DNA of 40,882 bases from Bacteroidia bacterium (lineage in GTDB: Bacteria > Bacteroidota > Bacteroidia > Bacteroidales > VadinHA17), in NCBI GenBank assembly GCA_026391595.1, contig JAPLDY010000175.1:75604-116485 (forward strand), in the 5' to 3' direction. The translations under genes and the position numbers were made by a program. The notes below the pieces were generated by a model. The model was given only the letters and a program-made list of their open reading frames with translations. It was not told the DNA's origin and did not search any database. Position 1 is the first letter of the stretch; each line of letters opens with the position of its first letter. Of the stretch, positions 1-40,882 are shown in pieces.

Positions 1-298
1 CTTCTCCGGTCACATTCATCAGACGCCCTTTGATCTGTTCCCCAATAGGCATTGTAATGGGCAATCCGGTTGCAACAACATCCATGCCCCTGCGAAGTCC
101 GTCAGTTGAATCCATTGCTATTGTACGAATTGTATTTTCGCCAATATGTTGCTGGCATTCAACAACAAGGGTAGTGCCGTCATTCCTTTTTATTTCCAGT
201 GCGTCGTAAATATCGGGCATTTCAGCGCCCTGCCTTGAGAATGTTACGTCAACCACTGGTCCGATTATCTGGCTGATTTTACCGGTATTCTGTGCCAT
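1..298 (-). CDS. atpD: F-type ATP synthase subunit beta, N-terminal part (partial)
   Basis: The first 99 residues of the catalytic beta subunit of F1 are visible; the gene runs off the left edge. The N-terminal beta-barrel domain is clear: it opens [20 protein letters not shown] and continues through a stretch ending in [20 protein letters not shown], both typical of AtpD. The Walker motifs lie outside the window. The start is the ATG at 296-298. The gene is separated from the rest of the ATP synthase operon by a prenyl synthase and an outer-membrane protein gene. A separate atpD(-atpC) unit is usual in this phylum. It has its own upstream region with a -7-like box at 334-341. Confidence 0.95.
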
Positions 299-333
299 AT
301 CTGATAAATATTTTAGTTCTTTTTCGGTGAATA

Positions 334-341
334 CAAATTTA
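334..341 (-). promoter_or_regulatory. Candidate -7 box for atpD
   Basis: Read on the minus strand this is TAAATTTG, an exact match to the Bacteroidota -7 consensus TAnnTTTG, lying 35 bases upstream of the atpD start. No TTG is found at the expected -33 position, so the assignment rests on the -7 box and location alone. Confidence 0.4.
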
Positions 342-431
342 ATAAATTTTGAAGAAGAAGCTCTTTTCCTAATCTTTAAATTAGGTTAAAGATAAAGATC
401 AGCCTTTTTTTAAAACTGACCAAATTGTTAT

Positions 432-461
432 TTGCCGATATTTCTTAATAATTTATCTTTA
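432..461 (+). promoter_or_regulatory. Promoter of the outer-membrane barrel gene at 497
   Basis: TTG at 432-434, exactly 19 bases, then TATCTTTA at 454-461, which matches the Bacteroidota housekeeping promoter TTG-N19-TAnnTTTG in all but the last base. The predicted transcript would start near 468, leaving about a 30-base leader before the ATG at 497. Confidence 0.6.
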
Positions 462-496
462 TAGCTTAAACGTGTACTAACTTTAAGCTATTTAAT

Positions 497-1075
497 ATGA
501 AGAAACTTTTTACCGGTCTGTGTTTAATTGTTTTGACCTTTTCGGCAGTTAATGCCCAGTTCACAAAATTTGGCGGTGGTGTCGGATATGGAACAGGGTA
601 TTGGTTCCATAAGGTTGATAATGATTACAACAGAAGCGGACATTTTGCAGGTTTTCTTGAAGGTGTTTATAAAATTACTGTACCTATACAGGTGACGGGA
701 AGTATATCTTATTTCTATCCACATGTCACAAAGGATCAATTCAATAAAACAACTGTTTCGTCGATGATGATCAATATAAACGGACATTACGTTTTTAACT
801 CTCTTGACAGGCTGGAATTTTATCCTCTTGTAGGAATGAATTTCCTGCTTACATGGAAGAGAACCAAAGATTCATATATGAATGAAGTTATTCCTGAAAA
901 TGATAATGCTATCGGATTGAATCTCGGTGCCGGGGCCTGTTTCCAGGTAACAAAGCAATTCGACCTGTTTGCTGAAGCGAAATACATTGTCAGCAAGTAC
1001 GGTCAATTTATGGCAAATGCCGGGATATTGATCAACATCGATTGGCTTAAAAAGCACGAGAACGATCCGAAGTAA
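497..1075 (+). CDS. Small outer-membrane beta-barrel protein
   Basis: 192 residues. An N-terminal signal peptide is evident (MKKLFTGLCLIVLTFSAVNA, cleavage before Q21). The mature part is built of alternating polar/hydrophobic strands rich in Gly and aromatics, for example residues 24-36 and 138-150, as in eight-stranded outer-membrane barrels of the OmpA/OmpW/PorT-like superfamily. No enzymatic motif is seen. It stands alone, divergent from atpD and convergent with the prenyl synthase. Its TAA stop (1073-1075) directly abuts the stop of the neighbour with no base between. Specific function is unknown; a small porin or structural barrel is inferred. Confidence 0.75.
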   Translation: MKKLFTGLCLIVLTFSAVNAQFTKFGGGVGYGTGYWFHKVDNDYNRSGHFAGFLEGVYKITVPIQVTGSISYFYPHVTKDQFNKTTVSSMMININGHYVFNSLDRLEFYPLVGMNFLLTWKRTKDSYMNEVIPENDNAIGLNLGAGACFQVTKQFDLFAEAKYIVSKYGQFMANAGILINIDWLKKHENDPK

Positions 1076-2050
1076 CTATTGCTTTCGTCCGATAAGTGAG
1101 ATAGCAAGATTTGTCATCTCTTTTTTTCTCGTTTCATCAACGCTTACTTTCTGAAGAAATCCGAACGCCTTGTTTATATAATCGTAGGCCAGTATCTCTG
1201 TAACATCTTTTATATTCAACAGGTTATATATAGCCGTTACGTTCCTTATCTTCTCTTCAGCATTTCCTTCTGTAAGTAAAAACAGCGTCTGAAGCTGTTT
1301 TAGTTGTTCCCCTGTGGCAATTTCCATAGCCTTGACAAATGGAAATGTTTTTTTGTTTGCCACAATATCTCCTCCCGATGCCTTGCCGAATATCTTCATG
1401 TCCCCCCACACATCCAGCAGGTCGTCCTGGATCTGAAAGGCAATACCCAGATTCTTTCCGAATTCGTACATTAATTCAGAATCCCGGTCATCAGCCCCTC
1501 CGATGACTGCTCCTATCTTTACCGAAGCAGCCAGAAGGACAGCAGTCTTCAGCTCTATCATCCTGAGATATTCATGCTCCCTTACGATTGTGGCTTTCTC
1601 GAAGTCCATATCCATCTGCTGCCCTACACATACTTCCACGGCAGCCTTGTTGAATATTCTGAATACTTTTAAAAGGTGAACAGAAGGAGCCTGAATGAGA
1701 CACTCATTGGCAACAAATGCCATTACATCGCCGGAAAGTATTGCCTGATTTGTATTCCACTTCTGGTGCACTGTAGGCAACCCCCTTCTAACCGTGGCCT
1801 GGTCCATAATATCATCATGCACCAGGGTGAAATTATGAAATACTTCGAGTCCTATGGCAGGCATGATCGCTTCATCAATCTGATCGGTGAATATATTGCA
1901 TGACATCAGTGCCAACACAGGGCGAAGTCTTTTTCCTCCTTTCGAGAGTACAAGCTTTATAGGATCGATCAGTCTGGGGGCCTCATTATTATAAGAAAGG
2001 TTTATCAATGCCCGGTCAACGACCTCTTTCAGTTCGGATTGATTGTACAT
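1076..2050 (-). CDS. Polyprenyl diphosphate synthase (short-chain, FPP/GGPP type)
   Basis: 324 residues. It condenses isopentenyl diphosphate onto allylic diphosphates, feeding quinone and lipid-carrier synthesis. The first aspartate-rich motif DDIMD is at residues 79-83 and the second, DDLLD, at 208-212; GGKRLRP (38-44) is the usual substrate-binding segment. The fifth residue before the first motif is Phe74; an aromatic there usually limits chain length, so a C15-C20 product is favoured over a long quinone tail. This is an inference from known chain-length rules. The gene follows atpG by 35 bases on the same strand and may be transcribed with the ATP synthase operon. Confidence 0.9.
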   Translation of the reverse strand: MYNQSELKEVVDRALINLSYNNEAPRLIDPIKLVLSKGGKRLRPVLALMSCNIFTDQIDEAIMPAIGLEVFHNFTLVHDDIMDQATVRRGLPTVHQKWNTNQAILSGDVMAFVANECLIQAPSVHLLKVFRIFNKAAVEVCVGQQMDMDFEKATIVREHEYLRMIELKTAVLLAASVKIGAVIGGADDRDSELMYEFGKNLGIAFQIQDDLLDVWGDMKIFGKASGGDIVANKKTFPFVKAMEIATGEQLKQLQTLFLLTEGNAEEKIRNVTAIYNLLNIKDVTEILAYDYINKAFGFLQKVSVDETRKKEMTNLAISLIGRKQ

Positions 2051-2085
2051 TATGTTAATTCAAGGATTATACCGACAAAATCATT

Positions 2086-2970
2086 TTAACCCCTAAGTGC
2101 TTCAGCACCGCTGACGACTTCGAGGATCTGGTTTGTTATTGCTGCCTGCCTTGCCTTGTTGTAAAGAAGGGTCAGATCGCGGATCATACCCGTGGCATTA
2201 TCCGTTGCCTTGTGCATTGCAGTCATCCTGGCTCCGTGCTCAGCCACAAAAGAATCTAGTACCGCCTTGTAGAATTGTATCTTTAGCGATTTGGGAATCA
2301 GCTCTTTAATGATCTCCTCTCCAGAGGGTTCATAAATGTAGTCGGCAGGGATGGATTCCTTGTCATCAGCGGCACCTGTTTCGACAGGAAGGAATAATTC
2401 GCTGGTAAGGTTCTGCACAGCTGCATTTTTGAACTGGTTATAGACCAGTATTACCCTGTCGAACTCTCCTGAAAGAAACCGGTTCATTACGTCCTCTGCA
2501 ACAACCGAAACAGTATCAAAAGTGAGCTGGTTCAAAAGGTTATTGCGCTCCGGAAGCATTTTCAGCTTTTGTTTTCGTAAATAATCAAAGCCTTTCTTGC
2601 CGATTGTAAGGAATGTTACATTTCCTTTCTCGAACTGTTTCATGTATCGCTCTGCGACAACACTTCTCGCTTCCTTTATGACGTTCGAGTTAAAGGCACC
2701 GCACATTCCTCTATTGGAGGATATTATGATAATAAGGATTTTTTCCCGTGAAGATGCCCGTGCATATATATTTTCAATTTCAGCTTCAGCCAGGCTTTGT
2801 GAAAGCCCGACAAGGATATCATGCAGCTTGTTAGCATATGGTCTAAGCCTCAGTATCTTATCCTGAGCTCTCCTGAGCTTTGCAGCCGAAACCATCTTCA
2901 TAGCCGAAGTTATCTGTCTGGTCGACTTTACGGAGCTGATTCTTGTCCTTATTGCCTTTAAATTCGCCAT
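2086..2970 (-). CDS. atpG: F-type ATP synthase subunit gamma
   Basis: 294 residues. This is the central rotor shaft of F1. The N-terminal coiled-coil helix starts MANLKAIRTRISSVKSTRQI, followed by the conserved MKMVSAAKLRRAQ segment (residues 24-36). The C-terminal helix carries the typical ARMTAMHKATDNA and RQAAITNQILEVVSGAEAL signatures that insert into the alpha/beta hexamer. The Rossmann-like middle domain includes SNRGMCGAFNSN (84-95). Length fits the family. It lies 36 bases downstream of atpA and is the last ATP synthase gene of the operon; atpD and presumably atpC are elsewhere. Confidence 0.97.
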   Translation of the reverse strand: MANLKAIRTRISSVKSTRQITSAMKMVSAAKLRRAQDKILRLRPYANKLHDILVGLSQSLAEAEIENIYARASSREKILIIIISSNRGMCGAFNSNVIKEARSVVAERYMKQFEKGNVTFLTIGKKGFDYLRKQKLKMLPERNNLLNQLTFDTVSVVAEDVMNRFLSGEFDRVILVYNQFKNAAVQNLTSELFLPVETGAADDKESIPADYIYEPSGEEIIKELIPKSLKIQFYKAVLDSFVAEHGARMTAMHKATDNATGMIRDLTLLYNKARQAAITNQILEVVSGAEALRG

Positions 2971-3006
2971 CTGAAACTCATTTATCCATCTATGCCCTGC
3001 CTGTTA

Positions 3007-4587
3007 TTATGGTTTGTATTTTGCCGACAGGTCAAGTGCAACTTTTTCAAGCGTTTTTGTAATAGTCTCATTCTGTATCCCGTCGCGGAGGTTATCAAGT
3101 ACATCTCTGTGCTTAAGGTCGAGCAGCTCAATAAATTCCTTTTCAAATTCCTTCACCTTGTTCACGGGAACATCCTTAAGAAGGCCCATTGTCCCGCAAT
3201 AAATTATTGCTATCTGTTTTTCCACCGGAACCGGAGAATACTGCAGTTGTTTCAGGATTTCAACGTTCTTTGAACCTTTGTTGAGAACGGCCAGGGTTGT
3301 TGCATCAAGGTCGGAACCAAATTTTGAAAACGCTTCCAGTTCACGATACTGGGCCTGATCGACTTTAAGCGTACTTGCGATCTTTTTCATTGATTTGATC
3401 TGGGCATTACCTCCGACCCTCGAAACTGATATACCCACATTGATTGCGGGCCTGACACCGGCATTGAAGAGACTCGATTCAAGGAAAATCTGTCCGTCAG
3501 TTATTGAGATCACGTTTGTGGGGATATAAGCTGAAACGTCACCCGCCTGTGTTTCAATAATCGGAAGTGCTGTCAATGAGCCGCCTCCTTTAACCAGATG
3601 CCTGATTGATTCAGGAAGGTCGTTCATTTGCCTTGCCACTTCGTCGGATTCAATGATCTTTGCGGCTCTTTCGAGAAGGCGTGAATGCAAATAGAACACG
3701 TCTCCCGGGTATGCTTCACGTCCCGGCGGACGACGAAGAAGAAGGGATACTTCCCTGTATGATACCGCCTGTTTTGAAAGGTCGTCATAGATTATGAGGG
3801 CGTCGCGGCCTGTATCCCTGAAGAATTCACCGATTGCAGCGCCGGCGAAGGGAGCATAGAACTGTGAGGCTGCCGGATCGGATGCTGTTGCAAGAACTAT
3901 TACCGTATATTCGAGGGCGCCATGTTCTTCCAGTGTTCTGGCAATATTTGCGACCGTCGATCCTTTTTGACCTATGGCAACATAAATGCAAAATACTGGT
4001 TTGCCTTTATCAAAATTACTTTTCTGGTTGATTATTGTATCAATGGTAATTGCAGTTTTCCCTGTTTGCCTGTCACCAATTATCAGCTCTCTCTGACCTC
4101 TTCCGATGGGTATCATTGCATCTATTGCCTTGATACCTGTCTGAAGAGGCTGTTTAACAGGCTGACGGAAGATAACCCCGGGGGCTTTTCTTTCGAAAGG
4201 CATAATGAATTTTTCACCTTCAATCGGACCTTTTCCGTCAAGGGGCAGTCCGGTCGGAGAAATGACCCTTCCGAGCAAGCCTTCACCTACGGGGATTGAT
4301 GCAATTCGTCCGGTACGCTTGACAATGTCTCCCTCGTTGATCTCCTCTGTAGGGCCGAGCAGCACAGCGCCGATATTGTCTTCCTCCAGGTTCAGGACTA
4401 TTGCCTCCATTCCATTTTCGAACTCAATCAGTTCGTTAGACTCTGCATTTGAAAGTCCGTAAATACGGGCGATCCCATCTCCTACCTCAAGTACAGTGCC
4501 CACTTCCTCAAGTTCTGCACCTGTCTGGATTCCTTCCAGTTGCTGCCGGAGAATGTGGGATACTTCTGCTGGTTTAATACTTGCCAT
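3007..4587 (-). CDS. atpA: F-type ATP synthase subunit alpha
   Basis: 526 residues. This is the regulatory nucleotide-binding subunit of F1. Domains in order are the N-terminal beta barrel (about 25-95), the nucleotide-binding domain with Walker [10 protein letters not shown] at 171-179, and the C-terminal helical bundle. The arginine finger region is present in the segment reading [17 protein letters not shown]. It is slightly longer than the E. coli subunit (513), which is usual in this phylum. The start ATG is 44 bases downstream of the atpH stop in the same operon. Confidence 0.98.
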
Positions 4588-4631
4588 ATTATTGTTTCTT
4601 AGATTCCTGAATTATAATTTTTCACTCTTAC

Positions 4632-5174
4632 CTAAAGGGCGTTCCCTAACAATTCTTTTTCTATCTTGCGGAGTTTGTACCTGATGCTTGCGTCAATATA
4701 ATTATCTTCAATCCTGAGGACAAAACCACCGATTATATCTTTATCTATTACTTCCTTAAGTTCAACTTTCGTCTTGAATATCCCCGTAATAAGATCTGTT
4801 ATCTGTTTTTTTATCTTATCGTCCACTTTCACGGCGGTTGTAAGCACCGATTCAGTGATCCCGTTAAACTCCTTCGTTTTACGTATGAATTCACGGGCGA
4901 TGGCCGGCAGGAAATTTTCTCTTCCGTTCATCACAACCATGACGAGAAGAGAAAGAGTCAATTTATGAATATTATTTCCGGCGACCTTCTGCAGAATATC
5001 CTTCTTTTTTGAGGGTACAATAATGGGGCTTTTAAGCAGCTCTTTCATCCCGGGCATTTTACAAAGCTCTGAAATGAATATCATATCCTCATATACTTTA
5101 TCCAGCAGCTTCTTTTCAGATGCTGAATTGAAGAGAGCCTTTGAGTACCGTACTGATATTCTGCTGTTGTTCAT
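4632..5174 (-). CDS. atpH: F-type ATP synthase subunit delta
   Basis: 180 residues. This is the peripheral-stalk cap protein that joins the b subunits to the top of F1. The OSCP/delta pattern is visible: the N-terminal helical bundle starts RISVRYSKALFNSASEK, and the C-terminal strand region GGFVLRIEDNYIDASIRYKL (residues 149-168) is the most conserved part of the family. It sits 20 bases downstream of atpF and 44 bases upstream of atpA, as expected. Confidence 0.95.
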   Translation of the reverse strand: MNNSRISVRYSKALFNSASEKKLLDKVYEDMIFISELCKMPGMKELLKSPIIVPSKKKDILQKVAGNNIHKLTLSLLVMVVMNGRENFLPAIAREFIRKTKEFNGITESVLTTAVKVDDKIKKQITDLITGIFKTKVELKEVIDKDIIGGFVLRIEDNYIDASIRYKLRKIEKELLGNAL

Positions 5175-5194
5175 TTATGGATCAGCTTTCTTTT

Positions 5195-5704
5195 TTAATT
5201 CAGATCTATATCTTTCAGGTACTTGCTGATCAGCTTTTCCTGTTCTTCAGTTCTGCTTAGTTTCTCGGAGAGAATTTTTGAGGCTATATCAATTGAAAGA
5301 GTTGTCACCTGCTCATGGATTTCAGAAAGAGCCTTGGCTTTTTCCATTTCTATTCCGGCTTTTGCCTTCTCTACAATTTTATCAGCTTCTTCGGTTGCTT
5401 TTCCTTTTGCTTCTGCAATAAGCTTGTCGCGTACTTCGCGTGCTTCCTTCAGAATAACCTCGCGTTCCTCCCTTGCCTTCTTGAGGATCGCTTCATTATC
5501 ACTCTGGAGCTTTACCATCTCCTCCCGGGCTTTTGCTGCAGATGCCAGTGAGCTCTTTATCATTTCATCCCTTGATTTGATAGCAGAGAGGATAGGTTTC
5601 CATCCAAATTTAGCCAGGATGAAGAAGAAGATTCCGAAGATGAGAGCAGCCCAGACGACCACTCCAATTCCCGGCGATGTCAGACTGTTTGATAAGAATA
5701 TCAT
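5195..5704 (-). CDS. atpF: F-type ATP synthase subunit b
   Basis: 169 residues. This is the peripheral stalk. One N-terminal membrane helix (about residues 9-29, GIGVVVWAALIFGIFFFILAK) is followed by a long charged coiled coil full of Glu, Lys and Ala to residue ~130, and a C-terminal segment that contacts delta. Only one b-type gene is present, so the stalk should be a homodimer. A strong hairpin separates it from atpE upstream (5735-5768). Confidence 0.95.
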   Translation of the reverse strand: MIFLSNSLTSPGIGVVVWAALIFGIFFFILAKFGWKPILSAIKSRDEMIKSSLASAAKAREEMVKLQSDNEAILKKAREEREVILKEAREVRDKLIAEAKGKATEEADKIVEKAKAGIEMEKAKALSEIHEQVTTLSIDIASKILSEKLSRTEEQEKLISKYLKDIDLN

Positions 5705-5734
5705 ATTCTCTTTTTTAAATCATTGTAAAATAAA

Positions 5735-5768
5735 ATGAAGACCTGCAACCAACCGTTGCAGGCTTCAT
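5735..5768 (-). terminator. Hairpin with T-rich tail between atpE and atpF
   Basis: The 77-base gap holds an inverted repeat: arms ATGAAG-A-CCTGCAAC (5735-5749) and GTTGCAGGCTTCAT (5755-5768), 14 pairs with a single bulged A and a five-base loop. In the direction of transcription (minus) it starts 13 bases after the atpE stop and is followed by TTTTATTTTAC. It has the form of a weak intrinsic terminator or mRNA 3'-end stabiliser. Partial termination here would give more atpE than atpF message, matching the many c subunits per enzyme. The function is inferred. Confidence 0.7.
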
Positions 5769-5781
5769 AGTTCATCTCTTA

Positions 5782-6018
<237 letters not shown>

Positions 6019-6023
6019 TTAAA

Positions 6024-7118
6024 TTAATGATGCTCTTCCGGTACTGCCATGCTAATGAACAGTGCCGAAAGAAGTGTAAAAATATATGCCTGCAGGAAAG
6101 CCACAAGAAGTTCAAGGCAGTCCATGAAAACAACAAATAAAATTGAAACAGGAGCCACTGCCAGTGAGTCAAAAATGAAGATCAGGCAGATAAGACTCAG
6201 AACAATGATATGGCCGGCTGTAATATTTGCAAAGAGTCGGATCATCAGTGCGAACGGTTTTGAAATCAGTCCTATCAGTTCAACGGGTATCATTACCGGC
6301 AAAAGCCATACAGGGACTCCCGGGGCTGCGAAAACATGCTTCCAGTAGGCCTTATTACCGCTGAATTGAGTAATAAGGAATGTACATAAAGCCAGGACAA
6401 ATGTCACGCCTACGTTTCCGGTCACGTTGGCGCCAAAAGGCGGGAGAACCGGGATCAGCCCCATAAGGTTATTTATCAGGATGAAGAAAAATGCCGAAAG
6501 CAGATATGGCATGTATCTCTCATATTTATGCTCGCCGAGGTTTGGTAAAGCAATATCATCGCGGATGAAAAGAACTACAGGTTCAAGAAAGCTCTGAATG
6601 CCATGTGGATAGCTTATGCCGGTTTTCTTGTACGAACGTGCGAGGGAAAGGAAAATCCAGAGTCCGAAAATTGCAGCGAATAACATCCCCGTAATTGTTT
6701 TTGTAATTGAAAAATCAAGCGGTCGTGTTCCAGTGGGTTCATCGGTTTCGTCAACATTTATGATCTTGCCCTTAAGCTCTTCAGATTCCGAAACTTTGTA
6801 CCCCAGAAATGATTGTCCATGTGCAATTTTATTTGAAAAGAAGAAATTAAATCCTTTTTCCCTGCTTATCAAAATTACAGGAAGAGGAATATAGGTTACC
6901 TTTTCAACAGTATCGTTTTCTTTTTTTGTTGTCCAAAGATGCCATTCATGAGAATCGGCAATATGTTCCATGATGAAGGTGCTGGCATCGAATTTTTCAT
7001 TTGCGGCAGCTTTCGCCTTCTCTTCTTTAGAGACAGGAATAGTTTCCACACATGATTGCAGGACTGCTGCAATTGACAGAGATAAAATAAGAAGTCCTCT
7101 GAGAATTCGTGTTTTCAA
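6024..7118 (-). CDS. atpB: F-type ATP synthase subunit a with long secreted N-terminal extension
   Basis: 364 residues, well above the ~270 of E. coli. The C-terminal half has the five to six membrane helices of subunit a, with the essential Arg294 in SKPFALMIRLFANITAGH and the Gln-containing last helix (AFLQAYIFTLLSALF). The first ~23 residues form a signal-peptide-like segment ending LQSC (Cys23), close to a lipobox. About 115 hydrophilic residues follow before the first membrane span. Long a subunits with an N-terminal extension are known in Bacteroidota; lipidation at Cys23 is a possibility only. It is flanked by a small membrane protein gene (11-base gap) and atpE. Confidence 0.95.
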   Translation of the reverse strand: MKTRILRGLLILSLSIAAVLQSCVETIPVSKEEKAKAAANEKFDASTFIMEHIADSHEWHLWTTKKENDTVEKVTYIPLPVILISREKGFNFFFSNKIAHGQSFLGYKVSESEELKGKIINVDETDEPTGTRPLDFSITKTITGMLFAAIFGLWIFLSLARSYKKTGISYPHGIQSFLEPVVLFIRDDIALPNLGEHKYERYMPYLLSAFFFILINNLMGLIPVLPPFGANVTGNVGVTFVLALCTFLITQFSGNKAYWKHVFAAPGVPVWLLPVMIPVELIGLISKPFALMIRLFANITAGHIIVLSLICLIFIFDSLAVAPVSILFVVFMDCLELLVAFLQAYIFTLLSALFISMAVPEEHH

Positions 7119-7129
7119 ACCAGGCGTTG

Positions 7130-7516
7130 TTATAAAGATTTGCTCTTCAGTGTTTTCACCATTATTAATATTGAAAACAAAGTGAACGTTAAATATAAAA
7201 CAAAAAATAATACTACTGATGATAATTTTGTTTTTTTAGCAACAAAAAACCAGAGGAAAGCAAGTACGAGTTCCAGCAGAAATTTAAGGGTTACTGATAC
7301 CAGGCTGTGCATCGTCTGGCTTGCCGCATCCCTTTTTTGTCCTCTTAAAAAAATAATGATTGAAAGCAGGGCAACAAGCATAAAAATTGCTGAAAGCAGA
7401 GCTGTTTCCCCGAAATTAATTCCTATGTCAGATTTGGATACTATAAAGTAGCCGGCGGCCAGGATGAGGCATTCGAGCATGACAAGCAGCTGAATATAAT
7501 TAAAGAGAGGCTTCAT
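7130..7516 (-). CDS. Small four-helix membrane protein in the AtpI position
   Basis: 128 residues. Four hydrophobic segments are seen at roughly 8-26, 35-58, 71-94 and 99-122, with positively charged loops. No family signature was recognised. It lies between atpZ (6-base gap) and atpB (11-base gap) in the ATP synthase operon, the slot held in many bacteria by AtpI, a four-helix assembly factor for the c ring. An AtpI-like role is inferred from position, size and topology, not from sequence match. Confidence 0.65.
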   Translation of the reverse strand: MKPLFNYIQLLVMLECLILAAGYFIVSKSDIGINFGETALLSAIFMLVALLSIIIFLRGQKRDAASQTMHSLVSVTLKFLLELVLAFLWFFVAKKTKLSSVVLFFVLYLTFTLFSILIMVKTLKSKSL

Positions 7517-7522
7517 CGGAGA

Positions 7523-7768
7523 TCACTTTTTCAGAAAATCCTTTATGGAGATATAAATGGCTCCAAATACTCCCAGGAGAGAGAGCACAATTGTAAAGAC
7601 AGGCGTCTTCCATCCTGTTATTTTATCCAGCTTTACACCGCCAAGAGTTGTGAGGAGAATGATGCCGATCATCTGGAAGGCAATACTGGAATACTTGCCA
7701 AAATTCTCCAGCCCTTTATTTGATGGCTTGTTCGGTTGTTTTTGGTTTTGCGGCTCCTGCTCCTCCAT
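7523..7768 (-). CDS. atpZ: AtpZ-like ATP synthase accessory membrane protein
   Basis: 81 residues. A hydrophilic Gln/Pro/Asn-rich N-terminus is followed by two membrane helices (about 27-48 and 55-75). The pair is joined by a short polar turn with LGGVKLDKITG, the pattern of the AtpZ/AtpI family (PF09527), small proteins encoded upstream of atpB and linked to c-ring assembly or Mg/Ca handling. The start codon lies 53 bases inside the upstream bactofilin gene, in another frame. The only other in-frame Met comes after the first part of helix 1, so the overlap appears real. Confidence 0.8.
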   Translation of the reverse strand: MEEQEPQNQKQPNKPSNKGLENFGKYSSIAFQMIGIILLTTLGGVKLDKITGWKTPVFTIVLSLLGVFGAIYISIKDFLKK

Positions 7769-8123
7769 TATTGTCGTTTTCGCTCATTTTGCAATTACCG
7801 GAAAAGACTGCTCCGGGCTCAATTGAAAGCTTTGATGTTGCTATATCACCAAAAATCCTTGAAGAAGCTTTAAGAATTAGCAGTTGATTTACAATGATCC
7901 TGCCTTCTACAGTGCCGGACACTTCCGAGTTCTTGCAGATAACCTCCCCTTTTACTTTTCCTGTCGGTCCTATAACAACTTTTCCCTTTGTGTTGAGATT
8001 GCCGTTAAGAGAACCATCGATCCTGATATCGCCGCTTGATTTAATGTCGCCGGTAATATCAGTGCCAAGACTAATGAGGTTGATCGCTGCTGTTTCCGTC
8101 TCATTGTATTTTGCCATAGTCAT
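7716..8123 (-). CDS. Bactofilin family protein
   Basis: 135 residues (or 133 from the second Met at 8117). The core from about 15 to 112 shows the right-handed beta-helix pattern of bactofilins (DUF583): short repeats such as GDIKSSGDIRIDGSLNGNLN, GKVVIGPTGKVKGEVICKN and VEGRIIVNQLLILKASSRIFGDI. These proteins polymerise without nucleotide into cytoplasmic or membrane-attached filaments. The tail is low-complexity (Asn/Gly/Ala/Lys) and its last 53 bases overlap atpZ. It is the first gene of the ATP synthase operon, just downstream of a -7 box at 8156-8163. Confidence 0.85.
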   Translation of the reverse strand: MTMAKYNETETAAINLISLGTDITGDIKSSGDIRIDGSLNGNLNTKGKVVIGPTGKVKGEVICKNSEVSGTVEGRIIVNQLLILKASSRIFGDIATSKLSIEPGAVFSGNCKMSENDNNGGAGAAKPKTTEQAIK

Positions 8124-8155
8124 AGAAATTTTAGAGTAACAATCTTAATAACTCA

Positions 8156-8163
8156 CAAATATA
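8156..8163 (-). promoter_or_regulatory. Candidate -7 box for the bactofilin-ATP synthase operon
   Basis: TATATTTG on the minus strand exactly matches TAnnTTTG. It lies 32 bases before the first ATG of the bactofilin gene. The -33 position reads GCA rather than TTG, so the upstream element is weak. Confidence 0.5.
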
Positions 8164-8254
8164 AAAACTATTGCAAGAAAAATGCATGTACTCACCCCCT
8201 TAATCCCGCTCTCTACTACGTAAAGAGGGGAAAATGCCTAATAATCAACAAAAT

Positions 8255-8309
8255 AAACCCCCGCTTTGCTTTAGCAAAGAGAGCCTGTTCCGCGCTAGTT
8301 GGAGGGTTT
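8255..8309. repeat. Compound inverted-repeat structure in the fabH-bactofilin gap
   Basis: The 209-base gap (8124-8332) holds a nested structure. Outer arms AAACCCCC (8255-8262) and GGAGGGTTT (8301-8309) pair with one mismatch, and inside lies CTTTGC-TTTA-GCAAAG (8264-8279, six perfect pairs). A second C-rich/G-rich pair sits nearby (CCCGCTCT at 8205-8212 with AGAGGGG at 8224-8230). It could act as the terminator of the fabH operon or be a copy of a dispersed intergenic repeat. Confidence 0.5.
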
Positions 8310-8332
8310 GTGGTGAATATGTGTGAAATTTT

Positions 8333-9331
8333 TTATTTCGTATCATATGCCCACTTGAGATAAATTGATCCCCAGGTGAATCCGCCGCCGAATGCAGCAA
8401 GGATCAGAATATCTCCTTTCCTGAGCCTATTCTCATATTCCCATAAACAGAGTGGAATTGTGGCGGTGGTTGTATTGCCGTAATGTTCTATGTTTATCAT
8501 GACTTTCTCAGGAGAAAGTCCCATTCGTCTGCCCGTTGCATCAATGATCCTGAGGTTTGCCTGGTGTGGAACGAGCCAGGCAATATCTTCTGATTTAAGA
8601 TTATTCCTTTCCATTATCTCCGCCGCTACATCAGCCATATTAACGACAGCAAACTTAAATACGCTTTGTCCTTCCTGGTAAAGATAGTGCTCTTTGGCTT
8701 CAATGGTCTCATGCGATGCGGGTTTTAGCGAGCCCCCTGCTTTCAAATGGAGAAATTTACGGCCAGAGCCATCGGTGTGGAAGATATAATCCATTATACC
8801 GAATTCGTCGGTTGTAGGTTCAAGAAGAACTGCTCCTGAAGCATCGCCGAATAGCGGACATGTAGTGCGGTCGGTATAATCGGTAATCGACGACATTTTA
8901 TCGGAGCCTACAACAACAACTTTCTTGTACCTGCCTGTTTCAATATATGCTGCACCAGTCTGAAGGGCAAACAGGAATCCTGAGCAGGCAGCGTTAAGGT
9001 CGAAACTAAACGCGTTTTTTATTCCTGTTTTATCCGAAATAATATTTGCAGTGGCAGGAAAAACCATATCAGGAGTTACGGTAGTGCAGATCAGAAGATC
9101 GATCTCCTCGGGAGAAGTGTTTGTCTTTTCAAGTAATCCTCTGACAGCCATCTCTCCCATATCGGAACTTGCAAGTCCCTCTCCCTTGAGAATGCGCCGC
9201 TCCTTAATCCCAACGCGCTGCATGATCCATTCGTCGGAAGTGTCTACCATTTTTGAAAGCTCCTGGTTTGTGAGCCTGTACTCGGGAACCCAGGCGTTGA
9301 TGCCTGTTATGGCTGCTCGTATTTTCCCCAT
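8333..9331 (-). CDS. fabH: Beta-ketoacyl-ACP synthase III
   Basis: 332 residues. It starts fatty-acid synthesis by condensing an acyl-CoA with malonyl-ACP in the cytoplasm. The catalytic triad is visible: Cys116 in [12 protein letters not shown], His256 in VPHQANLRI and Asn286 in [12 protein letters not shown]. The C-terminal glycine-rich loop ([11 protein letters not shown]) is intact. Length fits the family. It lies 2 bases downstream of plsX in the classic yceD-rpmF-plsX-fabH order that ties lipid synthesis to a ribosomal protein gene. Confidence 0.97.
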
Positions 9332-9333
9332 TA

Positions 9334-10272
9334 TTAAATCGCTTCTCTGATCTTTTGTGCAAGATTAACATGAACTACTGCCCATGTCTGGAGGATCATG
9401 TTCATTATTGCCTTTCGTTTTGAAATGCCATGTCCGATAACCACATTGGCATTTATGCCGACAACCGGAGTTCCTCCGATGCTTTCGAAGTCGAGACGGT
9501 CGAAAAACGAATCTTTCAGGTTGCGTTCCTTGTAAATATGATAAAAAGCTTCTGTCTGCTTCAGCATAACGTTACCCACAAAGCCGTCACAAACAATAAC
9601 ATCTGCCATTGCCTCCCTAAATAGGCTGTTGGCTTCAATATTCCCCTCAAAGTTGATGGATGGATTATTCTTCATAAGGTCATATGCGGCTTTTACAGCA
9701 GGGGTGCCTTTTGATTCTTCCTCTCCTATATTGAGAAGCCTTACCCTTGGATTAGATATTTCAAGGACGTACCTGGCAAAAAGTGAGCCCAGAATCCCAT
9801 ATTGAACCAGTACTTCCGGTTTGGTGTCGGGATTAAGCCCTACGTCCAGAATAACCGAATTGCGGCCATCTATTGCTGGCAGAATCGTGGCAAGTGCAGG
9901 TCGCAGGACACCCGGAATGACAGCAACATTATAGGTTGCCCCCACCAACATGGCTCCAGTGTTACCTGCACTGCAAAAACCATCAATACCTTTCAGCCTG
10001 AGTAACCTGTATCCGACAGCAATACTGGAATCGGGCTTCTGAGAAAATGCTTTTGCAGGTGCATCTCCCATTTCAATTACCTGCGTAGTCGGCACTATTC
10101 TGAAATGGGACGGTTCTATATTCAGATCGTTAAGTTTGCCTAGAATGGATTTTTCGTCTCCGATCAAAACCAGTTCATCAGCAGCAGATAAATGCTGGAG
10201 GGAATCAACTGCACCTTCGATGACCACGTCAGGTGCAAAATCTCCACCCATGACATCAACGCCAATTTTCAT
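9334..10272 (-). CDS. plsX: Phosphate acyltransferase PlsX
   Basis: 312 residues. It makes acyl-phosphate from acyl-ACP, the first step of phospholipid synthesis by the PlsX/PlsY route. The N-terminus [15 protein letters not shown] is the family hallmark. Other conserved segments are [14 protein letters not shown] (about 101-114), LDVGLNPD near 143-150 and [16 protein letters not shown] near 231-246. Two bases separate it from fabH and 25 from rpmF. Confidence 0.97.
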
Positions 10273-10297
10273 GGTCTTAGCCGTTGGTTATACGATA

Positions 10298-10483
10298 TCA
10301 GGCAGTTGCCTTTTTCTCGATGGCAAGCTTGCCCCTGTAAAATCCGCACTCAGGGCATACCCTGTGGTACTGAATCGAAGATCCGCAGTTTGAGCATACT
10401 CCGGTAGTTGGAGCAGTGGCTTTATAATGTGTTCTGCGCTTGTCTCTTCTTTGTTTCGAGTGTCTACGTTTTGGATTTGGCAT
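10298..10483 (-). CDS. rpmF: Large ribosomal subunit protein bL32
   Basis: 61 residues. It begins with the conserved MPNPKRRHSKQRRDKRRTH and carries two Cys pairs, CSNC (30-33) and CPEC (43-46), the zinc-binding C+ form of L32. Bacteria often keep a cysteine-free spare copy for zinc starvation; none is seen here. It sits 11 bases downstream of yceD. Confidence 0.97.
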   Translation of the reverse strand: MPNPKRRHSKQRRDKRRTHYKATAPTTGVCSNCGSSIQYHRVCPECGFYRGKLAIEKKATA

Positions 10484-10494
10484 TTTTTATGTAA

Positions 10495-11016
10495 TTAATT
10501 GTTGTTCATCAATTTCTTTAATTCGTCCCACCGGGGATCATTTCTTTCTTCTTCTTTTACAACGTGCTCCCTCAGCTTCTTAAGCATCTCAGGGTCGCAT
10601 GTACTATTTCCGTTCTTGTCGTCGGGATGAATCCTCTTTATCGGCAGGGCGAGAAGAATATATTCATAAAAGTACTGCGCCAAGTCGAGTTCATTCTCAT
10701 CAGCCGGAACGGTTATAATTTCCGGATCACTTTCATCATGTACCTTGCCAAACTTGATAAGAAGCCTGTTTTCACAACTTAGTGGCTGCTGAAAGAATCC
10801 CAGACATCTGTCGCATGGTATAAGCAGCTTCCCTGTAATCTTTATCGTCAGGTCGACATGCGACGACCTCTTTTCTGTCTCAACAGTTACGGCAAGCACT
10901 CCCTCCCTTACTTCAGATACTTCAAACTGTTCAAAAAACTCTTTGTTGATCTTAAAATCATAAGCATGCTTTCCCTCCTTTAACCCACTGATCGGTATAT
11001 TATATAATCCCGACAT
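10495..11016 (-). CDS. yceD: YceD/DUF177 family protein
   Basis: 173 residues from the chosen start. The pattern YNIPISGLKEGKHAYDFKIN followed by a central CDRC (near residues 78-81) identifies the DUF177/YceD family, linked in bacteria to 23S rRNA accumulation and always next to rpmF. An in-frame ATG exists at 11058, but a -7 box (TATTTTTG on the minus strand, 11036-11043) would put the transcript start inside that extension. Family members begin close to the YxIPIxGLK motif, so the ATG at 11016 is preferred. Confidence 0.85.
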   Translation of the reverse strand: MSGLYNIPISGLKEGKHAYDFKINKEFFEQFEVSEVREGVLAVTVETEKRSSHVDLTIKITGKLLIPCDRCLGFFQQPLSCENRLLIKFGKVHDESDPEIITVPADENELDLAQYFYEYILLALPIKRIHPDDKNGNSTCDPEMLKKLREHVVKEEERNDPRWDELKKLMNNN

Positions 11017-11035
11017 CTCATCCAATTTTGGTCTG

Positions 11036-11043
11036 CAAAAATA
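11036..11043 (-). promoter_or_regulatory. Candidate -7 box of the yceD-rpmF-plsX-fabH operon
   Basis: TATTTTTG on the minus strand is an exact TAnnTTTG match. The predicted transcript start near 11030 gives a leader of about 14 bases to the ATG at 11016 and rules out the longer reading frame. No good TTG is seen 19 bases upstream (an A/T run instead). Confidence 0.5.
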
Positions 11044-11165
11044 TGAAAGCTTCTTCAATTAAAAAAATTATCAACAAAAATGTAACAAATCTCCCTCCCG
11101 GGGCCGTTCACCCTTAAATATCCGCAATTCGCCGATTTTCAGTATCCGGGGCGTATTTTGTGTCA

Positions 11166-11173
11166 TATTTTTG
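11166..11173 (+). promoter_or_regulatory. Candidate -7 box of the LiaF-like/LytST operon
   Basis: TATTTTTG exactly matches TAnnTTTG, 22 bases before the ATG at 11196. No TTG lies at -33. It is divergent from the yceD operon across a 179-base gap. Confidence 0.45.
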
Positions 11174-11195
11174 ATCCATAATTAATAATAAAATC

Positions 11196-11561
11196 ATGAG
11201 ACACAGTGATAACATTATGAAGAGACACAGGGAGCACCACCCGCAGGTCAGTATTGGCCTTTTCTTTATATTGCTGGGAGTAGCTCTTCTGATTGCAACA
11301 AACGACTGGCTGCACCTGGGAGGAATAAAGGAATATTTCACCTGGGAAACGGCATTGGTGTTTATTGGCGCCCTGCTTTTGCTTAACCTTAATTTCATAG
11401 GAGGTTTGGCGATGATCTCGATTGGAGGATGGTTCTGGATCGACGACCGTTACGGATATATCCCGGACCTTATGAAAACAATCTACTGGCCCTCAGTAAT
11501 AATACTGGCCGGAATAATCTTCATCATCTCTCATTTCTTTAAAAGAAAGAAACAAGTATAA
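11196..11561 (+). CDS. LiaI/LiaF N-domain-like membrane protein (DUF5668 type)
   Basis: 121 residues. Hydrophobic segments lie near 20-36, 49-57, 60-81 and 94-113, with the short Gly-rich patterns GLFFILLGVALL and WPSVIILAGIIFIISHFF repeated, as in the membrane domain of LiaI/LiaF-type proteins. It is probably a polytopic inner-membrane protein of about 14 kDa. It is the first gene of a four-gene plus-strand unit with the LiaF-like protein (29-base gap) and the LytS/LytTR pair. A role in sensing or tuning envelope stress is inferred from this setting. Confidence 0.7.
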   Translation: MRHSDNIMKRHREHHPQVSIGLFFILLGVALLIATNDWLHLGGIKEYFTWETALVFIGALLLLNLNFIGGLAMISIGGWFWIDDRYGYIPDLMKTIYWPSVIILAGIIFIISHFFKRKKQV

Positions 11562-11590
11562 TTAATTCGGAAACTAATAAATTTACTGAT

Positions 11591-12334
11591 ATGGAAACAA
11601 TTAATGATTTCAAAAACGATCGTCGTGAAAAACGCCACGAGCATCTGACAAATAACAGGGTAGTTATCGGAGTCATACTCGTACTTGCAGGTCTAGCCCT
11701 TGTGATAAAGAACACGGGATTTTTTACTGATTTCATGAATCATGTAATATTCAGCTGGCCCATGCTTCTTATAGTTATAGGACTTATAATGACACTCGGT
11801 GCTTCCGAGAAAACCGGAGGAGTAATTGTAATGGCCGTGGGAGGATTCTTCATGATACCGTTGCTTTTCCGGGAGACATTCCACATGTACAACATGTTCT
11901 GGCCGTCAATCTTTATAATCATAGGAATTATATTTATAGTCACAAAGCGAAAGGGCTGGAATGCACTGACTTCAAAGGGCATTGCCGGTGATGAGTTTAT
12001 CGATTATGTGAATGTCTTCAGCGGAGGCGAACGTCAGATCGTGTCACAGAACTTTAAGGGAGGTAAGATCTCATCTGTCTTCGGAGGCATCGACCTGGAC
12101 CTTACAAAGGCAAAGCTTTCTCCGGGCAGGAATGTTCTGGAAATAGCATGCGTATTCGGAGGGGCAACCATAATTGTCCCTGACACCTGGTATGTCACAA
12201 TTGAGGTAACGCCGGTTCTTGGTGGCTTCAGCGATTCACGCAAATTATCACCGGGAAGGACCGTCGATCCTGAAAGCCAGCTTGTTATCAAAGGAGCTGT
12301 GGTATTCGGCGGAGGCGAGGTTAAAAGCTATTAA
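11591..12334 (+). CDS. LiaF-like envelope-stress membrane protein
   Basis: 247 residues. The N-terminal half has four hydrophobic segments (about 22-39, 49-64, 70-85 and 95-115). The C-terminal half (from ~145) is a beta-rich domain with repeated VFGG turns: SSVFGGIDLDL, CVFGGATIIVP, PVLGGFSD and VVFGGGEVKSY, the hallmark of the LiaF C-terminal domain (PF09922). In Firmicutes LiaF holds back the LiaS kinase; here a LytS-type kinase and LytTR regulator follow 11 and 22 bases further on. A sensor-modulator role for that pair is inferred. Confidence 0.8.
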   Translation: METINDFKNDRREKRHEHLTNNRVVIGVILVLAGLALVIKNTGFFTDFMNHVIFSWPMLLIVIGLIMTLGASEKTGGVIVMAVGGFFMIPLLFRETFHMYNMFWPSIFIIIGIIFIVTKRKGWNALTSKGIAGDEFIDYVNVFSGGERQIVSQNFKGGKISSVFGGIDLDLTKAKLSPGRNVLEIACVFGGATIIVPDTWYVTIEVTPVLGGFSDSRKLSPGRTVDPESQLVIKGAVVFGGGEVKSY

Positions 12335-12345
12335 TTGACCGGATA

Positions 12346-13410
12346 ATGAAAAATCCAGTACTTGAAAACAGGTCTCGTCTGATAGTCTGGGGGCTGGTCT
12401 GGCTTTTTCTTGCCTCAGGCCAGGCCCTCCTGTTTTATTTTGCCTACGGAAGCTTTGTCAATATAAGCATCCCCGACATTATTGTATCACTGATGTTATA
12501 TTCGGGACTTGCGCTATCTGTCTGGTATCCTTTCAGCTATTTTAATAAAAGCGAATTAAAGGTTTTTTCACTGATTACAAACCTGGTCTTGACAGGTGCG
12601 ATAACAGTAACTGCCTGGGTTCTGGTGACAAAGCTTATAATGACACTTGTCCTTCCTGCACAGAACGATTATCAGGCATATTGGGATGCTACATTCCCTT
12701 ATAGAATAGGGAGCGGCGTGTTCATTTACGGATTAACCGTACTCACTTATTTCCTCTTTGCCAGTATGACAAATCTGGCGGAAAAGAAGGCAAGGGAGGC
12801 TAAGCTTGAAAGTCTTGTCAGGGAGACAGAACTAAAGATGCTGAGGTCACAGATAAATCCCCATTTCCTGTTCAACAGTCTTAATTCGATCAGCTCTCTT
12901 ACCGTAACTGACCCGGAGAAAGCAAGAACAATGGTGATAAAACTTTCCGATTTCATGAGATATGCCCTCTCCCGCAAGGATGAACAGCCTGTATCGCTCA
13001 GAAGCGAACTTGAGAACCTGCGCTTATACCTCGACATTGAAAAAGTTAGATTCGGGGAGCGTCTTGTGACGGAAGAAAACATTGATCCTGCCTGTCTTGA
13101 GGTGATGGTCCCGGGAATGCTTATTCAGCCCCTTTATGAAAATGCCGTCAAGCATGGTGTTTATGAAAGCACCGAAAAAGTTAAAATAAGCACAACTTCT
13201 TCTTTAGAGGAGGGCTATCTTAAAATTATAATAAGCAATAATTTTGACCCCGCGGGTAGCAAGGCAAAAGGTACCGGCACCGGCTTGCTGAACGTCTCGC
13301 GGAGGCTGGAGCTTACCTATGGAAACAGAGCATCAATAAGCACTGTCAAAAAAGAAGACCTTTTCACAGTAACCCTTTTTATCCCTTCGGATAATCCAAA
13401 AATGTCGTAA
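12346..13410 (+). CDS. LytS-type sensor histidine kinase (PF06580)
   Basis: 354 residues. Four membrane helices (about 14-34, 45-65, 75-102 and 122-142) are followed by a coiled linker and the His-kinase domain typical of the LytS/YehU group. The phospho-acceptor is His173 in RSQINPHFLFNSLN. The N box PLYENAVKHGV and the G box GTGTGLLNVSRRL are intact, so an active kinase is expected. No extracellular domain is present; sensing must occur in or near the membrane, possibly through the LiaF-like partners encoded just upstream. The response regulator follows directly. Confidence 0.92.
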   Translation: MKNPVLENRSRLIVWGLVWLFLASGQALLFYFAYGSFVNISIPDIIVSLMLYSGLALSVWYPFSYFNKSELKVFSLITNLVLTGAITVTAWVLVTKLIMTLVLPAQNDYQAYWDATFPYRIGSGVFIYGLTVLTYFLFASMTNLAEKKAREAKLESLVRETELKMLRSQINPHFLFNSLNSISSLTVTDPEKARTMVIKLSDFMRYALSRKDEQPVSLRSELENLRLYLDIEKVRFGERLVTEENIDPACLEVMVPGMLIQPLYENAVKHGVYESTEKVKISTTSSLEEGYLKIIISNNFDPAGSKAKGTGTGLLNVSRRLELTYGNRASISTVKKEDLFTVTLFIPSDNPKMS

Positions 13411-13432
13411 TTTTAAAGAGAAATTGCCTGGG

Positions 13433-14188
13433 ATGAAAAAAATAAGTACTGTAATTATCGAAGACGAAACTCCTGCCAGGGAGATACTTAAGCATTACCT
13501 TAAGGATTTTCCTGAAGTTGAGATCGTTGCAGAATGTGCGGATGGCTTCTCCGGACTGAAAGCGATATCAACATTAAAACCCGAACTGGTGTTCCTTGAC
13601 ATCCAGATGCCACGACTTACCGGTTTTGAGTTGATTGAAGTGATGACTGAGAAGCCTGTGATTATTTTCACTACGGCTTATGATCAGTTTGCTATTAAGG
13701 CATTTGAGATGAATGCCATTGATTATCTTCTGAAACCATTTCCGAAGGAGCGCCTCAGAAGCGCTGTCAATAAAGCCGTCGAAAAGATAGGCAGAACCAA
13801 AAATGAAGCCCCGGTTCTGCCCCAGGATCTCATTGAAAAGCTTCCGGAACCTTCATCTCCGCTGAATCGTGTTGTCGTAAGGAAAGGAAATGCAATAAAT
13901 CTTATACCGGTTGATCAGATTAAATATGTAGAAGCGCAGGATGATTATGTAATGATCTATCATTCTGCAGGCAAAGCCCTTAAACAGCAATCCATGAAAT
14001 TCTATGAAGAGAACCTCCGCCAGACCGACTTTGTAAGGATCCACAGGGCATATATTGTTAAAGTGACGGAGATTAATCGGATCGAGCCCTATGGTAAAGA
14101 TAACCATGTGGCAGTCCTGAAATCAGGTGAAAAACTGCCTGTCTCCCGTTCAGGTTACAAACATTTGAAAGAGGAACTTAATTTTTAA
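13433..14188 (+). CDS. LytTR-family response regulator
   Basis: 251 residues from the ATG at 13433; an in-frame TTG at 13424 is less likely. The receiver domain (1-120) has the acidic pair Glu10-Asp11, phospho-acceptor Asp56 in VFLDIQMPRLTGFE, and the conserved Lys in YLLKPF. The C-terminal LytTR DNA-binding domain (about 145-245) shows IKYVEAQDDYVMIY, FVRIHRAYIV and LPVSRSGYKHL. Such regulators bind paired direct repeats. It is the last gene of the LiaF-like/LytST unit. Confidence 0.93.
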   Translation: MKKISTVIIEDETPAREILKHYLKDFPEVEIVAECADGFSGLKAISTLKPELVFLDIQMPRLTGFELIEVMTEKPVIIFTTAYDQFAIKAFEMNAIDYLLKPFPKERLRSAVNKAVEKIGRTKNEAPVLPQDLIEKLPEPSSPLNRVVVRKGNAINLIPVDQIKYVEAQDDYVMIYHSAGKALKQQSMKFYEENLRQTDFVRIHRAYIVKVTEINRIEPYGKDNHVAVLKSGEKLPVSRSGYKHLKEELNF

Positions 14189-14197
14189 TTGTCCTGC

Positions 14198-14210
14198 GGA
14201 CTTGCAGTCC
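14198..14210. terminator. Short inverted repeat between convergent genes
   Basis: GGACT-TGC-AGTCC, five perfect pairs, lies in the 35-base space between the LytTR gene and yidD. It lacks a clear T run on either side, so a role as a bidirectional terminator is only possible. Confidence 0.3.
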
Positions 14211-14223
14211 TGAAATAGTGCAG

Positions 14224-14517
14224 TCATTTAAGGCGGCTGCATTTTTTAAATCGTGAAAATGGTTTATATCTTTTGAACCGGAAAAGTGGAACAGGGTCAT
14301 ATCCATGAGTTCCTCCGGGACGACAGCGAAGAATCCTGTTGGTTCCCATTAAAAAACCAATAACCGGACCGTGAATTCTGAGGGCATCCAGCATGTACTG
14401 AGAGCATGACGGAACATGTCTGCATGAAGGCCTTAGCCATGGCGATATTGCGTAGCGGTAAATATGAACCGGTACTGACAACAAAAAAGTTAATATCCTT
14501 GTTAACATTTTCAGCAT
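14224..14517 (-). CDS. yidD: Membrane protein insertion efficiency factor YidD
   Basis: 97 residues from the ATG at 14517; the longer frame starts with TTG at 14523. YidD helps the YidC insertase at the inner membrane. The family signature is plain: YRYAISPWLRPSCRHVPSCSQY, then ALRIHG, then RILRCRPGGTHGYDPVP. The N-terminus forms an amphipathic or membrane-bound helix and the C-terminus is highly basic. It lies 45 bases downstream of the methyltransferase-like gene and is not next to rnpA or yidC, where it often sits in other bacteria. Confidence 0.93.
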   Translation of the reverse strand: MLKMLTRILTFLLSVPVHIYRYAISPWLRPSCRHVPSCSQYMLDALRIHGPVIGFLMGTNRILRCRPGGTHGYDPVPLFRFKRYKPFSRFKKCSRLK

Positions 14518-14562
14518 GGCCAAAGATAACCATGTTTGTCTGACAAAGTGACATGAAAAAAT

Positions 14563-15300
14563 CTATCTCCCTTCGACCTCAAGCCACCTGGTATATTTTC
14601 GCATCGACCTGACAATAAACCATATTATTGCAGCCCCGATCAGCATCCACATCCAGATCTTCGTCATACTGATCCTTTCTGAAAGGAAGAAATTTCTTGT
14701 CAGATCAAGGACCGCGAATACCACGAATACATTAAAAAAGCTGTTATATTCTCTTTTAAGCACGTTCCTTAGAGAAAATGAAAGATTCGTCGGGATGAAT
14801 TTTACATGGAAAGGGAAAAAGGCTTTTACCTTTTCAGAATATTTGTCATAGGCTTCGCCAAATTTTCTTCTGAGGAACTGTTCTTCAGCAAACATTATTC
14901 TCTCATAGTAAAGCCAGTACACCAGGCAAAAGACAACAATAAACCATACTGATCTGATGAATAGTGCCGGGCCGAGCCACATCAGAAAATTTCCCACATA
15001 GAGTGGGTGCCTGATGATCGAATAGATACCTGTAACATTTAGTTCATCTGCAATTTGTCCGCCTGCAGTATTGCGTCCGGAAGTGTTTTTCGGAGTAAAG
15101 CCTACAGTAAGTGTCCGAATGAGCTCCCCAAGCAAGCTGACACCAAGAAAGATAATCTCATTCCTCAGGTCAAATATTATAGCCTGCCTGTTGCCCAGAT
15201 ACATCATCAGCAATCCTCCAAATATAAAAAACAGCGGCAGCCAGCCTCTTCTTTTGAAGAGCCAGTTGCCGCTGTTCTCAAATTCATGTACAAGCGCCAT
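14563..15300 (-). CDS. Isoprenylcysteine-methyltransferase-like membrane protein
   Basis: 245 residues. Several membrane helices (about 18-37, 47-63, 108-141, 190-203 and 215-233) are visible. The conserved ICMT/PEMT core is seen: GIYSIIRHPLYVGNFLMWLG (SAM and lipid site) and YYERIMFAEEQFLRRKFGEAYDKY (the E-E-x-x-L-x-x-x-F-G-x-x-Y pattern). Such enzymes methylate lipid-like or isoprenoid substrates in the membrane; the substrate here is unknown. Its own -7 box lies at 15319-15326. It sits between the export cassette and yidD on the same strand. Confidence 0.8.
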   Translation of the reverse strand: MALVHEFENSGNWLFKRRGWLPLFFIFGGLLMMYLGNRQAIIFDLRNEIIFLGVSLLGELIRTLTVGFTPKNTSGRNTAGGQIADELNVTGIYSIIRHPLYVGNFLMWLGPALFIRSVWFIVVFCLVYWLYYERIMFAEEQFLRRKFGEAYDKYSEKVKAFFPFHVKFIPTNLSFSLRNVLKREYNSFFNVFVVFAVLDLTRNFFLSERISMTKIWMWMLIGAAIIWFIVRSMRKYTRWLEVEGR

Positions 15301-15318
15301 AATCTATTATTTCTGCGG

Positions 15319-15326
15319 CAAAAGTA
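15319..15326 (-). promoter_or_regulatory. Candidate -7 box of the methyltransferase-like gene
   Basis: TACTTTTG on the minus strand exactly matches TAnnTTTG, 18 bases before the ATG at 15300. The -33 region would lie inside the end of the upstream barrel gene and has no clear TTG. Confidence 0.45.
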
Positions 15327-15334
15327 GGAAAATT

Positions 15335-16489
15335 CTAGAAACTAAATTTTATCCTCAGATAACATAGATTTAGTTGTGTTTTAATCCCGCTCATTTTGCC
15401 GTCGAAGCGCTGCCAGATTACCGAGAAATCGAGATTTTCTGCAAGAGAGTAATCGACAGAGGGTCCGGCAAAATAACCTTTAAGATCCGGAAACCACATT
15501 GCTGAAACACCAAGGTTGAGCAATGGGGTTGCCGCCCAGGAGAACTGGCCAAAAGCGGTAAACTCCGAAAATGCCAGGTCCTTTGCTGAAAGGTTGCCGG
15601 AATAGAGACTTGTAAAATTGCCCGGTTTTAAAGGTTTGTTGCAGTACATCAGCTGGATCTGTGCTATTGAATTATCTTTAAAAATCTTGTCGAATCCTGC
15701 GGTAATTATTGTCGTTCCTGAAGTTTTGCTGAATAACTCAAGAGAGTGAAACCATGATCCCTCGCCCCTGAAAGAGACAGATCCTATTGATCCTGACCAT
15801 CCTGCTCCTGCTACAATATCGGAGCTGTTCGCATATCCGGCAAGGAATTGAATGTCATAACCCCATTTGTTAAACCTGCCCAGTCCGGCAACAGTTACGT
15901 CGTTGTCGCTGTTCATCTTGGCAGCCAGTTCAATTGCTGATGATGAAGCAGGATAATATTGAAGCCTTATTGCATCACTACCCGGCCTTTCAACATAATC
16001 GACATCAAAAAATGAATATGCGTTGAAGATGTCATTGGGATTCCACACGAAGGTCTGGCCCCAGTTTATCCGCTGCCTTCCTACCCTTGCCTGGAACTTG
16101 TTAAAATTGAGATCGAGCCATAATCTGTCAACAGTAGTGTTCAGGAAGAAAGAATTTTCATTTACTATATTCCACGACATATCTACCAGTCCCGGATCCA
16201 TACCAGTCATTTCCGAATATGCTCTTCCCATAGTCTTGACCATGTCGCCCGTGAAAAGCCGATTCCTTACTTCTGCGGCAAATGTAATTTTATTACCAAT
16301 ATAAGCCTTGAAATTGAGCCTGTTATGAAGCAGGTTCTCAAAAAGGATCGTGTTAGAAAGAGTGTCAAACATGGCACTCTCCATGGTTGTAAGGTAGCCG
16401 TTTAATTCAAATTTTTTCTGCTTCTCCTGCGAAAAAACCGAACAGGTAAAGAGTGAAATAAAAAGAACTAATGTAAACAGCTGTTTCAT
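15335..16489 (-). CDS. Outer-membrane beta-barrel protein of the export cassette (DUF1302/porin-like)
   Basis: 384 residues. A signal peptide (MKQLFTLVLFISLFTCSVFS, cleavage before Q21) is followed by a long run of amphipathic strands, ending KFSF with the terminal Phe used for barrel assembly. The segment ARVGRQRINWGQTFVWNPNDIF (near residues 134-155) resembles the GRQ...WG pattern of DUF1302-type barrels that partner LolA-like carriers; family membership is tentative. It is the last gene of the TetR-controlled unit, 16 bases after the LolD-like ATPase gene, and is the likely outer-membrane end of that pathway. Confidence 0.7.
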   Translation of the reverse strand: MKQLFTLVLFISLFTCSVFSQEKQKKFELNGYLTTMESAMFDTLSNTILFENLLHNRLNFKAYIGNKITFAAEVRNRLFTGDMVKTMGRAYSEMTGMDPGLVDMSWNIVNENSFFLNTTVDRLWLDLNFNKFQARVGRQRINWGQTFVWNPNDIFNAYSFFDVDYVERPGSDAIRLQYYPASSSAIELAAKMNSDNDVTVAGLGRFNKWGYDIQFLAGYANSSDIVAGAGWSGSIGSVSFRGEGSWFHSLELFSKTSGTTIITAGFDKIFKDNSIAQIQLMYCNKPLKPGNFTSLYSGNLSAKDLAFSEFTAFGQFSWAATPLLNLGVSAMWFPDLKGYFAGPSVDYSLAENLDFSVIWQRFDGKMSGIKTQLNLCYLRIKFSF

Positions 16490-16505
16490 TTTGACCTGCC
16501 TTTAG

Positions 16506-17192
16506 CTATTTCCTGACATCATCAGAAACAATCTTACCGTCTTCCAGAGTTATAACCCTATGTGCCCTTTTCATGACTCTTACATCATGAGTTGAAAAAA
16601 TAAATGTCATCCCCTCTTCATGATTCAGTTTTTCCATTATATCGAGAAGCGACTCTGCAGATTTTGAATCGAGGTTGGCTGTAGGTTCATCAGCAAGAAT
16701 GAATTCCGGGTGTGTCGCCAGGGCGCGGGCAACAGCTATTCTTTGCTGCTGGCCTCCTGACAATTGTGAAGGCCGGCTTTTATGCCTGTCAGCCAACCCG
16801 ACTGATGTGAGGAGTTCGTTTGTCCTTGTCATACGCTTTTCTTTCGGCCATTTCTGAAGGTTCATAATGAATCCGACATTTTCGGCTGCAGTCAGCACCG
16901 GGATCAGATTATACGACTGGAAAACAAATCCCACATGATCCATCCTGAAGTCAATGAGCTCCGAAGGTTTGAGTTCTGACAGACGGTGGCCCGCTATCAG
17001 GATTTCTCCCCCGGTGGGTTGATCCAGGCCTCCTACAAGGTTAAGTAAAGTTGTTTTACCGGATCCAGAGGGACCTACTATAACCGCAAAGTCACCTTTC
17101 TCAAAACTTAGCGTCACTCCGTTAATTGCCTTCACTTCGACTTCCGTATCATGATAGGACTTAAAAACGTTATTGATTTCGACTACTGCCAT
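16506..17192 (-). CDS. LolD/MacB-type ABC transporter ATPase
   Basis: 228 residues. It has Walker [10 protein letters not shown] (near 40-48), the signature [15 protein letters not shown] (near 143-157), Walker [13 protein letters not shown] and the switch His in [13 protein letters not shown]. It belongs to the LolD/MacB/FtsE group that powers mechanotransmission permeases and does not itself carry substrate through the membrane. It lies 21 bases downstream of two FtsX-type permease genes, which are its likely partners. Confidence 0.93.
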
Positions 17193-17213
17193 AATTCTGT
17201 TTTTACATATTTT

Positions 17214-18641
17214 TTATTCGCCTCTTAATGCTTCTACCGGATTGAGCTTTAATGCTTTGCGTGCCGGGTAAATTGCCGATACTATTCCGGTAAGTACGAT
17301 AAGAATAGTCGTTGTAATAAAGAATTGCACGTCAATGGTGGGAAACAAGTGTGCTGAATAGCCCATTGCCTCCATACCCTCTGAATATTTCATCAGGTTT
17401 ATGCCTGTTTTACCAGTGATCGATATCGCTGCTTCACTTACAGCCATTCCTGCAAAACCGCCTACAATTGACAGGAAAATTGACTCCAGCATTATCATAA
17501 TGAATATTTTTCTGCGGTTCATCCCTATCGCCATCAGCATTCCCAGTTCCCTGGTCCTTTCAAGAACTGCCATAAGCATGGTATTTACAATTCCGAATGC
17601 CAGGGCTGCGAGTATCAGTACCATAAAGACAGCGTAGATCTGATTAATGAAATCTGTAATCATAGCAAGGTCGGGCTGAATTTCCTTCCAGTTAAGCACC
17701 TCATAATCTGGCAATTTTTCTCTTATTTTGGGTGTCATACTATTTGTAATGTCATTATTTTCAAGCCTGGCAATTACCCTGTGAAAAGAACCTTCCTCCA
17801 TCCCCGTAAGCTGCCTCAGCTCATCAATGGGAACAAACAGTGAGAGTGATTCAAACATATCATTATTGGTTCTGAAAATACCGCATACCCTGAATGCCGC
17901 ACCGGTCTGATTGTTGTTAATATCAAGAAACGAAAGTATGATCTTCGATCCTTCCCTGTAAGACCAGGCTGCTTCCCTGATCTTCCATCCATATTTCTGT
18001 ATCTCACCGGGGGCCAGTAATTTTTCGTATGCTTTTACAAATTTTTTATCTGAAGTAAATCTTTGGCCCTGAAGCACTTCAATTTTGGAAACAATTTCTG
18101 GAGGAATACCTTTTTCTTTCAGTGATGTCAATGCTTCCGGAGTTAAAATATACCGGATTATGTTCAATTCTTTTGCCAGTTTTTCGCCAATAAATACCGT
18201 ATTGAATTTTGTATTTGTTTCAAAGAAACTGCCTGTTCCGGGAATAAGCTTTTTGGACAATGTAAACATCTCCTTTTCCTTCCCGACATCAATACCCGTT
18301 ATCTCAACTCCTGAGCTTTTCGTAGCAGTTGTGGCAATTCCCCTGACTATTATCCTTCCGGTAACTTTTGTTACACCGGGCGTGGATTCCAGGGCAGAGA
18401 CAACTCCCGGATAATCTCTTATGATATTCTGTATATCGGCGCTGCTCCGGAACTCCTTATTGTTCACCTGAATATGGGCAAGTTCTTCATTAACCGCAGC
18501 ATCGATTCTCTGCACAACTGAGCTGTTTATTGCGGCCATTGAAAATATTCCGGCAAAAACGCCTATCGTTACCGCAGCGATAACTATCAGGCTTCTCGTT
18601 TTATTTCTCCAGACGTTTTTCCAGGCTATAGCTGTAATCAT
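17214..18641 (-). CDS. FtsX/LolE-type ABC permease 1
   Basis: 475 residues. An N-terminal membrane helix after AWKNVWRNKTRSLIVIAAVTIGVFAGIF is followed by a large periplasmic domain (about 45-345), then three C-terminal helices with the conserved MLMAVLERTRELGMLMAIGMNRRKIF coupling segment, as in LolC/LolE/MacB. The last residues are LKLNPVEALRGE, a typical ending of these permeases. It is paired with the next gene (9-base gap); the two are probably the two halves of a heterodimer. Confidence 0.9.
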   Translation of the reverse strand: MITAIAWKNVWRNKTRSLIVIAAVTIGVFAGIFSMAAINSSVVQRIDAAVNEELAHIQVNNKEFRSSADIQNIIRDYPGVVSALESTPGVTKVTGRIIVRGIATTATKSSGVEITGIDVGKEKEMFTLSKKLIPGTGSFFETNTKFNTVFIGEKLAKELNIIRYILTPEALTSLKEKGIPPEIVSKIEVLQGQRFTSDKKFVKAYEKLLAPGEIQKYGWKIREAAWSYREGSKIILSFLDINNNQTGAAFRVCGIFRTNNDMFESLSLFVPIDELRQLTGMEEGSFHRVIARLENNDITNSMTPKIREKLPDYEVLNWKEIQPDLAMITDFINQIYAVFMVLILAALAFGIVNTMLMAVLERTRELGMLMAIGMNRRKIFIMIMLESIFLSIVGGFAGMAVSEAAISITGKTGINLMKYSEGMEAMGYSAHLFPTIDVQFFITTTILIVLTGIVSAIYPARKALKLNPVEALRGE

Positions 18642-18650
18642 GTTTTGTTT

Positions 18651-20066
18651 TTAAGCTCGCATTGCGTTTATAACATTCATCCTGAAAATCTTGCGAGAAC
18701 TGAATATAATTGCAATCACAAGAATTATCAGCACAACCACGATCTGCCACAGGTAAAAAGTGTCTGGCAGCATTGTTGGCATCACCGGTTCAAATCCATA
18801 ATCTTCATACATACGGGCAAATTCACCAGTAAACCTCAACGGATGAAAATGTCCGTAAAAAACAATGGGCAGTGATCCGGCCACCCCGGCTGCAACACCC
18901 AATAAACCGATAAAGAGCATTTCAAGGGATACAACTTTCGCCAGTTTTGTCTTCTGCATTCCGATTGATACCAGCATTCCGAACTCCCTTCTCCTTTCAG
19001 CCATCATCATCAACACTGTTCCGAAGACTCCGAAGGCGATTACCATATAGAGCACACCGATCATTATCATTCCGCTTCTGTTATCGGCTTCCATCTGATT
19101 TACCATCAGCGCATTAAGCTCCTGCCATGTCTTTATTGTCATTGGATCTGATACCATATTTTTCAAGCGGTTCCCTGTCTGCAATATATCGTCATCATCG
19201 TTGCTTTTAAGACTAATAACCGCAGAGGTGGCCATCGCAGGAGCGGCATAAAGTTCCCTGGCAGATTCTATTGGCAGATAGACAATGATGTTGTCAATAT
19301 CCGGTGCTGACAGTTTAACTATTCCCTTGACCTTATACCTCCCTGCTGCTGTTGTTCCATGATAACCCTGACCCATAAGAACGATAGTATCGCCTACATT
19401 AGCTTTAAGGTATTCTGAAAGACCGTCACCGATAACTACATCATTTGTTTCTTTTCCCGTCAGAAAAGCATTGTTGAAAGAAGCATATCTCCGGATCAAA
19501 GGAAGAATTTCTGCACTATCTGAGTCGCTGATGCCGAAATCAATCATAAGCCGGGTTTCACCTGAATAGGCTTCCCCCTTGAAAAGATCCAGGAGTTTTT
19601 TTGTGTGGTCCGATACCTGTTCGTTCTTTATTTTTTCAATGGCATCTGGAGTAATCTTATATTTGACCAGCTTATTCCTGATATTCATGACTTTATTTTC
19701 ACCCGGGGGGTCAATACCTAGTACTAACACTCCCTGAGTATGGCTGCCTGCAGCTGCCAGTGCAAAGGATTCAAGTCGTGTTACAATATCAGTTACATTC
19801 GGGTCTTTTCTGATCTGATCAATAAGCGCTTGATTTATTTCAAAGCTGTTGTCAAGATTGGGATCATCAAAATAATCTATATGCTGAAGCTGCAGATACC
19901 CGCTGTATGATTCAATGACGTTCTTGAAAAGCCTGTCATATGCACCAAGCTGGAAAGACCGCATGACCAGTGCAAAGAAGACTGCGAAAAAAACAGATGC
20001 AGCTGTAATCAGCGTCCTTCTTTTGTTGCGCCAGATATTTTTCCATGCTAGCTGATAATCTTTCAT
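18651..20066 (-). CDS. FtsX/LolE-type ABC permease 2
   Basis: 471 residues. The topology is the same as in permease 1: an N-terminal helix after AWKNIWRNKRRTLITAASVFFAVFF, a periplasmic domain to about 340, three C-terminal helices with MMMAERRREFGMLVSIGMQKTKLAK, and the end RMNVINAMRA. Its ATG overlaps the stop of the LolA-like gene by four bases, so translation is probably coupled. Two different permeases with one ATPase match the LolCDE layout rather than the MacB homodimer. Confidence 0.9.
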   Translation of the reverse strand: MKDYQLAWKNIWRNKRRTLITAASVFFAVFFALVMRSFQLGAYDRLFKNVIESYSGYLQLQHIDYFDDPNLDNSFEINQALIDQIRKDPNVTDIVTRLESFALAAAGSHTQGVLVLGIDPPGENKVMNIRNKLVKYKITPDAIEKIKNEQVSDHTKKLLDLFKGEAYSGETRLMIDFGISDSDSAEILPLIRRYASFNNAFLTGKETNDVVIGDGLSEYLKANVGDTIVLMGQGYHGTTAAGRYKVKGIVKLSAPDIDNIIVYLPIESARELYAAPAMATSAVISLKSNDDDDILQTGNRLKNMVSDPMTIKTWQELNALMVNQMEADNRSGMIMIGVLYMVIAFGVFGTVLMMMAERRREFGMLVSIGMQKTKLAKVVSLEMLFIGLLGVAAGVAGSLPIVFYGHFHPLRFTGEFARMYEDYGFEPVMPTMLPDTFYLWQIVVVLIILVIAIIFSSRKIFRMNVINAMRA

Positions 20067-20827
20067 CTTATCGTTTTCATATTCTGCTGAGAAAAGAAGC
20101 TTTCATCAATCTTTATATTGAATTTTATTTCAACTATCTTCAGGATGGTTTTATACCCTTCATTTTCAGCAGGAACAAGCTCAATGAGAGTCGGGATAAA
20201 CCTGCCGTCCATCATCCTGAGCTCAGAAGCTTTTTCTGATCTTACCAGATAGCCGTCTTCATCAAAAAGCTCAGCTTTCAGAGCGATGAACTCTTTCTTG
20301 TCGATCCACCACATCTGTTTTCCCCACAGAACGTCTGCATTTTCTTTTGCCACAAGTTTTATTTTCCAGCAATCATGGCCATCAACGGTTTCCGAACCTT
20401 CAATTGTATGATCATAGTCGCTTACAACCGAAGATTCTCTGAGAATATCATCGTTTGTATAGTCGGAGCCCATCCATCCCTGGGACATCATTGAGGGTGG
20501 CAGCTTGACAAGCCTGTTGATGGCAGGATTCCAACTCCACATTTCTGTTTTTCGCTTCAGGAAGGTCTCTCCTTTCTCCCGTGCCGGAGAGGTGATCAGA
20601 GTTAAGGCGTAATCTTCCTCTTTCGACCATGATTTGAATTCAACAGTTCTCTGCCACGAAGGCCTTACTATTGTCATTGTCATGACGCTGTAACCGCTTT
20701 GCTCTCCCTTGAATTTTTCGTCAGTTTTTCTGACAATTTCGGTTGCGCTGATCTCCTGGGCAAGAAGTAAATTTAAGTAGCTCCCCTGATACAGAAGAAA
20801 AATTAAGATTGTTACAACTATCTTCAT
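20063..20827 (-). CDS. LolA-like periplasmic carrier (outer-membrane lipoprotein-sorting family)
   Basis: 254 residues from the ATG at 20827; the longer frame begins with TTG at 20851 inside tetR. The signal peptide is MKIVVTILIFLLYQGSYLNLLLA(Q). The mature protein has the pattern of the LolA_like family (PF17131): RPSWQRTVEFKSWSKEEDYALTLITSPAREKGETFLKR, then MWSWNPAINRLVKLPPSMM and GWMGSDYTNDDI. Known relatives are encoded beside RND/MMPL exporters and outer-membrane barrels; here the exporter is an FtsX-type ABC. It should shuttle a lipid or lipoprotein across the periplasm. The start is 7 bases after the tetR stop. Confidence 0.85.
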   Translation of the reverse strand: MKIVVTILIFLLYQGSYLNLLLAQEISATEIVRKTDEKFKGEQSGYSVMTMTIVRPSWQRTVEFKSWSKEEDYALTLITSPAREKGETFLKRKTEMWSWNPAINRLVKLPPSMMSQGWMGSDYTNDDILRESSVVSDYDHTIEGSETVDGHDCWKIKLVAKENADVLWGKQMWWIDKKEFIALKAELFDEDGYLVRSEKASELRMMDGRFIPTLIELVPAENEGYKTILKIVEIKFNIKIDESFFSQQNMKTIR

Positions 20828-20834
20828 AAAAAGC

Positions 20835-21473
20835 TTATTTAAATAACTCAATTATCCTGTTTAGGGCTTTTTCATTCTTATCAATATTATAGTCAGAGTA
20901 GATGCTGGTTAAAGCAAAACCCTCAATGGTGATGAAAAACATATCTGTCTCTGTGTCAGTATCATATTGATCCCCCGTTTTCGCTTTTTTCCTTATAAAA
21001 TAATCTTTGATCATTTTCATTATCTGCGACGGGTAATTTGTGTCCCCTGGTTCATGCCCGGGGTGAATCAAAGAATCGGATTCGGGAAAAGCTTTAAGAA
21101 ACTGCTCCCTGACATCATTTTGTAAAAGAAGCTGAAATAACAAACGCCAGAATGATTTTTTGCCTTGCAGCATTGTATTTATTTTCCTGATGAAAAATTC
21201 AAATTCTTCATCTGAAAGATATCCATCCTTGTCAATGTCGAGGTAATGGTACACTTCATTCACCGACCTGTGAACAATTGCTTTCAGCAGAGCTTCCTTA
21301 CTATCAAAATAATTGTATAACAAACCCTTTGAGATCCCTGCATGACGTGCAATATGACTTATGGTCGTTCTGAAGTAACCTTCGTTGGCAAAATGTTCGA
21401 GTGCAACGTCCATAATAAGTGTCATTTTCTCTTCCCTGATTTCCCTGAATTGCTGTGGAGTTCTTGGTGACAT
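20835..21473 (-). CDS. TetR-family regulator with an EF-hand-like loop
   Basis: 212 residues from the ATG at 21473; a longer TTG frame would start at 21500, inside the promoter. The N-terminal helix-turn-helix is typical: TTISHIARHAGISKGLLYNYFDSKEALLKAI (residues 36-66). In the ligand domain, residues 79-90 read DIDKDGYLSDEE. Asp at 1, 3 and 5, Gly at 6, Leu at 8 and Glu at 12 is the canonical EF-hand calcium loop, flanked by helix-like segments. It leads the LolA-ABC-barrel unit and has a palindromic operator over its own promoter, so autorepression is likely. Calcium sensing is inferred. Confidence 0.92.
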   Translation of the reverse strand: MSPRTPQQFREIREEKMTLIMDVALEHFANEGYFRTTISHIARHAGISKGLLYNYFDSKEALLKAIVHRSVNEVYHYLDIDKDGYLSDEEFEFFIRKINTMLQGKKSFWRLLFQLLLQNDVREQFLKAFPESDSLIHPGHEPGDTNYPSQIMKMIKDYFIRKKAKTGDQYDTDTETDMFFITIEGFALTSIYSDYNIDKNEKALNRIIELFK

Positions 21474-21484
21474 GTTTTTTTTGA

Positions 21485-21500
21485 TTGAACGTTCGGTCAA
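21485..21500. promoter_or_regulatory. Probable TetR operator
   Basis: The minus strand reads TTGACCGAACGTTCAA, an inverted repeat with 12 of 16 positions symmetric and a perfect GAACGTTC core. TTGACCG-type half sites are common for TetR regulators. It touches the -7 box (21498-21505) and covers the expected transcript start, so a bound repressor would block initiation of its own operon. Confidence 0.65.
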
Positions 21501-21528
21501 AGTTAAAACAGAGTTTTTAAAAAGTCAA
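21498..21528 (-). promoter_or_regulatory. Promoter of the tetR-LolA-ABC-barrel operon
   Basis: On the minus strand TTG (21526-21528), 20 bases, then TAACTTTG (21498-21505), an exact TAnnTTTG box with near-ideal spacing. It places the transcript start near 21490 and supports the ATG at 21473 as the tetR start. Confidence 0.65.
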
Positions 21529-21560
21529 GTTTTTTTAAGTCTTTTTTGTGTAATAACCCC

Positions 21561-21577
21561 GAGGGTGTCTCAAAAGC
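21561..21577. other. Possible IS-end remnant
   Basis: GAGGGTGTCTCAAAAGC resembles the outer ends of several insertion sequences (G-x-GTGTCTCAAAA). No transposase or second end is visible nearby. The similarity is from memory and weak. Confidence 0.2.
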
Positions 21578-21592
21578 CTATATCTTGCCCCA

Positions 21593-21852
21593 AATCCCTT
21601 AACTACCCTTTATACACATCTTTATGGAATTGGTTGACAAGGCAGGAGATTCCTCGGCTTCGCCTCGGGATGAGGAATCTCCTTATGTATTCACAAATCA
21701 TCATAAGTTGAGGTGCCTGAGAATTAGGATGCTAAAGGATCTTTTGGAATCTAAATCCTGATATTTGATCTTAAATAAAGGATAAAAATACACAGTATAA
21801 ACTTATATATCAACATAATACATAGATGTGTATAAAGAGTAGAATCCCTTAA
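21593..21852. mobile_element. MITE-like element with 10-bp target duplication
   Basis: A 240-base segment (21603-21842) is bounded by inverted repeats: CTACCCTTTATACACATCT at 21603-21621 and its complement with one mismatch at 21824-21842 (18 of 19). Directly outside both ends is the same 10-base word AATCCCTTAA (21593-21602 and 21843-21852), as left by target-site duplication. No open reading frame of note lies inside. A 12-bp hairpin (21644-21683) is internal. This is the structure of a non-autonomous element moved by a transposase encoded elsewhere. The whole gene-free stretch 21474-21869 otherwise holds only the tetR promoter and C/G-rich remnants. Confidence 0.75.
21644..21683. repeat. 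Hairpin inside the MITE-like element
   Basis: Arms AGGAGATTCCTC (21644-21655) and GAGGAATCTCCT (21672-21683) are perfectly complementary over 12 bases, with a 16-base GC-rich loop that contains GGC-TTC-GCC. GGAGATTCCTCGGCTTCGCCTCGG-like words are common as dispersed repeats in environmental genomes, so this may be a repeat nested in the element. Confidence 0.6.
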
Positions 21853-21869
21853 GGGGGGGGTTATGCTTT

Positions 21870-22661
21870 TTAGAATCCCTCCAAAGTATTCAGTATCTTT
21901 TCCCTTGTGGTCACCCCTTGCTGATCTTTTATCGCTGCATTAATCCAGGGCCCGTACATGGGATTTGGAAGGATGATGAATTCTGTTCCGAATTTTTCCC
22001 TGTTCTGATCGACTGCACCAAATCCAAGATCTTCTCCCCGGGTATCGAAGACAACATTAAAATCTGCCAGGTTATCACCAATAAGCATTATAACATCATA
22101 TTTTTTTTCTATTGCTATCCGTCTGGGTTCTTTGGTGCTTATATCATTTTTCAGAATCATGTGGCCCGGATCTGTAAACGGGAATCCCAGCTTTTCAAGG
22201 TTGCTGACGGTAGGCTGAAGTTCATCAGGCATCTCACGGTTAGTAACATAGAATACTTCAGTGTTTTTTGACTTGGCGAATTTTACAAATTCCATCGCTC
22301 CGGGTAATGCTGCCGCTGAACCCTTGTACACCCACTTCTTCCAAATATTATCTGAAAACGGTACATTGTTTTCGATCATATAGACTTCTGAAGGACTGTT
22401 ATCAAGAATTGTTTCATCAATATCCATTATTACTGCTGCCGGTTTTCCACTGTTCCTGTTTTGTAGTTTTTCGGACAGTGACCGCTCGGCAATATTGTAC
22501 CCCTGATAATACAATGCCTTCATTTCGGCCGACTTCTGGAACCAAAGCACCGACAAAATAAGCGGATCCTGATTTTCAGACTTCGTTAAATCAACAGGTC
22601 GTTTAACAGCACATGAAAAGAACAGGGTGGAGGCAATCAGAATACCGGCAATTTTTTTCAT
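21870..22661 (-). CDS. e(P4)-type lipoprotein acid phosphatase (5'-nucleotidase)
   Basis: 263 residues. It starts MKKIAGILIASTLFFSCAVK, a lipoprotein signal with Cys17, so it is anchored in the envelope facing the periplasm or outside. The HAD-type catalytic motif MDIDETILDNSP (near 89-100; first Asp nucleophile, second acid/base) identifies the class C acid phosphatase or e(P4) family. YVTNRE and IMLIGDNLADFN give the second and fourth HAD motifs. Members release phosphate from nucleotides such as NMN or AMP before uptake. A single gene with its own promoter (22687-22716). Confidence 0.92.
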   Translation of the reverse strand: MKKIAGILIASTLFFSCAVKRPVDLTKSENQDPLILSVLWFQKSAEMKALYYQGYNIAERSLSEKLQNRNSGKPAAVIMDIDETILDNSPSEVYMIENNVPFSDNIWKKWVYKGSAAALPGAMEFVKFAKSKNTEVFYVTNREMPDELQPTVSNLEKLGFPFTDPGHMILKNDISTKEPRRIAIEKKYDVIMLIGDNLADFNVVFDTRGEDLGFGAVDQNREKFGTEFIILPNPMYGPWINAAIKDQQGVTTREKILNTLEGF

Positions 22662-22686
22662 TTATTTCCGTTTTTTTAAGTCGATC

Positions 22687-22716
22687 GAAATATATTTCTT
22701 TTTCAGCAGTGTTCAA
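22687..22716 (-). promoter_or_regulatory. Promoter of the e(P4)-type phosphatase gene
   Basis: On the minus strand TTG (22714-22716), exactly 19 bases, TATATTTC (22687-22694), one base off TAnnTTTG. The leader to the ATG at 22661 would be about 20 bases. Confidence 0.6.
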
Positions 22717-22779
22717 TAATATGGATCCCTAAAAATGAAATTATTAAACCGGGCTTTCATATTTTCAGAAAAGATTTTC

Positions 22780-22787
22780 TATCTTTA
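22780..22787 (+). promoter_or_regulatory. Candidate -7 box of the GH16-like gene
   Basis: TATCTTTA is one base from TAnnTTTG and lies 26 bases before the ATG at 22814. No TTG is found at -33. Confidence 0.35.
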
Positions 22788-22813
22788 TCAATTGTACTTA
22801 AAACATTTATGCA

Positions 22814-24226
22814 ATGGCAAGTCTCAGGCTTCTACTTGGATTGATCCCCTCTACTGCTAAAATTGAGCAGGCAGAAAAGGCCCTGATTACCGAATTTGAA
22901 AAGCTTAATGCCTTTTCAGGATCCGAAACCCTGAAAAAATTCACGGAGCTTAAAGAGCTGGTGACCTCTTCCTCCTTCCTTTCAAAAAAGAAAGAAATAG
23001 AGTCATTCAGCTTCAAAGCATCTGACGAATATGCAAAGGAAAAAGAGTTCCTTTCCCTTCAGAAAGCAAAGGATATCGTCCTCTATTACAGAACAGTAGC
23101 AGGATCAACCCTTAAGAAATTCAAGGAGCTTGATGGCTCTGAAAAGATATCAGGCTATGAATCCCTTCAAAAGCTGGTATCATCGATGGAGTTCCGCGAA
23201 AAAATGAAAACAAAGGAATTCAAAGGCTCTGATGATGATAAGAAACTCCAGGAATTCAACCGTCTGAAGGCAAACCCGGAAATCCAGGATTATTTTAAAT
23301 TTAAAAAATCAAAGGAGTATGCCAATTTCCTGAATATCGACGGATCTTCAAAGCTCACGCGTTTTAATGAGCTGAAGGATTATGTTGCAACCACTGAATT
23401 CAAGGATAAGAAAGCTTATCTTCTCGATAAGAAGAGATTCGAGAAAACCGATATGTTCAAAAGTCTCGAAGAGTACAATAGAATGAGCAAGAACGAGGAT
23501 ATCCTTTGGTATTTCAAAGTTAAGGATTCCAACAAATTTGATGCTCTGAAAACAAGAGAACTAACTTTCAGCGATGAGTTCGAAGGCGATAAGCTCGACA
23601 CAAAAACCTGGCTTACCAACTATTTCTGGGGCGACAAACTCCTTAAGGACAATTATACCGTTGGCAAAGATCTCCAGGCGTATACTGAAAAAGAAAACTT
23701 TGAGGTTCGAAACAGCCTCCTGAAGATCATCACCAAGCCGCAGAAGAAGGAAGGTAAAGTTTGGAGCCCTGACGGTTTCATGACAAAAGAATTCGCCTAT
23801 ACTTCCGGGATCGTAAACACCGGAAAAAGTTTCAGACAGAAATATGGTACTTTCAGCGCAAAGATCAAGCTTGGAAATCCTGCTGCAAAATCTGCATTCT
23901 GGATGCTTTCGGATAAGATCACACCTCATATTAACGTATGCCGGACTGCAAACGGAAAGGTTATCTCTGATTTTTTTGCAACCCCCGAAAAGAGGGCAAA
24001 AGGCTCGATAGGCGGTAAATACGCGAACGATTTCTATATCTTCACTCTTGAATGGACAGCTGATAAGCTCGTCTGGAAAATAAACGACACCGAAGTCCTT
24101 ACCCAGACAAACGATGTACCCAAAGAACCAATGTATATACTCCTCTCCGGCGGTCTTGACAAGCCCGTCAACAGCATGACAACCATGGAGATAGACTGGA
24201 TACGGGTATATCAATCGAAGAAGTGA
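22814..24226 (+). CDS. GH16-fold protein with three N-terminal repeats, catalytic residues missing
   Basis: 470 residues. Residues 40-248 hold three repeats of about 70 residues (near 40-108, 112-179 and 180-248), each with LxxFxELKxxV, SxEF, DxxKxLxEFxxLK and YFKxKxSxxF elements. Residues 250-467 match the GH16 beta-sandwich: LTFSDEFEGDKLDTKTW at the start, YTSGIVNTGKSFRQKYGTFSAKIK, FWML, and MEIDWIRVYQ at the end. Where active enzymes have E-x-D-x-x-E, this has HINVCR (372-377). No clear signal peptide is present. A carbohydrate-binding or structural role is more likely than hydrolysis; true function unknown. Confidence 0.8.
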   Translation: MASLRLLLGLIPSTAKIEQAEKALITEFEKLNAFSGSETLKKFTELKELVTSSSFLSKKKEIESFSFKASDEYAKEKEFLSLQKAKDIVLYYRTVAGSTLKKFKELDGSEKISGYESLQKLVSSMEFREKMKTKEFKGSDDDKKLQEFNRLKANPEIQDYFKFKKSKEYANFLNIDGSSKLTRFNELKDYVATTEFKDKKAYLLDKKRFEKTDMFKSLEEYNRMSKNEDILWYFKVKDSNKFDALKTRELTFSDEFEGDKLDTKTWLTNYFWGDKLLKDNYTVGKDLQAYTEKENFEVRNSLLKIITKPQKKEGKVWSPDGFMTKEFAYTSGIVNTGKSFRQKYGTFSAKIKLGNPAAKSAFWMLSDKITPHINVCRTANGKVISDFFATPEKRAKGSIGGKYANDFYIFTLEWTADKLVWKINDTEVLTQTNDVPKEPMYILLSGGLDKPVNSMTTMEIDWIRVYQSKK

Positions 24227-24231
24227 CCCCC

Positions 24232-24249
24232 GTCCCGCAAAGGCGGGAC
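24232..24249. terminator. GC-rich hairpin after the GH16-like gene
   Basis: GTCCCGC-AAAG-GCGGGAC, seven perfect pairs, begins 6 bases after the stop. It is followed by a second C/G palindrome at 24251-24266. A T run is lacking, so it may be a repeat element that also helps termination. Confidence 0.5.
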
Positions 24250-24308
24250 TGCCCCCCGAGGGGGCCTAATTCACAGATATTCAGCTATTTATATTATGTT
24301 AGGGTTTT

Positions 24309-24341
24309 ATCCCCCCTTCAGGGGGGATGTCGCGCAGCGAC
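24309..24341. repeat. Tandem hairpins upstream of the ECF sigma gene
   Basis: ATCCCCCC-TTCA-GGGGGGAT (24309-24328, eight perfect pairs) is directly followed by GTCGC-GCA-GCGAC (24329-24341, five perfect pairs), then TGGGGGG. The structure looks like a dispersed palindromic unit. It lies immediately before the sigma-factor promoter. Confidence 0.6.
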
Positions 24342-24358
24342 TGGGGGGCCATTTATTC

Positions 24359-24384
24359 TGTAACATTTTCCCGTTTCACACGTC
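24359..24384 (+). promoter_or_regulatory. Probable ECF-type autoregulated promoter
   Basis: TGTAACA (24359-24365), 15 bases, CGTC (24381-24384). An AAC-containing -35 and CGTC -10 are the usual marks of promoters read by ECF sigma factors, not of the housekeeping TTG/TAnnTTTG type seen elsewhere in the window. It lies 20 bases before the ATG at 24405, so self-activation is likely. Confidence 0.6.
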
Positions 24385-24404
24385 TTTGCATTGTAAACCG
24401 GTTT

Positions 24405-24890
24405 ATGACAGTTAAGGAATACAACAGGGCAGTCGATGAATATGCCGATGCTGTTTACCGATTCATCCGCGCCGACCTGCGCGATGATGACAGGGCAAAC
24501 GACATTGTACAGGACAGTTTTGAGAAGCTGTGGAACCATGTTTCTGAAATAGAGTATCCTGTTTCAAAATCATGGCTGTTCTCCACGGCATATCATACAA
24601 TGATCGACATAATCAGAAAAGAAAAAAGGATGACCAGTCTTGAAGAATCAAATGGGATGGAGTTGTTAACTGATTCACAATACACAGATCTTAACGAAAT
24701 ATTGCATGCTGCACTTGAACGGATTCCTGAACAGCAAAGGTCTGCGGTATTGCTGCGGGATTATGAGGGTTACAGCTACAGGGAGATAGGTGATATTACC
24801 GGACTGAGCGAAGCACAGGTAAAGATCAACATATACCGCGGAAGGGTGGCACTGAAGAACTATATAGGCAAAATAGAAACAATTATCTGA
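24405..24890 (+). CDS. ECF-family RNA polymerase sigma factor
   Basis: 161 residues from the ATG at 24405. A longer frame from 24327 starts within the hairpin repeat and spans the promoter, so it is rejected. Region 2 (about 8-75) shows DDDRANDIVQDSFEKLW and the region 2.4 segment SKSWLFSTAYHTMIDIIRKEKR. Region 4 (about 105-155) shows IPEQQRSAVLLRDYEGYSYREIGDITGLSEAQVKINIYRGR. It directs polymerase to envelope or stress genes. Two bases separate it from the membrane-protein gene that follows, probably its anti-sigma partner. Confidence 0.93.
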   Translation: MTVKEYNRAVDEYADAVYRFIRADLRDDDRANDIVQDSFEKLWNHVSEIEYPVSKSWLFSTAYHTMIDIIRKEKRMTSLEESNGMELLTDSQYTDLNEILHAALERIPEQQRSAVLLRDYEGYSYREIGDITGLSEAQVKINIYRGRVALKNYIGKIETII

Positions 24891-24892
24891 CA

Positions 24893-25894
24893 ATGAAGTC
24901 CGATTGGACAAATATGGATGAGACTGAATTTATTGATGGTGTCAGGCTGGAACCTGAAAATGTTTTATTTGCCGGCAAGGATAAGCTCAGGAAGAGTGCA
25001 GCAGATCTGACTGACGAACAAATCGAATATCTTTCTGTTGCTTTCCTTGAAAATGATCTTCCTGCTGATCAGCTCCCGGATCTTCAAGGGAATCTTGAGC
25101 AAAAAAGGGAAAGCCGGATCGTTTTTGATTTAATCCAAAAAACAAAGCTTACTCCGCCTGTTATCTTCTATGAACATAAGAGCTCTCTGAAAAGGCTTAC
25201 TGTAAAACAAAAAGTATTCAGGATGACAACGGCTGGATTAAGCGCGGCAGCTGCGATTACTGTTTTAATATTGAGCTATGTTTTTGTCCCTGGCTTTTTA
25301 CCGGTCAGGAACAACCAGGTTGTCTCTGAAATCATTCAGGAAAACTCGCCGGAAACACTTTTAATAGCAGCAAATAAACCTATAATTGTTCGTTCAGAAA
25401 CTGTTTCAATTGAAACTGATAATATTATACCCGGAATTGATATAAGCCAGACAGCTGAATTCGTGGAAAACACCAGTATGTCTGAAACTATTTCAATGCC
25501 AGATCCTTCCCTGGCAAAGGAGGTAATTACTGTTCTGCCGGTTGCCGCGGTTTTTGTTCCGGGATCAGCAGGAATCGATTATCAGGTTCCACAATTGTCG
25601 CTGATAGCATCTGACAATAATTTTGTTGCTGTTGCCTACGATGACAGCAGGGGCCGTGTAAGAAGGTTCATTGCCAGCGCCTTCCGTGAAAAGATCCTCA
25701 GGGAAAAAACATACTCCGATGGTCCGCTCAGGCCATATGAGATAGCAAAGGGAAGCGTTGCCGGAATAAACAAACTTCTTGGCTGGGATATGGAAATTAA
25801 GGAAACCCAGGATAAGTCGGGTGAGGTGAAATCTGTTTATTTCAGTTCAACACTTCTTTCATTCAATGCACCAGTCAAAAAAACAGATGAGTGA
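24893..25894 (+). CDS. Single-pass membrane protein, candidate anti-sigma factor
   Basis: 333 residues. The cytoplasmic N-terminal part (1-110) is acidic and helical, with no zinc His-x3-Cys-x2-Cys motif. One membrane helix is near 113-135 (TAGLSAAAAITVLILSYVFVPGF). The periplasmic part (136-333) is long and ends in a region near 250-310 with conserved-looking basic helices (RGRVRRFIASAFREKILREK). The sequence matches no family that I can name. The position, 2 bases after an ECF sigma gene, and the topology suggest an anti-sigma factor or co-regulator. Confidence 0.65.
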   Translation: MKSDWTNMDETEFIDGVRLEPENVLFAGKDKLRKSAADLTDEQIEYLSVAFLENDLPADQLPDLQGNLEQKRESRIVFDLIQKTKLTPPVIFYEHKSSLKRLTVKQKVFRMTTAGLSAAAAITVLILSYVFVPGFLPVRNNQVVSEIIQENSPETLLIAANKPIIVRSETVSIETDNIIPGIDISQTAEFVENTSMSETISMPDPSLAKEVITVLPVAAVFVPGSAGIDYQVPQLSLIASDNNFVAVAYDDSRGRVRRFIASAFREKILREKTYSDGPLRPYEIAKGSVAGINKLLGWDMEIKETQDKSGEVKSVYFSSTLLSFNAPVKKTDE

Positions 25895-25952
25895 AGGTAA
25901 CTTTTATCAATGGCTGTACGTCACGGCATTAGAAACAATAAAATTTCAAGCC

Positions 25953-26897
25953 ATGAAAAGAATTATAATAATCTTATTGCTTACAGCATTTATTTCCCAT
26001 GGATTCAGCCAGGTGGTCTCTGCTGAAAATAAAAAACAGGTTGCAGATACAAACGAAACAGCAAGGCTGGCTATAGGGAAGGATTTCCTCTTAATCGAAG
26101 AGACCCCGGAGGCAACAAACCTGAAAATCGGAGAGAGGGGCGTCTCCATTCTTGAATCACTTGAAGGAATGGGGCCGAAGATAGTATTTGAAAATTTCCG
26201 CAAGGATGAAGTTGCATTTAATGAAGAGGAAAAGAAAGAATCCCCGGCCAAGAAAAGAAGCCATTTCAAGGGACATTGGGCCGGTCTTGAAGCAGGATTC
26301 AATAATTATACCCTTGATAATCAAAGACTCACCCTTCCTGACGAAATCAACTATATGACGCTCCACTCAGGTAAATCGCGAAACATCAATCTGAATTTCG
26401 GGCAGCTGAGTATAGGTCTTGGCAGGCATGTTGGATTTGTCACCGGACTGGGAATAGGCTGGAATAATTACAGGTTCGATGGGAATTATAACATACAAAA
26501 GATAGCCGGGATCATAGATAGTCTTGTTCCCGTTCTCGGCCCGGGGGAATCTCTTAAAAAATCAAAGCTTAGTACACTGTACCTGAAGATCCCGTTCCTG
26601 CTTGAATTCCAGATTCCTACCGATCATCACCGTCTCAATATATCTGCCGGACCTGTGGGAGCTATAAAGCTGGGATCATATTCGGTAATGCAGTTCGAGA
26701 ATGACGATAAGATCAGATCTGATGACGATTTTAACCTCAACCTGCTTCGTTATGGAGCCACTGCAAGAATAGGCTATGAAAACTTCAGTATTTATGGAAC
26801 TTATTATTTCACTCCACTGTTTAAAACAAATATGGGTCCCGGAGGCGTAGATTTGTTCCCGTTTGAGCTGGGCATTGCATTTAATATCGACGATTAA
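25953..26897 (+). CDS. Outer-membrane beta-barrel protein of the sigma-factor operon
   Basis: 314 residues from the ATG at 25953, which gives a clean signal peptide (MKRIIIILLLTAFISHGFSQ); the longer frame from 25866 overlaps the preceding gene. After about 80 residues of hydrophilic sequence (EEEKKESPAKKRSHFKGH), the C-terminal part is rich in amphipathic strands with repeated Gly/aromatic pairs (GHWAGLEAGFNNY, GFVTGLGIGWNNYRF, NISAGPVGAIKL, YGATARIGYENFSIYGTYYF), a porin-family barrel. It is likely an envelope target or sensor partner of the sigma/anti-sigma pair. Exact role unknown. Confidence 0.75.
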   Translation: MKRIIIILLLTAFISHGFSQVVSAENKKQVADTNETARLAIGKDFLLIEETPEATNLKIGERGVSILESLEGMGPKIVFENFRKDEVAFNEEEKKESPAKKRSHFKGHWAGLEAGFNNYTLDNQRLTLPDEINYMTLHSGKSRNINLNFGQLSIGLGRHVGFVTGLGIGWNNYRFDGNYNIQKIAGIIDSLVPVLGPGESLKKSKLSTLYLKIPFLLEFQIPTDHHRLNISAGPVGAIKLGSYSVMQFENDDKIRSDDDFNLNLLRYGATARIGYENFSIYGTYYFTPLFKTNMGPGGVDLFPFELGIAFNIDD

Positions 26898-26919
26898 TAA
26901 TTCCCCTTTTGTTTTTTTG

Positions 26920-26949
26920 AACAGAGACGTCCTATTGGGCGTCTCTGTT
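26920..26949. terminator. Strong hairpin after the sigma-factor operon
   Basis: Arms AACAGAGACGTCC (26920-26932) and GGGCGTCTCTGTT (26937-26949) form 13 pairs including one G-U, with a TATT loop, followed by GTTTTGTATATTT. It begins 22 bases after the barrel gene stop. The AGAGACG core recurs in another hairpin at 38529-38555, suggesting a shared repeat family. The thiF-like promoter starts within it. Confidence 0.65.
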
Positions 26950-26963
26950 GTTTTGTATATTTG
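26935..26963 (+). promoter_or_regulatory. Promoter of the ThiF/MoeB-like gene
   Basis: TTG (26935-26937), 18 bases, TATATTTG (26956-26963), an exact -7 box. It overlaps the upstream hairpin. The transcript would start near 26970, which rules out the TTG-initiated frame at 26961 and supports the ATG at 26988. Confidence 0.55.
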
Positions 26964-26987
26964 TGTAATTCAATTAAACATCGTCAG

Positions 26988-27770
26988 ATGCCGGACACTA
27001 TTTTATCCCAGCGTGAAGCGAGGAGGTACAGCAAACAGATCATGATCCCTGAAATAGGGATCAAAGGACAGGAGAAGCTTAAAGAAGCTTCGGTGCTGGT
27101 TATCGGCGCAGGAGGACTTGGATGTCCTGTTCTTCAATATCTTATAGCCGCAGGCACCGGGAAGGTTGGCATTGCCGAATTTGATACGGTAAGTGAAGAA
27201 AACCTTCAGAGACAGATCCTTTATGGTTCAAATGATGTAGGTAAGCTTAAATCAATAATTGCCAGGGACCGGCTTGAACATCTTAATTCGCTTGTCGGAC
27301 TGGAACTCTTTAATATCCGGATTGATGCTTCAAATGCTCTTTCAATATTCAAAGACTTTGATGTTATAGTTGATGCTACTGATAATCTTGAAACCAGGTA
27401 CATAATAAATGATGCATGTGTAGTACTCAACAGGCCGATGGTGCATGGGGCAATTTACAAATTCGAAGGGCAGGTATCAGTTTTCAATTATCTTGGCGGT
27501 CCAACCTACAGGTGCTACAATCCCTTGAATCAGAAAAAAGATTCCAGAAATCCGGCGCCATCCGAAGTTGGAATATTGGGCGTCCTGCCAGGGATTACAG
27601 GAACATATATGGCTAATGAAGTTATCAAGATCATTACCGGAATTGGGAAGGTATTGTGCGGTAAAGTGCTGCTTTTCAATATCTCAGAAAACTCTTTTCA
27701 TATCATGACAGTGAATAATATACCGGAAAATCATAATATCAGTGTGCTAAAAAATCCCCGGAAATCCTAA
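26988..27770 (+). CDS. ThiF/MoeB/HesA-family adenylyltransferase
   Basis: 260 residues. Such E1-like enzymes adenylate the C-terminus of a sulfur-carrier protein (ThiS or MoaD). The ATP-binding GAGGLGCPV (40-48), the RQ of NLQRQILY, and DATDNLETRYIINDACV are present, as is the GVLPGITGTYMANEVIKIITG helix. The zinc-binding cysteines are not: the first pair PCxxC-like motif reads PTYRC, and no C-terminal CxxC is found. No rhodanese domain is fused and no thiamin or molybdopterin gene is adjacent, so the partner is unknown. It is followed 8 bases later by pepE. Confidence 0.85.
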   Translation: MPDTILSQREARRYSKQIMIPEIGIKGQEKLKEASVLVIGAGGLGCPVLQYLIAAGTGKVGIAEFDTVSEENLQRQILYGSNDVGKLKSIIARDRLEHLNSLVGLELFNIRIDASNALSIFKDFDVIVDATDNLETRYIINDACVVLNRPMVHGAIYKFEGQVSVFNYLGGPTYRCYNPLNQKKDSRNPAPSEVGILGVLPGITGTYMANEVIKIITGIGKVLCGKVLLFNISENSFHIMTVNNIPENHNISVLKNPRKS

Positions 27771-27778
27771 CCAATAAT

Positions 27779-28498
27779 ATGGACAAAATGAGACTCCTTC
27801 TTATAAGCAATTCGACAAATCCCGGGGAACCCTACCTCGATTATCCAAAGAATAATATTCGTGAGTTTCTTGGTACCAGTCCGGTAAAAGTCCTGTTTAT
27901 ACCCTATGCCGCGGTAACCTTTTCGTATGATGATTATGAAGCAAAGGTTTCGGAAAGATTCATGGAGATCGGTCATCAAATTAAATCAATACATAATTTT
28001 AACGACCCCGTAAAAGCAGTTATGGAGGCTGAGGCACTGGCTGTCGGGGGCGGCAATACCTGGAAGCTTCTCAAGACAATACTGGATAATGATCTGATCG
28101 AAATTGTAAGGAAGAAAGTCCTGGGCGGAATGCCATACATAGGATGGAGCGCAGGATCAAATGTAGCATGCCCGACGATCATGACCACCAACGATATGCC
28201 GGTCGTGGAGCCCGGTTCATTCAATGCCTTCAATCTTATTCCTTTCCAGATAAATCCTCATTACCTCGATGCCAATCCGGCAGGACATGCCGGGGAGACA
28301 AGGGAACAGCGCATTGAAGAGTTCATTGAAGCAAATCCGGATGTTTATGTAGTTGGCCTCCGTGAAGGCACTATGCTTCGTGTTGAAAACAAGAAAATAG
28401 ATCTCATCGGCCCCCGGAAAGCACGCATCTTTAAAAAAGGATCTCTTCCTTCCGAACTGGATGAAGGAGATGATCTGTCCTTCCTTTTACTGCATTAA
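27779..28498 (+). CDS. pepE: Dipeptidase E (alpha-aspartyl dipeptidase)
   Basis: 239 residues. It is a cytoplasmic serine peptidase of family S51 that cleaves Asp-X dipeptides. The nucleophile is Ser124 in GWSAGSNVACPT and the catalytic His is His161 in INPHYLDANPAGHAGETREQRIEEF; the nucleophile-elbow fold with AVGGGNTWKLL (88-98) is typical. Length equals the E. coli and Salmonella enzyme within a few residues. A second ATG at 27788 is also possible as start. It lies 8 bases after the ThiF-like gene. Confidence 0.95.
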   Translation: MDKMRLLLISNSTNPGEPYLDYPKNNIREFLGTSPVKVLFIPYAAVTFSYDDYEAKVSERFMEIGHQIKSIHNFNDPVKAVMEAEALAVGGGNTWKLLKTILDNDLIEIVRKKVLGGMPYIGWSAGSNVACPTIMTTNDMPVVEPGSFNAFNLIPFQINPHYLDANPAGHAGETREQRIEEFIEANPDVYVVGLREGTMLRVENKKIDLIGPRKARIFKKGSLPSELDEGDDLSFLLLH

Positions 28499-28520
28499 AA
28501 CGGATTTCATTCAAATAAAT

Positions 28521-28528
28521 TAACTTTG
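28521..28528 (+). promoter_or_regulatory. Candidate -7 box of the AsmA-kinase-U32 unit
   Basis: TAACTTTG exactly matches TAnnTTTG, 42 bases before the ATG at 28571. No TTG lies at the expected -33 position. Confidence 0.45.
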
Positions 28529-28570
28529 CCAACCGTTATCCGGCCACTATAAATTAAGCCATAACGGCAT

Positions 28571-31189
28571 ATGAGAGCTTTTTACACAATACTGAAAATA
28601 TTAGCCATTCTTGTTATTATTGTCACTGCTACATTGTTTTTTGGCTCATTTGTGATGCAGGATACAGTAGCCGCTATTATTCTCAGATCACTGAATAAGG
28701 ATATATCCACAAAATACGAATTTGAATCTGTCAGGCTCTCGTACCTGAAAAAATTCCCCAATGCCTCGCTCGACCTGAAAAATGTTCTTGTACACTCATC
28801 TCCGGGATTCGACAAAACTGACTTTGAAGGTATTAATACCGACACTCTCCTGTTTGCAGAATCCGTATCAGTTGAATTCAAAATTACCGATGTTGTCAAA
28901 GGAATTTACGACATAAACAGGATCGGTGTCAGGGACGGACGGATGAATTTGTTTACTGACCTGGCAGGAGCTGTTAACTATGACATAGCTGTTGAAAATG
29001 AGGAGTATACAACATCCGGTGATTTTCTGCTCAATCTCGAAAAAATCAATGTCTCAGGAGTAAAGGCGACTTATAATAATCTGGCTACTCAATTGCTGAT
29101 AAGGGGTTTTATTGATAACGGCCGGATAAAAAGCAGGATATCCGGTGATAATATCGATTTTGCAGCAGAAGGAGGATTGAGAATTGACCTTTTCAGCCTT
29201 TATGATTTCAGTTTATCAAATAGCATCCCTGCAAATATTGACATTAACCTTTTCCGTTCCGGGAAGGGCTACTTATTTAATAAAAGCAACCTGATGCTGG
29301 ATAATTATTTATTTGGACTTTCAGGTTTTATTTCTTCTGATAATGTTCTTGACCTGATAATTACCGGGGAGAATATTGATGTCTCCGGTGTAAAGAATTA
29401 TCTGCCTGAAAAGATCCGTGAAAGGATAGCCGGATACAATCCCTCCGGAGTCATGAACATCAAGGGGAAGATAGCGGGACCTGTTACCACTACAACAAAT
29501 CCGGGGATGCAAATTGACTTTAGTGTCAGGAATGGGAATGTCACTTACGGAGCATCTGCCCTTAACATAAAAGATCTTTCCTTCAGCGGAATGTTTACTA
29601 ACGGTTCCTCGATGGTCCCTGCAACCAGTTCACTGGCAATCAGCAGCGTCAGGGGAACCCTCGGGTCTTCGCAATTTACAGGATCATTGTTGCTTTCCGA
29701 TTTTGATACACTTTACGGGAAGCTTGACCTTAAAGGCAAAGTTATACCGTCGGAAATCAGGGAGTTTTTCAATCTTAAAGATGTGTCTGTTGCTTCGGGG
29801 AGCATTGATCTTGATCTTAAGATGGAAGGTCTCATTCCCGATAAAGAGAAATATTCAGTATCCGATTTTTTCAGCCTCAACCCCGATGCTGACCTTAAAT
29901 TCAATTCATTTAACCTTGGGATCGGGAATGAAAAAGTGCTTGTGAAAGATGTAACCGGACGCCTCATGATTTCTGATACCGTTCATGCCAGCAATCTGAA
30001 GCTCTCCTATAAAGATCAGACTTTTCTGATAAACGGTATTTTCATTAACCTTCCCGGATGGCTTGCAGGGGATCCTGTAGTGCTGAACGGCACAGCTGAG
30101 ATATCATGTGGAAAGCTCATGCCTGAAAAACTGTTCCCTGTATCAGCAGACACCATTTCGGGAAACGAGACTGCATTTCGTTTCCCGTGTGATATAATCA
30201 TGGACCTGAATTTAAAAATCGATCACTTTATTTATAAAACTTTCGAAGCCAATAATATTACGGGCAGGATCAGTTATAAGCCTAGGATCCTTAATTTTAA
30301 AACACTGAAACTATATTCATTGGATGGAATCATCTCTGGCGATGGTTTTGTCGTACAGAATACTGACAAGGCATTCATCAGCAGGGGTAGCTTTGTCTTT
30401 GAAAAAATAGATGTCAAAAAGGCATTTGAATCATTCAAAAATTTCGCACAGACTTTTCTTGTGTCAGAAAATCTTAAAGGAACCCTTACCGGCTCCCTGT
30501 CGCTTCTTCTTCCGATGGATTCCCTTTTTAATCCTGTATATAAATCTATTACCGCAGAAGGAAAGTTTGGCCTTACTGATGGAGCATTGATAAATTTTGG
30601 CCCTGTAAAAGAGCTTTCTTCATTCATTGAATTGTCTGAACTTGAGAACATTAACTTTGATAAGCTTGAAAATGATTTTTTTATAAGAAACAATTTTCTT
30701 TATCTTCCGCAAATGGACGTAAGATCGTCTGCTGCTGATCTTTCAATTAACGGAAAGCACAGTCTCGACAATGAATATGAATATCACGTTAAAATATTGC
30801 TTTCGGAGGCGCTGAGCAGGAAAATCCATAAGCCAAAATCTAATACTACTGAATTCGGAGCAGTTCAGGATGATGGCCTTGGCAGGACATCGCTTCTCTT
30901 GAAGATCGAGGGCAACGGAGAAGATGTTAAAGTCGGCTATGACGTAAAAGCTGCTGGAACCAAGGTTAAAAGCGAGATAAAATCTGAGAGACAAAACCTT
31001 AAAACCATTCTGAATCAGGAATATGGCTGGTATAAGAATGACTCCACGGTGACCAAAACCACAACTCCGGCTTCGAAAAAATTCAGGATAACATGGGATG
31101 AGGCTGATTCATCGAAGGTGCAGCCGGAACTACCTATGGAACAAAAGGAGCCGGGAATAAGGAATATATTCAGGAAGAAAAATGAATAA
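28571..31189 (+). CDS. AsmA-family protein
   Basis: 872 residues. An N-terminal membrane anchor (about 7-30, ILKILAILVIIVTATLFFGSFVM) is followed by a very long beta-rich periplasmic part. The AsmA pattern is visible at the start (SLNKDISTKYEFESVRLSYLKKFPNASLDLKNVLVHS) and in the C-terminal AsmA_2-like region around 620-760 (TLTGSLSLLLPMDSL, FGLTDGALINFGPVKELSSF, NGKHSLDNEYEYHVKILLSEAL). AsmA/TamB-type proteins are thought to form lipid bridges between inner and outer membranes. The C-terminal ~80 residues are charged. The last 8 bases overlap the next gene. Confidence 0.88.
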   Translation: MRAFYTILKILAILVIIVTATLFFGSFVMQDTVAAIILRSLNKDISTKYEFESVRLSYLKKFPNASLDLKNVLVHSSPGFDKTDFEGINTDTLLFAESVSVEFKITDVVKGIYDINRIGVRDGRMNLFTDLAGAVNYDIAVENEEYTTSGDFLLNLEKINVSGVKATYNNLATQLLIRGFIDNGRIKSRISGDNIDFAAEGGLRIDLFSLYDFSLSNSIPANIDINLFRSGKGYLFNKSNLMLDNYLFGLSGFISSDNVLDLIITGENIDVSGVKNYLPEKIRERIAGYNPSGVMNIKGKIAGPVTTTTNPGMQIDFSVRNGNVTYGASALNIKDLSFSGMFTNGSSMVPATSSLAISSVRGTLGSSQFTGSLLLSDFDTLYGKLDLKGKVIPSEIREFFNLKDVSVASGSIDLDLKMEGLIPDKEKYSVSDFFSLNPDADLKFNSFNLGIGNEKVLVKDVTGRLMISDTVHASNLKLSYKDQTFLINGIFINLPGWLAGDPVVLNGTAEISCGKLMPEKLFPVSADTISGNETAFRFPCDIIMDLNLKIDHFIYKTFEANNITGRISYKPRILNFKTLKLYSLDGIISGDGFVVQNTDKAFISRGSFVFEKIDVKKAFESFKNFAQTFLVSENLKGTLTGSLSLLLPMDSLFNPVYKSITAEGKFGLTDGALINFGPVKELSSFIELSELENINFDKLENDFFIRNNFLYLPQMDVRSSAADLSINGKHSLDNEYEYHVKILLSEALSRKIHKPKSNTTEFGAVQDDGLGRTSLLLKIEGNGEDVKVGYDVKAAGTKVKSEIKSERQNLKTILNQEYGWYKNDSTVTKTTTPASKKFRITWDEADSSKVQPELPMEQKEPGIRNIFRKKNE

Positions 31190-32333
31190 CTACCGCCAAA
31201 AGTCTCTCTGGATGCTGTTTCTCTTCCTGTTTGCAATACTTACAGGGCTTGGATCGCTCGTTTATACCCGCTATCTTGTCGATATCCTGAAAGCGGAAGA
31301 GCGGAAGAAGGTTGAACTATGGGCAGAGGCCGAACTTCTGATCATTGCTGCCGATTCAAGCGAGAACATTGAATTCCCTTACTCAATTATTGAAAACAAC
31401 AGTACCGTTCCGGTAATACTTACAGATGGTTCTGACAGGATAATTGCTGCAAAGAATTTTGATGAAACCCGCATGGATGATCCTGAATTTCTTCCTCAGG
31501 CTCTCGAAAAAATGAAGAAGAGGAACAAGCCGATAGTGATTGACCTCGACAGCGGATATCAAAATCTTATCTATTACAGGGATAGTACAATACTTACACA
31601 GCTTACCTACTATCCTTTCGTTCAGCTGGGGATAATATTGCTGTTTATCCTCGTTGCATACCTGGCTTTCAGCTCGTCACGCAAAGCGGCAGATAACCAG
31701 GTCTGGGTAAGCATGTCAAAAGAAACGGCACATCAGCTTGGTACACCAACTTCATCACTTGCAGGATGGGTTGAAATACTCAGCCAGAAATATCCTGATG
31801 TTCCAATTACCAGTGAGATAGCACGCGATGTGGATCGGCTTGAAAAAATAACCGAGAGATTTTCAAGGATCGGCGCGAAACCGGCTATGAATAATGAGAA
31901 TATTGCTGAAATAATTTCCCGCACTATCGACTATCTGAAGAAAAGAACCTCATCAAAAATCAGGTTCAGTTTTGACCCGGGAAAACAGCAACAGGTAATC
32001 ATCCCTGTCAATGCTGCTCTGTTTGAGTGGGTTATCGAAAATATTTCCAAGAACGCCATCGACGCAATGGAAGGGAACGGAGAAATCAGCTATAGGATAC
32101 TTGATTCTGAAAAAAATGTTATTATTGACATTTCCGATACCGGAAAAGGCATTCCCAGCAAGTCTTTCAAGAAAATCTTTAATCCTGGTTATTCGACCAA
32201 GAAGAGAGGATGGGGGCTTGGACTTTCGCTGGCAAAAAGGATCATCGAAGAATTTCATAATGGCCGCATATATGTCAGGAGTTCTGAAATAGGGAAGGGA
32301 TCATGCATAAGGATAGTCATGAATAAGGACTAA
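31182..32333 (+). CDS. Membrane sensor histidine kinase (orphan)
   Basis: 383 residues. Two membrane helices (about 9-28 and 146-163) enclose a ~115-residue periplasmic sensor. The phospho-acceptor is His184 in SKETAHQLGTPTSSLAGW, a variant H box common in Bacteroidota kinases. The N box ENISKNAIDAMEG, G1 DTGKGIP and G2 GWGLGLSLAKRI are intact. No response-regulator gene is adjacent. Translation is coupled to the AsmA-like gene by an 8-base overlap, so it may sense envelope lipid state (inference). Confidence 0.92.
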   Translation: MNNYRQKSLWMLFLFLFAILTGLGSLVYTRYLVDILKAEERKKVELWAEAELLIIAADSSENIEFPYSIIENNSTVPVILTDGSDRIIAAKNFDETRMDDPEFLPQALEKMKKRNKPIVIDLDSGYQNLIYYRDSTILTQLTYYPFVQLGIILLFILVAYLAFSSSRKAADNQVWVSMSKETAHQLGTPTSSLAGWVEILSQKYPDVPITSEIARDVDRLEKITERFSRIGAKPAMNNENIAEIISRTIDYLKKRTSSKIRFSFDPGKQQQVIIPVNAALFEWVIENISKNAIDAMEGNGEISYRILDSEKNVIIDISDTGKGIPSKSFKKIFNPGYSTKKRGWGLGLSLAKRIIEEFHNGRIYVRSSEIGKGSCIRIVMNKD

Positions 32334-32343
32334 GTTGGATGAA

Positions 32344-33591
32344 ATGAACAGGAAGGATATTGAAATAATGGCTCCGGCCGGATCGTACGATTCTCTCATG
32401 GCTGCCATACAGGGTGGCGCCGATTCGGTTTATTTCGGTGTGGAACAGCTTAATATGAGAGCGGGTTCTTCAAATAATTTTACTATTGAAGATTTAACGA
32501 AGATTGCCACTATCTGCAGGGAAAACGGACTTAAAAGTTACCTTACAGTTAATGTAGTTGTTTACGACCAGGAAATACCACAGATGCACAGTATAATCGA
32601 TGCCGCAGCAGCAAACGGAGTATCGGCAATCATTGCGTCTGACCTTTCGGCAATAAATTATGCCTTTGCCAGAGGGATTGAGGTTCATCTGTCAACTCAG
32701 CTCAATATATCAAATGCTGAAGCCTTAAAATTTTATTCAAAATGGGCTGACGTAGTCGTCCTGGCCCGGGAGCTTAACCTCGGTCAGGTAAAATATATTT
32801 ATGACACCATAAAGGAACAGAACATCTGCGGGCCGCGAGGAGGGCAGGTAAAGATCGAGATGTTTGCCCACGGTGCGCTCTGCATGGCAATTTCGGGAAA
32901 ATGCTACCTGAGCCTTCATGAAAACAATACTTCTGCCAATCGCGGAAACTGTTACCAGACATGCCGCAAATCATATATTGTTACTGAAAAGGAATCGGGA
33001 TACCAGCTCGAGGTTGACAATGAATTCATAATGTCACCAAAAGATCTTTGCACTATCGGATTCATTGACAATATGATCAATGCCGGGGTCAGGGTGTTCA
33101 AGATAGAAGGACGTGCTCGTTCTGCGGAATATGTAAAGGTAGTCTCTTCATGTTACGACGAGGCCGTTAAAGCGGTGCTTGATGGCAAGTACACACAGGA
33201 ACGTATTGTTGCCTGGAAAGAAAGATTATCTTCTGTCTTTAACCGGGGATTCTGGGATGGCTATTATCTTGGACAGAAGCTTGGAGAATGGAATACACAA
33301 TACGGATCAAGCGCAACAAAAAGAAAAATATATCTCGGGAAGGTCACAAATTATTTCAAAAAGCTTGGCGTTGCAGAAATAAAGCTTGAAAATGGGGATC
33401 TCAGCACAGGAGAAACGATTCTGATTACCGGCCCTACTACAGGAGTAGTCGAATATACTGTTGACGAAATAAGGGTTGATCTCAAAGAGACCTCAAAGGC
33501 AATGAAAGGGACATTCTGCTCAGTTAAAATTTCCGATTTCCTGAGGAGATCCGATAAAATATATAAATGGATTAATACTAAAGATCTTTAA
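32344..33591 (+). CDS. U32 family protein (tRNA/rRNA hydroxylation type)
   Basis: 415 residues from the ATG at 32344; a TTG frame begins at 32335. The N-terminal TIM-like domain starts IEIMAPAGSYDSLMAAIQGGADSVYFG, and the family motif EMFAHGALCMAISGKCYLS carries the first two of four cysteines; the others are in RGNCYQTCRKSY. This Cys set holds an iron-sulfur cluster in relatives such as TrhP (YegQ) and RlhA. These are annotated as peptidase U32 but act in RNA base hydroxylation from prephenate. Which RNA is modified here cannot be told. It is 10 bases after the kinase gene. Confidence 0.88.
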   Translation: MNRKDIEIMAPAGSYDSLMAAIQGGADSVYFGVEQLNMRAGSSNNFTIEDLTKIATICRENGLKSYLTVNVVVYDQEIPQMHSIIDAAAANGVSAIIASDLSAINYAFARGIEVHLSTQLNISNAEALKFYSKWADVVVLARELNLGQVKYIYDTIKEQNICGPRGGQVKIEMFAHGALCMAISGKCYLSLHENNTSANRGNCYQTCRKSYIVTEKESGYQLEVDNEFIMSPKDLCTIGFIDNMINAGVRVFKIEGRARSAEYVKVVSSCYDEAVKAVLDGKYTQERIVAWKERLSSVFNRGFWDGYYLGQKLGEWNTQYGSSATKRKIYLGKVTNYFKKLGVAEIKLENGDLSTGETILITGPTTGVVEYTVDEIRVDLKETSKAMKGTFCSVKISDFLRRSDKIYKWINTKDL

Positions 33592-33610
33592 GGCCGGTAA
33601 TAAAGCAGCT

Positions 33611-34654
33611 CTATAAAGTTATCTGCTTTGAAGCTTCAAGCACTTTAAATGTATTGACTTCTATGTCGTCCGTGTCAGTTTCGACATATATCAACTTCCC
33701 TGTGTGGTTCCTGGAGATGCTGTATAAATAGGTCTTATCATAATAACGGAGTGTAATTTCAATTGCTTTTGCAAAGTCACCCGTATCAATGGCGCAGAGC
33801 GCTTCCCTTGCGTTATCGCCACCAAGACGTTTGCTTATCTTAAGAACCAGATCCTTAAGCAGTCCGGGCGGATATTGTGAATATTCCTCAATAAGCCTTG
33901 GAAGTCTATTTTCGACATTCATCATCAGAATTATTGTCGGAGACGACAGTATATGATCATAAAAACAATCAGGCATGAATACAGTCCCAATATTATGACT
34001 CTCATCCTCGATCCATACAGGAAGATTGACATCAACTTTACTCCATTGGTCAAACAGAAGGTTCGAAAAATGTTCCGAAGAAGGCTGGGGAAGCTGCCCA
34101 AGAGCACCGAAAGCCGAGCCTTTGTGGTTTGCCAGTCCTTCCAGATCGATGACTTGATTATTCTGTTTGCTGATATGCTTAAGAATATGTGTTTTACTGC
34201 TTCCTGTCATCCCTCCCAGGATAATAGTTCTCCTTTTTTCAGCGAGTCCCGACAGAACATGGTGCCTGTAAGACTTGTATCCACCGTCAAGCACTTCAGT
34301 GGTTATATTCCCCAATGAAAAGAGCCATGCCATTGCTTCGGACCTCATTCCTCCCCTCCAGCAATTTACCAGAAGCCTTCCTTCCCTGGCTATCTCAAGG
34401 CCGGCCTGTAATTTATGGTGCATTGAAGGACCAGTGAGCTCTATCCCTTTTAGAACGGCTTTGCTTCGTCCCTCCTTTTTATAAAGGGTGCCCACGATGG
34501 CCCTTTCGCTGTCGTCAAACAAAGGGATGTTGAAAGCGCCGGGAATATGTCCTGATTTGTACTCAGAAGGCGACCTGACATCAACAACAGGAATGCTTTC
34601 TGCAAGCATCAGAAATGTTGCAATATCTGTTTTATTTAACGAATGAGATGCCAT
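33611..34654 (-). CDS. mnmH: tRNA 2-selenouridine synthase
   Basis: 347 residues. It replaces sulfur by selenium in the wobble 2-thiouridine of tRNAs for Lys, Glu and Gln, through a geranylated intermediate. The N-terminal rhodanese domain (about 10-130) has the catalytic Cys98 in LLVNCWRGGMRSEAMAW. The C-terminal P-loop domain has GGMTGSSKT at 147-155 and DLEGLANHKGSAFGALG, both family marks. No selD is seen in the window, so the selenophosphate source must lie elsewhere. It is convergent with the U32 gene (19-base gap) and 37 bases downstream of the hybrid kinase. Confidence 0.95.
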   Translation of the reverse strand: MASHSLNKTDIATFLMLAESIPVVDVRSPSEYKSGHIPGAFNIPLFDDSERAIVGTLYKKEGRSKAVLKGIELTGPSMHHKLQAGLEIAREGRLLVNCWRGGMRSEAMAWLFSLGNITTEVLDGGYKSYRHHVLSGLAEKRRTIILGGMTGSSKTHILKHISKQNNQVIDLEGLANHKGSAFGALGQLPQPSSEHFSNLLFDQWSKVDVNLPVWIEDESHNIGTVFMPDCFYDHILSSPTIILMMNVENRLPRLIEEYSQYPPGLLKDLVLKISKRLGGDNAREALCAIDTGDFAKAIEITLRYYDKTYLYSISRNHTGKLIYVETDTDDIEVNTFKVLEASKQITL

Positions 34655-34691
34655 AAGCTAGAAGTTGAAGCGGGGCAGGAACATGCCTTTC

Positions 34692-37514
34692 TTACTGGCT
34701 TTTTCTGAAATATTTGGCAAAAAGCCTCTTAAGCTCTTCAATCCTGACTGGTTTGGTAATGAATTCTCTGATACCCGACAATTCCGCCTTTCTTTTTGCA
34801 TCAGGCATATTGTCGGCTGTAAAAGCCACTATAAGCACCTGATTGTCAAGTGCGAGGATTTTTCTGGCAGCATCAAAACCGTTCATTTCAGGCATTATAA
34901 GATCCATGAAAATAAGGTCGTATTTTTTATCTCTGGTCATCTTTAATCCGGCAAGTCCGTCATTTGCGATATCACAGATGTAGCCAAGTGTTTTAAGCAT
35001 CGTGGTTATCACCTTCTGGTTCATTTTATTATCCTCAATCACAAGCAGGTTAAGATCATTTTTGATGTTGCTTATATCGACAGAAGAGTGTTGTGACTCC
35101 ACGAAAGGAAAACTATCCTGGATTACGTTCTTAAGCTCGTTATTATCAAATGGCCTTACAATGTAATGATCAACCCCCATAGTAATGCACTTCATATAAT
35201 TGCCTTTCAGATCGTTTGAACTTATTATCATTATGATAACACTGCCTGACAGATTGTTTTCCCAGATTGACATTGCCACATCAAATCCATTAAAATTATC
35301 ATCGTCAAGGATTATCAGAAGATTATTTTTGTCAGCCGGGTTATTAAGGTTCTCCCTGATCTGTCCTATAGTTGATTTCTGAAATGTTGTAATTGAAATG
35401 TTAAGGCCAATTTTATGCAGAGAGGAAAGAACTTCTTCATCGCGGGTTTGCGAACCGGTAATAACAAGCGTTTTTACCATGTCAAATCTGCGGAGGGTTT
35501 CATGATTCAGGTTTTTCAGGATCCTGTCGTTGGAGTATGCAACTATGCTGAAGATTATTTTTGTTCCCATGTCGCCGGCAATACCGGAAGGGCTCTCTGC
35601 TGTCAGCTCTCCCCCCATCATCTCTACAAGTTGTCGCGCAAGTATGGTCCCAAACCCTGACTCATCGCTGCTTTTCACGGGCTTTGATTCAATATTTATG
35701 AAGTCCCCAAAGATCTTTTTCAGGCTTGCCTTATCGAAGCTTAATCCAGTATCCTTTAATTCGAACTGAAGAGTAATGATCCCGCTGTTATTGCTCTTTA
35801 GTTTGCAGCTTAATCTGATTTCTCCTTTTTCGGTGTTGCCTGAAGAATGGTTTATCAGGTTTGAAAGTACCTGCCTTAGTCTGTATGGATCTGCAATAAT
35901 GCTTTGAGGGATCTTATCATCTACGTTAACGGTAAAGACAACATCCTTTGCAGAAATATATGTATTGGCCAGTTCGGTACAATAATTTATCTCTTCCCTG
36001 ATATTGAACGGTATCTCATCCAATAACATTTTCCCGGTTTCGATCTTTGAAAAATCCAGGATGTCATTAATGATATTCAGCAGCACCTCAGTTGATCTGC
36101 GCAAAAGCACTATCATATCCTTTATTTCTGCAGAAAGGTCTTGTTTGTTTAGAATATCAGTCATGCCAATGATGCCGTTCAGTGGTGTTCTTATCTCATA
36201 GCTCATCCTGGCCAGAAATTCAGATTTTGCCACATTGGCTTTTGCCTCCTGCTTCCTTGCTGATTCAAGCATGGTAACATCAATCAGAAGTTCCATATTT
36301 GCATTTTCACCCATAAAGACGACAGGTATGCTATTCCGGAACAGGATAATCTCACCAATCTCTTTCTTTATGATCACGAACTGTTCCGGATCAAACGATC
36401 CGCCCAGGTTCTTTGAGAAATAATTGCTTACATCGGATATTGATGATTCAGGGAATATCTTACCTTTCATTTCCTCTTCATTGCGGAAAGAGTACTGTGT
36501 GGCGGCAACTTTATTGGCCTTTATGATCTCACGATTTTCATTATGTATAATAACCCCTACCGGCATCTCTTCAATCAGCTTGAAAAGCATTTTTTCGGAT
36601 CCTTCCAGACGTTTTTTCTCTGATCTCTGGGAGTTTATATATCGCCAGAACAGGAAGATGATACCTTGAATAAGGAGCAGCGTCCCGACCACAATAATAA
36701 GTGAATTCCAGACGATGTATTTTTGAAACAAAGCAGTAGGTGATGAAAAAACCAGGCCAAGATTCCTTGTCACCAGCTGGGTCGAATAATATGATGAAAT
36801 AAGAGTTTTTGATTTGCCGTCAATGGTGGCTTTGTGCGTCAGGTTGGATATGGCTCCCGATTCAATGGCAGAAGTTATTTTGCCGATCTGAAAATAGGTT
36901 ATCTTGTTCCCTGAATTATTGAAAACTATATTCCCCGAATCGCCTACCACCCATTGCCACTGGTAATCTTTGAGATTAAAGACTGAAAAGATCTCTTCAA
37001 AGTATTTCTGGTAATCGATAGTGACAACCATATTGCCGACAGGAAGATTGTCTTTCAGCAGTGGCAGGTAAAAATTATATCTTTTATTCTCAAAGGTGAG
37101 CTGCTCCGGATAGATTATTTTGCTTTGAACATGTGTTATGAATGGCTGGTCCCCAAGCCAAATGTCTTCCTCCTTAGTCAGTGTATATTCATTTTTGTTA
37201 TTGTCATACAGCTTGATGCTGGTAATTAAATTCTGATACTTTGCATAAAAAAGTTTCATATTTTCAATTGCCCTTGCTTCGCTGGCAGGATCTGTAAAGA
37301 AATTCTTAAGGTCTTCGGGATTATTTATTTTGTTCAGATCGCTTATGAAATTAAGGTTTGCATCATCAACGGAGAGCCCTACAATCTGAACCTGTCTGTC
37401 GAGCAATGTGGTGATATAGTTTATCTGCTTGTTATACAGGCCTCTGTAATAAATAAAATTTGCAAGCAGAATCACAAGAAATGCTGAATAGACTATGATT
37501 AAGAGCTTTTTCAT
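34692..37514 (-). CDS. Hybrid sensor histidine kinase with lost catalytic motifs (pseudokinase)
   Basis: 940 residues. Order: membrane helix (5-24); Cache-like periplasmic sensor (25-265); membrane helix (269-290); PAS-like region (305-415); dimerisation domain; ATPase-like domain (540-657); two receivers (680-800 and 820-935). In the H box, FLARMSYEIRTPLNG has Tyr439 (codon 36198-36200) where His is phosphorylated. The N box reads LSNLINHSSGNT, G1 DTGLSF and G2 GFGTIL; all key residues are changed. The first receiver lacks the acidic pair and has Arg787 for the conserved Lys. The last is intact: Glu827, Asp828, Asp871, Thr899, Lys921. Autophosphorylation is not expected. Confidence 0.93.
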   Translation of the reverse strand: MKKLLIIVYSAFLVILLANFIYYRGLYNKQINYITTLLDRQVQIVGLSVDDANLNFISDLNKINNPEDLKNFFTDPASEARAIENMKLFYAKYQNLITSIKLYDNNKNEYTLTKEEDIWLGDQPFITHVQSKIIYPEQLTFENKRYNFYLPLLKDNLPVGNMVVTIDYQKYFEEIFSVFNLKDYQWQWVVGDSGNIVFNNSGNKITYFQIGKITSAIESGAISNLTHKATIDGKSKTLISSYYSTQLVTRNLGLVFSSPTALFQKYIVWNSLIIVVGTLLLIQGIIFLFWRYINSQRSEKKRLEGSEKMLFKLIEEMPVGVIIHNENREIIKANKVAATQYSFRNEEEMKGKIFPESSISDVSNYFSKNLGGSFDPEQFVIIKKEIGEIILFRNSIPVVFMGENANMELLIDVTMLESARKQEAKANVAKSEFLARMSYEIRTPLNGIIGMTDILNKQDLSAEIKDMIVLLRRSTEVLLNIINDILDFSKIETGKMLLDEIPFNIREEINYCTELANTYISAKDVVFTVNVDDKIPQSIIADPYRLRQVLSNLINHSSGNTEKGEIRLSCKLKSNNSGIITLQFELKDTGLSFDKASLKKIFGDFINIESKPVKSSDESGFGTILARQLVEMMGGELTAESPSGIAGDMGTKIIFSIVAYSNDRILKNLNHETLRRFDMVKTLVITGSQTRDEEVLSSLHKIGLNISITTFQKSTIGQIRENLNNPADKNNLLIILDDDNFNGFDVAMSIWENNLSGSVIIMIISSNDLKGNYMKCITMGVDHYIVRPFDNNELKNVIQDSFPFVESQHSSVDISNIKNDLNLLVIEDNKMNQKVITTMLKTLGYICDIANDGLAGLKMTRDKKYDLIFMDLIMPEMNGFDAARKILALDNQVLIVAFTADNMPDAKRKAELSGIREFITKPVRIEELKRLFAKYFRKSQ

Positions 37515-37543
37515 TTGTGGATTTTTTTGTCTGCCTGGGATTA

Positions 37544-37573
37544 TAAAGATAATCTTTAATAAGTTACTGACAG
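37544..37573 (-). promoter_or_regulatory. Candidate promoter of the hybrid kinase gene
   Basis: On the minus strand CTG (37571-37573), 19 bases, TATCTTTA (37544-37551), near the TTG-N19-TAnnTTTG consensus with two mismatches. It lies in the 65-base gap after rsgA. Confidence 0.4.
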
Positions 37574-37579
37574 CATGGG

Positions 37580-38506
37580 CTATCTGTATTTGCTGTTATC
37601 ATCATGAAGAATGTTCACATAGCTCCGGTAACGCAGCTGATCTATCGCCCCGCTTTCGACTGCTTTTCTTACCGCGCATCCGGGTTCATTAAGATGAAGA
37701 CAATTATAGAAACGGCAACCCTTCGATACCCTGAAGATCTCAGGGAAGAAATGATATATCTCATTCTTCTCCATATCAACAACTCCAAATCCTCTCATGC
37801 CGGGAGAATCAATCACAAAGCCGCCAAAAGGCATTCTGTGCATCTCGGGAAATGTTGTTATGTGTTTCCCCTGTTTGTGATAATCAGATACTTCTCCGGT
37901 TTTCAGGTGGAGCGACGGCTCCAGAATATTCAGAAGAGTGGTCTTGCCTACCCCCGAATTACCTGCAAGCAGGTTGATCTTGTCCTTTATCTTCGCCCTA
38001 AGAATGTCTATCCCTGTATTGTCTGTCAGCGAAAGCCTGAAGCATTCATATCCTATGCTATTATAGATAGAAGCAATTTGTTCCATCCTCTCTTTCTCCG
38101 GTTCGCCGTACAGATCTGTTTTATTTATAATTAAACAGGCCGGGACCCGGTATGCTTCTGCCGTGATCAGAAAGCGGTCAATAAACTCCACCGGGGTTTC
38201 CGGAAGGATTATGGTTATCATCAGAAACACCTGGTCGATATTTGCAGCGATCACTTGTGTCTGTTTTGACAGGTTTGTCGCTTTCCTGAGTATATAGTTT
38301 TTACGGTCAAGAACAGCAGTTATGATACCAGAATTGCCGTTTTTTTCAAATTCAAATAATACATTATCGCCCACTGCTACCGGATTCGTAGCTCTCTGAT
38401 CCTTTACCCTGAATTTTCCCTTGATTGTACACTCGACAATATTATCAGCCCTATACAGAATCCTGTACCGGCTTCCCGTGGATTTTATGACCAGCCCTTG
38501 TTCCAA
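37580..38506 (-). CDS. rsgA: Ribosome small subunit-dependent GTPase A
   Basis: 308 residues. It is a circularly permuted GTPase that checks late 30S maturation. The OB-fold N-terminus is followed by NKTD (G4, near 112), the P-loop GNSGVGKTTLLN (G1), DSPGMRGFG (G3) and the C-terminal zinc motif CRFYNCLHLNEPGC (Cys-x4-Cys-x-His-x5-Cys). The start codon is TTG: an in-frame stop lies just upstream and no ATG occurs before the conserved GLVIKSTGSRY segment. It precedes the hybrid kinase gene by 65 bases. Confidence 0.95.
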   Translation of the reverse strand: MEQGLVIKSTGSRYRILYRADNIVECTIKGKFRVKDQRATNPVAVGDNVLFEFEKNGNSGIITAVLDRKNYILRKATNLSKQTQVIAANIDQVFLMITIILPETPVEFIDRFLITAEAYRVPACLIINKTDLYGEPEKERMEQIASIYNSIGYECFRLSLTDNTGIDILRAKIKDKINLLAGNSGVGKTTLLNILEPSLHLKTGEVSDYHKQGKHITTFPEMHRMPFGGFVIDSPGMRGFGVVDMEKNEIYHFFPEIFRVSKGCRFYNCLHLNEPGCAVRKAVESGAIDQLRYRSYVNILHDDNSKYR

Positions 38507-38528
38507 TATTGAATTTTATAAAAATGCA

Positions 38529-38555
38529 TAGAGACGCGAATATTGCGCGTCTCTA
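38529..38555 (-). terminator. Hairpin terminator after the phosphofructokinase gene
   Basis: TAGAGACGCG (38529-38538) and CGCGTCTCTA (38546-38555) are perfectly complementary over 10 bases with a seven-base loop. On the minus strand it starts 26 bases after the gene stop and is followed by TGCATTTTTAT. The AGAGACG core is shared with the hairpin at 26920-26949. Confidence 0.65.
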
Positions 38556-38580
38556 CTATTATATCAATAACAATCACAAA

Positions 38581-39813
38581 TCAATTATCAGATGCCATCA
38601 GCAGGAAGGGTTTCATTTCGAAGCTGTGGTAATAGGGCCTCAGCCTTTCGGTGTTATAGTGTTCTGATACTTTGACAACCTTCTTTGAAGAGGTAACAAC
38701 ATCGATCGGAACATTATCATACCGTCCATTCTTGAGAACCACGATTCTTCCATGAATGCCTTTCAGGATCAGGTCAAGAGCAAGGTTTCCGTAGGCCATC
38801 GGAACTATTGAGTCGAGGGCATCGGGATCTCCGCCGCGAACCAGGTAACCAAGCTTCTGGTTAATGATGTTTATCGTTTTACCACCGTTGTGCCTTGCAG
38901 AAAGCTCTCTTATTTTCTGTGAAACAACGTCGCCGATGCCGCCAAGCTTTGCATGTCCGTATGCGTCTTTCTCGCTGTCGGAGAAGATCATCTCTCCTCC
39001 CTTGAACATTGCTCCTTCTGAAACCAGTGCGATTGAATATTTACTGGGGTTATGATTCCTGTCCTCAACAAGGAGCCTGGTAAGCAGGTCAATATCAAAT
39101 TTATATTCCGGAATAACACATCTGTTTGCAGATCCCGCCATTGTCGGAAGCATGGCAGTAAACCCTGCATAACGTCCGAAGACCTCAAGGACCATGATCC
39201 TTTCGTGTGATCCTGCTGATGTTCTCAGTGTGTTTGTCATCTGAATAGTACGCGATACACAAGTACTGAAGCCTATGCAGTAATCAGTCCCGGGAACGTC
39301 GTTGTCCATTGTCTTGGGAATAGCGACAACCTTAACGCCTTTCTGGTAAAGATGCACGCCATAGCTCAGTGTATCATCACCGCCTATTGGAATAAGATAA
39401 TCTACGCCCAGCCATTCAAGGTTTTTGATTATTTCCGGGGTTATGTCATTCATCTCCGCATTATAAGTCTCCTTAAGATGATCCGGCACACTTGATTTTG
39501 ACATGTGGCTTGGCCTGGTCCTCGATGTATGAAGAAAAGTGCCGCCTGTCCGACCTGCTTTGTTGACCTGGTCGTCGGTGAGAGGTATGAAATTATTGCT
39601 GTTGTCATATTTGTGATCTCTTATCAGTTCGGAAATACCAGCCCATCCCCTCCTGAGACCTATAACCTGATACCCTTCGCGGTTTGCACGGATAGTCACT
39701 GCACGTATCGCAGGGTTAAGTCCCGGAACGTCTCCGCCACCTGTCAGGATAGCAATTATCCCTTTGGTTTTCTTCACATTTACTGACATGTTTTGTTTTT
39801 TATTTGCTGCCAT
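38581..39813 (-). CDS. 6-phosphofructokinase, pyrophosphate-type signature
   Basis: 410 residues. It interconverts fructose-6-phosphate and fructose-1,6-bisphosphate. The donor loop GGGDVPGLNPAIR is at 25-37. The residue equal to E. coli Gly104 is Asp147 (IGGDDTLSYG) and that equal to Gly124 is Lys167 (PKTMDNDVPGTDY). Asp plus Lys at these two sites is the known mark of PPi-dependent enzymes, so a reversible PPi-PFK is expected. It is longer than E. coli PfkA (320) through insertions after residue 60 and a C-terminal extension. Single gene with its own promoter and terminator. Confidence 0.92.
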   Translation of the reverse strand: MAANKKQNMSVNVKKTKGIIAILTGGGDVPGLNPAIRAVTIRANREGYQVIGLRRGWAGISELIRDHKYDNSNNFIPLTDDQVNKAGRTGGTFLHTSRTRPSHMSKSSVPDHLKETYNAEMNDITPEIIKNLEWLGVDYLIPIGGDDTLSYGVHLYQKGVKVVAIPKTMDNDVPGTDYCIGFSTCVSRTIQMTNTLRTSAGSHERIMVLEVFGRYAGFTAMLPTMAGSANRCVIPEYKFDIDLLTRLLVEDRNHNPSKYSIALVSEGAMFKGGEMIFSDSEKDAYGHAKLGGIGDVVSQKIRELSARHNGGKTINIINQKLGYLVRGGDPDALDSIVPMAYGNLALDLILKGIHGRIVVLKNGRYDNVPIDVVTSSKKVVKVSEHYNTERLRPYYHSFEMKPFLLMASDN

Positions 39814-39835
39814 TTTACTTTAATTTTTAAGACCT

Positions 39836-39865
39836 TAAAAGTATAACATTTTAAAATTATAGCAA
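39836..39865 (-). promoter_or_regulatory. Promoter of the phosphofructokinase gene
   Basis: On the minus strand TTG (39863-39865), exactly 19 bases, TACTTTTA (39836-39843), one base off TAnnTTTG. The leader to the ATG at 39813 is about 16 bases. Confidence 0.6.
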
Positions 39866-39988
39866 ATAACAACTAACGAATCATTCTTGCACTAAATAAA
39901 AGCCTTTTAATTCTTAAAGAAAGACCCCATTTCATAATTAACCAAGTGGAGGCTGGCGAGTTTAAAAATAGCCCTGGGGGAATACCTG

Positions 39989-40004
39989 CCCCGCTTCGGC
40001 GGGG
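39989..40004. repeat. CCCCGC-TTCG-GCGGGG hairpin
   Basis: Six perfect G-C pairs close a TTCG tetraloop, followed by GTTGGGATAGGGGTT. It lies in the 267-base gap between the divergent phosphofructokinase and epimerase genes, so it is not needed as a terminator for either. It resembles the C-rich/G-rich palindromes at 24232-24341. Confidence 0.55.
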
Positions 40005-40064
40005 GTTGGGATAGGGGTTCTAACTTATTTGATTTCTAAATTTCTTATGTGTATTATTGATTCA

Positions 40065-40072
40065 TATTTTTG
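40065..40072 (+). promoter_or_regulatory. Candidate -7 box of the epimerase gene
   Basis: TATTTTTG exactly matches TAnnTTTG but ends only 8 bases before the ATG at 40081, so the transcript would have almost no leader. No TTG is at -33. Either the message is nearly leaderless or this match is chance. Confidence 0.3.
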
Positions 40073-40080
40073 TATTCAGA

Positions 40081-40882
40081 ATGACTGGCTCTTCGCTTAA
40101 ATTTAAATCAAACGTCCTGATTACTGGGGGCAGCGGTTTGGTTGGCAGGTATCTTACTTCAGTTCTGCTTGAAAGGGGATATTCTGTGGCTCATCTTTCA
40201 AGAATTCAGGATCAGTTCGGCAGAGTAAGGGTTTACAGATGGGATCCCGTACGTGGGATACTTGATCCAATGGTTCTTGATGGAGTTGATTATATCATTC
40301 ACCTCGCAGTAGCCGGTATAGGAGAAAAAAGATGGTCAGAAAAACGAAGGAAAGAAATTGTTTCGAGTCGCGTTGATTCAGCTTTGCTGCTTCACAGGAT
40401 TGTCAGTGAAAATAACGTCGTGCTGAAAGCATTTATCTCGGCATCGGCTGTTGGATATTATGGTTCTGCAACCACAGATAAGATTTATACTGAACAGGAT
40501 CAACCTGCTTCGGATTTTCTTGCCTCAACATGCCGGCAATGGGAAGGAGCAGCTGATGCTTTTGAGAAATCAGGGACAAGGACAGTTAAAATCAGATCTG
40601 CCGTGGTCCTTGATAAGAATGACAGCGCACTCAGTCGTCTGATGATGCCGGCAAAATTTGGATTTCTGGTCAGGCTGGGAAGCGGCCGGCAGTATATGCC
40701 ATGGATACATATAAAAGACCTTTGCGGTATTTATCTTAAAGCTATTGAAGATCCGAATCTGTCTGGTGCTGTCAATGCTGTTTCACCCCAGCATGTATCA
40801 CACCATGAATTTATTAAGGCCCTTTCATCAAAAATGAAAAAACCGGTCTTTCCCGTTAATGTACCATCATTCATTCTTTCTT
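40081..40882 (+). CDS. TIGR01777-family NAD-dependent epimerase, N-terminal part (partial)
   Basis: The first 267 residues are present; the gene runs off the right edge, near the usual ~300-residue length. The Rossmann motif VLITGGSGLVGRYL (residues 12-25) is at the N-terminus. The YfcH/SDR39U1 pattern continues with VDYIIHLAVAGIGEKRWSEKRRKEIVSSRV, ISASAVGYYG, RSAVVLD, LGSGRQYMPWIHIKDL and GAVNAVSP. The substrate of these atypical short-chain reductases is unknown. It is divergent from the phosphofructokinase gene. Confidence 0.92.
   Translation, partial: MTGSSLKFKSNVLITGGSGLVGRYLTSVLLERGYSVAHLSRIQDQFGRVRVYRWDPVRGILDPMVLDGVDYIIHLAVAGIGEKRWSEKRRKEIVSSRVDSALLLHRIVSENNVVLKAFISASAVGYYGSATTDKIYTEQDQPASDFLASTCRQWEGAADAFEKSGTRTVKIRSAVVLDKNDSALSRLMMPAKFGFLVRLGSGRQYMPWIHIKDLCGIYLKAIEDPNLSGAVNAVSPQHVSHHEFIKALSSKMKKPVFPVNVPSFILS

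Follow-up and report, generated by a model that had tools for sequence, protein, structure and literature searches.

A TetR-family regulator at the head of an envelope transport operon in Bacteroidales carries an EF-hand motif in its hinge, and comparison across homologous sequences indicates that this motif is real and conserved. The regulator is encoded on the minus strand of the window, by which we mean the whole stretch of 40,882 nucleotides analysed here. Our preferred reading, to which we assign a probability of about 0.5, is that the α4-α5 hairpin of an autoregulated TetR repressor became a genuine EF-hand, making Ca2+ an input in the order to which the window belongs (Bacteroidales). 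The basis for this reading is the motif itself, its conservation, its position between two helices in the structure model, an operator-like site and the gene order.

The gene for the 212-residue regulator (20835-21473, minus strand) runs from an ATG at 21473 to a stop at 20835; this start is preferred over the TTG at 21500 given in the list of open reading frames, because the TTG sits within an operator-like palindrome. The protein has an all-helical TetR fold with a ligand domain, and a Pfam scan identifies its N-terminal helix-turn-helix as TetR_N (PF00440, residues 20-66, E-value 1.5e-16). The initial annotation had placed an EF-hand loop at residues 79-90, and the minus strand at 21204-21239 does translate to the 12-residue sequence DIDKDGYLSDEE, flanked as described by EVYHYL and FEFFIRKI and with the ligands at positions 1, 3, 5 and 12, Gly at position 6 and a hydrophobic residue at position 8; translation, conservation and the structure model all bear on this assignment. 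Pfam finds one EF-hand stretch only in the chain, EF-hand_1 over residues 72-97 (E-value 7e-4, 19.4 bits; 21.8 bits for the segment alone), and both scores lie under the curated cut-off of 25.4 bits, so that annotation at that threshold would miss the EF-hand. Among 47 family members scanned with the same profile, a set enriched in loop-bearing rows, 28 gave matches at an E-value of 0.1 or better, the best being 1.8e-6.

Structure prediction had been proposed as a check of whether the loop sits between two helices or is buried in one, and the AlphaFold2 models point to the former. In the model of the whole protein, loop positions 1-9 lie between helices 59-78 and 88-104, and in the models of both the whole protein and the fragment the exit helix begins at loop position 10, with helices on both sides. 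This helix-loop-helix unit (21162-21299, minus strand) was delimited from DSSP of the AlphaFold2 model, the fragment model and PDB matches, and on the model we take helix 59-78 to be TetR α4 and helix 88-104 to be α5. A profile of the segment searched against the PDB matched EF-hand proteins, among them lanmodulin (6mi5, E-value 2.4e-10). Comparison of the whole-protein model with known structures returned, among the matches listed, TetR structures and no EF-hand protein; the nearest folds among them were the acyl-CoA-binding FadR and the multidrug-binding TtgR and MtrR.

From 110 loci we obtained 109 homologues and, with identical rows removed and the window included, 102 distinct aligned sequences. 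The strict loop was defined as D1, D/N3, D5, G6, [ILVM]8 and E12; 45 of the 102 carry it, 11 have a partial loop and 46 have none, in a set which is biased in that it includes the best 80 of 310 loci and that one of the six seed peptides (DEEFEFFI) lies within the motif, and in which invariance within the strict class is a matter of definition. A first control consisted of 18 same-genus orthologues (the window, L003-L018 and L029) from a whole-protein search. Only 12 of the 146 positions of the ligand domain (residues 67-212) are invariant in these orthologues, and five of the 12 are residues 79, 83, 86, 90 and 91, which correspond to EF positions 1, 5, 8 and 12 and the Phe that follows; mean pairwise identity outside the loop is 44% for the same ligand domains. 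Gly84 is found in 17 of the 18, position 81 is solely Asp or Asn, and the loop is intact in all except L018, where a five-residue insertion breaks it. A PROSITE-type EF pattern occurs in 45 of the 102 family sequences, always at the α4-α5 junction and nowhere else in them; it was found in 3 of 2040 same-composition shuffled proteins and in none of the 624 other long open reading frames of loci L031-L110. A chance motif is ruled out by these two comparisons and by the invariant loop positions.

The second control searched by the adjoining LolA-like gene, with no regard to the loop. It covered every one of the 80 LolA places in the order (window included), and at 45 of them a TetR of the same type lies at most 1 kb upstream; of the 35 without one, 5 had fewer than 700 bases upstream on the contig. 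The strict motif, with Phe also permitted at position 8, is present in 22 of these 45 lolA-linked TetRs and the PROSITE-type pattern in 25, and several of the remainder are near-misses, for example DPNKDNFLTDEE. Elsewhere in the phylum, where 39 of the 45 non-window places were examined, the motif is present in none of 12 TetRs upstream of a LolA-like gene, a count that excludes six further places where a TetR of the same type has another arrangement. It is likewise present in none of 29 phylum TetR loci (of 38 non-window places, the same six genomes included), by a check whose pattern window can overlook a protein with a long N-terminal extension (L160 was one such). Among genomes of assigned kinship to the window, the strict loop was encountered in the window's order alone. 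Three loop-bearing records are titled Chlorobiota (L046, L053 and L060), titles which may be unreliable, since the loop segment of L060 is identical to that of L160 from the window's own family.

Conservation among orthologues had also been proposed as a check, with orthologues that keep the fold and lack the acidic positions named as evidence against a calcium loop. The result is divided: the ligand positions are among the best kept of the ligand domain in the same-genus orthologues, but the opposing evidence is also found in part, the strict motif being missing from 23 of the 45 lolA-linked TetRs of the order and from all 12 elsewhere in the phylum. A universal feature of the orthologue group is ruled out, since the loop is missing from many lolA-linked TetRs; as homologues without it often keep the operon and the operator, the loop is a lineage feature and not a requirement of the regulator. 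Close copies on plasmids are also ruled out, all 95 matched plasmid records being less than 60% identical. The record titled Parabacteroides sp. PM6-13 (L057) contains, at 5998-6597, a homologue with both the loop and an operator-like site; the lolA-like gene is absent from its 12.5-kb stretch, where the adjoining gene is of AraC type, and the sole LolA-like match in the genome at an E-value of 1e-5 or better, which lies outside that stretch, is 30% identical.

The tetR gene heads a co-directional and widely kept operon of the order tetR, lolA-like, FtsX, FtsX, LolD-like, in agreement with the envelope cassette that the initial annotation had seen beside it. All genes lie on the minus strand: a LolA-like outer-membrane lipoprotein-sorting protein (PF17131, E-value 1e-53) at 20063-20851 is followed by two FtsX/LolCE-like ABC permeases at 18651-20066 and 17214-18641 and a LolD-like ABC ATPase at 16506-17192, the last three recognised by domain matches and gene order. 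In 66 of 80 loci (the best 80 of 310) the LolA-like gene follows tetR downstream on the same strand, a linkage seen in both EF-positive and EF-less lineages; 14 loci are without it, of which one (L051) ends right after tetR. Next comes a 384-residue protein (15335-16489) without a match in Pfam (1e-4) or NCBIfam (1e-5), relatives of which, situated for the most part after the ATPase gene, are found in 40 of 139 loci, many loci being too short to reach there. Its sequence suggests that it is possibly an outer-membrane β-barrel, and such a barrel could possibly complete a trans-envelope transport system.

The operon has its own operator-like site. A site had been reported at 21485-21500; the site exists, and its extent is revised to a 22-bp imperfect palindrome, TTTGACCGAACGTTCAATCAAA, at 21480-21501 on the minus strand, 7 to 28 nucleotides before the ATG. 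The 22-bp site has one match within the window, and the genome contains its 18-bp core once without mismatch, all other matches within two mismatches having two. A 22-bp consensus, TTTGACYGAMCGTTCAGTCAAA, was scored at up to four mismatches within 250 bases before tetR, on the same sequence set from which it was drawn, and is present in 45 of 45 EF rows, 9 of 11 partial rows and 35 of 46 EF-less rows, against none of 306 mononucleotide shuffles. Neither the operator nor the operon depends on the EF-hand. Given the conserved operon, the operator-like site before tetR and the single exact genomic match of its core, the regulator is most likely a local autorepressor of the envelope transport operon.

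The loop was acquired, or lost, within the existing hairpin. Residues 59-109 as aligned are 51 long in 45 of 45 EF rows and 48-55 long in EF-less rows (50-52 in 39 of 46); this near-equal length with and without the loop rules out an inserted EF-hand domain and points to gain or loss via substitution in the α4-α5 hairpin. A quick tree from which residues 68-104 were left out clusters the EF label, which nevertheless requires 14 changes (mean of 33.5 after shuffling, with none of 500 shuffles as low), so that a single clean gain is unsupported, and a lone gain followed by repeated loss is as compatible with the sequences as are several gains. Binding may be weaker in partial loops such as NPDHDDEITTQE or DPNHDDNITTEE. 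Seven rows (L025, L052, L058, L061, L065, L067 and L069) have a modified loop with N or D at position 1, D5 and E12, in which Asp replaces Gly at position 6 in six; that of L067 reads NPDHDDEITSQE. These perhaps represent a weakened or retuned putative metal site.

In the mechanism that we propose, one Ca2+ would be coordinated by Asp79, Asp/Asn81, Asp83, a backbone carbonyl and a bidentate Glu90. In TetR proteins α4 passes ligand binding on to the DNA-binding heads, as is established for TetR itself. The entering helix of the EF-hand would be this same α4, the rod that couples the ligand domain to the heads, and Ca2+ binding would therefore set the α4-α5 angle and through it how far apart the two heads stand on the 22-bp operator. 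In this way the LolA-like/ABC envelope operon would gain Ca2+ as an input, acting either by itself or jointly with a ligand in the pocket, possibly a lipid or acyl-CoA, and a possible signal would be Ca2+ entry upon envelope damage. The binding of Ca2+, its affinity, the direction of the switch (release or tighter binding), autorepression and the signal are steps that we infer. More tentatively, we suggest a one-component Ca2+-sensing repressor whose EF-hand arose by point substitution, in which cytoplasmic Ca2+ would directly move the heads and switch an operon for lipid or lipoprotein transport from the inner to the outer membrane, and whose sister lineages, with the same operator and operon and with weakened or absent loops, would form a natural series of calcium sensitivity.

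The chief alternative is that the ion is structural and that a separate ligand occupies the pocket: the EF-hand would constitutively bind Ca2+ (or Mg2+) and stiffen the α4-α5 hairpin, and the inducer would be a lipid, an acyl-CoA or a drug. Single EF-hands are often structural, the closest folds among the matches listed bind acyl-CoA or multiple drugs, and the loop can be missing while operator and operon persist, all of which favour this alternative, although we hold it less likely than our preferred reading. The model places the loop where the coupling helix ends, which speaks against this alternative, as does the absence of the loop from many orthologues, which is contrary to a strict need in folding. 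That absence from sister lineages is compatible with a Ca2+ switch as well as with a structural ion, and it speaks against an essential folding role.

We regard as improbable that no metal is bound, and that an acidic, glycine-containing turn followed by a helix N-cap (T/S-x-x-E) resembles an EF-hand by accident. A capping box, [ST]xx[ED], occurs in 22 of 46 EF-less homologues as well as in 41 of 45 EF rows, and positions 9-12 could partly reflect capping; however, the D/N-x-D/N-x-D/N triad is found in none of the 46 EF-less homologues (a grouping that itself used these positions), the segment length is constant in EF rows, and the contrast between conserved positions 1, 3, 5, 8 and 12 and freer positions 2, 4, 7 and 10 is the spacing of metal ligands. 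Far less probable again is a site that prefers another cation such as a lanthanide. Lanmodulin, which has Asp at position 9, is marked by Pro at position 2 of the loop; this Pro is present in 20 of 45 strict loops and in 25 of 36 EF or partial loops outside the genus group, and lanmodulin is among the profile matches noted above, yet in the window protein position 2 is occupied by Ile, and 40 of 45 strict loops have Thr or Ser at position 9, unlike the Asp of lanmodulin.

As to the EF-hand as a possible Ca2+ input, it has long been asked how bacteria convert cytosolic Ca2+ into gene expression, and we know of few transcription factors that bind Ca2+ directly. Our search of open-access literature listings brought up no paper that we recognised as describing an EF-hand TetR, and of the TetR repressors FadR (acyl-CoA), TtgR and MtrR we know of none with an EF-hand; the window protein differs from these three in that its α4-α5 turn is an EF-hand loop. 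It shares with calmodulin, EhCaBP1 and NCS-1, all matched by its segment profile in the PDB, the 12-residue loop with D1, D/N3, D5, G6, a hydrophobic residue at 8 and E12 between two helices, but unlike them it is a single hand in a DNA-binding repressor, apparently produced by substitution in a hairpin that was already there. Among TetR-family metal sensors, SczA is not known to have an EF-hand. Both it and the window protein are one-component TetR-type regulators with a metal as input, proposed in the case of the window protein, whereas SczA has a transition metal and other ligands; its zinc role is named in a reference title (PMC8879271). EfhP of Pseudomonas aeruginosa is described, in the part of the source available to us, as a bacterial EF-hand Ca2+ sensor that controls Ca2+-dependent transcription and not as a DNA-binding repressor (PMC11559002); the window protein would unite both. 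If our reading is true, an EF-hand on the TetR coupling helix would provide a direct link from Ca2+ to transcription within one protein, a case of an EF-hand arising inside an unrelated fold, and potentially a compact calcium-switched repressor for use as a tool, while the EF-positive, partial and EF-less relatives with a common operator and operon offer a comparison series.

Several further genes of the window deserve mention. After the operon, a phospholipid-methyltransferase-like membrane protein is encoded at 14563-15300 on the minus strand, as also in L031, L032, L034 and L043. Near the operon, at 11591-14188 on the plus strand, a LiaF-like membrane protein, a His_kinase and a LytTR response regulator follow one another and form a possible envelope-stress three-gene system. 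On the other side of tetR, also on the plus strand, 22814-24226 encodes a GH16-like protein in which the GH16 match covers residues 309-463 and the N-terminal half seems, by eye, to contain repeated helical units, and an 872-residue open reading frame at 28571-31189, without a Pfam match at 1e-4, precedes a protein whose ATPase domain is of the histidine-kinase type.
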